Shown here: positions 1 to 64,000 of the stretch, one piece after another
How positions within the stretch are numbered: the stretch's first letter is position 1
Layout: every line of letters begins with the position of its first letter
Assembly (NCBI GenBank): GCA_947259365.1
Contig: CAMYMC010000008.1
Coordinates: 124,001-188,000, forward strand
Reading direction: 5' to 3'
From: an uncultured Acidimicrobiaceae bacterium
GTDB taxonomy: Bacteria; Actinomycetota; Acidimicrobiia; Spongiisociales; UBA5794
Length of the DNA stretch: 64,000 bases
Program-made: the position numbers and the translations under genes
The notes under the pieces: model-generated
Seen by the model: the letters and a program-made list of their open reading frames with translations, nothing else
Told to the model about the DNA's origin: nothing
Databases searched by the model: none

Positions 1-156
1 ATCGTCGACGGCGAGAACCCGGTCGACCCGGACCGTCCCGGATCGGTCCTCGGCGATCTCGAGGCGCTCCAGGGGGTGCGCCGTTTTCCCGTGCGGATCA
101 AGTGCGCCGACCTGCCCTGGACGACCCTCGAGGACGCACTCTCCCAGGTCGGCTGA
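1..156 (+). CDS. sufU: SufU-like Fe-S assembly scaffold, C-terminal fragment (gene begins before window)
   Basis: Frame 1 reads [51 protein letters not shown], matching the SufU C-terminal pattern GV(x)(K/R)(F/Y)P.R(I/V)KCA.L.W. Confidence 0.8.
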
Positions 157-208
157 GGCCCCGGCGGGGGCGGACGGAGCCCCGACACACGGTGATACCG
201 TTGCGTTG

Positions 209-781
209 ATGACAGCGAACGCGCTCCTCGTCGTCGACGTCCAGAACGACTTCGCGGACCCGGAGGGCTCGCTGTACGTCCGCGACGGCGAGTCCGTCGT
301 CCCGTTCATCAACGAGCTGATCGACGCGGCGACGGCTGCGGGTGACTTCGTCGTGTACAGCCAGGACTGGCATCCGGAGTCGACACCGCATTTCGCCAAG
401 GACGGTGGGATCTGGCCGGTCCACTGCGTCGCCGGCACCTGGGGTGCGGAGCTCCATCCCGGCCTCGTCGTCTCCGGCCCCACGGTGAGAAAGGGCGAGG
501 GCGGCGAGGACGGCTACTCCGCGTTCACCGTCCGCGACCCGGAGACGGAGCGCGAGACCCCGACCGAGCTCACCGCCATGCTCCGCGAGCGCGACGTCGA
601 ACGGGTCCGGGTCGTGGGTCTGGCGACGGACTACTGCGTCGCAGCGACCGCCGTCGACGCCGCCGGCGCGGGGTTCACGACGACCGTGCTCGCCGACGGG
701 ATCCGCGGTGTCGACCTCCGCCCTGGGGATTCGGCCCGCGCCGTCGCCCGCATGATCGAGGCCGGCGCCACCGTGGAGTGA
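209..781 (+). CDS. pncA: Nicotinamidase (isochorismatase family)
   Basis: LLVVDVQNDFADPEGSL...SQDWHPESTPHF...WPVHCVAGTWGAELHP...VVGLATDYCVAATA; start ATG 209 (in-frame TTG at 206). Confidence 0.93.
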   Translation: MTANALLVVDVQNDFADPEGSLYVRDGESVVPFINELIDAATAAGDFVVYSQDWHPESTPHFAKDGGIWPVHCVAGTWGAELHPGLVVSGPTVRKGEGGEDGYSAFTVRDPETERETPTELTAMLRERDVERVRVVGLATDYCVAATAVDAAGAGFTTTVLADGIRGVDLRPGDSARAVARMIEAGATVE

Positions 782-790
782 TGCGGGACC

Positions 791-819
791 TTGACAGGCC
801 TCCGAATCACCAGCACACT
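791..819 (+). promoter_or_regulatory. Putative sigma70-type promoter for the metH leader (TTGACA-N17-CACACT)
   Basis: Perfect TTGACA at 791-796, 17-nt spacer, weak -10 CACACT at 814-819; directly upstream of the riboswitch. Confidence 0.55.
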
Positions 820-830
820 TCCCGAGAACG

Positions 831-920
831 CGCTCATCTAGAGCGGCGGAGGGACAGGCCCTGCGAAGCCGCGGCAACCGGCGAGCGATCGTACCGGTGC
901 CAATGCCTGATCGATGAGTC
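831..920 (+). ncRNA. SAM-I (S-box) riboswitch aptamer in metH leader
   Basis: CTCATCtAGAGcgGCgGAGGGAcaGGCCCtgcGAAGCcgcGGCAACC...CGGTGCcAATGCCtgatcGATGAG; P1 stem CTCATC(833-838)/GATGAG(913-918) perfectly complementary; S-box core motifs in order. Confidence 0.93.
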
Positions 921-1043
921 GCCTGCGACGGTCCTCCGTTCGCGGCGCTCGCAGAGCGCGTAGGGAACGACGAGAGGCCCGCAGGATGGACACGAGTTCA
1001 CCCGACATCGGCGTCGGCGGCTGTACCCGCCGGAGGCCCCCAG

Positions 1044-4528
<3,485 letters not shown>

Positions 4529-4529
<1 letters not shown>

Positions 4530-5338
4530 TGCTCATCGAGGGACCCCCCTGGAACGTCGTGGCCGAGGTGAACCCGCCGTCGCTTCCCGACATGAGCCAC
4601 CTGCTCCTCGACGGCGCATGGCGGAACGTCCTCATCACCGACAACGTGTTCGGCCGGATCCGGGTGTCGCCGTATGCGTTCGCGGCGAGGATCACCCACG
4701 ACGTGCCGTCGGTGCACCCGACCGTCGTCGTCTCCACCCGGGACCGGAACATCCTCGCCATCGAGTCCGAGGTGCGCGGCGCCCTCGGCAACGGCGTCGA
4801 CTCGTTCCTCGTCGTCGTCGGCGACACGATGCCCCAGGTCGAGCACATGGCGCACCACTACGAGATCGTCGAGCACCTCCGCGACCTCCAGGACCACATG
4901 CCGGCGTTCGAGGTCGGGATGCCGACGAGGTTCCGCAAATGGCAATACCGGCGCCGGATCGATTGCGGCGCCGAGTTCTTCGTCGCCGGCCCGGTACTCG
5001 ACCCCGCGACCGTCGCCGCCAACGTCGAGCGGCTCGCCCGTCAGGACGAAGACCCGCCGCTCTACGTGATGGTCATCCCCCCGTTCAGCCCCTCGTGGGT
5101 CTCGCAGATGGAACAGGTCGGGTCCGTCGCCGTCACCGATGCCCTCCGGTCGGCGCTCGACGAATGCCCCGAGGACGGGCGTCGCGAGTTCGGCTGGACC
5201 CAGGCCCTCACCGCCGCAGAGAAGGCGCGGGACGCCGGCTGCGCCGGGGTCATCCTCATGGGGCTGCAGTTCGGGACGATCGTCGACGAGGCGGCCATGG
5301 TGTGGCGCCGGGCGAGCCAGCCGGCGGCGGGGCGCTGA
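4529..5338 (+). CDS. Methylenetetrahydrofolate reductase-like protein (divergent)
   Basis: MLIEGPPWNVVAEVNPPSLPDMSHLLLDGAWRNVLITDN...; TGATG overlap with metH stop; retains E in 'AEVNPP' (cf. FEFFPPK). Confidence 0.75.
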
Positions 5339-5344
5339 GCCGGC

Positions 5345-6883
5345 TCACCCCCCGGCGATGCCGGCCCTGAGATCGTCACGCACCCGGCGCACCTCCTCGG
5401 TGATCGACACGTGGTAGATGTGAGGACCGATGATGCGCCGCACCCCGGGGTCGAGACGGGTGAGATCTGCCACCCTCCGAGCCCGAATCAGGTCGAGCGA
5501 GACGGACGCCTCGGCGCGGCCCCCGCCTGCCCACACGACGTCGCGCAGCCGCTCCACCTCCGAGACCTCGCCCGGGGAGAGCGTGCGCGACAGACCGGCG
5601 CGATGCGGATGGTGGAGCCGGAGCTCGATTCCTTCGAGCTGCTCGCCCGCCATCGCCACGGCGTCCGCCGTCGCATTGCCCCTCGCGTCGTAGATGCGCC
5701 AGAGCTCCTTCGACCCCGGAATGGGCTGCTTGCCTGGCGTGTCGGACAGCTTCATCGTCGGGACCACCAGCCCGGCGTCGTCCTCGACGGCGACGAGCTT
5801 GTACACACCGTCGAGGGCGCCGCGGCCGTGGGAGGTGATGAGCCTCGTCCCGACGCCGTAGACGAGACGGGCGGCAAGCCGGCTCGCGTCGACGCCGTAG
5901 CGATCCGCCTCCTCCTCGATCTGGGAGAGGATCTGCCAGATATTGAGCTCGTCGAGGCTGTTGGAGAGGACGATCTGAGTGTCGGTGAACCCCGCAGCGT
6001 CGAGGCGGCGGGCGGCCTGGATGGCGAGGTAGGCGAGGTCGCCCGAGTCGAGGCGGATGCCCAGCGGCTCGTGGCCGGCGCGGGCGAGCTCCTCGAACAC
6101 CGTGATGGCGTTGGGGACGCCGCTCTCGAGGGTGTCGACCGTGTCGACCAGCAGCACGCACTCGTCGGGGTAGACGCGAGCGAAGGCTCGGAACGCCTCG
6201 AGCTCGGTGCCGCCGCGGGCGATGAACGCCTGGACCATCGAGTGGGCGTGGGTCCCCTTCGGGTCGACCCCGAGGACGTGGGAAATGCCGGTGTTCGAGG
6301 TGAAACGGGCTCCGCCGATGAGCGCGGCTCGCGCCCCGGCGTTCACCCCGGTTGCGGCCCCGCGCCGCATGCCGAACTCGAGGACGACGCTTCCGCGTGC
6401 CGCCTCGGCGACTCGGGATGCCTTCGTTGCGATCAGCGTCTGGTAGTTGAGGTGGTTGAGCAGCGACGTCTCGAGGATCTGGGTCATGGCGAGCGGGCCG
6501 GTGGCGGTGACCAGCGGCACGAGCGGGTGCACGACCCGCCCCTCGGCGACGCTGTGCAACTCGACGGCACCGAAATGCCCTTCGGCCTCGAGCCACTCGA
6601 GGAAGTCGGTTCGGAAGCGGGGCGCCCCACGCGAGGTCGTCTGCGACCGCAGCGCGGCCAGCTCGGCGCCACCGAACCGGGCCGTCTCCATCCAGCCGAG
6701 GAGCCACTCGAGACCGGCGTAGACGCAATAGCCGGCCTGGTGCCGCCCGTAGTCGGGGTAGCTGCGAAACGAGTAGTCGAAGTGGGCGCGTCGATCGTGG
6801 ATGCCCTCGGCGAAGTACAGCTGCGCCATGGCCAGCTGGTACTGGTCGGTGAAGAGGATGCCCTCGGCAAGGTCGGCGCGCAT
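5345..6883 (-). CDS. pncB: Nicotinate phosphoribosyltransferase
   Basis: ILFTDQYQLAMAQLYFAEGIHDRRAHFDYSFRSYP...GIRLDSGDLAYLA...YGVGTRLITS. Confidence 0.93.
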   Translation of the reverse strand: MRADLAEGILFTDQYQLAMAQLYFAEGIHDRRAHFDYSFRSYPDYGRHQAGYCVYAGLEWLLGWMETARFGGAELAALRSQTTSRGAPRFRTDFLEWLEAEGHFGAVELHSVAEGRVVHPLVPLVTATGPLAMTQILETSLLNHLNYQTLIATKASRVAEAARGSVVLEFGMRRGAATGVNAGARAALIGGARFTSNTGISHVLGVDPKGTHAHSMVQAFIARGGTELEAFRAFARVYPDECVLLVDTVDTLESGVPNAITVFEELARAGHEPLGIRLDSGDLAYLAIQAARRLDAAGFTDTQIVLSNSLDELNIWQILSQIEEEADRYGVDASRLAARLVYGVGTRLITSHGRGALDGVYKLVAVEDDAGLVVPTMKLSDTPGKQPIPGSKELWRIYDARGNATADAVAMAGEQLEGIELRLHHPHRAGLSRTLSPGEVSEVERLRDVVWAGGGRAEASVSLDLIRARRVADLTRLDPGVRRIIGPHIYHVSITEEVRRVRDDLRAGIAGG

Positions 6884-6930
6884 CGCTCGGAAGCCTAGGT
6901 GGCGCCGCGACCGCCTAGCATCACGGCGCT

Positions 6931-7392
6931 GTGGATCACGTCCTCGAGCCCCACCTCCGCGAGCTCATCACGAAGACCTTCGACGAGTGGATCCCGTTCA
7001 ATCGCATCCTCGGTCTCCACCTCACCGAGGTCTCCGCAGCTCGTGCCGTCGCGACGCTCGCGATGGAACCGGACCTCGTCGGCAACCCGGTCAAGGGAAT
7101 CCTCCACGGCGGGGTCATCTCGGCGACGCTCGACGCCGTGGGCGGGATCGCCGCTTTCGCCGCCGTCCTCGCCAAGGCCGACCTCGACGACGAGGGGCGA
7201 GTGAGCGCGCTGAACCGCCTCGGCACCATCGACATCCGCGTCGACTACCTCAGACCGGCCGGCGGACGGTCGTTCGTGGCGACGGCGTATCCGATGCGCG
7301 CCGGCAACACCGTCGCGGTGAGCCGGATGGAGCTCGCCGACGACGCCGGCGAGATCGTGGCCGTCGGCACCGGCACGTACATCGTCGGCTGA
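6931..7392 (+). CDS. PaaI-type hotdog-fold thioesterase
   Basis: PFNRILGLHLTEVSAARAVATLAMEPDLVGNPVKGILHGGVISATLDAVGG. Confidence 0.85.
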   Translation: MDHVLEPHLRELITKTFDEWIPFNRILGLHLTEVSAARAVATLAMEPDLVGNPVKGILHGGVISATLDAVGGIAAFAAVLAKADLDDEGRVSALNRLGTIDIRVDYLRPAGGRSFVATAYPMRAGNTVAVSRMELADDAGEIVAVGTGTYIVG

Positions 7393-7419
7393 GGCCACCG
7401 GACACGGACACGGTCCCTC

Positions 7420-8607
7420 TTACCGGGCGGCGGGCCGGGCTCCGCCGCCGTCGGCTGGGGCGACGTCGCGTACCCAGGCGAGGAGAGCGACCAGGGCGAG
7501 AACGTTGGCCCCGGCGGCGACGATGGTGTTCCCGGCGAGCCCGTACTCGGTGAAGAGCAACGGCCCCAGCGCTGCCCCCAGTGTCCGGCCGAGCGCCATG
7601 GCGACGATCATCCAGGCGAGGAACCTGGCCCTCGCCTGCGGCCGGACCTCGGAGGCCAGCGGGATCGACGACACGATCGCCAGCTCGAAGCCGAAGAACG
7701 CCACCATCATCGCGCCGATTCCGGGGACGAGGCGCGACTCGAAGACGGCCATGGCGGCGAAGCCGACGGCCGAGATGGCAACGCCGGCCGCTACCGCCGT
7801 CCTCTTCCCGATGCGGTCGGCGAAGCCGACCGTCGACCCCTCTCCCCCCAGCTCGGCGAGGGCCACGAGCGTGGCGAGCCCGCCGAGACCGAGCAGCGAG
7901 AGGCCGAACGCATCTTCCAGCCAGGCCCCCATGACCACGAACATCACCTCGGCGGCGCCGGAGAAGAGGGCGACGATCCCCAGGAATGCGACGGCGGCGC
8001 GGTCCCACCCCAGCGGTGCTCTCGATGGCCTGGCCGCGGCAGGGTCGGCGTCGAGGAGCACCGCGACGAGGGCGATCCCGACGCCTCCCAGCGCGGCGAG
8101 AGCCCAGAATGGGGCCTGCCACCCGGCGGAGTCGATGAGCCATCCCGCCACCGGTGCCCCGACGAGCAGCGATCCCGCCCACGTCAGCTCGAACATGCCC
8201 AGGTAGCGCGCTCTCGACCGATACGGGACCCGGTCGGCGATGTAGGCCTGAGCGGCGACATCGAAGAGGGGCTTGGCGATACCCATGAGCACGAAACCGG
8301 CGAAGGCGCCGACGTAGACGTTCGTCGCCGCCGTCACCGCGGCCCCGAGCGTGAACAGCGTGAGCCCGAGGGCGATCAGCCTGCGCCGCACCTCGCCCCG
8401 CCCGGCGGCGGCGACGAGCAGCGGGGTGCCGAGACCCGCCGCCCAGCGGGCGGAGACGAGCAGCCCCGCCTGTTCGAGGGACACGCCGAGCCCGCGCCCG
8501 ATCGCGGGCAGAAAGGGGTACACGAAACGCTGGGCGGTGTTGATGACGAGGCGAAGCCCGGCCAGGAAGCCCAGCGAGCCCCGGAACCGCCTCGTCCGGT
8601 AGGGCAC
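7420..8607 (-). CDS. MFS transporter
   Basis: 395 aa, about 12 hydrophobic segments, MFS-like FGFELAIVSSIPLASEVRPQARARFLAWMIVAMALGR. Confidence 0.85.
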   Translation of the reverse strand: MPYRTRRFRGSLGFLAGLRLVINTAQRFVYPFLPAIGRGLGVSLEQAGLLVSARWAAGLGTPLLVAAAGRGEVRRRLIALGLTLFTLGAAVTAATNVYVGAFAGFVLMGIAKPLFDVAAQAYIADRVPYRSRARYLGMFELTWAGSLLVGAPVAGWLIDSAGWQAPFWALAALGGVGIALVAVLLDADPAAARPSRAPLGWDRAAVAFLGIVALFSGAAEVMFVVMGAWLEDAFGLSLLGLGGLATLVALAELGGEGSTVGFADRIGKRTAVAAGVAISAVGFAAMAVFESRLVPGIGAMMVAFFGFELAIVSSIPLASEVRPQARARFLAWMIVAMALGRTLGAALGPLLFTEYGLAGNTIVAAGANVLALVALLAWVRDVAPADGGGARPAAR

Positions 8608-8638
8608 CTCGCTGCCTAGCTCGTGGTCGCGAGGGCGC

Positions 8639-10027
8639 TCAATCGATGATGCCGCCCTCGGTCATCCGCTTGATGTCGAGAAGCTCATCGACCTGATCGG
8701 CGGTGAGCCAGCCCTTCTCGACGACGATGTCGCGGACGTTGCGACCGGTGGCGAACGCCTCCTTGGCGGCGATGGCGCCCTTGTCGTATCCGATGTGGGG
8801 GTTGAGCGCGGTGACGACGATGATGTTCCGCTCGGCGAGCTCGCGCGCCCTGTCGACGTCCGCCTCGATGCCATCGATGCACTTCTCCCTCAGCGCATCG
8901 GCGGCGCTGGCGAGGAGCCCGATCGACTGGAGCAGGTTGTGGGCGATGAGCGGCATCATCACGTTGAGCTCGAAGTTGCCGTTGGCCCCTCCCCACGTGA
9001 TCGCGACGTCGTTGCCGACGACCTGGGCGGCTACCTGCATCGCCATCTCGGGCATCACCGGATTCACCTTTCCCGGCATGATCGACGACCCGGGCTGTAA
9101 CGAGGGGAGGCGGATCTCGGCGATCCCGGTCCGGGGGCCTGAGGAAAGCCAGCGGAGGTCGTTGGCGATCTTGAAGAGAGAGGCGGCGATCGTCTTCAGC
9201 GCCCCCGAGGCGTTGACGGTCGCGTCTTTGGACGCCTGGGCCTCGAAGTGATCCTCGGCCTCCCGAAACGGGTACCCGGTGATCGCGGCCATGTCGGCGA
9301 TGACGGCGGCGGCGAACCCCTCGGGCGCGTTGAGGCCGGTACCGACGGCGGTCCCGCCGAGCGCGAGCTCCTCCAGCTCGGGGAGCACCTTGTCGAGCCG
9401 ATCGACCGCTTTGCGCATCTGCGTCGCATAGCCGTCGAACTCCTGGCCGAGGGTCACCGGAGTCGCATCCATGAGGTGGGTGCGCCCGGACTTGACGACG
9501 TCGGCGAACTCCCCGGCCTTGGCCGCGAGCGAGGCGGCGAGGCGCTCCAGCGCGGGGCGGAGGTCTTCGCGGATGGCGGCGACCGCGGCGATGTGGATGG
9601 CCGCCGGGATGACATCGTTCGAGGACTGGCCGAAGTTGACCTCGTCGTTGGGGTGGACGAGCTTCGAGCCGATGTCGCCGCCGAGCACCTCGCCGGCTCG
9701 GTTGGCGATCACCTCGTTGGCGTTCGTGTTCGTCGAGGTCCCCGACCCCGTCTGGAAGATGTCGAGGACGAAGTGGGCGTCGAGGCTGCCCTCGCGGACC
9801 TCGTCGGCGGCGCGAGCGATCGCCCCCGCCTTGGCGGCATCGACGTATCCGGCGGGCCCGGAGACGCGAGCGGCCGACCCCTTCAGCAGGCCCAGCGCCC
9901 AGATGAACCGGCGGCTGAACCCGATGCCGGAGATCGGGAAGTTCTCGACGGCGCGCTGGGTCGAAGCCCCGTAATAGGCATCGGAGGGGACCTTCACCTC
10001 ACCCATGGAATCGCGTTCGATGCGCAT
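8639..10027 (-). CDS. fumC: Class II fumarate hydratase
   Basis: [17 protein letters not shown]...[19 protein letters not shown]...[16 protein letters not shown] signature; RBS AGGAGC before ATG 10027. Confidence 0.96.
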
Positions 10028-10110
10028 GATGCTCCTGGTGTGACGATCTACCGCGGAGCCTAGTGAAGGGGCCCCGGCCGCCATCCGCCGCTCGCCGGGC
10101 GCACACCGCC

Positions 10111-10866
10111 TCAGGCGAGCGCGGCAGACACCGCTGGCGGGACGAGGGTGGTCACGTCGCCCTCGAGGCGGAGGAAGACCTCGGCGACATGGTCGTGATC
10201 CGTCGGCCCCCGGTTGACGACGACGTAGGGAACGCCGCGCTGCACAGCCGCCAGCGGGATCTCGGCAGCGGGGTGCACCGACAGCGTCGAGCCGAGCGCC
10301 AGCGCCATGTCGCAGGTCTCGGCTGCGGTGAAGGCCCGCACGAGGTCCGCACGCCGCAGGGACTGACCAAAGCTGATCGTCGCCGGCTTGAGGTGACCGC
10401 CGCATTCGCAGTCGGGAGCGACGCCGCTTGCCGCGAAGGCGGCGAAATGAGGCTCCGGGTCCGACCGCGTCCCGCAGGACTGGCACTCGATCTCGGTGTT
10501 CGTGCCGTGCACCTCGACGAGACGGGTGGTTCCCGCGGCGCGATGGAGACCGTCGACGTTCTGGGTCACGACGAGCTCGACCTTGCTGGCCTCCTCGAGC
10601 CGGACCAGGGCGCGATGCACCTCGTTGGGTGCTGCGGCGCCGAAGGCCTCGCGGTCTTCGAGCTTCTGTTGCCAGTACTCGGACCGCGCTCGCGGCGACG
10701 ACATGAAGTCCTGGTACATCACGGGGCGTCTCGTCTTCCACACCCCTTGCGGCCCCCGATAGTCGGGGATTCCGGACGATGTCGAGATGCCGGCGCCGGT
10801 GAACACGAGGATGCGGTCATGGGACCGGAGGAGATCGGCGAGCGACGAGACACCCGGGTCCATCAA
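10111..10866 (-). CDS. cobB: NAD-dependent protein deacylase (sirtuin)
   Basis: [25 protein letters not shown]...[12 protein letters not shown]...VEVHG; Zn cysteines C-x2-C / C-x-C. Confidence 0.93.
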
Positions 10867-11288
10867 CCGGAGACCTGGATGACGACGCCGACGACGCCGA
10901 CGAAGGTGAGGACGACCACGACCCGCCGGGCGACCAGCCAGCCCGCCGACGCACCGGCGAGGGTCACCGCGGTGCGTAGCGGCGTCTCGCCGTAGGCGAG
11001 GGCGCGCAGGGCGCGATCGCGATCGGTGCGTCCCGCCCGGACGCCCTCACCGGACTCGGACGAGCTGTCCGGGACGATGACCTCGGCCCGACGCTGCAGC
11101 GGCCGCGCCAGCGCGACGAGGGCGGCGATGACGGCTGCGCCTGCGAGGAGCAGCGCCAGGGCACTCGTGAGGAACAGCGCCGCCATCCCCAGGACCCACG
11201 CCGCCCACAACCTGCCGACCTCGGTGAGGTAGGTCCGTGCGTCCTGGGGGCCATCGAAGGTGAACTCGAGACCGTCGCCCATCGCCAT
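10863..11288 (-). CDS. Hypothetical membrane protein
   Basis: Two hydrophobic segments near the N-terminus plus one at the C-terminus; 4-nt overlap with the sirtuin gene. Confidence 0.6.
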   Translation of the reverse strand: MAMGDGLEFTFDGPQDARTYLTEVGRLWAAWVLGMAALFLTSALALLLAGAAVIAALVALARPLQRRAEVIVPDSSSESGEGVRAGRTDRDRALRALAYGETPLRTAVTLAGASAGWLVARRVVVVLTFVGVVGVVIQVSG

Positions 11289-11320
11289 GAGGCCACCCTA
11301 CGCCACGCCGCCCCGGGCTC

Positions 11321-12097
11321 CTATGGCAGGTCGGCGTAGGGATCGGCGCCGTCGTCGTTCGGCCCGAGACCGAGCTCGGCCCGCAGCTCCTCATACCCCT
11401 TGGCCTCGAGCTCCTCCGCGACCTCGGGGCCGCCGGAGCGGACGATCCTCCCGTCGATCATCACGTGCACCCGGTCGGGCGCCATGTAGCGGAGGATCCG
11501 GCTGTAGTGGGTGATGATGAGAACCCCGAGCTCTTCGCTGCGCAGCGCCTCGACGAGCCCGGCGATCTCGCGCACGGCGTCGATGTCGAGCCCGGAGTCG
11601 ACTTCGTCGAGCACCGCCGCCTTCGGTCGGGCGACGGCGAGCTGGAACATCTCGGATCGCTTCTTCTCGCCGCCGGAGAGACCGCTGTTGATCGCCCGGT
11701 CACGGAACGGCGCCATCCCCAGCCTCGTCGCGGCACGCTCGACCCGGTCACCGAACTCGTGGGGGTCGCGACCGGCGGCCTCCCCCATCTCGGCGAGGAG
11801 CTCGTCGAGGGAGACCCCCGGGATCTCGACCGGGTATTGGAACGCCTCGAAGAGCCCGGCCCGGGCCCGCTCGTCCACGTCGAGCCCCATCACCTCGCGT
11901 CCGCCGACGGCGGCGGAGCCCTCGGCGGCGTACTCGTCCTTGCCCATGAGGACGTGACACAGGGTGGATTTCCCGCTCCCGTTGGGCCCCATGAGGGCAT
12001 GGATCTCGCCGAACGGGACCTCGAGGTCGACACCCTTGAGGATCTCCAGATCGCCGAGCTTGGCGCGTACCCCTTCGACCTTCAGCGCCGGCGTCAC
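11321..12097 (-). CDS. sufC: Fe-S cluster assembly ATPase SufC
   Basis: LGDLEILKGVDLEVPFGEIHALMGPNGSGKSTLCHVLMGKDEY...LSGGEKKRSEMFQLAVARPKAAVLDEVDSGLDIDA; GTGA overlap with Rieske ORF. Confidence 0.95.
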   Translation of the reverse strand: MTPALKVEGVRAKLGDLEILKGVDLEVPFGEIHALMGPNGSGKSTLCHVLMGKDEYAAEGSAAVGGREVMGLDVDERARAGLFEAFQYPVEIPGVSLDELLAEMGEAAGRDPHEFGDRVERAATRLGMAPFRDRAINSGLSGGEKKRSEMFQLAVARPKAAVLDEVDSGLDIDAVREIAGLVEALRSEELGVLIITHYSRILRYMAPDRVHVMIDGRIVRSGGPEVAEELEAKGYEELRAELGLGPNDDGADPYADLP

Positions 12098-12420
12098 GGT
12101 GCCTCCCCCTCCTCGATCGTGAGGAAGACGTCGCCGTCGGTGATGGAGACGCCGTAGACCGGAACCGGCTTGGTGGCGGGCAACGTGGACGGCGCGCCGG
12201 TACGGAGATCGAATGCCGACCCGTGGCGGGGGCACTCCACCTCGTCGTCGAAGACCTCGCCCTCGGCGAGCGAGGCCTCGGCATGGCTGCACTCGTCCCC
12301 GATGGCGTACACGTCCTCACCGAGGCGGAACAGCGCGACCCGGTGCCCGGCCACCGCGACACGCACACCCCGCTCGGCAGGGAGGTCGGCGAGGGCGGCG
12401 ACACGTATCCGGGTCATCAC
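12094..12420 (-). CDS. Rieske [2Fe-2S] ferredoxin-type protein in suf operon
   Basis: CSHAEASL...ECPRHGSAFDLRTG (CxH...CxxH). Confidence 0.9.
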   Translation of the reverse strand: MMTRIRVAALADLPAERGVRVAVAGHRVALFRLGEDVYAIGDECSHAEASLAEGEVFDDEVECPRHGSAFDLRTGAPSTLPATKPVPVYGVSITDGDVFLTIEEGEAP

Positions 12421-13697
12421 ACCCTCCCTGCCGCTTGCGCCCTGACGTACTTGTCGTTGATCCAGCCCCGGACGGGGACGGCCACCCCGCCGACGGGGAA
12501 CCTGGCGAGGACCTCCTCGAAGAAGCCGCGGACCTGGAGCCGGTCGGCCCGTGCGCCATCGAGGCCTCGGCTCATGAGGTAGTAGTGCTGCTCGGCGTCG
12601 AGAGGACCCACGGTCGAGCCGTGCCCGCAGCGCACATCGTTGGCGAGGATCTCCAGGTTCGGCACGGATTGGGCGGCGGCGCCCTCGGAGAGGATGAGGT
12701 TGCGGTTCGTCTGGAACGCGTCGGTGCGCTGCGCGCTCTCCTCGATCCGGATGAGCCCGGTGAACACCGACAGCGCCTCGTCCTCCACCGCCCCTTTGAG
12801 GAACATGTCGCTGTGGGTGTTGAGCCCGACGTGGTGCATGAAGTAGCGGTAGTCGAGGGTCTGGTCCTCCTCGCCGAAGTATGCGCCGAGGACCTCCGCG
12901 GAGCTTCCCCGTCCGAGGAGATCGACGGTGAGGTGGAGCCTGGAGAGCGACCCGCCCAGCCCCGCCTCGGCGATCCGGACCGCCGAATCGCGCCCGACGG
13001 CGACACGAGCCTGGGCGAGCGCGGTGGTCGCGTACCCCCAGTTCTGGACGACCGTCAGCGACAGGTTCGCATCTGCTCCGGAGACGACCTCGATATGAGG
13101 CACGACGAGGGCGCGCACGTCGCCCTGCGAGACGTACTCGACGACGACCGACGCCTCGGCGCCGTCCTCGACGTCGACGAGGAGGTGCGGGAAGCTGATA
13201 CCCCCGTCGGCGACGGCGGCGATGGTGACGTGGACGGGGGCGGGAACGGCGGCACCCCGGGGCACGGTGACGACCACGGCGTCCGATGCGAACGCATGGT
13301 GGGCCGCCGTGAAGATGTCGTGTTCGACGGGGATCGCCGATCCGTACACCGCCTCGACCCGCTCCGGAGCCTCGCCGACCGCCTCGAGGAGAGGTCGCAC
13401 CGCCACGTCGCCACCCTCGGCGGCAACGACGGCGCCGTCGGAGACCGTCGCCTTGCCCGACACCTCGGGTAGCGCCGCGGCGAGCCGGGACAGCTCCGGC
13501 GGCGGCGTTCCGTTGCGCTCGGGCAACGAGAAGTCGGCCAGGTCGAGGTCGAGCTCGACGTAGCGCCAGATCTCCTCCGCCTCTGACGGCATCGGCAGGC
13601 CGGCAAAGACGTCGAATGCCGCTCTCCGGCGCTCCTGGAGCCAGGCGGGGGCACCGGCTGGGACGCGGTCGATCGTGGTGAGGTCGAGCGGTAGCAG
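12417..13697 (-). CDS. sufD: Fe-S cluster assembly protein SufD (proposed CTG start)
   Basis: APAWLQERRRAAFDVFAGLPMPSEAEEIWRYVELDLD...LEILANDVRCGHGSTVGPLDAEQHYYLMSRGL; conserved N-terminus lies upstream of first ATG (13592); GAGGAG SD 7 nt before CTG 13697. Confidence 0.85.
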   Translation of the reverse strand: MLPLDLTTIDRVPAGAPAWLQERRRAAFDVFAGLPMPSEAEEIWRYVELDLDLADFSLPERNGTPPPELSRLAAALPEVSGKATVSDGAVVAAEGGDVAVRPLLEAVGEAPERVEAVYGSAIPVEHDIFTAAHHAFASDAVVVTVPRGAAVPAPVHVTIAAVADGGISFPHLLVDVEDGAEASVVVEYVSQGDVRALVVPHIEVVSGADANLSLTVVQNWGYATTALAQARVAVGRDSAVRIAEAGLGGSLSRLHLTVDLLGRGSSAEVLGAYFGEEDQTLDYRYFMHHVGLNTHSDMFLKGAVEDEALSVFTGLIRIEESAQRTDAFQTNRNLILSEGAAAQSVPNLEILANDVRCGHGSTVGPLDAEQHYYLMSRGLDGARADRLQVRGFFEEVLARFPVGGVAVPVRGWINDKYVRAQAAGRV

Positions 13698-13769
13698 GGC
13701 GGGGCTCCTCAGAAGGTCGGCGGGAGGATACTCAGCAGCGGCGACGGCCCAAAGCCGGCCGCGGCCGGG

Positions 13770-14495
13770 TCACGGAACGAGGGCGGATGCGGACGTGAAC
13801 ACGGCGTCGAACATGTCCTCGGTGAGCCGCCCGGTGAACGTGTTCTGCTGGCTCGGGTGATAGGAGGCCACGACGGCCCGGCCGTCGGGCAGGTCCACGA
13901 CGAGCCCGTGGGCGAAGCGGGGCCGGGGGCGGGCCAGGGCGGTGCCGAATGCGGCGAGGCTGCTCCACAGCGCCGCATACCCGAAAGCTCCGAGGCATAC
14001 GAACACCCGGGCCCGCTCCAGCAGCGCCAGCTCCGCCCGGAACCACCCGGCGCATGCCTCACGCTCGCTTGCGCTCGGCTTGTTGGCCGGAGGCGCACAC
14101 TTGACCGGGGCCGTCACCCACACGTCGCGGAGCACGAGACCGTCGTCCCGCGCCGTCGACTCGGGCCGGCTGGCAAAGCCGGCTCGATGGAGGGCCCGGT
14201 AGAGCCAATCGCCGCTGCGGTCGCCGGTGAACATTCGCCCGGTGCGGTTCGCTCCATGCGCAGCGGGGGCGAGCCCGACGACGACGAGACGCGCCGACGG
14301 GTCGCCGAACCCGGGCACCGGACGTCCCCAGTAGGTCTCGTCGCGATACGCCGCTCGTTTCTCTGCCGCGACCCGCTCCCGCCACTCGACGAGCCGGGGA
14401 CACCGGCGGCACACGGTGACCGCCGAGGCGAGCTCGTCGAGGTCCCCGATGCCGGCCGCGTCCCCCGCGGGCGATGCATCTCCGGCGGCGGTCAT
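13770..14495 (-). CDS. Uracil-DNA glycosylase (family 4/5, UdgB-like)
   Basis: CRRCPRLVEWRE...PVPGFGDPSARLVVVGLAPAAHGANRTGRMFTGDRSGDWLYRAL...SYHPSQQNTFTGRLTEDMFDAV. Confidence 0.9.
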   Translation of the reverse strand: MTAAGDASPAGDAAGIGDLDELASAVTVCRRCPRLVEWRERVAAEKRAAYRDETYWGRPVPGFGDPSARLVVVGLAPAAHGANRTGRMFTGDRSGDWLYRALHRAGFASRPESTARDDGLVLRDVWVTAPVKCAPPANKPSASEREACAGWFRAELALLERARVFVCLGAFGYAALWSSLAAFGTALARPRPRFAHGLVVDLPDGRAVVASYHPSQQNTFTGRLTEDMFDAVFTSASALVP

Positions 14496-16063
14496 TCGCC
14501 GCGCTCGAGCATCGAGGCGTCGAAACTCGTGTTCTCGCTCCACAGCATCCAGCCGAGGCCCCGGGCCTCGGCGACGTCCTGGACGGCGAGGATGTCGGTC
14601 GACTCGAGGAACGCCCGCTGCAGCCACGGGCGGATGATTCCGAACCCGTCGATCTGGGGCATCCCCGCGTCGAGGGCGAGCCCGACGATGGCCGGCGCCT
14701 CGTCGTTGGGGTCCTCGAAGCCCTGCCAGCCCGGGGGGTACGCATAGGAGTAGATCATCGGGCTGAGCACGTCGACCGAGGACGACAGGGGTCCGGGGAG
14801 CTGGCCGATGCCCTCATCGCTCCCCCGGCTCTGCAGCGTGATGGCGAAGATGTCGGCGGCGACGGCACACCCCATCGCGTTGAGCCTCGAATGGGCCTCG
14901 GCGAGGAACGCGGCGATCGTCTCGACGCGGATCTGCTGCGCCTCCTCCTCGTAGTACGTGTCGTAGACGAGGGCCGGCTCGTCGTACTGGACGGCGTTGA
15001 TCGGACCGTCGGAGGGAAACCGGACGTAGTCGAACTGGACCTCGTCGAAGCCGCGACGGCATGCCTCTTCGGCGAGGTCGAGGGGGTAGTCCCAGGCGTC
15101 CCTGTCGGTCGGGTCGAGCCATCCCCGGCCGCTGCTCGTCTCCCACACGCCCCCCGTGCTCCGGTTCTTCGCCGCGATCGCCGGCTTCGCCTTGGTCAGC
15201 CAGGGGTCCTGGAAGGTGACGATCCGGGTGATCTTGTAGAGGCCGAGCTCATCCATGTCCTCGATCACCGCATCGAGGTCGTAGAGCGCCTGGACGGCGC
15301 CGATCTCATGGGCGAGCTGCACCTCGGTGTCGTGGTAGACGTTGCCGCGCTCGTCCTTCGTGTCGATGACGAGGGCGTTGACCTCGGTCGTCGCGGCCAG
15401 ATCGAGCAGCTCTCGCCACGTGCCCGGATCGCCCGTCTTCGCCGCCTGCACCCGCAAGGCGCGTATCGTTCGCGGCTGCATCGACACCGAGAGCTCCGGG
15501 GTGACACCGTCCCATTCGACCGCGGCCGGTTCCCAGGCGGGGCGGGTAACGGTGATCTCGCCGGCGACGGCCCGAATGACGCGGAACCCGCCATCGGCGC
15601 CCGTGACCTGCTCGTGGTCGCCGAGACGTACCGTCGTCCCGGGAAGCGGCCGTGCGTCCGGGCCCACCACCCGCCCGGACAGCACCACCGGGGTGAGCCG
15701 CAGCTCGACTGGGGCCTGCTCCGGGAGCAGGTCGACGGTCGTCGACGCGTCGTGGAACCCGGGGGCGGATGCCGTGATCGCGATCGGTTCGTCGAGCCAC
15801 GTCAACGTCGCCATACCGCTCTCGTCGGCCTCCATGGGCTCTTCGCCGATGAACAGCATCGCCGCCAGCGGGGTGAGGTCGTCGCCGGCGAGCACCGAGA
15901 CCCGGAACACCGGCGGAGGCGGGTCCGGGGGGCGGAGGGATTCGCCCGAGCCGAGGACTGCGGTGCCCGAACATCCCCCGGCGGTGAGCGCGGCGAGCAC
16001 GCCGAGCCCCAGAGCCCAGCGCGGTGCACGTGTTGGAACTCGTGGATCGCTCGTGTTGCTCAC
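14492..16063 (-). CDS. Putative glycoside-hydrolase-like lipoprotein (DUF4015-type) with carboxypeptidase-regulatory-like N-terminal domain
   Basis: TAGGC lipobox-like N-terminus; NALVIDTKDERGNVYHDT...GFDEVQFDYVRFPSDG...DVLSPMIYSYAYPPGW. Confidence 0.75.
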   Translation of the reverse strand: MSNTSDPRVPTRAPRWALGLGVLAALTAGGCSGTAVLGSGESLRPPDPPPPVFRVSVLAGDDLTPLAAMLFIGEEPMEADESGMATLTWLDEPIAITASAPGFHDASTTVDLLPEQAPVELRLTPVVLSGRVVGPDARPLPGTTVRLGDHEQVTGADGGFRVIRAVAGEITVTRPAWEPAAVEWDGVTPELSVSMQPRTIRALRVQAAKTGDPGTWRELLDLAATTEVNALVIDTKDERGNVYHDTEVQLAHEIGAVQALYDLDAVIEDMDELGLYKITRIVTFQDPWLTKAKPAIAAKNRSTGGVWETSSGRGWLDPTDRDAWDYPLDLAEEACRRGFDEVQFDYVRFPSDGPINAVQYDEPALVYDTYYEEEAQQIRVETIAAFLAEAHSRLNAMGCAVAADIFAITLQSRGSDEGIGQLPGPLSSSVDVLSPMIYSYAYPPGWQGFEDPNDEAPAIVGLALDAGMPQIDGFGIIRPWLQRAFLESTDILAVQDVAEARGLGWMLWSENTSFDASMLERGE

Positions 16064-16191
16064 GTTGGAGATGCGAACCTCGACTGGCCGCGACCGGGAG
16101 GCTAGCGCCGCTTTGCGGCGTACACCCCGGCGTGATAATTTCGGCGTGCTCTCCCTTCGCCGAGGGGGGTCTCGCAAGAGCAGGGGAGCCG

Positions 16192-17121
16192 TTGGTCACC
16201 GAGACCAGAGAACTTGCGACATCTGACGCTGTCGGCAGGTACCTCGAAGAGGTAGCAACTCACGAGCTGCTGACGGCTCAGGACGAGGTGCGCCTCGCCC
16301 GGATCATGGAGCAGGCGCGCCGTGCCCGGCACCGTCTCGAGAGCGAGCCAGCGCTGTCCGAGACCGACCGCGAAGAGCTCGAGGCCGTCGTCGACGCAGG
16401 CGACGACGCCAAGGCCGAGTTCATCCGCTCCAACCTCCGGCTCGTGATCTCACTCGCCAAGCGTTACACCGGCCGCGGGCTCGACCTGCTCGACCTCATC
16501 CAGGAGGGAAACCTCGGCCTCATCCGGGCCGTCGAGAAGTTCGACTGGCGCAAGGGGTTCAAGTTCTCGACGTATGCGACGTGGTGGATCCGCCAGGCCA
16601 TCACCCGGGGTCTCGGCAACCAGGGACGCACCATTCGCCTTCCCGTCCACATGGTGGATGTGGTGCGGACCGTTCGCGAGACGGAGCTCACCCTCGAGGA
16701 ACAGAACCAGCGGAAGCCAACCGTCGAAGAGATCTCGGCCCGCAGCGGGCTCGACCAGGAGAAGGTGACGATCGCCCTCGAAGCCCCGGGGGAGTGCGTC
16801 TCGCTCGACCGGAGAGTCGGTGACGAAGGAGACAGCGAGTTCGGAGACTTCGTCGAGGACGAGCGCGCGCTCGACCCGTTCGTGCACGCCGTCGAGGCGG
16901 TCCGCCATCGCGAGCTCCTCCGGGCGATGACGGTCCTCGACGACCGCGAGCGCAGCGTCCTCCTCCTCCGCTACGGGCTCGACCGGGGCAACGCCCGTAC
17001 GCTGTCCGAAGTCGGGGTGTTCCTCGGACTCACCAGGGAGCGGGTACGCCAGATCGAAGCGAGGGCGCTCGGCAAGCTGCGGCACCCGAGCTGCGACTAC
17101 GACCTCGAGAGCCTGCTGTAA
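16192..17121 (+). CDS. RNA polymerase sigma-70 family factor (group 1/2-like)
   Basis: SNLRLVISLAKRYTGRGLDLLDLIQEGNLGLIRAVEKFDWRKGFKFSTYATWWIRQAI...LGLTRERVRQIEARALGKLR; TTG start with AGGGGAG SD. Confidence 0.93.
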   Translation: MVTETRELATSDAVGRYLEEVATHELLTAQDEVRLARIMEQARRARHRLESEPALSETDREELEAVVDAGDDAKAEFIRSNLRLVISLAKRYTGRGLDLLDLIQEGNLGLIRAVEKFDWRKGFKFSTYATWWIRQAITRGLGNQGRTIRLPVHMVDVVRTVRETELTLEEQNQRKPTVEEISARSGLDQEKVTIALEAPGECVSLDRRVGDEGDSEFGDFVEDERALDPFVHAVEAVRHRELLRAMTVLDDRERSVLLLRYGLDRGNARTLSEVGVFLGLTRERVRQIEARALGKLRHPSCDYDLESLL

Positions 17122-17161
17122 CAAACCGTCGCGCTACGGTGCCCCTCCGTCCTACCCCGGC

Positions 17162-17443
17162 ATGATCGGCTTCCTCCTCACCCTTCTCGTCGCCGCGGTG
17201 CTCGGTTCGCTCGGCGCCGCGATCGCCGGGCGTCGCGGCCAGGGATGCCTCGTCAACATCCTCGTCGGCCTCATCGGTGCCCTCGTCGGCCGGTGGCTGT
17301 CGCGGGTCGCCGGGATCGACGACCCCGTGACGATCACGATCGGATCCACGACGTTCCCGCTGATGTGGACGATCGCCGGAGCGGCGCTCTTCGTCGCGGT
17401 GATCACCGCCGTGACCGGTGAGCGCAGGCTTCCCCGACGCTGA
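17162..17443 (+). CDS. GlsB/YeaQ/YmgE-family small membrane protein
   Basis: MIGFLLTLLVAAVLGSLGAAIAGRRGQGCLVNILVGLIGALVGRWL. Confidence 0.8.
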   Translation: MIGFLLTLLVAAVLGSLGAAIAGRRGQGCLVNILVGLIGALVGRWLSRVAGIDDPVTITIGSTTFPLMWTIAGAALFVAVITAVTGERRLPRR

Positions 17444-17505
17444 CCAGGCACCACAGTGCCCGCGGCTCCCTCCGACCTGCGGGATGATCGACCTAGATTG
17501 GCGGG

Positions 17506-18201
17506 GTGCAGAGGCGCACCGTCTTCGGCGTCGTCGTCGCGGCAGGCTCGGGAAGCCGGTTCGGTGGGGACACACCGAAGCCACTCCTCGACCTCGGCGG
17601 TCAGACCATCGTCGCCCGATCCGTGGCCGCCCTCTCCAGGAGCGGCGTCATCGACGCGATCACCGTGGTGACTCGCGATGACCTCGTGGCGGAGGTGGGG
17701 GAGGTCTTCGCCGGCGAACCCACGCCCGTCACGGTGGTCGGCGGCGGCGCCACCAGAGCCGCTTCGGTGCGAGCGGGCCTCGCCGCGCTCGACGGCGGCG
17801 ACGAGGACCTCGTCGTCGTCCACGACGGCGCCAGGCCGCTCGTCGAACCCCAACGGGTCGCTGCGCTGGTTGCGACGCTCGTCGGCGCCGATGCCGCGAC
17901 CCTGGTGGTGCCGGTAGCCGACACCGTTCTCGTCGTCGAAGACGGGACGGTCTCCAGCGTCCCCGACCGCAGCGTGCTGCACCGGGCCCAGACGCCTCAA
18001 GGATTCCGGCTCGGCCTGCTGAGGAAGGCGCACCGGGCCGCCGCCGCCGAACCGGCGTTCGTCGCCACCGACGACTGCGCGGTGGTCCGGCGCTACTCGC
18101 CTGCGACCGAGATCGCCGTGGTCGCCGGTTCCGATCGCAACATCAAGATCACGACCCCTGAAGACCTGCTGATCGCCCGACACCTCCTCGACGACGCGTG
18201 A
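17506..18201 (+). CDS. ispD: 2-C-methyl-D-erythritol 4-phosphate cytidylyltransferase
   Basis: GVVVAAGSGSRFGGDTPKPLLDLGGQTI...VVVHDGARPLV...VADTVLVVEDGTVSSVPDRSVLHRAQTPQGFRLGLL. Confidence 0.95.
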   Translation: MQRRTVFGVVVAAGSGSRFGGDTPKPLLDLGGQTIVARSVAALSRSGVIDAITVVTRDDLVAEVGEVFAGEPTPVTVVGGGATRAASVRAGLAALDGGDEDLVVVHDGARPLVEPQRVAALVATLVGADAATLVVPVADTVLVVEDGTVSSVPDRSVLHRAQTPQGFRLGLLRKAHRAAAAEPAFVATDDCAVVRRYSPATEIAVVAGSDRNIKITTPEDLLIARHLLDDA

Positions 18202-18408
18202 CCCTGCCCGTCACGGGTCGACGAAGCGCACCAGCCCGGCACGTCGACCGCCTCGACGTCGCCGCAGTGTTCGACGTCGTGTCCGGCGAGACCGGCACCG
18301 GGACGGAGATCGTCGTCGACGGGATGAGGGCGTCGCGTTCGCCGGCACGGCGGGGGCCGGGTCCGTCGTCGTGGAAGCCGACGTGGCGCCACGGCGGTCC
18401 TCGACCCC

Positions 18409-19068
18409 TCAGAAGAGCCGCAGCGTCGCCGATTCGAGGCCGCGCAGCACGTCGTAGTCGACCTCGACGCAGCCGATCGCGCGGTCGACCGCGAGCGTCC
18501 TCGCCTGCGGCTTGATCTCCTGGGCGACGAGGACGCCGCGCACCGGTGCCAGATGCTCGTCGCGGTTCAGAAACTCGAGATAGCGGGTCAACTGCTCGAC
18601 CCCGTCGATGTCGCCCCTCCGCTTCACCTCGACGGCCACCGTGTCCCCCTCCCCGTCGCGACACAACAGATCGACGGGGCCCACCGGGGTGGGGAACTCG
18701 CGCCGCACGAGCGAGAGGCCGGCCTCGATGACCTCCGGTGTCTCGGCGAGCAGCCTCTGCAGCTCGGACTCGACGCCGTCCTTCTGCAAGCCGGGGTCCT
18801 CACCCATGGACATCTCCGACTCGAAGTGGACGTGCGAGATCGAGATCGTGAGCCGCTCACCCCGAGGGTTCGTCACGACCCAGCGGCCGTCCTCCTCCTC
18901 GAGGTGATTCGGTGCGTTCATCCAGTTGAGCGGCTTGTACGCACCACCGTCGGCATGGACGGCGACACAGCCGTCCGCCTTCACCATGATGAGTCGCGTC
19001 GCCGGCGGGAGGTAGGCGCTGAGACGCCCTTCGTACTCGACGCTGCAGTCGGCGACCAGGATGCGCAT
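18409..19068 (-). CDS. nucS: Endonuclease NucS/EndoMS (non-canonical mismatch repair)
   Basis: [54 protein letters not shown]...[36 protein letters not shown]. Confidence 0.95.
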
Positions 19069-19272
19069 GGGCCCGGAGGGTAGTTGCCGGCCGCAGGGCG
19101 GCGAGGGTCTCCCCCACGGCACGATCCGTCGAGGCGATCGACGCGATGAAGCCCGCGGAGGGCCCGCCTCACCGCATTGCCCTGACCACGCCTCGGGGAT
19201 GGAAGCGCTGGGCCATCCGTAGCCCGCGACGAGGACTCTCGCGGCGCCAGGAAGTTCCCGAGAGGCTCGCCG

Positions 19273-20676
19273 TCAGCCGACGGCGCCCTCCATCTGGAGC
19301 TCGATGAGCCGGTTCAGCTCGACGGCGTACTCCATCGGGAGCTCCTTGACGATCGGCTCGATGAACCCGGCGACGATCATCGCCGTCGCTTCCTCCTCGG
19401 TGAGCCCCCGGCTCATGAGATAGAAGAGCTGCTCCTCGCCGACCTTCGACACCGTCGCCTCGTGGCCGATGTCGATGTCGGACTCCTCGATCTCCATGTA
19501 GGGGTACGTGTCCGAGCGTGAGTCCTCGTCGAGGATCAGGGCATCACACCGAACGAACGAGCGGGCGCTCTCGGCCCCCTCCTCGACCCGGATGAGCCCG
19601 CGGTAGCCGGCGCGGCCGCCGTCCTTCGAGATCGACTTCGACGTGATGAGGGACGTGGTCTTTGGGGCGACGTGGACGATCTTGGCGCCGGCGTCCTGGT
19701 GCTGACCGATCCCGGCGAAGGCAATCGACAGCACCTCGCCGTGGGCGCCCTCCTCCATGAGCCACACCGCCGGGTACTTCATCGTCAGCTTCGAGCCGAG
19801 GTTCCCGTCGATCCATTCCATGGTGGCGTTCTTGTACGCCGCCGCTCGCTTGGTGACGAGGTTGTAGACGTTGTTCGACCAGTTCTGGATCGTCGTGTAC
19901 CGGCAGCGCCCGCCCTCCTTGACGACGATCTCGACGACGGCCGAGTGCAGCGAGTCGCTGCTGTAGACGGGGGCCGAGCAGCCTTCGACGTAGTGGCAGT
20001 ACGCCCCTTCGTCGATGATGATGAGCGTTCGCTCGAACTGGCCCATGTTCTCGGCGTTGATCCGGAAGTAGGCCTGGAGCGGCTGATCGACGTGAACACC
20101 GGGCGGCACGTAGATGAACGACCCGCCGGACCAGACCGCGGAGTTGAGCGCAGCGAACTTGTTGTCGTTCGGCGGGATGATCGTCCCGAAGTACTCCCTG
20201 ACGAGGTCCGGGTGCTCCCGGAGTGCGGTATCCATGTCCATGAAGAGGACGCCGAGCTTCTCGAGGTCCTCCCGGTTGCGGTGGTACACGACCTCCGACT
20301 CGTACTGCGCGGTCACGCCGGCGAGGTACTTGCGCTCCGCCTCGGGGATCCCCAGCTTCTCGTAGGTCTCCTTGATCGAGTCGGGGACCATGTCCCAGTC
20401 CTTGACCTGACCCTCGGTCGGCTTGATGTAGTAGTAGATGTCGTCGAAATCGATTTCCTCGAGCGCACCGCCGCCGCCCCAGGTGGGGATCGGTTTGCGG
20501 AGGAAGCGCCGGTACGCCTTGAGCCGGAACTCGAGCATCCACTCCGGTTCTTGCTTCATCGCGGACATCTCGCGAATGATGTCCTCGTTCAGCCCCTTCT
20601 TGGGCTTGAAGACGTAATCCTCTTCGTCGTGCCACCCAAGTTGGTACGCACCGAGATCGACGTCGACGGTCGCCAT
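19273..20676 (-). CDS. sufB: Fe-S cluster assembly protein SufB
   Basis: [52 protein letters not shown]...[20 protein letters not shown]...[18 protein letters not shown]. Confidence 0.97.
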
Positions 20677-20709
20677 GCAGGCTCAGCTCCTCACGAACGG
20701 ATGGGGATT

Positions 20710-20729
20710 TGCACTATCGGGGTAGTGCA
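20710..20729. promoter_or_regulatory. Perfect inverted repeat TGCACTA-N6-TAGTGCA upstream of sufB (candidate operator)
   Basis: 7-bp arms at 20710-20716 and 20723-20729, spacer TCGGGG; 34 bp upstream of the sufB ATG. Confidence 0.6.
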
Positions 20730-20908
20730 TTCTCCCACACGCCGATGGCGCCGCCAACGCGGCCTCGGACGACCGCGCCGGGACGGGTGTGGGAGTGGGG
20801 GGAAGACCGGGTCCGTCCCGGCGGGTCATCCTGGTACCGGGATCAACACACCGCGAACGGCCCGAGTTCGCCGAACGTCCAGGGACCGACACACGGGCGC
20901 GAGCGCCC

Positions 20909-22364
<1,456 letters not shown>

Positions 22365-22372
<8 letters not shown>

Positions 22373-25300
22373 GGGCCGCACCCATGATCGCCTCGAGGAC
22401 CGGCTCGCCCCTCTCGGTGGCCCTCGCCGCCGCCTCGAGCACCCGCTTGTAGTCCCGCGGCATGACCTTGACGAAGTGCCCCAGCTCGTCGTCCCACGAG
22501 GCGAGGATGCGCTCCGCCACCGTCGAAGCCGTCTCCCGGTGGTGGGTGGTGATGGTCTCTTCGAGGAACGCCACGTCCTCGGGCTCGAGCGAGTCGAGCG
22601 TGACCATCTCTCGGTTGACCCGGGTGCCGAAGAGCCCGCGAGCATCCCAGACATAGGCGATGCCACCCGACATGCCTGCGGCGAAGTTGCGCCCCGTCGG
22701 CCCGAGCACGACCGCTCTGCCTCCCGTCATGTACTCACAACCGTGGTCGCCGACGCCTTCGACGACGGCGACCGCACCGGAGTTGCGGACGCAGAACCGC
22801 TCGCCGACGACGCCTCGCAGGTACACCTCGCCGGCGGTGGCGCCGTAGAGGATGACGTTGCCGGCGATGATGTTCTCCTCGGGCGCGAAGGGAGCGTCGG
22901 GGTGGGGGCGCACGACGATCCTGCCCCCGGACAGCCCTTTGCCCACGTAGTCGTTGGCGTCTCCGGTCAGCCGCAGCGTGATGCCGCGGGGGAGGAAGGC
23001 TCCGAAGCTCATCCCGGCCGAGCCGGTGAAGTTCACGGTGATCGTGTCGTCGGGAAGCCCCTCAGCGCCGTGGCGTCTCGTGACGTGGTGGCCGAGCATC
23101 GTGCCGACCGTGAGGTTGACGTTGCGGATCGGCAGGTCGAGCGTGACGGGCCGCCGCTCGACGAGGGCCGCCTCGGCGAGTTGGACGAGCGTCTGGTCGA
23201 GGGCGGCGTCGAGCCCGTGGTCCTGGTTGCGACGCCACGCGCGGGGAGCGTCGTCGGGGACCTCGGGGACGTGGAGGAGCGGGGAGAGGTCGAGCCCGCT
23301 CGCCTTCCAGTGCTCGACCGCGGCGTCGGTGTCGATGAGCTCGGCGTGGCCGATCGCTTCGTCGAGGCTGCGCAAGCCGAGCGCCGCGAGGTACTCGCGC
23401 ACCTCCATCGCAACGAACTCCATGAAGTTGACGACGTGCTCCGGCTTGCCGGTGTACTTCTCCCGCAGCGCCGGGTTCTGCGTGGCGATCCCCACCGGGC
23501 ACGTGTCGAGGTGGCACACCCGCATCATGACGCAGCCGGTGGCGACGAGCGGGGCGGTGGCGAACCCGTACTCGTCCGCACCGAGGAGGGCGGCGATGAT
23601 GACGTCTCTGCCGGTCTTGAGCTGGCCATCGACCTGGACGACGATCCGGTCGCGCAGCTCGTTGAGCAGCAGCGTCTGCTGGGTCTCGGCCAGACCGATC
23701 TCCCACGGCGCACCGGCGTGCTTGATCGACGTCAGCGGCGAGGCGCCGGTGCCGCCGTCGTAGCCGGAGATGAGCACGACGTCCGACTTTGCCTTGGCGA
23801 CGCCGGCGGCCACCGTCCCGACCCCGACCTCGGCCACGAGCTTCACGTGCACCCTGGCGTGCGGATTCGCGTTCTTGAGGTCGTGGATGAGCTGCTTGAT
23901 GTCCTCGATCGAGTAGATGTCGTGATGGGGCGGCGGGGAGATGAGACCGACCCCCGGCGTCGAGAAGCGCGTCGTGGCGATCCAGGGATACACCTTGGGG
24001 CCGGGGAGCTGGCCCCCCTCCCCCGGTTTGGCGCCCTGGGCCATCTTGATCTGGAGGTCGTCGGCGTTCACGAGGTACTCGCTCGTCACCCCGAACCTGC
24101 CCGAGGCCACCTGCTTGATGGCGCTCCTGCGGAGGTCACCGTTGTCGTCGGCGGTGTACCGGTCCGGATCCTCGCCTCCCTCACCGGTGTTCGACTTGGC
24201 CCCGATCCGGTTCATGGCGATCGCAAGGGTCTCGTGGGCCTCTTGGGAGATCGACCCGTACGACATCGCCCCCGTCGAGAACCTCCGCACGATCGCGGAG
24301 ACGGGCTCGACCTCCTCGAGCGGCACCGGCGGCCGCCTCTCCGTGTCGAGGCGGAACATGCCGCGGAGGGTGGCGAGCCGCCCGGCCTGGTCGTCGACGA
24401 GACGGCTGTACTCCTTGAACGTCTCGTAACTGTCGGTGCGCACCGCCTGCTGGAGCTTGAACACCGTCTCCGGGTTGAACGAGTGGTACTCCCCCTCGCG
24501 CCGCCACTGGTAGTCGCCGCCGAAGTCGAGGCCGCGATGGGCCCGCTCCTCGGGCCGGTCGGCGAACGCGACCCGGTGGCGTCGCGCCACCTCCGCGGCG
24601 ACGATGTCGAGCCCGATGCCGTCGAGCCGGCTCACCGTGCCGGTGAAGTAGCGGTCGACGAGGTCGGCACCGAGCCCGATCGCTTCGAAGATCTGGGCGC
24701 CGATGTAGGAGGCGACCGTCGAGATCCCCATTTTCGACATGACCTTGAGGATGCCCTTGCCGGCCGCCTTGACGTAGTTGGCCCTCGCCACGGCCACATC
24801 GAGCTCGCCGAGCCCGTAGTCGTGGCCGGCGACGAGCTCGTCGACCGTCTCGAAGACGAGGTACGGGTTCACCGCTGCCGCCCCGTACCCCAGCAGGAGG
24901 CAGAGGTGATGGATCTCGCGCGCCTCGCCGGTCTCGACGATGAGACCCACCTTCGTCCGCTGCTTGGAGCGAATGAGGTGATGGTGCACGGCCGAGGTCG
25001 CCAGCAGCGCCGGGATCGGCGCCAGCTCCTCCGTCATCCCCCGGTCGGAGAGCACGATGGCCGATGCTCCGTCGTCGATGAGCTCGTCGACGGCGTCGAA
25101 GAGCTCATCGAGGGCCTTCCGCAGCCCGTCGCCGCCGTCCGCCGGCCGGTACAAACAGCTCGCCTCACCCGTGTAGCCGGCGACGCGAGGGTCGTCGTCG
25201 AGGTGGAGCAGCCGCGCCAGCTCGTCGTTGTCGAGGATGGGAGACGGCAACTCGAGCATCCGACACGACACGGCCGTCGGCTCCAGCAGGTTCCCCTCCG

Positions 25301-26945
25301 GCCCCAACACCGAGCGGAGGGAGGTGACGAGCTCTTCGCGGATGGCGTCGAGCGGCGGGTTGGTGACCTGGGCGAAGAGCTGTTTGAAGTAGTCGTAGAG
25401 CAGGCGGGGACGGTTGGACAGCACGGCGGGGGGCGTGTCGGCGCCCATCGACCCGAGGGCTTCTTTCCCCTCGCGGGCCATCGGCGCGACGAGGAGCTTG
25501 AGCTCCTCGTGGGTGTAACCGAACGCCATCTGGCGCTGGAGGAGGGGCAGCTTCTCGCTACGCGTGGACTCCTGAGGCGCCACGTCGTCGAGGTGCAGGA
25601 AGTTCTCCGCCACCCACTGCTGGTACGGCCGTGCCGTGGCCAGCTCCGCCTTGATCTCCTCGTCCCGCACGATGCGACCCTGCGTCGTGTCGATGAGGAA
25701 CATGCGGCCCGGCTGGAGACGACCCTTCTCGACGACGGTGGCAGGAGGAACATCGACGACGCCGACCTCTGACGCCATGACGACGAGACCGTCGTCGGTC
25801 ACCCAGTAGCGAGAGGGCCGCAGCCCGTTGCGATCGAGAACCGCGCCGATGAGCTTCCCGTCGGTGAATGCGATCGAGGCCGGCCCGTCCCAGGGCTCCA
25901 TGAGTGCCGAGTGGTACTGGTAGAAGGCCGAGACCTCGGGCCGGAGGTGCTGGTGGTTCTCCCATGGCTCGGGGATCATCATGAGCACCGCCTCGGGCAG
26001 CGGGTACCCGCCCATGTAGAGCAACTCGAGCGCCTCGTCGAACCCTGCGGTGTCGGAGGCACCCGGGGTGCATACCGGGAAGATCCGCTCGAGGTCGCCC
26101 TCGATGAGATCGGTGGCGAGGAGCGCCTCCCTGGCGCGCATGAAGTTGCGGTTCCCCTTGATCGTGTTGATCTCCCCGTTGTGGGCGATCATCCGGTACG
26201 GATGCGCCAGCGGCCACGACGGGAACGTGTTCGTCGAAAAGCGCGAGTGGACCAGCACGAGGGCGCTCTCGACCCGGTCGTCATGCAGCTCGGGGTAGAA
26301 CTCGGCCAGCTGGGGCGCCGTCAACATCCCCTTGTAGACGAAGGTCCGTGCCGACAGGCTGGGGAAATACACACCGTCGTGCATCTCGCTGGCGCCACCC
26401 ATCGCCTCGTTCACTTCGTCGGCGCCTGCGGTGAGATGTATCTCGTGTTCGATCCTCTTGCGGACGGCGTAGACGCGCCGGTCGAGATCGATCCCGCCGA
26501 GCCCGTCCCCTGCGATGAACAGCTGGTGGAAGCGGGGCATCGTCGCCGCCGCGGCCTTGCCCAGCATGGAGGGATCGATCCTGACGTCGCGCCACCCGAG
26601 GACGGCGAGCCTCTCGTCGGTGACGATGGCCTCGATCTCTTCCATCGCCCGCGCCGTCTGCGCGGCATCCTGGGGGAAGAAGCCGATCCCCGTCGCGTAG
26701 AAGCCCTCCCGGGGCAGCTCGAACGGGAGGACATCGCGGAAGAACCGATCGGGGACCTGCATGAGGATCCCGGCGCCGTCACCGGTGTTGACGTCGGCGC
26801 CCGCGGCTCCACGGTGCTCGAGGTTGCACAAGGCCCCGAGGCCGAGCTGGACGATCGAGTGGCTCGCGCGCCCCTCGAGGTCCGCGACGAAGCTGACGCC
26901 GCAGGCGTCGTGCTCGTACGTCGGCTCGTAGAGCCCGGGGGCCAC
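22365..26945 (-). CDS. gltB: Glutamate synthase large subunit
   Basis: [21 protein letters not shown]-terminal Ntn Cys; [41 protein letters not shown] domain; GXGXG repeats at the C-terminus; GTG start 26945. Confidence 0.96.
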
Positions 26946-27154
26946 AGCACCAGCCTTTCCGGAATCGCGCAACCCCGTGGGGCGGCGCATGCCACTCGCG
27001 CACCGTCTTCCCACGTGGGACGCTGCCTCGGATGGTCGCTCCCCATCAGCGGAACCGGCCAGCAGTGGTGCAGCGGAATGGCCATCATACCCCGGGGCAC
27101 CTGACCCGGACCGGGCTGCGCCACCGCGGCAGCGACGGATCTACCCTCACCGCC

Positions 27155-27661
27155 ATGCCGGTGATCGTCGTCGGTGCCGACTCGGACCTCGGAGAGAGGA
27201 TCGTCGCCGCCCTCCTCCCCACCGCTGCAGAGGTCCGGGCCTTCGTGACCGATCCCGGTGCCGCTCCCGGACTGAAACAGCGTGGTGTGAAGGTGGCGAT
27301 CGGTGACGTGTCCGACGGATCTCACGTCGGCGGTGCTGCGATCAACACCTTCTGCGCGGTCATCATCGCCGCGGCTGCCGTCGACGACCGGGAGCGCTCG
27401 TTCGCGAGCACCCCGGCCGAGGTCGCGGCGGCGTGGGCGGAGGGCCTCGCCGAAGCGGGCACCACGAGGGTCATCTGGATCGGTGACGAGTCGGTCCGCG
27501 ACGTCGCTGCGCCGGTCGCCGCGTCCGTGACCGAGTTCGTTGCGGTCTCCTCCACGGCGTTCGGAGCCGACGAGATCGTCGCCGAGGTCGTCCGGCTCGA
27601 GGCGCTCGACCGCCTGGCTGAGCCGGTCGACACTCCGGCGGAGGACGCGCTGGACGCGTGA
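27155..27661 (+). CDS. NAD(P)-binding Rossmann-like protein
   Basis: MPVIVVGADSDLGERIVAALLPTAAEVRAFVTDP. Confidence 0.6.
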   Translation: MPVIVVGADSDLGERIVAALLPTAAEVRAFVTDPGAAPGLKQRGVKVAIGDVSDGSHVGGAAINTFCAVIIAAAAVDDRERSFASTPAEVAAAWAEGLAEAGTTRVIWIGDESVRDVAAPVAASVTEFVAVSSTAFGADEIVAEVVRLEALDRLAEPVDTPAEDALDA

Positions 27662-27677
27662 AGGCCTGCCTCCCCGC

Positions 27678-28901
27678 TCAGAAGACCTCGGGGCACCAGG
27701 GGGCGATGGGCCACGACACGATGCGGTCGAGCGTCGCGATCGCGGCGGCGTCTCCTCTGATCTCGCCGGCGCGGGCGAGCGGCAGGGTGTGCGCCGCCCC
27801 GATGTAGATCGCCCCCAACGCCCGAACATCCATCGCGACGTCGGGATCGGCGGTGGTCGGGACGCACTCGGCGCCATCCGCCGACGCCTCCAGCCGGTAC
27901 GTCGCCACCTCACCGTCGACGCCGCCGATTCCAAGCACGAGCGTGCCCGGCTCGCAATAGCGCCGTGCTTCGAGGGCCGCTCGCACGTCGAGGACCCGGA
28001 GGTAGAGGGCATCGAAGAGGCTGCGGGAGATGCGACGCCGATCGGATGCCTGCCACGCCAGCTCGAGATCCGTCGGCTCGTTCCAGTACGTGACGTGGGG
28101 AAACAGGTCGATTGAGGCGAGGAAGCGCCAGAGGTCGAGTCGCGCCGGCGCGTCGACGGAGATGAGCTCGGAGACGTCGACGGCACCCGCCGGCAGGTCC
28201 CCTTCCCACTTGTCCTTCTGCCGATACAGCGCGTAGCCGACCGCATCGCCGTCCCGGAACAGCACGGCGGCACGGCGTGCGCTCGCCCCGTCCCGCCACT
28301 CGGGCGGGTCGTGGAGCCGGTCGTGGACCCACCAGGGGCGAGACCTGGTGAGCATGCCGGGCCGTTGGCCGAGAGCACGCTCGTAGATGCCGGTGAGCAG
28401 CTCGACGTTCTCGTCGGCGTCGACGAGGGACACCTCCCCCACGCCGTCTCCCGGTGGGAATCCGACGAGGCGGGCGTCGAAGCTCACCCGCACCCGCTCG
28501 GTGGCGGCGCCGTAGCCGAACCTGCCGTAGATGGGCGACTCCGATGCCCACAGTCCCGAGACCGCCTCGCCGCATTCGCGGGCGTCGTCGACATGAGCGG
28601 AGATCATCGCCCGCATGACACCCCGCCTCGTATGCGTCGGCCGGACGGTGACCATGGTCAGCCCGCCCATCGGCACGGTGCCGCCGGGGATCGTCAGACC
28701 GAAGCCGACGGCGGCAGCGGTGCCGACCATCGTGGGACCGTCGAATGCCGCGTAGGTGCGGTCGAGCTCGACGAGGGCCCGGAATCGCGCCGCCGCCTCG
28801 TCGACGTCGTCGCTGCCGATGTCGCCGCCGAAGCCGCGCCGGAGGTTCGCACGGAACGCCGTCACCTCTCCGTCCGCGATCGGTCGGACCGTCAGATCCA
28901 T
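27678..28901 (-). CDS. GNAT family (Eis-like) N-acetyltransferase
   Basis: MDLTVRPIADGEVTAFRANLRRGFG...GLTMVTVRPTHTRRGVMRAMISAHVDDARECGEAVSGLWASESPIYGRFGYG. Confidence 0.85.
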   Translation of the reverse strand: MDLTVRPIADGEVTAFRANLRRGFGGDIGSDDVDEAAARFRALVELDRTYAAFDGPTMVGTAAAVGFGLTIPGGTVPMGGLTMVTVRPTHTRRGVMRAMISAHVDDARECGEAVSGLWASESPIYGRFGYGAATERVRVSFDARLVGFPPGDGVGEVSLVDADENVELLTGIYERALGQRPGMLTRSRPWWVHDRLHDPPEWRDGASARRAAVLFRDGDAVGYALYRQKDKWEGDLPAGAVDVSELISVDAPARLDLWRFLASIDLFPHVTYWNEPTDLELAWQASDRRRISRSLFDALYLRVLDVRAALEARRYCEPGTLVLGIGGVDGEVATYRLEASADGAECVPTTADPDVAMDVRALGAIYIGAAHTLPLARAGEIRGDAAAIATLDRIVSWPIAPWCPEVF

Positions 28902-28983
28902 GGCCGCCAAGCTATCAGAGCGGCCCGGTAGCGACCGACACCCCGGTAGGGTCGGCGGCTCCGTCACCACGCCGAGGAGCGCC

Positions 28984-29772
28984 GTGAGCAAGGTCCGCAT
29001 CGCCGTCCAGTTCCACCCCCAGCATGCCGACTACGACGGCATCCGCCGCGCCGTCGCCCGGGCGGAGGAGCTCGGAGTCGACATCGCCTACACCTGGGAC
29101 CACTTCTACCCCCTCTACGGCGAGCCCGACGGCGAGCACTTCGAGTGCTGGACGATGCTCGGAGCGTGGGCCGAGGCGACCGAGCGCATCGAGATCGGGC
29201 CGCTCGTGACGTGCAACTCGTATCGCAACCCGCAGCTCCTCGCCGACATGGCCCGCACCGTGGATCACATCTCCGGAGGACGCCTGATCTTCGGCATCGG
29301 CGCAGGCTGGTTCGAGCGGGACTACGACGAGTACGGCTACGAGTTCGGCACCGGCGGCGAACGTCTTCGCGCCCTCGCCCGCGATCTCCCCCTCATCAAG
29401 GCACGTTGGGCGAAGCTGAACCCGCCGCCCACTCGTCGGCTACCGCTCCTCATCGGCGGCGGGGGAGAGCGGGTGACGTTGCGAATCGTCGCCGAGCACG
29501 CCGACATCTGGCACGGGTTCGGGACACCGGACGAGCTCGCCCACAAGATCTCGGTCCTCGGGGACCACTGCGCCGCGGTCGGACGCGATCCGGGCGAGAT
29601 CGAGAAGTCGGTGGGAGTCAACAACAAGAGGGTGACCGACGTCGGCGCCCACGGTGATCTCCTCTACGACCTCGGGATCCGCCAGCTCACCTTCGGCTCC
29701 AACGGGCCGGCCTACGACGTCGGCTTCATCGGCGAATGGCTCGCGTGGAGGGATGCGAAGAACGCGTCGTGA
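28984..29772 (+). CDS. LLM-class flavin/F420-dependent oxidoreductase
   Basis: RAEELGVDIAYTWDHFYPLYGEPDG...RTVDHISGGRLIFGIGAGWFERDYDEYGYEF. Confidence 0.88.
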   Translation: MSKVRIAVQFHPQHADYDGIRRAVARAEELGVDIAYTWDHFYPLYGEPDGEHFECWTMLGAWAEATERIEIGPLVTCNSYRNPQLLADMARTVDHISGGRLIFGIGAGWFERDYDEYGYEFGTGGERLRALARDLPLIKARWAKLNPPPTRRLPLLIGGGGERVTLRIVAEHADIWHGFGTPDELAHKISVLGDHCAAVGRDPGEIEKSVGVNNKRVTDVGAHGDLLYDLGIRQLTFGSNGPAYDVGFIGEWLAWRDAKNAS

Positions 29773-29799
29773 GTCGGATGCGGGCCGTGGCGATCGGCG

Positions 29800-30480
29800 C
29801 TACCTCCGGCCGTAGCCGATGACGGAGGAGGGGAGCTCGGCACCGGCGACGAGGTCAGGTGCCGGGACTGGTGCCGCGGCGACAAGGGCGAGCGGCACGA
29901 CGCCGGCCCAGATCCCGAGCTCGCGATCCGCCTCGTCGTCTTCGGGGGGCCCGGTACGCACCTTCGCCGACGCCTCGTCGAGGGCAACGGCGACGACGAG
30001 CGTGGCCCTCGCCTCGGCGTCGGTCATCGGTCGGGACTCGTCCCACCGACCGGGGAGGACGTGGTCGGTGATCGCGGCCAGCGCCCGCTCCTTCTCCACC
30101 GGATCGTCTACGACCCGGGGCTCACCGAACACGACGACCGAGCGGTAGTTCATGGAGTTGTGGAACGCCGACTTGGCGACGACGAGGCCGTCGACGATGG
30201 TCATCGTGACGCAGACCTCCTCCCCCCGTTTCATCGCCCGCAACAGCCTGCTCGCCGGAGAACCGTGCAGATAGAGGGCGTCGCCCACCCGCCCGTGGTT
30301 CGTGGGGATCACGACCGGGTGGCCTTCGTGGACGATGCCGACGTGGCAGATGAGCGCCTCGTCGACGATGGCGGTGATCTCGTCGCGGTCGTAGACCCCG
30401 CGTTCGGGGAGCCTGCGCACCTCGGTCCGCTCGCTGGGAGCCGGCACCGTCTCGACCTCCGCGGCGTCGTGTCGGCTCAT
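29800..30480 (-). CDS. Pyridoxamine 5'-phosphate oxidase-like FMN-binding protein
   Basis: HVGIVHEGHPVVIPTNHGRVGDALYLHGSPASRLLRAM. Confidence 0.8.
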   Translation of the reverse strand: MSRHDAAEVETVPAPSERTEVRRLPERGVYDRDEITAIVDEALICHVGIVHEGHPVVIPTNHGRVGDALYLHGSPASRLLRAMKRGEEVCVTMTIVDGLVVAKSAFHNSMNYRSVVVFGEPRVVDDPVEKERALAAITDHVLPGRWDESRPMTDAEARATLVVAVALDEASAKVRTGPPEDDEADRELGIWAGVVPLALVAAAPVPAPDLVAGAELPSSVIGYGRR

Positions 30481-30504
30481 GCTACGGCCCTCGTCCCGGA
30501 GCGA

Positions 30505-31614
30505 TCACAACGCCTCGGCGAGGAGCTCGACGGAATCGGGGTCCGTGCTGGCGTGGGGTGCGAGGCGCACGTCGCGGCCGTAACACGTACTGGAGATCCC
30601 GACGTCGAGGAGCCGTCGATGCGTGTCGAGCGGATCGATGCCCGGCATTCGGAAACTCACGATGCCCGCTCGTTCCGCGGGCGTCCGCCACGGCGCGATG
30701 ACCTCTGCCCCGGCGCTGGCGAGCACGTCCTCGATCGATGCGACGAGGTCGAGGATCGTCGCCTCGATCGCCGTGATCCCGGCGAGCTCGATGACCTCGA
30801 CAGCGGTGGCAAACGCGAGCGCCCCGAACATGGCGGGGGCTCCGAGCTGGAAGCGCTCGGCATCCGCCCGCTCCTCGTGCGGCGGCGGGGTCCCGAAGTC
30901 GAACGCGTCCTCCACCGCCCACCAGCCGGCGAGGGCCGGCGAGATCCGATCGAGCGCCCGGCCCGAGACCGCCAGCACCCCGGACCCGAACCCGGCTCTC
31001 ATCCATTTGTGCCCCGCCGAGGCGAGGACGTCCGCAGGAGCCAGAGAGGCGGCCACAGCGCCCAGCCCTTGGATCGCGTCGACGACGAGGATCCCATCCG
31101 GTACCAGCTCCCGGATCGCAGGGACGTCGACGCGGAATCCGGTGCGGAAGTCGACGAGGCTGACCGTCACGACGCGGGTATCCGAGTCGACGGCGTCGCG
31201 CAACGCGTCCGCGGTCACCCTCCCGTCCGGCACCGGGACCCGGCGCACCGCAAGACCGCCGAGCGCCTCGGCACGCATCCACGGGTACTGGTTGGCGGGG
31301 AACTCGTGGGCGGCGAAGACGACGTTGCCGTCGACACCGATGAACCCGAACGCCGTGGCAAAGAGCGCCGCCGACGTCGAAGGCACCACCGTGACCTGCT
31401 CCGGGGACGCACCGACGAAACGAGCCATCGTGGCCAGCGACGCTTCGTACACCCCGGTGATGCTCGGCCCGATTGGAGCCGGCGGAGCGGACATCGCCGC
31501 CATCGTGTCGGCGAGGGCCACCCTCACCCGCTGGGGAAGCGGCGACACGGCGGCGTGGTCCATGAACCCGACCGGCTCGGAGAACTCGCGAAGGTAGGCG
31601 GCGGGCACCGTCAT
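30505..31614 (-). CDS. Class V PLP-dependent aminotransferase (cysteine-desulfurase-like)
   Basis: VVDAIQGLGAVAASLAPADVLASAGHKWMRAGFGSGVLAV. Confidence 0.85.
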   Translation of the reverse strand: MTVPAAYLREFSEPVGFMDHAAVSPLPQRVRVALADTMAAMSAPPAPIGPSITGVYEASLATMARFVGASPEQVTVVPSTSAALFATAFGFIGVDGNVVFAAHEFPANQYPWMRAEALGGLAVRRVPVPDGRVTADALRDAVDSDTRVVTVSLVDFRTGFRVDVPAIRELVPDGILVVDAIQGLGAVAASLAPADVLASAGHKWMRAGFGSGVLAVSGRALDRISPALAGWWAVEDAFDFGTPPPHEERADAERFQLGAPAMFGALAFATAVEVIELAGITAIEATILDLVASIEDVLASAGAEVIAPWRTPAERAGIVSFRMPGIDPLDTHRRLLDVGISSTCYGRDVRLAPHASTDPDSVELLAEAL

Positions 31615-31686
31615 GGGTCGCCCGGCATCCCGTTCGAGCGAGTCTTCACCGCGCGGAGGCTACCGGGTCGACACCACCCGCCGCCG

Positions 31687-33462
31687 TCACGCGTTGCCTC
31701 GCTCCCAGACCTCGACGAGATCCCGGTAGGCGTCGCTCGACGCCACCAGGTCATTGTGGGTGCCGTCGGCGATGATCCGCCCGCCATCGATCATGACGAC
31801 CCGGTCGGCGCGCTCGGCGCTGCGGAGACGGTGGGCGATGACGACCGCCGTCCGCCCGGCGAGGAGGATGCGCAGCGCTCCTTCGACCTGGACCTCGGTC
31901 TCCGGGTCGAGGTTCGACGTGGCTTCGTCGAGGACGATGACCGCCGGGTTCACCAGGAACGCCCGACCGAGCGCGATGAGCTGACGCTCTCCCGCCGAAA
32001 AGCGACTTCCTCGCTCCCGGACCGGTGTGTCGAGACCGTCGGGCAGCGTCCGCAACCAGTCGCCGATACCCATGGCGCGGCACACGTCCCAGATGTCGCG
32101 ATCGGTCGCGTCGGGCTTTCCGTAGCGGAAGTTGTCCCGCAGAGACCCGTTGAAGAGGAAGTCGTCCTGGGGGATGAGCGTGGCCGTTGCCGCCCGTGAG
32201 CCGAACGTCAGGCCCTTCAAGTCGTGGCCGTCGATGGTCACCGCTCCCGCGGTGGGGTCGTAGAACCTCAACAGCAGCTTGGCGATCGTCGACTTCCCGG
32301 CGCCCGTCTCGCCGACGATGGCAAGCCGCTGGCCGGCGGGCACGTCGAGCGTCAGCCCCCCGAGCACGATCAGCTCCGGGTCGTACCCGAAGGTCACGTC
32401 CTCCAGCGCCAGCGAGCCCTCCGGCGGCGATGGCAGATCGTAGGCGCCCGGCAGCTCCTGGACCCGGGGACGGGTGTCGCGAAGCTCGAAGAGCTTGGCC
32501 AGCGCTGCCAGCGAGGCCTGGAGCAGGTTGTAGACGTTGGCGAGGTTGATGATCGGCTGGAAGAACCAGTCGAGGTAGAGAAGGAACGCCACGAGGGTGC
32601 CCACGGTGAGGCCGCCGTCGAGCACCCGCAGCCCACCGAAGGCGAGCACGAGGCCGATCGCGGCGGTTCGCAGGAACGCCACGGAAGGGAAGTACCAGCT
32701 GATGGCGCGAGCTGCGGCCATGTTCGCCTCGAAGTAGCGCTCGTTGATGCGGCCGAAGTTCGACGCCTGGGCCTGCTCCTGGGTGAACGCCTGGACGACG
32801 CGAACGCCGGTGATGCCCTCCTGAAGGCTCGCCAGCACCCGACCGATCCGCTCTCGCACCTTCTCGTAGGCGCTGCTCACCTGCTTCTGGAAGAGCACCG
32901 AGAGGAGCACGAGGACGATGATGACGGCGAACGACAACAAGGCGAGGCGCCAGTCGAGGATCAGCATCCCGACGGCGACGCCGACGGCAGTGAGGATGTT
33001 GGTCAGGGCGAGCACCGCGCCCTCGTTGACGAATTCCGTCATCGACTCGATGTCCGACGTCATCCGTGAGACGAGCACCCCGGTCTTGGCATTGTCGTAG
33101 AACGGGACGTCGAGCCGCATGAGATGGCCGAAGATCTCCGACCGCAGCCTGAGGAGAAAACGCTCCCCCACCCATGCCACCGCGTACTGGGCGATGCGCT
33201 GGGCGAAGTACTGGAAGAGGAGCAAGCCGATGAAGACGAGCGCGGCGCTCGTGATCCGGCCGGTGTCTCCGACCCGGATCCCGTCGTCGACTCCGCCGCG
33301 GACGACGAAGGGCCCGAGGAGCCGGGCGCTGGTGGCGAGGATCGCGGCGAGCAGGGCACCGGTGGCGGGCCACACGAGATGGCGCCCGAGACGGGCGGCG
33401 CGCAGCACGAGGCGGCCGGGGTGCTCGATCTCGTACTCGCCGCCGAATCGCGCATACCTCAT
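31687..33462 (-). CDS. ABC exporter half-transporter (canonical NBD)
   Basis: ABC membrane domain, VGETGAGKST, FSAGERQL, VIVLDEATSNLD. Confidence 0.9.
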   Translation of the reverse strand: MRYARFGGEYEIEHPGRLVLRAARLGRHLVWPATGALLAAILATSARLLGPFVVRGGVDDGIRVGDTGRITSAALVFIGLLLFQYFAQRIAQYAVAWVGERFLLRLRSEIFGHLMRLDVPFYDNAKTGVLVSRMTSDIESMTEFVNEGAVLALTNILTAVGVAVGMLILDWRLALLSFAVIIVLVLLSVLFQKQVSSAYEKVRERIGRVLASLQEGITGVRVVQAFTQEQAQASNFGRINERYFEANMAAARAISWYFPSVAFLRTAAIGLVLAFGGLRVLDGGLTVGTLVAFLLYLDWFFQPIINLANVYNLLQASLAALAKLFELRDTRPRVQELPGAYDLPSPPEGSLALEDVTFGYDPELIVLGGLTLDVPAGQRLAIVGETGAGKSTIAKLLLRFYDPTAGAVTIDGHDLKGLTFGSRAATATLIPQDDFLFNGSLRDNFRYGKPDATDRDIWDVCRAMGIGDWLRTLPDGLDTPVRERGSRFSAGERQLIALGRAFLVNPAVIVLDEATSNLDPETEVQVEGALRILLAGRTAVVIAHRLRSAERADRVVMIDGGRIIADGTHNDLVASSDAYRDLVEVWERGNA

Positions 33463-35249
33463 GCGCTCACCCCCGGCTCCGCCGGCTCCCCGAGCTCATC
33501 GGCGCGGGCGAGGACCTCGGCGTACCGAGGTACGGTCGCCAGCAGTTCCTCGTGGGTGCCCGTGGCCACGACGCTGCCGTCCTCGAGGAACACCACCTCG
33601 TCGACGAGAGCCAGCGTCGACGTGCGGTGGGCGATGATGATCGTCGTTCGCCCGGCCATGACTCGCCGCAACGCCGCCTGGATGTCGGCTTCGACGATGG
33701 CGTCGACCGACGACGTCGCGTCATCGAGGATGAGCACCCGGGGGTCGCGCAGCACGGCCCTGGCGAGGGCCACCCGCTGCCGCTGGCCTCCGGAGAGGCT
33801 GTGGCCTCGTTCCCCGACGACGGTCCCGTAGTCGGAGGGAAGCTCGCAGATGAAATCGTGGGCCTGGGCGAGTCGGGCCGCCGCCCTCACTTCCTCGTCA
33901 CCGGCCTCGGGCGCCCCGAGCGCGATGTTGTCTCGCACCGAGGCGGAGAAGAGGAACGTCTCCTGGAACACGACGGCGACCTCGGAGCGGAGGTCGTCGA
34001 GGCGCAGGTTCCGCACGTCGATGCCGTCGAGCAGCACCCTCCCCGAGACGGGGTCGCGGAAACGCGGGATGAGGTGCGCCAGGGTGGTCTTGCCGGACCC
34101 CGTCGCCCCGACGAGGCCGACCGCGGTTCCTCCGCGGACCCGAACCGTGACGCCCTCGAGAACCTCGGGACCGTCGGGATACCCGAAGGCGACGTTCTCG
34201 AAGACGACCTCACCGCGCCCCGGGGGCAGCGTCCTCGCCGGTGCCGGGTCCGCCACCTCAGGTGCCGTTTCGAGCAGCTCGTCGACACGTGAGGCCGCCG
34301 CGGCAGCCCGGGGCAAGTTGGCGAAGAACCAACCCGTGATGCGGATGGGGAGGACGAGAACGGCGAGGTACTGGAGGAAGGCGACGAATTCGCCGAGCGA
34401 GAGCGCACCGTCGACAACCCGGAACCCACCGAGCCACAGCACGGCGACGGTGCCGGCGGAGGGAATGAGCTCGAACAGAGGCCCAAACGCGGCCGATTGC
34501 TTCGCCAGCGCGGTCGTCTTCTCGAAGATCCGGCTCGCCGCACGGTCGAGCCGGTCCCGCTCTTGGCGCTCCTGGCCGTAGGCCTTGACGACCTGGATCC
34601 CGGCAACCGCCTCCTCCACGACCTGGCTGAGGTCGGCGAGGCGCTCCTGGACACCGAACGACAGGTCGATGACACGGCGGGCATATCGGTTCGCCGAAAC
34701 GAGCAGCGTCGGCACCGTCAGCCCGGCGACGACGCCGAGGATCGGGTCGATGACGACGAGGACCGTCACGACGAGCAGGAACATCGCCAGGTTGGCCAGG
34801 GTGATGGGGAGCATGGCGAAGATGAGCCGCACCTGGGAGAGGTCCGAGGATGCCCGTGCCATGAGCTGGCCCGTCGACGTCTGGTCGTGGAACGAGAATG
34901 CGAGCCGCTGGATGTGGGCGAACATCCGGTTGCGGAGGTCGGCCTCGGCCCGGTAGGAGAGACGAAAGCCGAAGTACCGGCGCGCCCCGATGCCGACCGC
35001 CTGGAAGACGCCGGCGACCACGAGGAGCACAACGACGGGAACGAGGCCTTCGCGGTCGCCGCCCCGGATGTCGTCGATGACGCGGCCCACGAGGAGCGGG
35101 ATGACGACGACGAGCGCCATCCACACCAGCGCGCCCCCGATCGACCGCGCCGAATCCACCTTGTAGCGGCCCAGCGTGCGGAAGAGCAGCCGCAGTCCGC
35201 GACGCACCTCGGGGCTGCCCATGCCGGGCGGGCGGGGCGATTCGGTCAC
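33459..35249 (-). CDS. ABC exporter half-transporter (Walker B Glu replaced by Asp)
   Basis: VGATGSGKTT, LSGGQRQRVALARAV, VLILDDATSSVD; 4-nt overlap with the partner gene. Confidence 0.9.
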   Translation of the reverse strand: MTESPRPPGMGSPEVRRGLRLLFRTLGRYKVDSARSIGGALVWMALVVVIPLLVGRVIDDIRGGDREGLVPVVVLLVVAGVFQAVGIGARRYFGFRLSYRAEADLRNRMFAHIQRLAFSFHDQTSTGQLMARASSDLSQVRLIFAMLPITLANLAMFLLVVTVLVVIDPILGVVAGLTVPTLLVSANRYARRVIDLSFGVQERLADLSQVVEEAVAGIQVVKAYGQERQERDRLDRAASRIFEKTTALAKQSAAFGPLFELIPSAGTVAVLWLGGFRVVDGALSLGEFVAFLQYLAVLVLPIRITGWFFANLPRAAAAASRVDELLETAPEVADPAPARTLPPGRGEVVFENVAFGYPDGPEVLEGVTVRVRGGTAVGLVGATGSGKTTLAHLIPRFRDPVSGRVLLDGIDVRNLRLDDLRSEVAVVFQETFLFSASVRDNIALGAPEAGDEEVRAAARLAQAHDFICELPSDYGTVVGERGHSLSGGQRQRVALARAVLRDPRVLILDDATSSVDAIVEADIQAALRRVMAGRTTIIIAHRTSTLALVDEVVFLEDGSVVATGTHEELLATVPRYAEVLARADELGEPAEPGVSA

Positions 35250-35434
35250 CGGTTGAGGCTATCGCAGCCGGACGCCGTTCCCGGCGGTTCGGGGCGAAGC
35301 GGTCAAGGCCCCTCCGGCCGCGGTCGATGATCCAGGGTGATGGCCGCCGGGACGAGTCGCACCGAAGGCGCACCCCGCGACGCGACTGCGGGAGTAATGT
35401 CGCGGCCGCGTTCTACCGATCGAGTCGAGTCCTG

Positions 35435-36412
35435 ATGGTTCCCCGCAAACGTTCTGCCGTCCGTACCACCGCGCAAACGGTGGTCGGCCTCGGTCTGCTC
35501 ACCGTCGGCTTCTTCGCGACCCTGGCGACACTGCTCGGGTTCTTCGGATCGAGCTGGTGGGTGTTCGACGTCCTCGCCAACTTCAGGCTCCAGCTCGCCG
35601 TCGTCCTCCTCGTCGTCGGCTTGCTCTACGGATTGATCCTCGCCAGGGGAGCCGCATTCGTGTTCGTCGTGGTCGGCCTCGTCAACGTCGCACTCGTCGT
35701 GCCCCTCTACCTCGGCTCGCCGGCCGAGGCGCGTGGCTCCGACGATCTCGAGCTCGTGAGCTTCAACGTCCAGGCGTCGAACGCCTCTCGCGACCGTGTC
35801 ATGCGGTGGATCGAGGAGACCGAAGCCGATCTCGTCTTCCTCCTCGAGTCGAGCCAGGAATGGGAGGCGCTGCTCGCCGAGGGCCGGGTCCCCGGTTATT
35901 CGATCCAGAGCGAGCTACCCGCCGACCGGCGCTTCGGCATCACGGTGCTCGCGAAGACCGACGTCACGACGGAGCTGCTTCGCCTCGGCAGCGCCAACGA
36001 CCCCGTGATCAGGGTCGAGACGATGCTCGACGACAGGCCGATCGTCATCTACTCGGTGCATTCCCGCCCGGCGACGTCCGAAGCCGGCACCACGATGCGC
36101 AACTCGCTCCTCGCCCAGGTCGCGGAGCTCGTCGGCGACGAGGTGGACCCGGTCGTCGTCATCGGCGACCTCAACGCGACACCGTGGTCATCTGCGTTCC
36201 GGACCCTTCAAGGCGACGCCGACCTCGTCAACTCCCTCGACGGCTACGGGTTGCAACCGACGTGGCCGGGAGATCTGTGGTTCGGCCTCACCATCCCGAT
36301 CGACCACATGCTTCACACTCAGGAACTGACGACGACGGACCGTCGCATCGGGCCGTCCCTCGGCTCCGACCACCGTCCGCTCCAGGTCACCGTCGCCCGC
36401 GCCGTCGCCTGA
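35435..36412 (+). CDS. Membrane-anchored endonuclease/exonuclease/phosphatase-family protein
   Basis: N-terminal TM segments, then SFNVQASN...VVVIGDLNATPWSSAF...LGSDHRPL. Confidence 0.85.
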   Translation: MVPRKRSAVRTTAQTVVGLGLLTVGFFATLATLLGFFGSSWWVFDVLANFRLQLAVVLLVVGLLYGLILARGAAFVFVVVGLVNVALVVPLYLGSPAEARGSDDLELVSFNVQASNASRDRVMRWIEETEADLVFLLESSQEWEALLAEGRVPGYSIQSELPADRRFGITVLAKTDVTTELLRLGSANDPVIRVETMLDDRPIVIYSVHSRPATSEAGTTMRNSLLAQVAELVGDEVDPVVVIGDLNATPWSSAFRTLQGDADLVNSLDGYGLQPTWPGDLWFGLTIPIDHMLHTQELTTTDRRIGPSLGSDHRPLQVTVARAVA

Positions 36413-36467
36413 GGGCACCCCGAACGGCAGGGGATCCCTCCCCGCCGGCCCTCACTAGCCTGCCCCG

Positions 36468-38438
36468 ATGCTCCCCGACTTCTCGAACGTGACGCCTGCG
36501 GCCGTCGCCGCCTCCACCCGGCGCGCGCTCGACACGGCGACCGCGCTCGTCGACGCGGCGGCCGCGGCCGGCCCCGACCCGGCGTACGCAACGACGCTCG
36601 GCCTCCTCGAGGAGGCCGAGGCCGTCGTCTCCGATGCGCACGGGGTGGGACCGTTCATGGCGCGGGTGCACCCCGACGTCGAGGTTCGCGCCACTGCGGT
36701 CGACTGGGAGGAGCGGGTGGCGAAGTGGAGAACGGATCTCTTGTTCCGCGACGAACTCGCCGCGACGGTTCGCGCTTTCGCCGCCACCGCCGAGGCGGAG
36801 CAGCTGCAAGGAACGAGGCGCCGCTATCTCGAGCACTGGATCCGCGACCTCAGGAGGGCGGGCCACGACCTCGACACGGTGACTCGGGGCACGCTTCGCG
36901 AAATGCACACCCGCCTCGTCGAGCTCGAAGTGAGGTTCTCGGCGAACCTCGACGAGCACGAGGACCACATCGAGGTCACCAGGGCAGAACTCGACGGGCT
37001 CGCCGAGGACTACGTCCGGCGCCTCTCCCCCGGCGACGAGGAGGGGACGTACCGAGTCACGATGGCGTATCCGGACTATCAGCCGTTCATGCGCCAGGCG
37101 ACCAGCCGCGACCTCAGACGGCTGCTCCAGCACAAGTTCTGGAATCGGGCCGCCGCGCTCAACCGGCCGCTCCTCGAAGAAGCGATCGCACTGCGCAGAC
37201 TCATCGCATCGACCCTGGGCTACCCGTCGTGGGCTGCCTACGCGATGGAGGTGAAGATGGCGGGCGACCCCGGGGTCGTTGCCGAGTTCTACTCCTCGAT
37301 CGTTCCGGGGCTCGAGGCGAAGGCGGCCGCCGAGCTGGAACCGCTCCTCGCCCTGGTCGCCGCCGACACCGAGGGAGACACGCTCCGGTCGTGGGACCTC
37401 TGGTACTACGACAACGAGCAGCGCCGGGCCGACTACGGCGTCGACCCCGACGAGGTCGCCCGGTACTTCCCCCTCGACCGCGTCGTCGCCGGCATGTTCG
37501 AGATCACCGGGGACGTGTTCGGGCTCGAGTTCCGGCACCTCGAGGACGCCGCGGCCTGGCATCCGGAGGTGACGCTCTACGAGATCATCGACCGTGGCAG
37601 CGGCGAGCCGATCGCCCACTTCTACGCCGACCTGTTCCCGAGAGAGGGCAAGTACGGCCACGCGGCGGCGTTCTCGGTGAGGTACGGGAGGCGGGAGACC
37701 GACGGCTACCGGACGCCGATCGCCGCCATGGTGGCGAACTTCACGAAGCCGACGGCCGCCGCCCCCTCCCTCCTCAAGCACGACGAAGCGCTGACCCTCT
37801 TCCACGAGTTCGGCCACATCCTCCATTTCTGCCTCACCACGGTCGACCACGTTCGGTTCTCCGGATACGACACCGAATGGGACTTCGTCGAGGCGCCCTC
37901 ACAGATCATGGAGCACTGGATGTGGCAGCCCGAGGTGCTTCGCCGCTTCGCCCGTCATCACGAGACCGGAGAGCCGATCCCGACCGACCTCGTCGATCGC
38001 CTCGTCGCGGCCAGGGATCACAACATCGGCCTCTTCACGCTCCGGCAGGTGTTCTTGGGCCGGCTCGACATCGCCATGCACACCGACTCGGCGGAGCGGA
38101 GCCTCGCTGACATCTACCGCGAGGCGTACCGGCTCACGCAGCTGCCCTTCCACGAGGGGACGTTCTTCCCGGCGACCTTCGGTCACCTCATGGGGGGCTA
38201 CGACGCCGGCTACTACGGGTACCTGTGGGCGAAGGTGTACGGCGATGACATGTTCTCGGTGTTCGAGGAGGAGGGGATCCTCGACGAGGGGGTCGGGCGC
38301 CGCTATCGCGACGAGATCCTCGCGACCGGCGGAGCGAGAGATGCCGCCGAACACCTCCATGCCTTCCTCGGGCGCGAGCCGTCCACGGATGCCTTCGCTC
38401 GCAACCTCGGGCTCGGCATTGATCAGGCAGGGGAATGA
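36468..38438 (+). CDS. M3 family metallopeptidase (thimet oligopeptidase-like)
   Basis: LTLFHEFGHILHFCLT zinc motif; FEITGDVFGLEFRHLEDAAAWHPEVTLYEI. Confidence 0.92.
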   Translation: MLPDFSNVTPAAVAASTRRALDTATALVDAAAAAGPDPAYATTLGLLEEAEAVVSDAHGVGPFMARVHPDVEVRATAVDWEERVAKWRTDLLFRDELAATVRAFAATAEAEQLQGTRRRYLEHWIRDLRRAGHDLDTVTRGTLREMHTRLVELEVRFSANLDEHEDHIEVTRAELDGLAEDYVRRLSPGDEEGTYRVTMAYPDYQPFMRQATSRDLRRLLQHKFWNRAAALNRPLLEEAIALRRLIASTLGYPSWAAYAMEVKMAGDPGVVAEFYSSIVPGLEAKAAAELEPLLALVAADTEGDTLRSWDLWYYDNEQRRADYGVDPDEVARYFPLDRVVAGMFEITGDVFGLEFRHLEDAAAWHPEVTLYEIIDRGSGEPIAHFYADLFPREGKYGHAAAFSVRYGRRETDGYRTPIAAMVANFTKPTAAAPSLLKHDEALTLFHEFGHILHFCLTTVDHVRFSGYDTEWDFVEAPSQIMEHWMWQPEVLRRFARHHETGEPIPTDLVDRLVAARDHNIGLFTLRQVFLGRLDIAMHTDSAERSLADIYREAYRLTQLPFHEGTFFPATFGHLMGGYDAGYYGYLWAKVYGDDMFSVFEEEGILDEGVGRRYRDEILATGGARDAAEHLHAFLGREPSTDAFARNLGLGIDQAGE

Positions 38439-39763
38439 CGGGCGGCGAGCGCCGCCACATCCACCTTGCCGCCGGGCAGCAACGGCAACTCGTCGAGCCA
38501 CAGCCAGCGCTTCGGGACCTCGAAGGGTCGCATGTGCTCCCGGGCGTGACCGGTAATGCGGGCCGGGTCGACCCCGGGAGCGACGACGGCGGCTGCCACC
38601 ACCTCGCCCCAGTCCTCGTCCGCCAGCGCGTACACGGCTGCAGCCCTGACGCCCGGACAGGAGAGCAGCGCCTCCTCGACGACGGCCGGCACGACGTTCT
38701 CGCCCCCAGTGATGATCACGTCATCGGCCCTGCCGACGACGATGAGCCTCCCCCGCGTGTCGAACCGGCCCAGATCGCCTGTGACGAATGCCCCGGACCG
38801 AGGCGATTCGTCCGCGTAACCGGGTGAAACGGCCGGACCCGAGACGACGATGCGGCCCACCTCCGGTGCCGAGGGCGCGCCCGGCGCGATCTCGACGGTC
38901 ATGCCCGGCAGCGGCAGGCCCGCCGTGCCGAGTGAGGCTCGTGCCTCCTCCGGCGCCACCGTCGCCACCTGCGAGCATGCCTCTGTCAACCCGTACGTGG
39001 CGAGGATCGGCAGACCGGCGTCGAGGCCCCGGGTGACGAGGTCCGCGCTGGCTGGCGCTCCGCCGACGAGGACGCCGCGGATCGACCTGGGATACGGGCC
39101 GGGGTCGGCGTCGAGCAGCCTGGCGAGCATCGTTGGGACGAGGCTCGCCCATTCGACGTCGCCCGAGCGCAGCGCCACCGCCGCTGCGGTGGGGTCGAAA
39201 CCGGGCTGCAGCAGCACCGAGCCCACGGCCTCGACCGCCCTCCACAGCACCGACAAACCGGCGACGTGGGTGAGCGGGAGGCACAGCAGCCAGGTGTCCC
39301 CGGGCTCGTTGCCGAGCCGCTGACGTGATGCCGCCACGGCGGCGGCGACATTGGCGTGGGTGAGCCTGACGAGTTTGGGCGGCCCCGTCGAGCCCGATGT
39401 CGGAACAAGGCACATGTCGTCTGCCGGCGACGCGTCTTCTGCGGGGGGCATCCCGTTCGACGGCGCTCTGGTCGACACCGCCGCCTGGGAGGCGTCGCCC
39501 CCGACGTCGTCGCCGCACACCACGACGAGCCCGTGCCACCACGCTGCCCACAGCCGCGCCACGGTGGCGGGCTCGCCGGGAACCGGCGCGATCCGCACGC
39601 GTGAGCCGGGGGCCGGACCTCCCTCCCGGGGGCCCGGTACGGCCGCAACCGCCGAGCCGAGCCGGTCGTAGCTCCACCGTTCGTCACCGCTGATGAGGGC
39701 CGTCGCGTCACCGTGGGCTTGGACGGCGTCGGCGAATGCGGCCACCGGAAGTCGATACGCCAT
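38423..39763 (-). CDS. menE: O-succinylbenzoate-CoA ligase (AMP-binding)
   Basis: CLVPTSGSTGPPKLVRLTHANVAAAV...ATYGLTEACSQVAT...GRADDVIITGGENVVPAVVEEAL; neighbours menB/menA/menD. Confidence 0.85.
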   Translation of the reverse strand: MAYRLPVAAFADAVQAHGDATALISGDERWSYDRLGSAVAAVPGPREGGPAPGSRVRIAPVPGEPATVARLWAAWWHGLVVVCGDDVGGDASQAAVSTRAPSNGMPPAEDASPADDMCLVPTSGSTGPPKLVRLTHANVAAAVAASRQRLGNEPGDTWLLCLPLTHVAGLSVLWRAVEAVGSVLLQPGFDPTAAAVALRSGDVEWASLVPTMLARLLDADPGPYPRSIRGVLVGGAPASADLVTRGLDAGLPILATYGLTEACSQVATVAPEEARASLGTAGLPLPGMTVEIAPGAPSAPEVGRIVVSGPAVSPGYADESPRSGAFVTGDLGRFDTRGRLIVVGRADDVIITGGENVVPAVVEEALLSCPGVRAAAVYALADEDWGEVVAAAVVAPGVDPARITGHAREHMRPFEVPKRWLWLDELPLLPGGKVDVAALAARHSPA

Positions 39764-39813
39764 CGTCGCTCACTACAGTATCGGCGCCCGCACCGCCACG
39801 ATCCGGAGGCGCC

Positions 39814-40704
39814 ATGGTCTCGGAGATCTTCGACTCTGCCGCATGGGATCCGGTCGCGGGTTTCGCCTTCACCGACATCACCTACCACCGCGCCCGCGGG
39901 ATCAACGCCGTTCGGGTCGCGTTCGACCGGCCCGAGGTCCGCAATGCGTTCCGCCCTCACACGGTCGACGAGCTCTACACGGCACTGGATCACGCCAGGA
40001 CGACACCGGACGTCGGGTGCGTACTGCTCACCGGCAACGGACCGTCTCCGAAGGACGGTGTGTGGGCCTTCTGCTCGGGAGGCGACCAGCGCATCCGGGG
40101 AGCGGACGGCTACAAGTACACAGACGGCGACGAGGTCGACCCGGCCCGCCTCGGCCGGCTGCACATCCTCGAGGTGCAACGGCTCATCCGCTTCATGCCG
40201 AAGGTCGTCGTCGCCGTTGTCCCCGGCTGGGCGGTCGGCGGCGGTCACAGCCTCCACGTCGTATGCGACCTCACGATCGCGTCGGAGGAGCACGCGATGT
40301 TCAAGCAGACCGATGCCGATGTCGCCAGTTTCGACGGGGGCTACGGCTCGGCGCTGCTCGCCCGCCAGGTCGGTCAGAAGTTCGCCCGTGAGATCTTCTT
40401 CCTCGGACGGGACCACACTGCCCAGGAAGCGCACGAGATGGGGATGGTCAACGCGGTCGTCCCTCACCACGAACTCGAGGCGGTGGCGCTGGAGTGGGCA
40501 CGGGAGATCGTCGCCAAGTCGCCGACAGCCCAGCGAATGCTGAAGTTCGCCTTCAACCTCGTCGACGACGGGCTCGTCGGCCAGCAGATCTTCGCCGGTG
40601 AGGCCACCCGGCTCGCTTACGGGACCGACGAGGCCCGGGAAGGAAGGGACGCGTTCCTGGAGAAGCGGGACCAGGACTACTCGGCGTTCCCCTGGCACTT
40701 CTGA
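39814..40704 (+). CDS. menB: 1,4-dihydroxy-2-naphthoyl-CoA synthase
   Basis: FTDITYHRARGINAVRVAFDRPEVRNAFRPHTVDELY...FCSGGDQRIRG...GWAVGGGHSLHVVCDLTIAS...QTDADVASFDGGYGS. Confidence 0.95.
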   Translation: MVSEIFDSAAWDPVAGFAFTDITYHRARGINAVRVAFDRPEVRNAFRPHTVDELYTALDHARTTPDVGCVLLTGNGPSPKDGVWAFCSGGDQRIRGADGYKYTDGDEVDPARLGRLHILEVQRLIRFMPKVVVAVVPGWAVGGGHSLHVVCDLTIASEEHAMFKQTDADVASFDGGYGSALLARQVGQKFAREIFFLGRDHTAQEAHEMGMVNAVVPHHELEAVALEWAREIVAKSPTAQRMLKFAFNLVDDGLVGQQIFAGEATRLAYGTDEAREGRDAFLEKRDQDYSAFPWHF

Positions 40705-40705
40705 C

Positions 40706-41614
40706 GTGAACGCCGCCAGAGCCGCGACGGGCTCGCTGCGCGCCTGGATCATCGCCGCCCGACCGCCGACGCTGTGGGCGGCCGTTGCTCCCGTCGTCGT
40801 CGGCGGAGCCATCGCCATCGACGATGGAGTCTGGCGCTGCGACGTGTTCGTCGTCGTCCTCGTTGCCGCCGTTGCGATCCAGATCGGGGTGAACTTCGCC
40901 AACGATGTCGCGGATGCCGCCACCGGCGCGGACGGGGCCGGGCGCATCGGGCCGGTGCGGGCGGTCGCCTCCGGGCTCATCCCCCCGCTACGGATGTGGC
41001 GGGGAGTGGCGGCGGCCTTCGCAGTGGCGACGCTCGGCGGGGTCTATCTGATCTGGCAGGCGGGCCCGATCGTGCTCGTGATCGGGGTGGCCTCGATCAT
41101 CGCCGCGCTCGGCTACACGGCCGGACCGTTCCCCTACGGCTACCGCGGCTACGGCGAGGTCTTCGTGTTCGTCTTCTTCGGCCTCGTTGCGACCGTCGGC
41201 ACTCGGTTCGTCTTCGACCGGACCGCCCCGCCCTCGGCCTGGTTCGCGGGGATCGCGATGGGGCTTCTCGCGTCGGCGATCCTCGTTGCGAACAACTACC
41301 GCGACATCGACTCCGACGCCGCCGTCGGCAAGCGAACGCTGGCGGTGCGTACCGGCAGACGCGCCACGAGGGCCCTCTATGCGGCAACGATCGTCGGCGG
41401 TGTCGTCGTCTGCCCGGTTGCTGCCCTCGCCGGTTCCATGCCGGGGGGCGCCGCAATCGCCGGTCTCGCTTTGCCGCTCACCGGCCCCCTCATCCGCACC
41501 ATCACGCGAACAACGGCGGGGCCGCCCCTCATCGGTCTCCTCAAGGCGACGGCGAGACTGCAGATCCTCGTCGCCGCTCTCCTCGCCGTCGGCATCGTCG
41601 CGTTGCCGGGGTGA
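40706..41614 (+). CDS. menA: 1,4-dihydroxy-2-naphthoate polyprenyltransferase
   Basis: ARPPTLWAAVAPVVVGGAIA...NFANDVADAATGAD...NNYRDIDSDAAVGKRTLAV. Confidence 0.93.
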   Translation: MNAARAATGSLRAWIIAARPPTLWAAVAPVVVGGAIAIDDGVWRCDVFVVVLVAAVAIQIGVNFANDVADAATGADGAGRIGPVRAVASGLIPPLRMWRGVAAAFAVATLGGVYLIWQAGPIVLVIGVASIIAALGYTAGPFPYGYRGYGEVFVFVFFGLVATVGTRFVFDRTAPPSAWFAGIAMGLLASAILVANNYRDIDSDAAVGKRTLAVRTGRRATRALYAATIVGGVVVCPVAALAGSMPGGAAIAGLALPLTGPLIRTITRTTAGPPLIGLLKATARLQILVAALLAVGIVALPG

Positions 41615-41634
41615 CCCGGTCTCGCGCGACGGCG

Positions 41635-41662
41635 TAAAGCTCACCGCCGGCCGGGCCGATAC
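41635..41662 (+). promoter_or_regulatory. sigma28/WhiG-like promoter motif TAAAGCTC-N12-GCCGATAC
   Basis: Matches the known TAAA-N15/16-GCCGATAA architecture; a second GCCGATACATG copy lies at 41712-41722. Confidence 0.45.
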
Positions 41663-41807
41663 ATGAGACGCAGCCGGTTGCGAGCGGAGTTTCATCATCG
41701 CCGCGACGGCCGCCGATACATGCCCGGCACGTTCGCCGGGTATCGATGCACACGACACGGAATCCGTTTCCCGAGATGCCGCCGGCCTCAAGGCCGGCGG
41801 AGTCTCG
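41655..41807. other. Structured intergenic element (candidate small RNA / terminator region)
   Basis: Two GCCGATACATG copies (41655-41665, 41712-41722); hairpin CGATA-CATG-CCCGGC-ACGTTC-GCCGGG-TATCG (41714-41745); hairpin CGAGA..CCGCCGGCCT-CA-AGGCCGGCGG..TCTCG (41772-41807). Confidence 0.45.
41772..41807. terminator. Strong GC-rich hairpin between convergent menA and 41853 ORF (possible bidirectional terminator, no T-tract)
   Basis: 10-bp perfect stem plus outer 5-bp CGAGA/TCTCG. Confidence 0.4.
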
Positions 41808-41852
41808 TTGCGGGGCCGGTCGCGTCGGATCACCGCTGCCCGGTCTCTCGGC

Positions 41853-42077
41853 TCACTCCCCGCCCGACGGGGAGCCCCCCGCCCTCCATCCGATGAGCGC
41901 ACCGCCGACGGAGCCGGCCGCGGCGCCTGCCAGCGAGATGGCGATCCCCGGCCCGAGATCCGCCGAGCCTGCGGCGCGCCCGAGCACCCACGACGCGACG
42001 AGGGCTCCGACGACGAGACCGAACGAGGCCCCGACGACGAGACCGAGCAAGAGACGGCGAAATCGCGGCATGTCCAT
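41853..42077 (-). CDS. Small Gly/Ala-rich membrane protein
   Basis: MDMPRFRRLLLGLVVGASFGLVVGALVASWVLGRAAGS...ISLAGAAAGSVGGALIGW. Confidence 0.55.
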   Translation of the reverse strand: MDMPRFRRLLLGLVVGASFGLVVGALVASWVLGRAAGSADLGPGIAISLAGAAAGSVGGALIGWRAGGSPSGGE

Positions 42078-42166
42078 GGTCGGCGCAGCTGTGGCGTGCC
42101 GGTGAAGCTACCAGCGCCCCGCCCGCCCGGATCCGGGCCGGCACGCCCTCACGGTATCCTGCGCCC

Positions 42167-43864
42167 GTGACCGGGCCCGCCTCTGCGAGAGCATTCACTT
42201 CAGCGTTCGTCGGCGCCCTCGAGCAGCTCGGAGTGCGCCACGTCTGCATCTCTCCGGGGGCGCGGAACAGCGCGCTTTCGCTCGCCTTCGGCGCCTCGGG
42301 CGTCCGGAGATGGATCCACCACGACGAGCGCTCCGCCGGCTTCTTCGCCCTAGGTCTCGCCAGGGTCACCGGCTCGGCCGCCGCCGTCGTCACCACCTCC
42401 GGCACCGCGGCCGCCGAGCTCCTGCCGGCGATCGTCGAGGCCCGAGCCGGGCGCGTCCCGCTCCTCGCACTGACAGCCGACCGGCCCCCCGAGCTGAGGT
42501 CGGTCGGCGCGCCGCAGGCCATCGACCAGATGAAGATGTACGGGGACGCCGTCAAGTGGTTCCACGACGCCGGCGTGCCGGGAGGCAACGACCCCGAGCG
42601 GATCGCGACCCACCTCGCCGCCCACGCCCTGTCGCTGACCGCCGATCCCCCCGCGGGCCCGGTCCACGTCAACGTCCCGTTCCGGGAGCCGCTCGTCGCC
42701 GGCTCCGGCCCGCCCCCGGCTCCGGTCTCGCCACCGGGGGCGCTGCGCGGCCCGATGCTGCCCGGTGATGGTGAGCTCGAGGCGGCGGCCGAGGTGTTGT
42801 CCGGGCGCAGGATCCTCGTCGTCGCCGGTGCCGTCGACGATCCGTCGTTCCCCGCCGCCACCGCAGACCTCGCCACCAGAGCCGGGGCGCCGGTGCACGC
42901 CGATCCCCTCTCCGGGCTCCGCCACGGAGGCCACGACCGTTCGTCGGTCATCACCGGCTTCGACGTGCTCGCGGCGGCGGGCATGCTCTCCGCCCTGAGG
43001 CCGGAAGCCGTCCTCCGCTTCGGCGGCGTTCCGACCTCGAAGGCGGTGTGGTCCTGGCTCGCCGCCAACGACGACGTCCCTCAGGTCCTCGTCGAGCCCG
43101 CCGGGTGGCGAGACCCGACGTACAGTGCCCGCCTCGTCGTGCGCGGAGACCCTGCGGGCACCGCCACCGGCCTGGCGAAGTTGCTGGCACCGGCCCCCGC
43201 CGGCTGGCTCGAGGCATGGCGGGAGGCAGCATCTGCGGCCGAGTACGCCGTCGAGACGACCTTGACCGGGACCGAGTCGTTGACCGAGCCCGAGGTGGCT
43301 CGGGTGGTGAGCCGCCTCGGCCGCGGCGTCGTCGGCGTTGCGTCTTCGATGCCGGTTCGCGATCTCGACGCGTTCGGGCTCACCAGCGCCGCCCCGGTTC
43401 GCTATGTCGCCAATCGCGGAGCGAACGGGATCGACGGGACGATCTCGATGACGCTGGGGGCCGTCGCCGCCAGCGGCGGGCACGGGCTGGCGCTCGTCGG
43501 CGACGTCGCCGCACTCCACGACCTCACCGCGCTGCGCACCGCGGCCCGGCTGGAGCTCCCGCTCACGACGATCGTCGTCCACAACGACGGTGGAGGCATC
43601 TTCCACTTCCTCCCCCATGCCGAGCCAACCTCCCCCACCGTGTTCGAGGAGCTCTTCGGGACCCCGCACGGAACCGACTTCGTCGCGGTCTCACATGCCC
43701 TCGGAGTGCCCGCAGCCCGGATCGGGGACACGGCGCAGCTCGAGGCCGCACTCGAGCCCCGCGACGGGCCGTTCCTCGTCGAGGTACGCACCGACCGCGC
43801 CGCAAACGTCGAGCTACACCGAGCCATCATCGAGGAGGTCCGGCGGCGAGTCAGCGCCGTCTGA
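42167..43864 (+). CDS. menD: SEPHCHC synthase (MenD)
   Basis: ALEQLGVRHVCISPGARNSALSLAF...TTSGTAAAELLPAIVEA...LTADRPPELRSVGAPQAIDQ; ThDP domain at C-terminus; GTG start. Confidence 0.95.
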   Translation: MTGPASARAFTSAFVGALEQLGVRHVCISPGARNSALSLAFGASGVRRWIHHDERSAGFFALGLARVTGSAAAVVTTSGTAAAELLPAIVEARAGRVPLLALTADRPPELRSVGAPQAIDQMKMYGDAVKWFHDAGVPGGNDPERIATHLAAHALSLTADPPAGPVHVNVPFREPLVAGSGPPPAPVSPPGALRGPMLPGDGELEAAAEVLSGRRILVVAGAVDDPSFPAATADLATRAGAPVHADPLSGLRHGGHDRSSVITGFDVLAAAGMLSALRPEAVLRFGGVPTSKAVWSWLAANDDVPQVLVEPAGWRDPTYSARLVVRGDPAGTATGLAKLLAPAPAGWLEAWREAASAAEYAVETTLTGTESLTEPEVARVVSRLGRGVVGVASSMPVRDLDAFGLTSAAPVRYVANRGANGIDGTISMTLGAVAASGGHGLALVGDVAALHDLTALRTAARLELPLTTIVVHNDGGGIFHFLPHAEPTSPTVFEELFGTPHGTDFVAVSHALGVPAARIGDTAQLEAALEPRDGPFLVEVRTDRAANVELHRAIIEEVRRRVSAV

Positions 43865-43880
43865 TGCAGGGACCGCCGCC

Positions 43881-45203
43881 TCAGGTCGCCGACAGCAGCT
43901 CGAGGAGGGGCCGCAACTTCAGCCTCGTCTCCACGAGTTCGGTCTCCGGATGGGAGTCCGCCACGATGCCGGCGCCGGCGTAGAGCCGGGCGGAGACGCC
44001 CCGGATCAGCGCGCAGCGCAGGCTCAGCGCCAGGCTGCAGTCTCCCGACGGCGTCGCCCAGCCGATCCCGCCCGTGTACCACCCGCGGTCGAGGTTCTCG
44101 ACCTTGTCGATGAAAGCGACGGCGGCAGGCCGGGGCGTGCCCCCGACGGCCGGAGTCGGGTGCAGCGCGTCGAGGATCCGGAACGGACTCGCATCGCTGC
44201 CGAGGCTGCCGACGATCTCGGTCGACAGGTGCTGGACGGTCGCCATTCGCCGCAACGACGGCTGATCGGGCACCGACAGGTCCCGGGTGAACGGGGCGAG
44301 GCGCTCCCTGATGTCGTCGACGACGATGGCATGCTCGCGACGATCCTTGGCGCTGGTCATGAGTGCCTCGCCCAGCCACCGGTCGTCGTCCTCCCCCTCA
44401 CCTCGAGCGGCCGATCCGGCGAGCGGATTGAGTCTCACCGTGGTGCCCGCCTTGTCGAGCAGCAGCTCCGGGCTGGCACCGATGAACGCTGCGTCGCCGG
44501 CCTGCCAGCCGAAGGCGTAGCACTGCGGGTATGCCGCAGCGAGGTGCGCGGCGAGGTCGAACGGTGCCGACGGCGTCTCGGCAGTCACCACCACGGAACG
44601 GCCGAGGACGACCTTGTCGAGAGAGCCGGCACGAATGGAGGCGACGGCTTCCGCCACGGTCTCTCGCCACTCGGCCGGGCTCGGATGGCTCGCGATCGAA
44701 TGCGGGCCGGGGTCCGGTGGCTCCGGGCTTCCCGGCGCATCCAGGCTCCCGAGGAGCCCAGCGACGCTTGCGGCGTCGGCCGATGGGGGCAACGCCGCCA
44801 TCAGCCATGCGTCCCCGCCGGTGCGGCCCACGGCGAGACGGGGCAGCACCGCGTCGGCGCCACCATATCCCCGCCAGTCGTCCGTTCTCGGCCCGTCCGG
44901 GGAGAACGCAAAGCCGATGAAGAGGCGAAACGGCTCCGGCAGATCGCCGAGGACGGCAACGGCGCGTCCAAGCTGGAGAAAGCGCGACGGCCCCGCCCGC
45001 GAAGCCTCCCAGGCCACGCCCAGGCCGGCCCATGATTCACCTGCCGGCGTCGAGAAGTACTGCGCCGACCCGAAGAGAGGCGCACCGGCGCGGGCAAAAT
45101 CGAGCGGGGCCGTCGCGGTCGGGATCGCGACAAGTCGAAGCGGCCCCGACGCCGCATCGAGGCGGCGCGTCAGCTCCGCGATCTCGGACTTCGGAATCAA
45201 CAC
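43881..45203 (-). CDS. menF: Isochorismate synthase
   Basis: LDKVVLGRSVVV...AFIGASPELLLDK...LNPLAGSAARGEGEDDD...LHPTPAVGGTPRPAAVAFI...GWYTGGIGWA. Confidence 0.93.
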   Translation of the reverse strand: MLIPKSEIAELTRRLDAASGPLRLVAIPTATAPLDFARAGAPLFGSAQYFSTPAGESWAGLGVAWEASRAGPSRFLQLGRAVAVLGDLPEPFRLFIGFAFSPDGPRTDDWRGYGGADAVLPRLAVGRTGGDAWLMAALPPSADAASVAGLLGSLDAPGSPEPPDPGPHSIASHPSPAEWRETVAEAVASIRAGSLDKVVLGRSVVVTAETPSAPFDLAAHLAAAYPQCYAFGWQAGDAAFIGASPELLLDKAGTTVRLNPLAGSAARGEGEDDDRWLGEALMTSAKDRREHAIVVDDIRERLAPFTRDLSVPDQPSLRRMATVQHLSTEIVGSLGSDASPFRILDALHPTPAVGGTPRPAAVAFIDKVENLDRGWYTGGIGWATPSGDCSLALSLRCALIRGVSARLYAGAGIVADSHPETELVETRLKLRPLLELLSAT

Positions 45204-45213
45204 CGCCGGGATG

Positions 45214-46009
45214 TTACCGAGGGCCTGATCCCAACCCCGCCCCGGCGGCGCCGGCCACCAGCATCGCGGTTGCGGCCGGGTCCTCCATTGGGAGGAAGTG
45301 GGTCGTGGCCGGCACCACCCTCACCGGCGACGAGGAGGACGGGTACCGCCAGCTCACCGAGCCGGTCGTACGCGCCGTGGTCCAGACCGGCTGCGAAGAA
45401 CTCCGCTTCGTGCTCGGGAGCGCACTTCAGCTCTACGCCCCCGTCGGCCTCGCCGAGCCCGTGGGTGACGTATGCGGCGAGCACCCTCTCGTCCCAGCCG
45501 GAAAACGCGGGCTTGGCCCGCCAGCTCTCCTCGGCTTCCTGGCGTGAGGAGAACCGACGTCGGCGTCTTCGCGCTGCCACAGCGACCGCGACCTCCGGGC
45601 GTCGCCGGCGCGGGCCGGGGAAGACGATCGGCTCGACGAGCACGAGCGATGCGAACGTCCCGGGAGCGGTGAGCTCGGCGAGGACGAGGGCGGCCGCTCC
45701 GCCGGAATGGCCGACGCCGGTGATCCCGATGGCACCGTCGGCGACGGCGAGCACGTCGTGCCCGAGGTCCCACCAGTCGTAGGGAGGAACGACGGCATCA
45801 CTGTCGCCGTGAGATCGCTGGTCGAACGCGGTCGCCTCGAAGCCGGGGAGGAGCGCCCCCAGCTCGACGAATACGGGACCCCAGACCTCCTTGCAGAACC
45901 CCGTCGCGTGAGCAGCGATGATCTGTGGCCCGCCCGAGCCGTGCCGCCATCGCCGGGTCGCCAACCCGATGTTCCCCGCGCGCACGAACGCCGGGTGGTC
46001 GACGCGCAT
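45214..46009 (-). pseudogene. Alpha/beta hydrolase (menH-like position) with frameshift/deletion near 45310-45322
   Basis: IIAAHATGFCKEVW...GVGHSGGAAALVLAEL...VPVLLVAGE then frame lost; other frame continues RVVPATTHFLPMEDPAATAMLVAGAAGAGLGSGPR* ending at 45214. Confidence 0.7.
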
Positions 46010-46596
46010 CAGCCGTCGTCGAGCCGCCACGTGAGCGTGTTCTCGACACGGACGACGCCGTCGAGGCGGCGTGCCAGCTCCTCGAGCAGTCGGGATTCGT
46101 TGCGCGTCCCGATCTCACCGGAGAAATGGACGATCCCGTCCGCCACCCGGACGTCGATGTCGTCGGGATCGACGAACAGGACCCGCCGCAACAGGTCTTC
46201 ACGGATCTCGTCTTCGATGACCTCGTCGGGCCTGGTGAAGGCAGCGACGACGTCGAGGCGAGAGATGATCCCGAGGATGCGGTCCTCGGCGTCGACGACC
46301 GGAAGCCGCTTGACATCCTGGACGACCATGACCTTCGCCGCGTCGGTGATGGGTTGGTCGGGAGCGATGGTCACGACGCCCCGGTTCATCACCTCGCCCA
46401 CGGTCTCGACCGGACGTGGGTCCTCCGCCGCGCCCCTCGCCACCTCGAGCCGGAGGAAGTCGGCTTCGGTGATGATGCCGACGAGGCACGAGGCCTCGTC
46501 GCACACCGGCAAGCCGCTCACCCGGTGCCGGAACATCAGGCGGGCAGCGTCGTTGATCGGGGTGTCGGGTGACACCACGATCACATCCGTGGTCAT
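46009..46596 (-). CDS. Tandem CBS-domain plus BON-domain protein
   Basis: Two CBS motifs (NDAARLMFRHRVSGLPVCDE..., TDAAKVMVVQDVKRLPVVDAED...) followed by VADGIVHFSGEIGTRNESRLLEELARRLDGVVRVENTL. Confidence 0.88.
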   Translation of the reverse strand: MTTDVIVVSPDTPINDAARLMFRHRVSGLPVCDEASCLVGIITEADFLRLEVARGAAEDPRPVETVGEVMNRGVVTIAPDQPITDAAKVMVVQDVKRLPVVDAEDRILGIISRLDVVAAFTRPDEVIEDEIREDLLRRVLFVDPDDIDVRVADGIVHFSGEIGTRNESRLLEELARRLDGVVRVENTLTWRLDDG

Positions 46597-46668
46597 GAGA
46601 TCGACAACGCGAATCTGCTCGGCCCTCCGTGTGCAGCGCTCATTCTGACACGCCCCGGGGCGCCCCGG

Positions 46669-49404
46669 TCACACCGAGGCGCGAACGTCGCGCCGCGACG
46701 GCACGAAGGGCCCGGCGGCGTGACGGACGCGGATCCTGGCGTCGACGACCGTGACCCCCGAGCCGGGCTCCGCGACCTTCACCGGGTTGAGATCCATCTC
46801 CGCGATCTCGGGCACGTCGTCGATGAGGGCCGAGACCCGGAGCAGCGCTTCCTCGAGGGCGGCGACATCGCCCCGAGCGCCACCCCGGTACCCCTCGAGG
46901 AGCCGAGCGGACTTCACCTCGCGGATCATCTCGGCGGCATCGAGATCGGAAAGGGGGTGGATCCGAAACGCAACGTCTTCGATGAGTTCGACGAACACGC
47001 CCCCGAGTCCGAACACGACGAGCGGACCGAAACTGGGATCCTCCGCCATGCCGATGAGCACCTCGTGGCCTCCGGCGACGTACTGCTGAACGAGGGCGCC
47101 GGATGCATCCCCCACCGCACCGGTGACGGCCCGGTACGCCTCGCGGATCGCTGTCGCTCCCTCGACGTCGAGCACGACGCCGCCGACATCGGACTTGTGC
47201 AGCGCGCTCGCCGAAACGACCTTCAGCACGACGGGGCCACCGAGACGTTCGGCGATCTCGACGGCCTCGTCCTCGGAGCCGGCGACCCCCGACCCCGGGA
47301 GGCGGAGGTGATAGCCGCCAAGCACCGCGGCGACCTCATGCAGCTCGAGCCAGCCGCCGTCGGCCCCCAACCGCTCCAGGGCAGTTGCGACGACGTCCCG
47401 CACGGCCTCCGTCGCGACGTCCGCGAACACCGCCGCCTCGCCCTCGGGCCGGGCACGCCACTCCGCGTACTCGACGGCCCTGACGAGCGCCCGTGCTGCC
47501 TGCTCGGGGAACGGGTACGACGGCACCCGCCGGTCGCCGGAGGCGAGCTCCTCGGGGGCGCCACGTGAGCTCATGTAGACGCTGAGGAACGTCCTGTGGC
47601 CGTGGTGGGCGGCCCCGGCCCCCCGGATCGCCTCAGCGACGGCCTCGGCGCCTTCCACCGTCGGCGGCACGAAGATGGCGATGACGGCGTCGACCTCGTC
47701 GGACCCGAGCATGAGATCGAGACATGCCGCGTATTCGGCGGGCCCGGCCGCGGCGATCATGTCGACCGGGTTGGCGACGGCCGCCGCCGGCGCGAGGTGT
47801 GACCGAAGCGCCGCCTGGAGTCCCGGCGAGAGCTCGACGACGTCGAGGCCGCGCGACTCGAGGGCATCGACGGCGAGGATCGCGGGGCCGCCCGCGTTCG
47901 TGACGATGCCGACGCGGCGACCTCCGGGCAGGGGCTGGTTGGCGAGGAGAGCCGTCACGTCGAAGAGCTGACCGAGCGTCTCGGTCCGGATGACGCCGGC
48001 CTGACGGAAGAGCGCATCGACGGCGACGTCGAGGGAGGCCAGAGAGCCGGTGTGGCTGCTCGCGGCCCTGGCCCCGGCCGAGGTGCGGCCTGACTTCACC
48101 GCGACGATGGGTTTGGTGCGCCCGATACGGCGGGCGACGCGCGAGAACCTCCTCGGGTTCCCGAACGACTCGAGGTAGAGGAGGATCACGTCGGTGGACG
48201 GATCGTCCTCCCAGTAGAGAAGGAGGTCGTTGCCGGAGACATCCGCTTTGTTCCCGACCGAGACGAAGCTCGAGATGCCGATGTTGAGCTGTGCGGCATA
48301 ATCCAGGATCGCAATGCCGAGCGCACCCGACTGGCTCGACATGGCGACGTTTCCTCGCGGCGGCGACAGCGGCCCGAACTGGCCGTCCACGCTCACCACA
48401 GGGTCGGTGTTGAGCACCCCCATGCAGTTCGGCCCCACCATGCGCAGACCACCGGAACGGACCACCTCGAGCAGCTCCAGCTCCCTGGCTCGCCCCTCAG
48501 GGCCGGTCTCGCCGAAGCCGGCCGAGATGACGACGATGCCGCGCACGCCTTTGGCGACGCACTCGCGGGCCACGTCGATGACGTGGGATGCCGGCACGAC
48601 GATGAACGCGAGGTCCACCGGATCGGGGATGTCGGTGATCGACGGGTAGGCGCGTACCGAGCGGACGACGTTCGTTCCCGGGTTCACCGGGAACACAGGG
48701 CCGGTGAAGTCGCCGGTGAGGAGGTTGGCGAAGAGCCTCCCGCCGATCGACGTCGGGTCTCTGCTGGCTCCGATGACGGCGATCGAGTGCGGATAGAAGA
48801 TCGGGAGCAGCGACGCCGCGACCGCCCGCTTCTCGTGCTCGTCGCCGGCGGCCAGCGTCTCCGGCGACTCCTCGGTCGGGAAATCGACGACGTAGACGCC
48901 TTCTTCGATGGTCCGGGTGAGCTGGTACCCCGCGTTGCGGAAGACCCGGAGCATCGCGTGGTTGTCGGCCAGCACGTACGCCCGGAACGCGCCGATCCCC
49001 CGGGTCCTGGCGTACGCCGTCAGCTGTTGTAGGAGCGCGGTGCCGATGCCGCGGCCCTGGGCGTCGTCGACGACCGCGAACGCGACCTCGGCGGCGACCT
49101 CGTCCCCGTCCGAGCGCTCGTAGCGGCCGACCCCGACGACCACGCCGTCGTCGAGCACGACGAACGCCATCCGGTCGTCGTAGTCGAGCTCCGTGAAGTA
49201 ACGGAGCTCGTCGGGATCGAGCCGCCGTTTCACCCTGAAGAAGCGCTGATAGACGCTCTGGCGGGACATCCGGCCGAGCATGCTCTGGAGGGCGTCCCCG
49301 TCCGCGGGGAGAATCGGCCGCATCCGCGCGACCCCGCCGTCCTTGAGCACGAGATCGAAGATCCAGGACTCCGGATACCCGGCGGGGAGGACGTCGCCGC
49401 TCAT
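46669..49404 (-). CDS. GNAT acetyltransferase fused to NDP-forming acyl-CoA synthetase (Pat/ACD-like)
   Basis: N-terminal GNAT (VVDDAQGRGIGTALLQQL), CoA-binding/succinyl-CoA ligase-like (VGPNCMGVLNTDP; SHTGSLASLD), C-terminal ATP-grasp (LGGPVVLKVVSASALHKSDVGGV). Confidence 0.93.
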   Translation of the reverse strand: MSGDVLPAGYPESWIFDLVLKDGGVARMRPILPADGDALQSMLGRMSRQSVYQRFFRVKRRLDPDELRYFTELDYDDRMAFVVLDDGVVVGVGRYERSDGDEVAAEVAFAVVDDAQGRGIGTALLQQLTAYARTRGIGAFRAYVLADNHAMLRVFRNAGYQLTRTIEEGVYVVDFPTEESPETLAAGDEHEKRAVAASLLPIFYPHSIAVIGASRDPTSIGGRLFANLLTGDFTGPVFPVNPGTNVVRSVRAYPSITDIPDPVDLAFIVVPASHVIDVARECVAKGVRGIVVISAGFGETGPEGRARELELLEVVRSGGLRMVGPNCMGVLNTDPVVSVDGQFGPLSPPRGNVAMSSQSGALGIAILDYAAQLNIGISSFVSVGNKADVSGNDLLLYWEDDPSTDVILLYLESFGNPRRFSRVARRIGRTKPIVAVKSGRTSAGARAASSHTGSLASLDVAVDALFRQAGVIRTETLGQLFDVTALLANQPLPGGRRVGIVTNAGGPAILAVDALESRGLDVVELSPGLQAALRSHLAPAAAVANPVDMIAAAGPAEYAACLDLMLGSDEVDAVIAIFVPPTVEGAEAVAEAIRGAGAAHHGHRTFLSVYMSSRGAPEELASGDRRVPSYPFPEQAARALVRAVEYAEWRARPEGEAAVFADVATEAVRDVVATALERLGADGGWLELHEVAAVLGGYHLRLPGSGVAGSEDEAVEIAERLGGPVVLKVVSASALHKSDVGGVVLDVEGATAIREAYRAVTGAVGDASGALVQQYVAGGHEVLIGMAEDPSFGPLVVFGLGGVFVELIEDVAFRIHPLSDLDAAEMIREVKSARLLEGYRGGARGDVAALEEALLRVSALIDDVPEIAEMDLNPVKVAEPGSGVTVVDARIRVRHAAGPFVPSRRDVRASV

Positions 49405-49509
49405 CGCCGGATTGTCTCATCGCGCCCGGGGGGCTCCCAATCGACGGCCCGGCCCGCCCCGGCGCCGGTCGCCGGAGCGACGGAGCCGGGCCGGTAGGCT
49501 GGCGCCCCC

Positions 49510-50232
49510 ATGAGACGGCTCGGTGTGCCGGCGAACCTCCTCCTTCTCCTTCTCCCCGTGATGGCGGCGTGTGGCGACGATGCCGCCGCTCCGCATCCGA
49601 CTGCCGCGGCGACGTCGGCTGCGGCGGAGGAGGCCACAACGACGGCGGCGCCCCCCACCACGCCGCCGGTGACGGCCACTGCCGAGTCGACGGCGACCCC
49701 GAATTCGACGACGACGATCGAGCCGGACACCGTCACCCCGGAATCGGGCGAACCGGCCTTCGCCATCGCTCAGCTCGTCTTCGGCGAGGCCCCGTATGCC
49801 GCCATCCGCAACGTGGGCACCGGGGCCGGGAGCACCGCCGGCCTGTGGCTGTGCCAGTTCCCCGGCTACTGGGCGCTCCCCGACGCCACGCTCGAGCCGG
49901 GCGAGATCCTCGCCGTCGCCCTCGGCGACATCGCGGTGCCGGACCTCATCGGCGTCGCCGCATCCGCCGATGCGAGGGGCGCGCTCGGCGTCGTAGCCCC
50001 GGCCGGCGGCGAGCTCGGCCTCTACACCAATGCCGAATTCTCCGATCCGGATGCCATGATCGACTACGTGGAGTGGGGCACTCCGGGTCATGAGAGAAGC
50101 GACGTTGCCGTCGCCGCCGGCATCTGGGTCGAGGGAGGTTTCGTCGAGGTGCCCGCGGAGACGCTCGGGCTCATCGCCGGCGGGTTCCCGACGACGAACC
50201 CCGACGGCTGGGCCGCGGAAGTGGGAGGCTGA
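49510..50232 (+). CDS. Secreted lipoprotein with T/P/A-rich linker
   Basis: Signal peptide with lipobox MAAC; TTTAAPPTTPP linker; possible lamin-tail-like domain (IRNVGTGAGSTAGLWLCQFPGYWALPDATLEPGEILAVAL). Confidence 0.65.
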   Translation: MRRLGVPANLLLLLLPVMAACGDDAAAPHPTAAATSAAAEEATTTAAPPTTPPVTATAESTATPNSTTTIEPDTVTPESGEPAFAIAQLVFGEAPYAAIRNVGTGAGSTAGLWLCQFPGYWALPDATLEPGEILAVALGDIAVPDLIGVAASADARGALGVVAPAGGELGLYTNAEFSDPDAMIDYVEWGTPGHERSDVAVAAGIWVEGGFVEVPAETLGLIAGGFPTTNPDGWAAEVGG

Positions 50233-50233
50233 G

Positions 50234-50644
50234 GTGGACGAGGACCGCAATCGGAGGCTCTTCTCGATGCTGCACCGCGGCGTGCTCGTCACCCGGAGAC
50301 GCAACGGCGCGCTGCAAACGTCGCCGGTCGTCGGCGCCGCCGACGACGAGGGCCGGTTTCTCATCTCGAGCCGGGAAACGGCGTTCAAGGTGCGCAACCT
50401 ACGCCGCGACCCGGCAGCGACGCTGTGTGTGTTCGCCGACGGCTTCTTCGGGGAATGGATCCAGATCGACGGCTCCGCGGAGATCGTCGCCCTACCGGAG
50501 GCGATGGACGCCCTCGTCGCCACGTACCGGCGCATCGCAGGCGAGCACCCTGATTGGCCCGAGTTCCGGGAGGCGATGCAACGGGAGCGTCGCGTCGTGA
50601 TCGCGGTGACGCCGGAGTCCATCGGCCCGCGGGCCGCCGGCTGA
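50234..50644 (+). CDS. PPOX-class F420-dependent oxidoreductase-like protein
   Basis: RGVLVTRRRNGALQTSPVVGAADDEGRFLISSRETAFKVRNLRRDPAATLCVF. Confidence 0.85.
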   Translation: MDEDRNRRLFSMLHRGVLVTRRRNGALQTSPVVGAADDEGRFLISSRETAFKVRNLRRDPAATLCVFADGFFGEWIQIDGSAEIVALPEAMDALVATYRRIAGEHPDWPEFREAMQRERRVVIAVTPESIGPRAAG

Positions 50645-50656
50645 GGGGAGCGGGCA

Positions 50657-51643
50657 GTGGAGTGGTACATCTGGGCCGGGTTCGTCGCATTCATCGTCGT
50701 CGTCCTCGTCGTCGACCTCCTCGTCTTCCAGCGCGAGGCGCATGCCGTCTCGACACGCGAGGCGGCGATCTGGAGCGCGATCTGGATCGGACTCGGGATC
50801 GCGTTCGCAGGCGTCATCTGGGTGTGGCTGGGTGGCTCGGCGGCCGGCGAGTACCTCGCCGGGTACCTCATCGAGAAGAGCCTCTCGGTGGACAACATCT
50901 TCGTCTTCGCCCTCATCTTCGAGTACTTCGCCGTGCCGCCGGAGTACCGCCACCGGGTCCTGTTCTGGGGCATCTTCGGCGCCCTCGTGCTCCGCTTTGC
51001 GTTCATCCTCGCCGGGGTGCGGCTCCTCGAGGCGTTCGAGCCGATGATCTTCGTCTTCGGCGCCTTCCTCCTCTACACGGCGTGGAAGATGCTCACCCAT
51101 CACGGCGTGGAGATCGACCCAGCGGAGAACCCCGTCATCCGCCTGCTGCGGCGGTTCGTGCCGATCACGTCGGACTACCGCGGGGCGCACCTCATCGTGC
51201 GGGAGGCGGGCAGACGGGTGGCGACGCCGCTCCTGGCGGTGTTGGTCATGGTGGAGACGTCCGATGTGATCTTCGCCGTCGACTCCATCCCGGCCGTCTT
51301 CGGTGTGACCCGCGACCCATTCCTCGTCTTCACGTCCAACGCGTTCGCCATCCTCGGCTTGCGGGCCCTCTACTTCCTGCTCTCCGACTCCATCCAGCGG
51401 TTCCGCTACCTCAGCACCGGGCTCGCCGCCGTGCTGGGAGTGGTAGGGATCAAGATGCTCCTGTCCGAGGTCGTCCACGTCCCCGTGTGGATCTCGCTCG
51501 GCATCGTCGCCGCCATCCTCGCCGTGGCCATCATCGCTTCGCTGCGGGCGGCGCCGGAGCCGGTCGAGGAGGAGGTCTCCCACCTCCCCATCGCCGGGGC
51601 GCTCGCCGGGATCCGGTCGCGCGACGGGACCGAGGAGAGCTAA
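50657..51643 (+). CDS. TerC family membrane protein
   Basis: YLIEKSLSVDNIFVFALIF...VMVETSDVIFAVDSIPAVFGVTRDPFLVFTSNAFAILGLRALYFLL. Confidence 0.93.
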   Translation: MEWYIWAGFVAFIVVVLVVDLLVFQREAHAVSTREAAIWSAIWIGLGIAFAGVIWVWLGGSAAGEYLAGYLIEKSLSVDNIFVFALIFEYFAVPPEYRHRVLFWGIFGALVLRFAFILAGVRLLEAFEPMIFVFGAFLLYTAWKMLTHHGVEIDPAENPVIRLLRRFVPITSDYRGAHLIVREAGRRVATPLLAVLVMVETSDVIFAVDSIPAVFGVTRDPFLVFTSNAFAILGLRALYFLLSDSIQRFRYLSTGLAAVLGVVGIKMLLSEVVHVPVWISLGIVAAILAVAIIASLRAAPEPVEEEVSHLPIAGALAGIRSRDGTEES

Positions 51644-51676
51644 GCCGCCGCCTCGCGGTGGTCGATAGAGATCGGG

Positions 51677-53140
51677 ATGGACAACACCGCGGACTTGCGC
51701 GCTCTGCTCGCATCGCGCCACCCGCTGCTCTTCGTTCCGACCGACGACGAGCAGAGGGTCCTCGCCGTCGTGAGCGGCGTCGCCGCGACCATGTCGCTGC
51801 CGGTCTGGCTCTGGTCGGCGACGATCGGCCTCGCCCGACGGGGTCGGGAGGCGCAGTATGCGACGCGACGTCCGGAGCAGGCCCTTCAGTTCCTCAACGA
51901 GCTGCACGCCCCGGGCGTGTTCGTCTTCGCCGATCTCCATCCGTTCCTCGGAGACCCGCTCGTCGTTCGGACCCTCAAGGAGGCGGCGCAGCATGCGGCC
52001 GCCGGACAGACGATCGTCGTGACCGGTCCCGACGTCGTTGCGCCCCCCGAGCTCGCCGGCGTGTCGCGGCTGTGGCGGCTGCGCCCTCCGGGTGACGCCG
52101 AGCTCGTCGATCTCGTCGACCGAACCCTGCGCGACCTCGCGTCGCTGGGAGTCGTCATCGAGGTCGACACCGAGACGCGGGCGGCGATGGTCGCCGCGCT
52201 GCGCGGCCTCAGCATCCCGGAGGCCGCTCGTCTCATCCAGCACACGGCGCCCGTCGACGGCATGGTGGGACGCGACGACGTGGGCCGGCTCCTCCGCGCC
52301 AAGGCCGAGCTTCTCGCCGCCGACGGGATCCTCGAGCTCGTCGAGGGCGACCACGGCACGCTCGACGCCGTCGGCGGGTTCGAGCGTCTCAAGGACTGGC
52401 TCGCGCTCCGGTCCCCGGGCAACCGGACCGCCGCCGAGGAGCTCGGTGTCCCCTCACCGCGCGGGGTGCTCCTCACCGGCGTCCCGGGTTGCGGCAAGTC
52501 GCTCGTGGCCAAGACCCTGGCGCGAACGTGGGAGCTGCCCCTGGTCCTGCTCGACCCGGCGCGCTTGTTCACCAAGTGGGTCGGGGAGAGCGAGGCGAGG
52601 CTGGCGCGAGCGCTCGAGACCGTCGACGCCATGAGCCCCGTCGTGTTGTGGATCGACGAGATCGAGAAGGGCTTCGCCACCGGGACCGGTGACGGCGGTG
52701 TCGCAACGAGGATGTTGGGCAGTTTCCTGCGCTGGATGCAGGACCGCACCAGCGACGTGTTCATCGTCGCCACCGCCAACGACGTGCGGGCGCTTCCTCC
52801 CGAGTTCCTCCGCAAAGGGCGCTTCGACGAGATCTTCTTCGTCGACCTCCCCGACGAGAAGGCCCGCAACGCCATCATCGCCATGCACCTCGAGCGCCGC
52901 GGCCACGACCCGGACGAGCTGGACGCCCGGGCGCTGGCTGCAGTGACCGCAGGGTTCTCCGGCGCCGAGCTCGAAGCCGTCGTCGTCGGGGCCCTGTACC
53001 GGGCACTCGACACCGGCGGCGTCCCAGACGCATCGCTGCTCGTGGCCGAGGCCGGGGCCACGGTGCCGCTGTCGGTGAGCCGGAGCGAGGACGTCGCCGC
53101 GCTGCGGGCCTGGGCACGCGAGCGCGCCGTTCCCGCCTGA
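51677..53140 (+). CDS. AAA+ ATPase, Ycf46-like
   Basis: N-terminal ALLASRHPLLFVPTDDEQRVL; GVLLTGVPGCGKSLVAKTLA; VLWIDEIEKGF; RKGRFDEIFFVDLP. Confidence 0.88.
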   Translation: MDNTADLRALLASRHPLLFVPTDDEQRVLAVVSGVAATMSLPVWLWSATIGLARRGREAQYATRRPEQALQFLNELHAPGVFVFADLHPFLGDPLVVRTLKEAAQHAAAGQTIVVTGPDVVAPPELAGVSRLWRLRPPGDAELVDLVDRTLRDLASLGVVIEVDTETRAAMVAALRGLSIPEAARLIQHTAPVDGMVGRDDVGRLLRAKAELLAADGILELVEGDHGTLDAVGGFERLKDWLALRSPGNRTAAEELGVPSPRGVLLTGVPGCGKSLVAKTLARTWELPLVLLDPARLFTKWVGESEARLARALETVDAMSPVVLWIDEIEKGFATGTGDGGVATRMLGSFLRWMQDRTSDVFIVATANDVRALPPEFLRKGRFDEIFFVDLPDEKARNAIIAMHLERRGHDPDELDARALAAVTAGFSGAELEAVVVGALYRALDTGGVPDASLLVAEAGATVPLSVSRSEDVAALRAWARERAVPA

Positions 53141-53180
53141 GCCGACAGGCGACTGGGTCGCGGCCGCCTTCCTTGCCGGA

Positions 53181-53204
53181 CATATCGACATATGTCAATA
53201 TATG
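53181..53204. promoter_or_regulatory. AT-rich imperfect palindrome, candidate ArsR operator
   Basis: CATATCGACATATGTCAATATATG with 10-bp perfect core GACATATGTC (53187-53196), abutting the arsR ATG. Confidence 0.65.
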
Positions 53205-53552
53205 GACGTGATCGCGGCCCGGGAGACGTCGTGCTGTCCACCCCTCCACGAGGGATCGCTCGACCGCGGCCAGGCCGCAGAGCTCGCGTCGTCGCTCAAG
53301 GCGCTGAGCGATCCGGCGCGGCTCCAGCTCCTCAGCCTCATCGCCGCCGGCGGCGAGATGTGCGCATGCGACCTCACCGAGCCGCTCGGGTTGTCACAGC
53401 CCACCGTCTCCCACCACCTCAAGGTGCTCGTCGAGGCGGGCTTCCTCCGGCGGGATCAGCGAGGCAAGTGGGCCTACTTCGCCGTGCTCGACGACCGCCT
53501 CGTCGACCTCGCCCGCGCCATCCACCCCGACCCGGCAGCGGCCCGGCACTGA
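53202..53552 (+). CDS. ArsR/SmtB-family metal(loid)-responsive repressor
   Basis: SCCPP...LASSLKALSDPARLQLLSLIAAGGEMCACDLTEPLGLSQPTVSHHLKVLVEAGFLRR. Confidence 0.92.
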   Translation: MDVIAARETSCCPPLHEGSLDRGQAAELASSLKALSDPARLQLLSLIAAGGEMCACDLTEPLGLSQPTVSHHLKVLVEAGFLRRDQRGKWAYFAVLDDRLVDLARAIHPDPAAARH

Positions 53553-53556
53553 TCGC

Positions 53557-55155
53557 TCAGGCCAGCGCCACGAGCTCGAGCATCGACTCCTCGAAGAACA
53601 CAGCCTCCCCCTCCGGCATGATGATCGCCCGGTCCGGCACGAGCTGCTCGACGAAGGCCGAGTCGTGGCTCACGATGACGAGCGTGCCTTCGTACTGGAC
53701 GAGCGCGTCGAGCAGCGCGGATTTCGCCTGCGGGTCGAGGTTGTTCGTCGGCTCGTCGAGGAGGAGCACGTTGTGCCTGCCGACGACGAGCTGGGCCAGC
53801 GCCAGCTTCGTCTTCTCCCCACCGGAGAGCGTGCCGGCATCCTGATCGACCTTGTCGGCGAGGAGGAAATGCCCGAGCACGGCCCGCAGCTCCCGGTCGG
53901 GCTCCGTCGACGCCTCCCGCATGAGCTCGAGCACGGTGGTCCCCGCCCTGATCTTCTCGTGCTCCTGGGCGTAGTACCCGATCGAGACCCGGAGACCGTG
54001 ATCGACCTCGCCGAGGTCCGGCCTCTCGACACCGGCGAGGATCCGCAGCAGCGTGGTCTTGCCGGCGCCGTTGAGGCCCATGATGATCATCCGCTCCCCT
54101 CGGTCGAGGTCGACGTCGACGTCGACGAAGACGACGTTGTGGTCGAACGCCTTGGCGAGTCCGGTCGCCTCGAGCGGGGTTCGCCCCGACGGCGGCGGCT
54201 GGGGGAACCGCACCGCGACGTTGCGCCGCGCCCGGGCGATCTCGACGCGCTGCGCCTTGAGCCGCGTCACCCTCGTCTCCCAGGACCGGGCGCGCTTGGC
54301 CATCTTCTCCGTGGAGCCCTTGAAGCGCCGGATCCCGGCCTCGAGCCTGGCGATCTTCTCGTCCTGGTGCTTCCGCTCGCGGAGGCGCTGCTCCCGGCGG
54401 CGGCTGCGCTCGGCGAGGTAGTGGGAGTAGTTGCCCTTGTAGGCCTCCATCTCCCCTTCGCCGAGGGCGAGCACCGACGTGATCGACGTGTCGAGCAGGG
54501 GGAGGTCGTGGCTGACGACGAGCAGTCCGCCTTTGTAGTCCCCGAGGAACTGCATGAGCCACGCCTTTGCGTCGAGGTCGAGGTGGTTCGTCGGTTCGTC
54601 GAGTAACAGCACATCGGTCTCGGCGAAGAGGATCCGCGCCAGCTCCACGCGGCGCCGTTGGCCCCCGGACATCGTGACGACGGCCTGGTCGAGCTCGGCG
54701 GCAGTGATCCCGAGGGCATCGGCGAAGCGCTTCGCCTCGGCGATGGCCACATAGCCACCGCGTGCGGTGAACTCGTCCTCGAGCCTCGAGAAGCGGCGGA
54801 TGAGGCGGTTGCGGGCCTCACCGGCCGCCTCCTCCATCTCGAAGCGGGTGTCCTCCATCCGGCGTTCGAGATCGCCGATGTCGCGCGCCGTCAGGATCCG
54901 CTCCAGCGCGGTGATCCGGCTGTCGTCGAGACGGGCGAGGTCGGCTTCCTGGGACAGGTACCCGATCGTGCCGGATCTCGCGATCGTGCCCGCAGCCGGC
55001 GCGCTCTCCCCGGCGAGGGCGCGTAACAGCGACGTCTTGCCGGCCCCGTTGGGGCCGACGAGACCGATTCTGTCACCGGGATGGATCGAGAACGAGGCGG
55101 GCGCGAGCAGCGTCCGGATCCCGGCTTCGATGGAGACGTCGCGAGCAATGAGCAT
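53557..55155 (-). CDS. ABC-F family ATPase
   Basis: Two ABC domains without TM; GLVGPNGAGKTSLLRAL, LLLDEPTNHLDLDAKAWL, second LLLDEPTNNLDPQAK. Confidence 0.92.
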   Translation of the reverse strand: MLIARDVSIEAGIRTLLAPASFSIHPGDRIGLVGPNGAGKTSLLRALAGESAPAAGTIARSGTIGYLSQEADLARLDDSRITALERILTARDIGDLERRMEDTRFEMEEAAGEARNRLIRRFSRLEDEFTARGGYVAIAEAKRFADALGITAAELDQAVVTMSGGQRRRVELARILFAETDVLLLDEPTNHLDLDAKAWLMQFLGDYKGGLLVVSHDLPLLDTSITSVLALGEGEMEAYKGNYSHYLAERSRRREQRLRERKHQDEKIARLEAGIRRFKGSTEKMAKRARSWETRVTRLKAQRVEIARARRNVAVRFPQPPPSGRTPLEATGLAKAFDHNVVFVDVDVDLDRGERMIIMGLNGAGKTTLLRILAGVERPDLGEVDHGLRVSIGYYAQEHEKIRAGTTVLELMREASTEPDRELRAVLGHFLLADKVDQDAGTLSGGEKTKLALAQLVVGRHNVLLLDEPTNNLDPQAKSALLDALVQYEGTLVIVSHDSAFVEQLVPDRAIIMPEGEAVFFEESMLELVALA

Positions 55156-55209
55156 GGTGTTCGGCGGAGAGCCGCAGAGGGCGGGCGGGTGCGGACCGCA
55201 GGCTACCCG

Positions 55210-56361
55210 TCACCCGGACGAGGCGAAACGCTTCCTCAGGCGGCGCTGGATGGACACCGCCGCCTGCAGCGAGAACACGGCGTCCCGGCGCGAGGTGAGC
55301 GCCGAGATCGGCTGGAGGACGAGGTGGCGCAGACCGGCGTCGTAGTACGCCGCGACCTGGTCCTCTACCTGGCGGGGCGTTCCCACGAACGCCTCACGGG
55401 CGAGGACGTCGACCGGCACCGCCCGCAGCGCCTCCTCGAGCTCGTCCCTGCTGTAGCGCTGCGGGATGAAGTCGATCATCCCGCGGTGGGTCGAACCGAG
55501 CGGGTGGGTGAGACCGTGGCGCGCCCACGTCGTGGCCGGGGTCAGCAGGCTCATGAATCTCACGCCCCTCGTCTCCAGATGGGCGTGGGCGGCCCGCTCG
55601 GTGCGCCCGACCACCATGTAGGTCTGCCAGCCCGGCGTGATCGCCGCCGGGTCGCGTCCGGCGGCGCTCGCCGCCGTCTGGATGACGCCGAGCGACGCGG
55701 CGTACTCATCGGGCGTCATCGTGAGCGTCGGGTACCAGCCATCACCGTGCTCGCCGGTGAGGCGCAGCATCCGGGGAAGGTGCGACGCGACCCAGATCTC
55801 GGGGCTCCGCCCCGGCGGGGGACGGAGGTCCATGAGGGCACCGTCGAGGCTGAAGTGCCGCCCGCGATAGTCGAATGGCCCGTCTGCGGAGAAGCAGCGG
55901 CGAACGACCTCGAGGGCCTCCTCGAGCCGGGACACCGGTGTCGCGAAATCGAGCCCGTAGGGAACGGTGTTCTCCGCTTCTCCGGCGCCGATGCCGAGGA
56001 TGGGCGCTCGCTTCGTGAGGTGAGAGAGCGTGAGAAACGCCTGGGCGATGAGGACCGGATGTCGCCGGATTGGCTCGGTGACACCGACGGCGAGGCGGAG
56101 CCGCCCGGCCCGGCGGGCCAAGTACCCGAGGAGCGTCTGGTAGTCGAAGAACTGGTGGGGAGACGACGCCGGGTCGGCGATCCAAGAGAACTCCTTGTCC
56201 CAAATCGCCCTGGGGAAGAACCCGAGGAAGTGGTCGACGACCCATGCAGTGTCGAAGCCGGTCGCCCGCGCCGCTCGGACCAGGAGGTTGACCCGGTGCA
56301 ACGGGGGTTGGGTGCCCACGGTCATGCCGGACGTGAACGGTGCGGTCGGGGTGTCGATCAC
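55210..56361 (-). CDS. LLM-class F420-dependent oxidoreductase
   Basis: RAARATGFDTAWVVDHFLGFFPR...PILGIGAGEAENTVPYGLDF. Confidence 0.88.
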   Translation of the reverse strand: MIDTPTAPFTSGMTVGTQPPLHRVNLLVRAARATGFDTAWVVDHFLGFFPRAIWDKEFSWIADPASSPHQFFDYQTLLGYLARRAGRLRLAVGVTEPIRRHPVLIAQAFLTLSHLTKRAPILGIGAGEAENTVPYGLDFATPVSRLEEALEVVRRCFSADGPFDYRGRHFSLDGALMDLRPPPGRSPEIWVASHLPRMLRLTGEHGDGWYPTLTMTPDEYAASLGVIQTAASAAGRDPAAITPGWQTYMVVGRTERAAHAHLETRGVRFMSLLTPATTWARHGLTHPLGSTHRGMIDFIPQRYSRDELEEALRAVPVDVLAREAFVGTPRQVEDQVAAYYDAGLRHLVLQPISALTSRRDAVFSLQAAVSIQRRLRKRFASSG

Positions 56362-56479
56362 CCGGCGAGGCTACCTGCGGGCGGTCGCGGCGGTGCGGGT
56401 TAGGGGCGACGACACCGCTACCGTGTCCCGCATCGGGGAGCCGGCACGGCTTCGCCGACCCGACGCGGCGAGGGACCTC

Positions 56480-57541
56480 GTGGGCAGCATCATCATCGGC
56501 TCCGGCATGGACGTGCCCGACACGATCGTCACCAACGACAACCTCGCCCGGGTCATGGATACGACCGACGAGTGGATCCGCCGCCGCACCGGTGTCGTGG
56601 AGCGCCGGTTCGCCGCCGCCGGTGAGGGCGCATCCGATCTCGGCGCCCGTGCCGGGCTGGCGGCCATCGCCGACGCCGCCATCCACCCCGAGGAAGTCGA
56701 CGTCGTCATCACCGCCACGATGACGCCCGACTTCCTCGCCCCCGGGATCGCGTCCCTCGTCCAGCACAAGCTGGGGCTCTCGACGGTCGCCGCCTACGAC
56801 ATCCGCCAGCAGTGCAGCGGGTTTCTCTACGGACTCGAGATGGCGGATGCGCTGCTCGCCGCGGGTAAGGCGGAGACCGCCCTCGTCATCGGCACGGAGG
56901 TCCACGGGGGCTTCCTCCCGTTCGGGGAGACGTGGGCGAACCTCTTCGACGAGTCGCCGCACCCGCCGACCGAGGCCGAGTACGAGCGCAACACCCGGTT
57001 CCGGAGCTGGTCGGTCCTCTTCGGCGACGGCGCCGGCGCCGTGGTCGTTCGCCGCGGCACCGACGAGGACACCGGCATCCTCGGCGTCCGTCTCCGCTCC
57101 GACGGGGCGCTCTTCGACCTGATCCACGTGCCCGGCGTCGGCTTCTCCCGGCGCCCGTACGTCGACGCCTCCCAGCTCGACGCCGAGCTGCACCTTCCCT
57201 CGATGCGGGGCCGTGAGCTGTTCCGCAATGCCGTCGAGCTCATGCCGGATGCCATCCGCGGCGTCGCCGAGGACACGAAGGTCGAGCTCGAGGACATCGA
57301 TGTCGTCGTTGCCCACCAGGCCAACGCCCGCATCGTCGAAGGGGTGCGTCGGGCGCTTGGCATGGACGAGGACACCGTCCCGATCAACATCGACCGCTAC
57401 GGGAACACGACGGCGGCGACGGTGCCGATCCTGTTCCACGAGCTACGCATGGACGGCCGCATCCCGTCCGGCGCGCTCGTGTGCTTTGCCGCCTTCGGGG
57501 CCGGCGCCCACTGGGGCGCCGCCCTCTATCGGGAGCCCTGA
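56480..57541 (+). CDS. Beta-ketoacyl-ACP synthase III family (KAS III)
   Basis: TDEWIRRRTGVVERRF; IRQQCSGFLYGLEMADALL (Cys), VAHQANARI (His), NIDRYGNTTAATVP (Asn). Confidence 0.88.
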   Translation: MGSIIIGSGMDVPDTIVTNDNLARVMDTTDEWIRRRTGVVERRFAAAGEGASDLGARAGLAAIADAAIHPEEVDVVITATMTPDFLAPGIASLVQHKLGLSTVAAYDIRQQCSGFLYGLEMADALLAAGKAETALVIGTEVHGGFLPFGETWANLFDESPHPPTEAEYERNTRFRSWSVLFGDGAGAVVVRRGTDEDTGILGVRLRSDGALFDLIHVPGVGFSRRPYVDASQLDAELHLPSMRGRELFRNAVELMPDAIRGVAEDTKVELEDIDVVVAHQANARIVEGVRRALGMDEDTVPINIDRYGNTTAATVPILFHELRMDGRIPSGALVCFAAFGAGAHWGAALYREP

Positions 57542-58326
57542 GCCTCGAGCATCGCCCGCTCCCACGCGGTGCGCATGGTGTCCGCCGGGTACGGTCCGCC
57601 CTCGGCGTCGAACGCCCCCGCCGCCATCCCCTCCTCACACCGCCGGGCGACCTCCGCCAGCTCTTGACGCTGGGTGGAGACGTCCGCGGGCGTCATGACG
57701 TCACCGTGTCCGGGAACGACGACCGTGCCCGGAGGAGGTTCGAGCCGCGCCAGGGTCTGAGGCCAGGCGAGCGGATACCCATCGCCGAAGTACGGCGCGG
57801 CGCCCTCCTCCACGAGGTCCCCGGCGAAGACGACCCCGGCGCCCTCGACGGTGACGAGGATGTCGTTGTCGGTGTGCCCGAGCCCGGGGTGCTCCATCGC
57901 GACGAGCCTGCCGCCGACGTCGATGGCCGCGGCGTCTGTGAACACCCGGGTCGGCGGTGTGATCTCGACCTCGTCGATCTGGCCCCGCTCGTCGTCGTCG
58001 AGCCACGACGAGGCCTCCGCCTTCGCTTCGGCCCCGAGGGCGAGGAGCCGGTCGCGGCACCGGACGTGGCCGTGGATCTCCGCGGCGGCGAGAACTCCGT
58101 TGCCGAAGGTGTGGTCCCAGTGCCAATGGGTGTTGACGACCCAGCGCACGGGAAGGCTCGTGACGGCTTGGAGGTGATCCAGCATCTCCCTCGCCTGGAC
58201 ATGGGACGCCCGGGTGTCGACGACGAGAACTCCGTCGCCACCGATGACGACCCCGATGTTGAGGTCGAGCGATCGGTAGCGGCGGCGGAAGACCCCCTCT
58301 CCGAGCTCGTCCCAGGCGCCGTCCAT
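57526..58326 (-). CDS. MBL-fold metallo-hydrolase
   Basis: VVNTHWHWDHTFGNG...EHPGLGHTDNDILVTVEGAGVVFAGDLVEEG...VPGHGDVM. Confidence 0.9.
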   Translation of the reverse strand: MDGAWDELGEGVFRRRYRSLDLNIGVVIGGDGVLVVDTRASHVQAREMLDHLQAVTSLPVRWVVNTHWHWDHTFGNGVLAAAEIHGHVRCRDRLLALGAEAKAEASSWLDDDERGQIDEVEITPPTRVFTDAAAIDVGGRLVAMEHPGLGHTDNDILVTVEGAGVVFAGDLVEEGAAPYFGDGYPLAWPQTLARLEPPPGTVVVPGHGDVMTPADVSTQRQELAEVARRCEEGMAAGAFDAEGGPYPADTMRTAWERAMLEAQGSR

Positions 58327-58382
58327 GGACCGGGAGGGTACGGTGCCGCCGCCAGGGCCGCCACCGGCCGCAAAGCGCCCGA

Positions 58383-60488
58383 TCAGACCGCGGGTCGGGC
58401 CTGGCTCCCGGAGAGGCCGTCGAGCAGCCCGTCGAGCCCGGCCGCGTGGAACTCCACGAAGGCGCCGGGGGCGAGCGGTCGCGAGACGAGGAAGCCCTGC
58501 ATCTTCGAGCAACCCAGATCCATGAGGAGCTGTAGCTGGTCCGTCGTCTCGACACCCTCGGCGATGACATCGAGACGGAGGCTCTTCGCCAACCCGATGA
58601 TGGCCGCAGAGAGTGCGGCGGCGTCGTCGTTGCCGATGATGTCGCGCACGAAGGCGCGATCGATCTTGAGGGCGTCGATCGAGAACCGCTGTAGGTACGA
58701 CAGCGACGAATAGCCGGTCCCGAAGTCGTCGATGGCGATCCGAACCCCCATCGACCGAAGCCGCTCCAGCGTCCTGCGGGCGAGCTCGGTGTCGTCGACG
58801 AGGGTGCCCTCGGTGAGCTCGATCTCGAGCAGCCCCGGATCGAGCCCACTCTGGTCGAGCGCTGCAGCCACCGTCTCGACGAGGCTGCCCCTGCGGAGCT
58901 GTCGCGACGACACGTTGACGGACACGGTCACGTCGACGAGCCCCGCGTCCTCCCAGGCCTTCATCTGCCGGCATGCCTCGAAGAGCACCCACTCCCCCAG
59001 CGGGATGATGAGATCGGTCTCCTCGGCGAGCGGTACGAACCGGGCCGGCTGCACCTTGCCCAGCTTGGGGTGGTTCCAGCGCACCAGCGCCTCGACGCCG
59101 ATGATTCGCGGCTCGAGGGCATCGATCTTGGGCTGGTACATGAGCTCGAGCTGGTCGCCCGCCTCGAGCGCGTGGCGCAGCTCGTCGATGACCCGGAGCC
59201 GCTCCGAGGTCTGCTCCCGAAGCTCCGGGGTGAAGTACTGGTACGTGTTCCGTCCCGCCGCCTTGGCGCTGTACATCGCGATGTCGGCGTCGCGCAGGAG
59301 CGCCTCGGCGTCGTCACCGTCGATCGGGTAGAGCGCGATCCCGATGCTCGCCGTGACGTGGAGCTCGCGGTGGCCGACCGTGTACGGGACCTCGAGCGCC
59401 TTGAGGATCTTCGTGGCAACGTGCCCGGCGTCCTCCACGCGATGGTTGCCTTCGAGGATCACGGTGAACTCGTCGCCGCCGAGACGGGCGACGCTGTCGC
59501 TCTCCCGCACCGAGGCTTCGAGGCGCTTCGCGACCTGTTTGAGGAGGGCGTCGCCGGTGGCGTGACCGAACCTGTCGTTGACCGCCTTGAACTCGTCGAG
59601 GTCGAGGAACATGAGCGCGACGAGCCCACCATCGCGCCTCGCCCTGGCGATTGCTCCCTGGAGGCGGTCTCCGAAGAGGAACCGGTTGATGAGCCCGGTG
59701 AGCGGATCGAACCTGGCGAGATACGACAGCTTCTTCTGGTCGTCGAGGCGCGCGGAGCGGTGTCGCTCCTCCTGCTGCTCCCACTCTTGCTGCACCTGCT
59801 GGACGGCCGGCCGGAAGAGAAAGAGTCCCTCGAAGACGAGCACGAGGAGGGTGACGCTGAGCAGGCCGAACTGGGTCGTCTTCAGCGCCGCTACGCGCGA
59901 CTCCGCCGCACCCTGGAGGGAGAACACGATCGAGCTCATCCCCGTCTCGTACAGGTCTGCCTCGGCGATGAGGAGCGCGACGAGCTCGTCGGGCAGCTCG
60001 GCGTCGCTCGCGCCGATGTCGCGTACTTCACTGGCCGTCTCGGTCATCGCTTCGAAGTGCGGCTGGACGACGCCGAAGAGCTCCTCGATTTCGGAGGAGT
60101 TGTCACCTGGAAGCTCGAGCTCGTGGTCGCCGAGACGGAGGCCGTCGTGGATCCTCGTCAGCTCCTCGAGCTCGCGGCCGATCCTGGCCACCGACGCCTC
60201 CCGGAAGACCGACGTCGGGGCGATGGCGAGGCCGGTGGCGACGTCGACGATGTCCCGGCTTCGCTGGATCTGGGATGCGGCCGCCGTCACGACTCCGGCG
60301 TCCTTCTCCTGGCGGGTGAGGGCGTTGGAGGTGAGCATCGTCGATCCGATGGCGATGACGGCGATGAGAGCGAGGCCCGTCACGTAGCGACCGATCGGTC
60401 TGCGGGGTACCTCGGTCGCTTCGTCGACGGGCAACTCGAACGCGGCAAGATGCTGCCGAGCCCGCCTCGCGGCGCGTTCGAGGGCCAT
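58383..60488 (-). CDS. Membrane GGDEF-EAL c-di-GMP turnover protein
   Basis: Two TM segments, VARLGGDEFTVIL (GGDEF), IGVEALVRWNHPKLG (EAL), DDFGTGYSSLSYL. Confidence 0.96.
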   Translation of the reverse strand: MALERAARRARQHLAAFELPVDEATEVPRRPIGRYVTGLALIAVIAIGSTMLTSNALTRQEKDAGVVTAAASQIQRSRDIVDVATGLAIAPTSVFREASVARIGRELEELTRIHDGLRLGDHELELPGDNSSEIEELFGVVQPHFEAMTETASEVRDIGASDAELPDELVALLIAEADLYETGMSSIVFSLQGAAESRVAALKTTQFGLLSVTLLVLVFEGLFLFRPAVQQVQQEWEQQEERHRSARLDDQKKLSYLARFDPLTGLINRFLFGDRLQGAIARARRDGGLVALMFLDLDEFKAVNDRFGHATGDALLKQVAKRLEASVRESDSVARLGGDEFTVILEGNHRVEDAGHVATKILKALEVPYTVGHRELHVTASIGIALYPIDGDDAEALLRDADIAMYSAKAAGRNTYQYFTPELREQTSERLRVIDELRHALEAGDQLELMYQPKIDALEPRIIGVEALVRWNHPKLGKVQPARFVPLAEETDLIIPLGEWVLFEACRQMKAWEDAGLVDVTVSVNVSSRQLRRGSLVETVAAALDQSGLDPGLLEIELTEGTLVDDTELARRTLERLRSMGVRIAIDDFGTGYSSLSYLQRFSIDALKIDRAFVRDIIGNDDAAALSAAIIGLAKSLRLDVIAEGVETTDQLQLLMDLGCSKMQGFLVSRPLAPGAFVEFHAAGLDGLLDGLSGSQARPAV

Positions 60489-60551
60489 GGATCACCTCTG
60501 TCTTCGTCGTCGCAGTCTGCGGGACCATCCCACTCTGACTACTCAACGTGG

Positions 60552-60579
60552 TGATCGGCACTGCATTCGGTGACCTTGA
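60552..60579 (-). promoter_or_regulatory. sigma28/WhiG-like promoter motif TCAAGGTC-N12-GCCGATCA upstream of GGDEF-EAL gene
   Basis: Same spacing as the 41635-41662 element; 64 bp upstream of the 60488 start. Confidence 0.5.
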
Positions 60580-60626
60580 ATCGACGAGCCGCCTCCCGAC
60601 CGACATGCGGGCGGTGTCGGCGTGCG

Positions 60627-61547
60627 TCAGAGCCAGTCGAGGACCGCGGAGAACCGCTCGATGTGCTCCATCCGCTCCGGATACCGCGGGGCGACGAACT
60701 GGAGAGCGACGTGGGAAACCCCGGCGTCGGCGAACACCCGGAGCGCCTCGGCGACCTGTTCCGGCGTCCCCCGCAACCGGTCCGGCTCCTGAGGGACCTC
60801 AGCGTCGGTGATCTCGACGCCGCGGCACGCGGCGAGGGCCACCCCTGCCGGGTCGCGCCCGATGGCGACGGCGTCGGCGGTCACCTCGCGATGATGCGCC
60901 GCCAGCTCCTCGGCCGTGATGCGGACGAAGTACGGGAACCAGACGTCGCCGAACCGTGCGGCGCGACGCCGCGCCCTCCGCCCCTCGCCCCCGACCCAGA
61001 TGGGAAGCTTCTCCCCATGGGCTTTCGGGTAGAACGCGACGTCGGCGAATCGATAGAACTCGCCGTCGTACGAGCAACGGTCCTCCTCGAAGAGGATGCG
61101 AGCGATCTCGAGCTGCTCGTCGCCGACCCGCCCCCGCGCCGCGAACGGAGCCCCGACGGCGGCGAACTCCTCCTCCATCCACCCGATGCCGACCCCGAGG
61201 AGAAGCCTCCCATCGCTCAGGCGGTCGATCGACGCAGCCTGGCGAAGCCAGTGCAGGGGGTGGCGAAAGTTCATGACCACGACGCTGGCCCCGAGCCGGA
61301 TCGTGTCGGTGGCCGCGGCGAGGAACGACAGGACGGTGAGACACTCGAGGAACGGACGGTCCGGCGGCACGATGAACTCCGGCGTCTCGGCATAGGGGTA
61401 CTCGGTGCCGATGGACCACGGCATGACGACGCGGTCTGCCGCCCACACCGACGCGAACCCCCAGGCCTCGGCCTTGCGGGCCGCGTCGATGAGGGTGCCG
61501 CGCGAGGCCGATCGCCCGGACACCGGAAGGAACACGCCAACGTCCAT
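60627..61547 (-). CDS. LLM-class F420-dependent oxidoreductase
   Basis: MDVGVFLPVSGR...KAEAWGFASVWAADRVVMP...SDGRLLLGVGIGWMEEEFAAVG. Confidence 0.9.
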   Translation of the reverse strand: MDVGVFLPVSGRSASRGTLIDAARKAEAWGFASVWAADRVVMPWSIGTEYPYAETPEFIVPPDRPFLECLTVLSFLAAATDTIRLGASVVVMNFRHPLHWLRQAASIDRLSDGRLLLGVGIGWMEEEFAAVGAPFAARGRVGDEQLEIARILFEEDRCSYDGEFYRFADVAFYPKAHGEKLPIWVGGEGRRARRRAARFGDVWFPYFVRITAEELAAHHREVTADAVAIGRDPAGVALAACRGVEITDAEVPQEPDRLRGTPEQVAEALRVFADAGVSHVALQFVAPRYPERMEHIERFSAVLDWL

Positions 61548-61640
61548 CGCCGCCTCCACGTGTACGTCTCGGATGCCGCCCCCGACAGTAGATAGGATCG
61601 CTCCGATGCGGCGAGGTGATCCGGAGCGGGAGACGGAGCT

Positions 61641-62390
61641 GTGCTGAGCGGCAAGACGGCGGTCGTCACCGGCGCCAGCAGGGGGATCGGGCGCGCGGTC
61701 GCGCAACGCCTCGCCGGGGCGGGCGCCGAGGTCGTCGGGCTCGGACGCGACCCCGAGGCGCTCGCAGAGACGGCAGGCTCGTCGCCGTCGATCGCGACGA
61801 TGAGCTGCGACGTGACCTCGGAACCCGGCGTCGAGGCGGTGTTCGCCGAGATCGGCCGCGTCGACGTCCTCGTCAACAACGCCGGGATCGCAACCTCGAA
61901 TCCGCTGCACCGCACCACCCTCGAGGAGTGGGAGCGGACTCACGCGGTGAACGCCACCGGTGCGTTCTTGTGCACGAAGGCGGTGCTCCCCGGCATGCTG
62001 GAGCGCCGCTGGGGGCGCATCGTGACGGTTGCATCGACGGCAAGCCACGCCGGGGCCCGGTACATCGCCGCCTACGCGGCGTCGAAGCACGCCGTGCTCG
62101 GGCTGATGAGGTCGGTCGCCGCCGAAGTCGCCGGCAGCGGCGTCACCGCCAACGCGGTGTGCCCGACGTACGTGCGCACCTCGATGACGGAGCGGACGAT
62201 CGCGACGATCGCCGCCAAGACGGGGACGGCACCCGCGGATGCCGAGGAGACGCTCGTCGGCTCCTCGCCGCTGGGACGGCTCGTCGAACCCGATGAGGTC
62301 GCCGACGTCGTGGTCTTCCTCGCCGCCGAGGCCGCCGGCGCGATCAACGGACAGTCGATCATCCTCGACGGAGGAGGCATCCAACAATGA
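61641..62390 (+). CDS. SDR family oxidoreductase
   Basis: KTAVVTGASRGIGRAVAQRLAGAGAEVV...YIAAYAASKHAVLGLMRS. Confidence 0.93.
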   Translation: MLSGKTAVVTGASRGIGRAVAQRLAGAGAEVVGLGRDPEALAETAGSSPSIATMSCDVTSEPGVEAVFAEIGRVDVLVNNAGIATSNPLHRTTLEEWERTHAVNATGAFLCTKAVLPGMLERRWGRIVTVASTASHAGARYIAAYAASKHAVLGLMRSVAAEVAGSGVTANAVCPTYVRTSMTERTIATIAAKTGTAPADAEETLVGSSPLGRLVEPDEVADVVVFLAAEAAGAINGQSIILDGGGIQQ

Positions 62391-63214
62391 CCGGTTTCAG
62401 AGCGTCGCCAGGCTTCACTTCGAGCTGGGATCACTTCGAGTTCAGTATCGAGGACCGGGTCGGGACGATCAGCTTCGCCAGGCCCGACAAGCTCAACGCC
62501 CTCACCTTCGACGTCTACGCCGACCTCCGCGACCTGCTGCGGGAGGTGCCCCACCGCGACGATGTCGACGTCCTCGTCATCACCGGCACGGGCCGCGGCT
62601 TCTGCTCCGGGGGTGATGTCGAGGAGATCATCGGCGAGCTCGTCACGTTCGACCCGAGACGGTTGCTGGAGTTCACGAGAATGACAGGTGCGGTCATCCA
62701 GGCGATGCGCGAGTGCCCGCTGCCGATCGTCGCCTCGGTCAACGGCACCGCTGCAGGGGCCGGAGCGGTCATCGCGCTCGCCGCCGACTTCAGGATCATC
62801 GCCGAACACGTCCGGTTCCATTTCCTCTTCACCAAGGTCGGGCTCTCCGGAGGCGACATGGGTTCGGCCTACCTCCTCCCCCGCATCGTCGGCCTGGGTA
62901 GGGCGACGGAGATCCTCATGTTCGGTGACCCCGTCGATGCGCCGACGGCTCTGGGCATCGGGCTCGCCCACGAGGTCGTCGCTGCCGACGACCTCGTCGA
63001 GGCCACCCGGACACTCGCCAGACGGCTCGCCGACGGGCCCACGTTCGCCTACTCGGCGACCAAGCTGCTGCTGAGCCGCGAGCAGGACATGGACCTCGCC
63101 GGCGCCATCGAGTTGGAGGCGATGACCCAGGCGCTGCTCATGAAGACAGAAGACCACGCCGAGTTCCACGCCGCCTTCAGCGAGGGACGCGAGCCACGCT
63201 GGAAGGGGAGATGA
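62387..63214 (+). CDS. Enoyl-CoA hydratase/isomerase family
   Basis: DRVGTISFARPDKLNALTFDVY...ITGTGRGFCSGGDVEEI; ATGA overlap with SDR gene. Confidence 0.92.
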   Translation: MTGFRASPGFTSSWDHFEFSIEDRVGTISFARPDKLNALTFDVYADLRDLLREVPHRDDVDVLVITGTGRGFCSGGDVEEIIGELVTFDPRRLLEFTRMTGAVIQAMRECPLPIVASVNGTAAGAGAVIALAADFRIIAEHVRFHFLFTKVGLSGGDMGSAYLLPRIVGLGRATEILMFGDPVDAPTALGIGLAHEVVAADDLVEATRTLARRLADGPTFAYSATKLLLSREQDMDLAGAIELEAMTQALLMKTEDHAEFHAAFSEGREPRWKGR

Positions 63215-63237
63215 CCGAGTGGAGATGACACCGCCCG

Positions 63238-64000
63238 CTACCCCGGGCGGGCCTCCTTCGCCAGCTCCCTCGCGATGACCTCGAGCTGCACGTCGCTCGC
63301 CCCTTCGTAGATGCGAGGCGCCCTCACCTCCCTGTAGAGGTGCTCGAGGGGGTGACCGCGCTCGAGGGCCACGGCGCCGTGGAGCTGGACGGCATCATCG
63401 ACGATGCCCTGGGCCGTCTCGGTCGCGTGCTGTTTCGCCGCCGATGAGCGAAAGGCGAGCCGATCCTCGCCCCGGTCGAAAGCGACGGCGGCGTCGTACA
63501 CGGTGAGACGGGCGGAGTGGAGCCTCACCGCCATCGAAGCCAGCTTGTGGGCGACGACCTGGAGGTCGCGGAGGGCACCGCCGAAGGCGTGCCGCTCGTC
63601 GACGTAGGCCTGGGTCGCCTCGAACGCCGCCTGCGCCATCCCCACCGCGAACGCCCCCACGCTGGGACGGAACCTGGCGAGCGTCTCCATCGCGACCCGG
63701 AAGCCCCGGTCCACCTCCCCCAGGAGCGCGTCCTCGCCGACGAAGACGCCGTCGAAGCGAACGGTGCCGACGGGGTGCGGAGCGAGCAGGTGGAGCGGCT
63801 CGCCTGTCACGCCCTGGGCATCTCCGGGCACCGCGAAGGCGGACACGCCTTGCGGGCCCGTGTCGCCCGACGTCCTGGCGAACACGGAGTACACGTCCGC
63901 ATCGGGCGCGTTCGAGATCCACGTCTTCGTGCCCGTGATCCGCCAGCCGTCGCCGTCGCGAACGGCCGCGGTCGACAGGGCACCGGCATCCGAGCCGGAT
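63238..64000 (-). CDS. Acyl-CoA dehydrogenase (N-terminus beyond window)
   Basis: WRITGTKTWISNAPDADVYSVFART...GFRVAMETLARFRPSVGAFAVGMAQAAFEATQAYVDERHAFGG...HGAVALERGHPLEHLYREVRAPRIYEGASDVQ. Confidence 0.92.
   Translation of the reverse strand, partial: SGSDAGALSTAAVRDGDGWRITGTKTWISNAPDADVYSVFARTSGDTGPQGVSAFAVPGDAQGVTGEPLHLLAPHPVGTVRFDGVFVGEDALLGEVDRGFRVAMETLARFRPSVGAFAVGMAQAAFEATQAYVDERHAFGGALRDLQVVAHKLASMAVRLHSARLTVYDAAVAFDRGEDRLAFRSSAAKQHATETAQGIVDDAVQLHGAVALERGHPLEHLYREVRAPRIYEGASDVQLEVIARELAKEARPG

Follow-up and report, generated by a model that had tools for sequence, protein, structure and literature searches.

A probable recent deletion in a menF-adjacent alpha/beta hydrolase gene of an uncultured Acidimicrobiaceae bacterium

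The catalytic residues of E. coli YbfF are Ser89, Asp113, Ser206 and His234 (PMC2948520), and in est-OKK, which has the same Ser-Asp-Ser-His tetrad, mutants at each of the residues equivalent to YbfF Asp113, Ser206 and His234 retain 9-16% activity (PMC6182558). MenH, the SHCHC synthase, also belongs to the alpha/beta hydrolase family and has men genes adjacent to it. Both features are shared by the gene analysed here, which lies beside menF in a window of 64 kb (the whole 64,000-nucleotide stretch of DNA that was analysed) from a draft genome of 50 contigs that is 94% complete. Its orthologs match the Ser206 and His positions of YbfF and est-OKK, while having Glu where these enzymes have Asp and showing low overall similarity to them. 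In the window copy, by contrast, the equivalents of YbfF Ser206 and His234 have been lost.

The listing of open reading frames places the hydrolase start at GTG 46030 (45197-46030, minus strand, 277 aa). ATG 46009, which overlaps the stop of the upstream CBS-BON gene as TGATG, is more likely to be the true start, and the ORF as currently read from it spans 45197..46009 on the minus strand and encodes 270 aa. Its assignment to the alpha/beta hydrolases is based on identity to orthologs and on a match to Pfam Abhydrolase_6 (PF12697; 7.7e-11, 43.5 bits, which passes the Pfam cut-off of 26.3). The conserved in-frame portion (45320..46009, minus strand) carries the GxSxG nucleophile elbow in the form GVGHSGG, together with an acid candidate in LVLVEP, and ends in ...LLVAGE. 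From here the called ORF continues as ...VLLVAGE-GGAGHDPLPPNGGPGRNRDAGGRRRRGGVGIRPSVTSRRC*, an out-of-frame tail (45197..45319, minus strand), translated as GGAGHDPLPP...SRRC, whose TGA stop at 45199-45197 overlaps the start of menF. The arginine-rich stretch RRRRPEVAVAVAARRRRRRF was considered as a possible outcome of compensating frameshifts and dropped, a relative (L006) having in-frame YAHLPEMSMAVAARKRRDVF at the same place.

The displaced ancestral C-terminus, VVPATTHFLPMEDPAATAMLVAGAAGAGLGSGPR*, which includes the catalytic His, is found in another frame at 45214..45318 (minus strand), where it begins at 45318, one base past the Glu codon, and ends with a TAA stop at 45216-45214. The deletion junction was accordingly placed at 45319..45320 (minus strand), with a positional uncertainty of a few bases. 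A preliminary description of this DNA had claimed that the called ORF ends in an odd tail while a different frame holds a hydrolase-type C-terminus ending at 45214, and both statements were reproduced when the sequence was re-read. The position of the stop was correct, but its distance from menF is 10 nt and not 11 nt as had been given, the ancestral TAA being followed by the GTG of menF at 45203 (TAA-CATC...-GTG). Stop and spacer are as in intact relatives, in which the gap is either 10 nt (L030 and L031) or 11 nt (L004, L007, L008 and L033), and the CATC spacer is common to L008, L030, L031, L033 and the window.

The change of frame can also be detected from the window's own composition. The GC content at the three codon positions, read along the ORF, is 0.77/0.53/0.84 before the junction and 0.86/0.72/0.64 after it, and the post-junction stretch, which is only about 107 nt long, has coding-like values of 0.72/0.64/0.86 when read in the other frame. 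When the six frames were segmented with the Viterbi algorithm from codon usage in the window itself, the frame switch fell at 45318/45319. The only other same-strand switch that seemed to lie within a gene, near 12103, proved to be a separate and intact small ORF between neighbouring genes (12094-12420), which, from a reading of its sequence, we take to be Rieske-like. No comparable unexplained intragenic switch was seen elsewhere in the 64 kb by this codon-usage segmentation.

A search of 60 related genomes returned 40 clear orthologs outside the own genome (E 7e-36 to 2e-75, 39-54% identity), the best of them, from related Acidimicrobiia, having 50-54% identity over residues ~4-243. Nearly all of the matches stop at query residues 237-248, mostly 242-244, which is where the tail of the window gene begins. 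No other genome of the window's genus was among the 60 relatives searched, and a scan of GTDB contigs, which likewise turned up nothing from that genus, added just one more ortholog, from an Acidimicrobiia MAG. Thirty ortholog genes were read through to their stop codons, and all 30 were full length (262-300 aa, the lengths depending on the starts chosen), with the nucleophile motif GHSxG and an in-frame C-terminal His segment. Between 'GE' and the position aligned with 'VVP' they have 22 (three genes), 23 (26 genes) or 24 residues (one gene), followed by a "VVPxxxHFxPME" segment and then a short tail. Since these 22-24 residues are replaced in the window by a single base, the missing DNA amounts to about 68 nt (65-71) and shifts the frame; the VVPxxxHFxPME segment lies out of frame, and the catalytic His after the last strand is not in the ORF frame. 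The earlier estimate that 20-30 residues are missing between 'LLVAGE' and 'RVVPATTHF' thus agrees with the orthologs. Orthologs sharing the called C-terminus had been named beforehand as the observation that would speak against a break, and the out-of-frame tail of the window was absent from all 30 of those read to the stop. The orthologs are intact while the homologous sequence resumes in another frame of the window, as in a pseudogene formed by deletion. A direct comparison is offered by L033 (JASJDZ010000017.1, MAG Acidimicrobiia bacterium MO_197.B6), whose 286-aa hydrolase has 51% identity to the window gene over residues 11-242 and the same order of acyl-CoA synthetase-like, CBS-BON, hydrolase and menF genes. 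Unlike the window gene, that of L033 has both the linker and the His-bearing segment within its reading frame.

A profile built from eight ortholog rows (seven distinct) was aligned to E. coli YbfF (3bf8), with residue numbers counted along the alignment. YbfF Asp113 aligned with the Glu of LVLVEP, Ser206 with the Ser of GExS and His234 with the His of the C-terminal segment, which suggests that the family uses a Ser-Glu-Ser-His tetrad, Glu replacing Asp. The Ser conserved among the orthologs at the GxxS position, which corresponds to YbfF Ser206, lies inside the deleted stretch and is absent from the window gene. The deletion has thus likely taken the second Ser and the frameshift the His, that is, two of four likely catalytic residues. 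The previous claim that a deletion and a frameshift together remove the catalytic-His segment was borne out by the 30 orthologs, and may be extended, in that the deleted stretch probably also held a catalytic Ser. With the second Ser and the His both gone, the encoded product would be expected to be catalytically dead, even though the nucleophile Ser and the acid are kept. Single-sequence structure prediction gave unusable models (pLDDT 35 and 33).

Every one of the 45 conserved columns (those with at least 90% conservation in the orthologs) is unchanged in the window, 40/40 before the junction and 5/5 after it. The event must for this reason be either recent or an artefact of assembly, and the absence of decay fits the two equally well. 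Ordinary gene inactivation by deletion (pseudogenisation), real and recent rather than an assembly error, is the most likely reading, and we think it probable that a single, recent and real deletion of ~68 bp has broken, in this lineage, a hydrolase gene that belongs to a conserved block. One such deletion would have excised the linker joining the final two strands of the core, and with it one likely active-site Ser; owing to the resulting shift of frame, translation would no longer yield the His segment, and the product would retain the nucleophile Ser and the acid without the second Ser and the His.

The organism's gene could alternatively be intact and the break a local error of assembly or consensus, such as a collapse between short direct repeats. 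The displaced remnant, undecayed at 45/45 conserved positions, and the multi-contig state of the draft genome are both compatible with such an error. However, a loss of ~68 nt is unlike errors of the homopolymer type, and the assembly does not appear to be indel-prone, because no frame break of a comparable, unexplained kind was seen within genes in the rest of the window. The locus is also single-copy, its sole other DNA match in the genome being 25 nt long, so that there is no long repeat to mislead an assembler. An assembly error is on these grounds rather unlikely, albeit a serious contender, and we infer that the living population does carry the deletion. Whether all of it does is a narrower matter: the deletion might be present in one strain while others are intact, with the contig representing one allele. 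This sub-case of the real deletion, whose probability overlaps with that of the deletion as a whole, is consistent with a recent, undecayed event and is put forward as a tentative possibility. It is very improbable that the called C-terminus is a genuine variant, the end of a truncated hydrolase that remains functional with its novel tail or serves some purpose other than catalysis. The ORF does run without a stop as far as the menF start and retains most of the core, but the tail occurs in none of the orthologs read and the original C-terminus is recognisable in the other frame with all of its conserved residues. Restoration of the C-terminus by recoding (a programmed frameshift) can practically be dismissed. 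Although nothing interrupts the displaced frame before its stop, the DNA lacks about 23 codons, and no shift would restore the linker.

The flanking genes of the window hydrolase are joined in the same order and direction as in relatives, among which the succession of acyl-CoA synthetase-like, CBS-BON, hydrolase and menF genes recurs widely. Within ~1.5 kb flanks, CBS-BON was found at the locus of 27/30 orthologs and menF at that of 24/30, some contigs ending early. The CBS-BON domain protein of the window is encoded at 46009..46596 (minus strand; CBS 7.8e-31, BON 1.2e-12), its stop overlapping the hydrolase ATG. A 911-aa ORF at 46669-49404 combines, as judged by eye, an acetyltransferase-like N-terminal domain with an ADP-forming acyl-CoA synthetase-like part, and a counterpart of it is present upstream of CBS-BON in many relatives. 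Downstream of the hydrolase, the menF-type isochorismate synthase (43881..45203, minus strand) starts with GTG and is supported by TIGR00543 (303.6 bits, above the cut-off of 224.75) and Chorismate_bind (8.6e-78). Because the new hydrolase frame stops at 45199-45197, overlapping the menF start, translational coupling to menF is probably not disrupted, and the break would be non-polar on menF.

The window hydrolase is not an evident MenH. A search of its own genome with TIGR03695 (MenH) at E<=0.01 gave 21 matches, and the window hydrolase was not among them. The best match (C37:23233-23934), on a separate contig, falls short of the 208.55 cut-off with its 153 bits, and is judged from this profile score to be the better candidate; separate genes comparable to it occur in most relatives. 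Loss of the hydrolase itself seems tolerable, because several relatives (G005, G006, G016, G022, G023, G032 and G056) keep menF at E<=1e-40 without a close hydrolase ortholog, some of these drafts being incomplete. The lineage might then be losing a men-cluster hydrolase of the Ser-Glu-Ser-His type that it can now do without, as can those relatives, a suggestion that we regard as speculative. If true, it could mean that this family has a conditional or accessory role in menaquinone metabolism. In annotation, the ORF is better labelled a probable pseudogene, or examined for an assembly error, than listed as a functional hydrolase with an unusual C-terminus.

The orthologs themselves (L004-L033) reveal an uncharacterised hydrolase family that carries the motif HATGFCKE and whose Ser-Glu-Ser-His pattern is similar to the tetrad of YbfF. 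It is well conserved next to menF in the Acidimicrobiia yet absent from some menF-keeping relatives, and its part in menaquinone synthesis can therefore be put to the test. In one relative (G030, a 60% complete draft), menF matches in two pieces (L030:316-1337; residues 2-99 and 183-427), which suggests a gene break or an assembly fault. Men genes of the window cluster at 39868-43864, with menB at 39868-40689, above its profile cut-off, and an ORF at 42167-43864, on the strand opposite to menF, which is called menD-like from its reading and from a match beside menF in L033.
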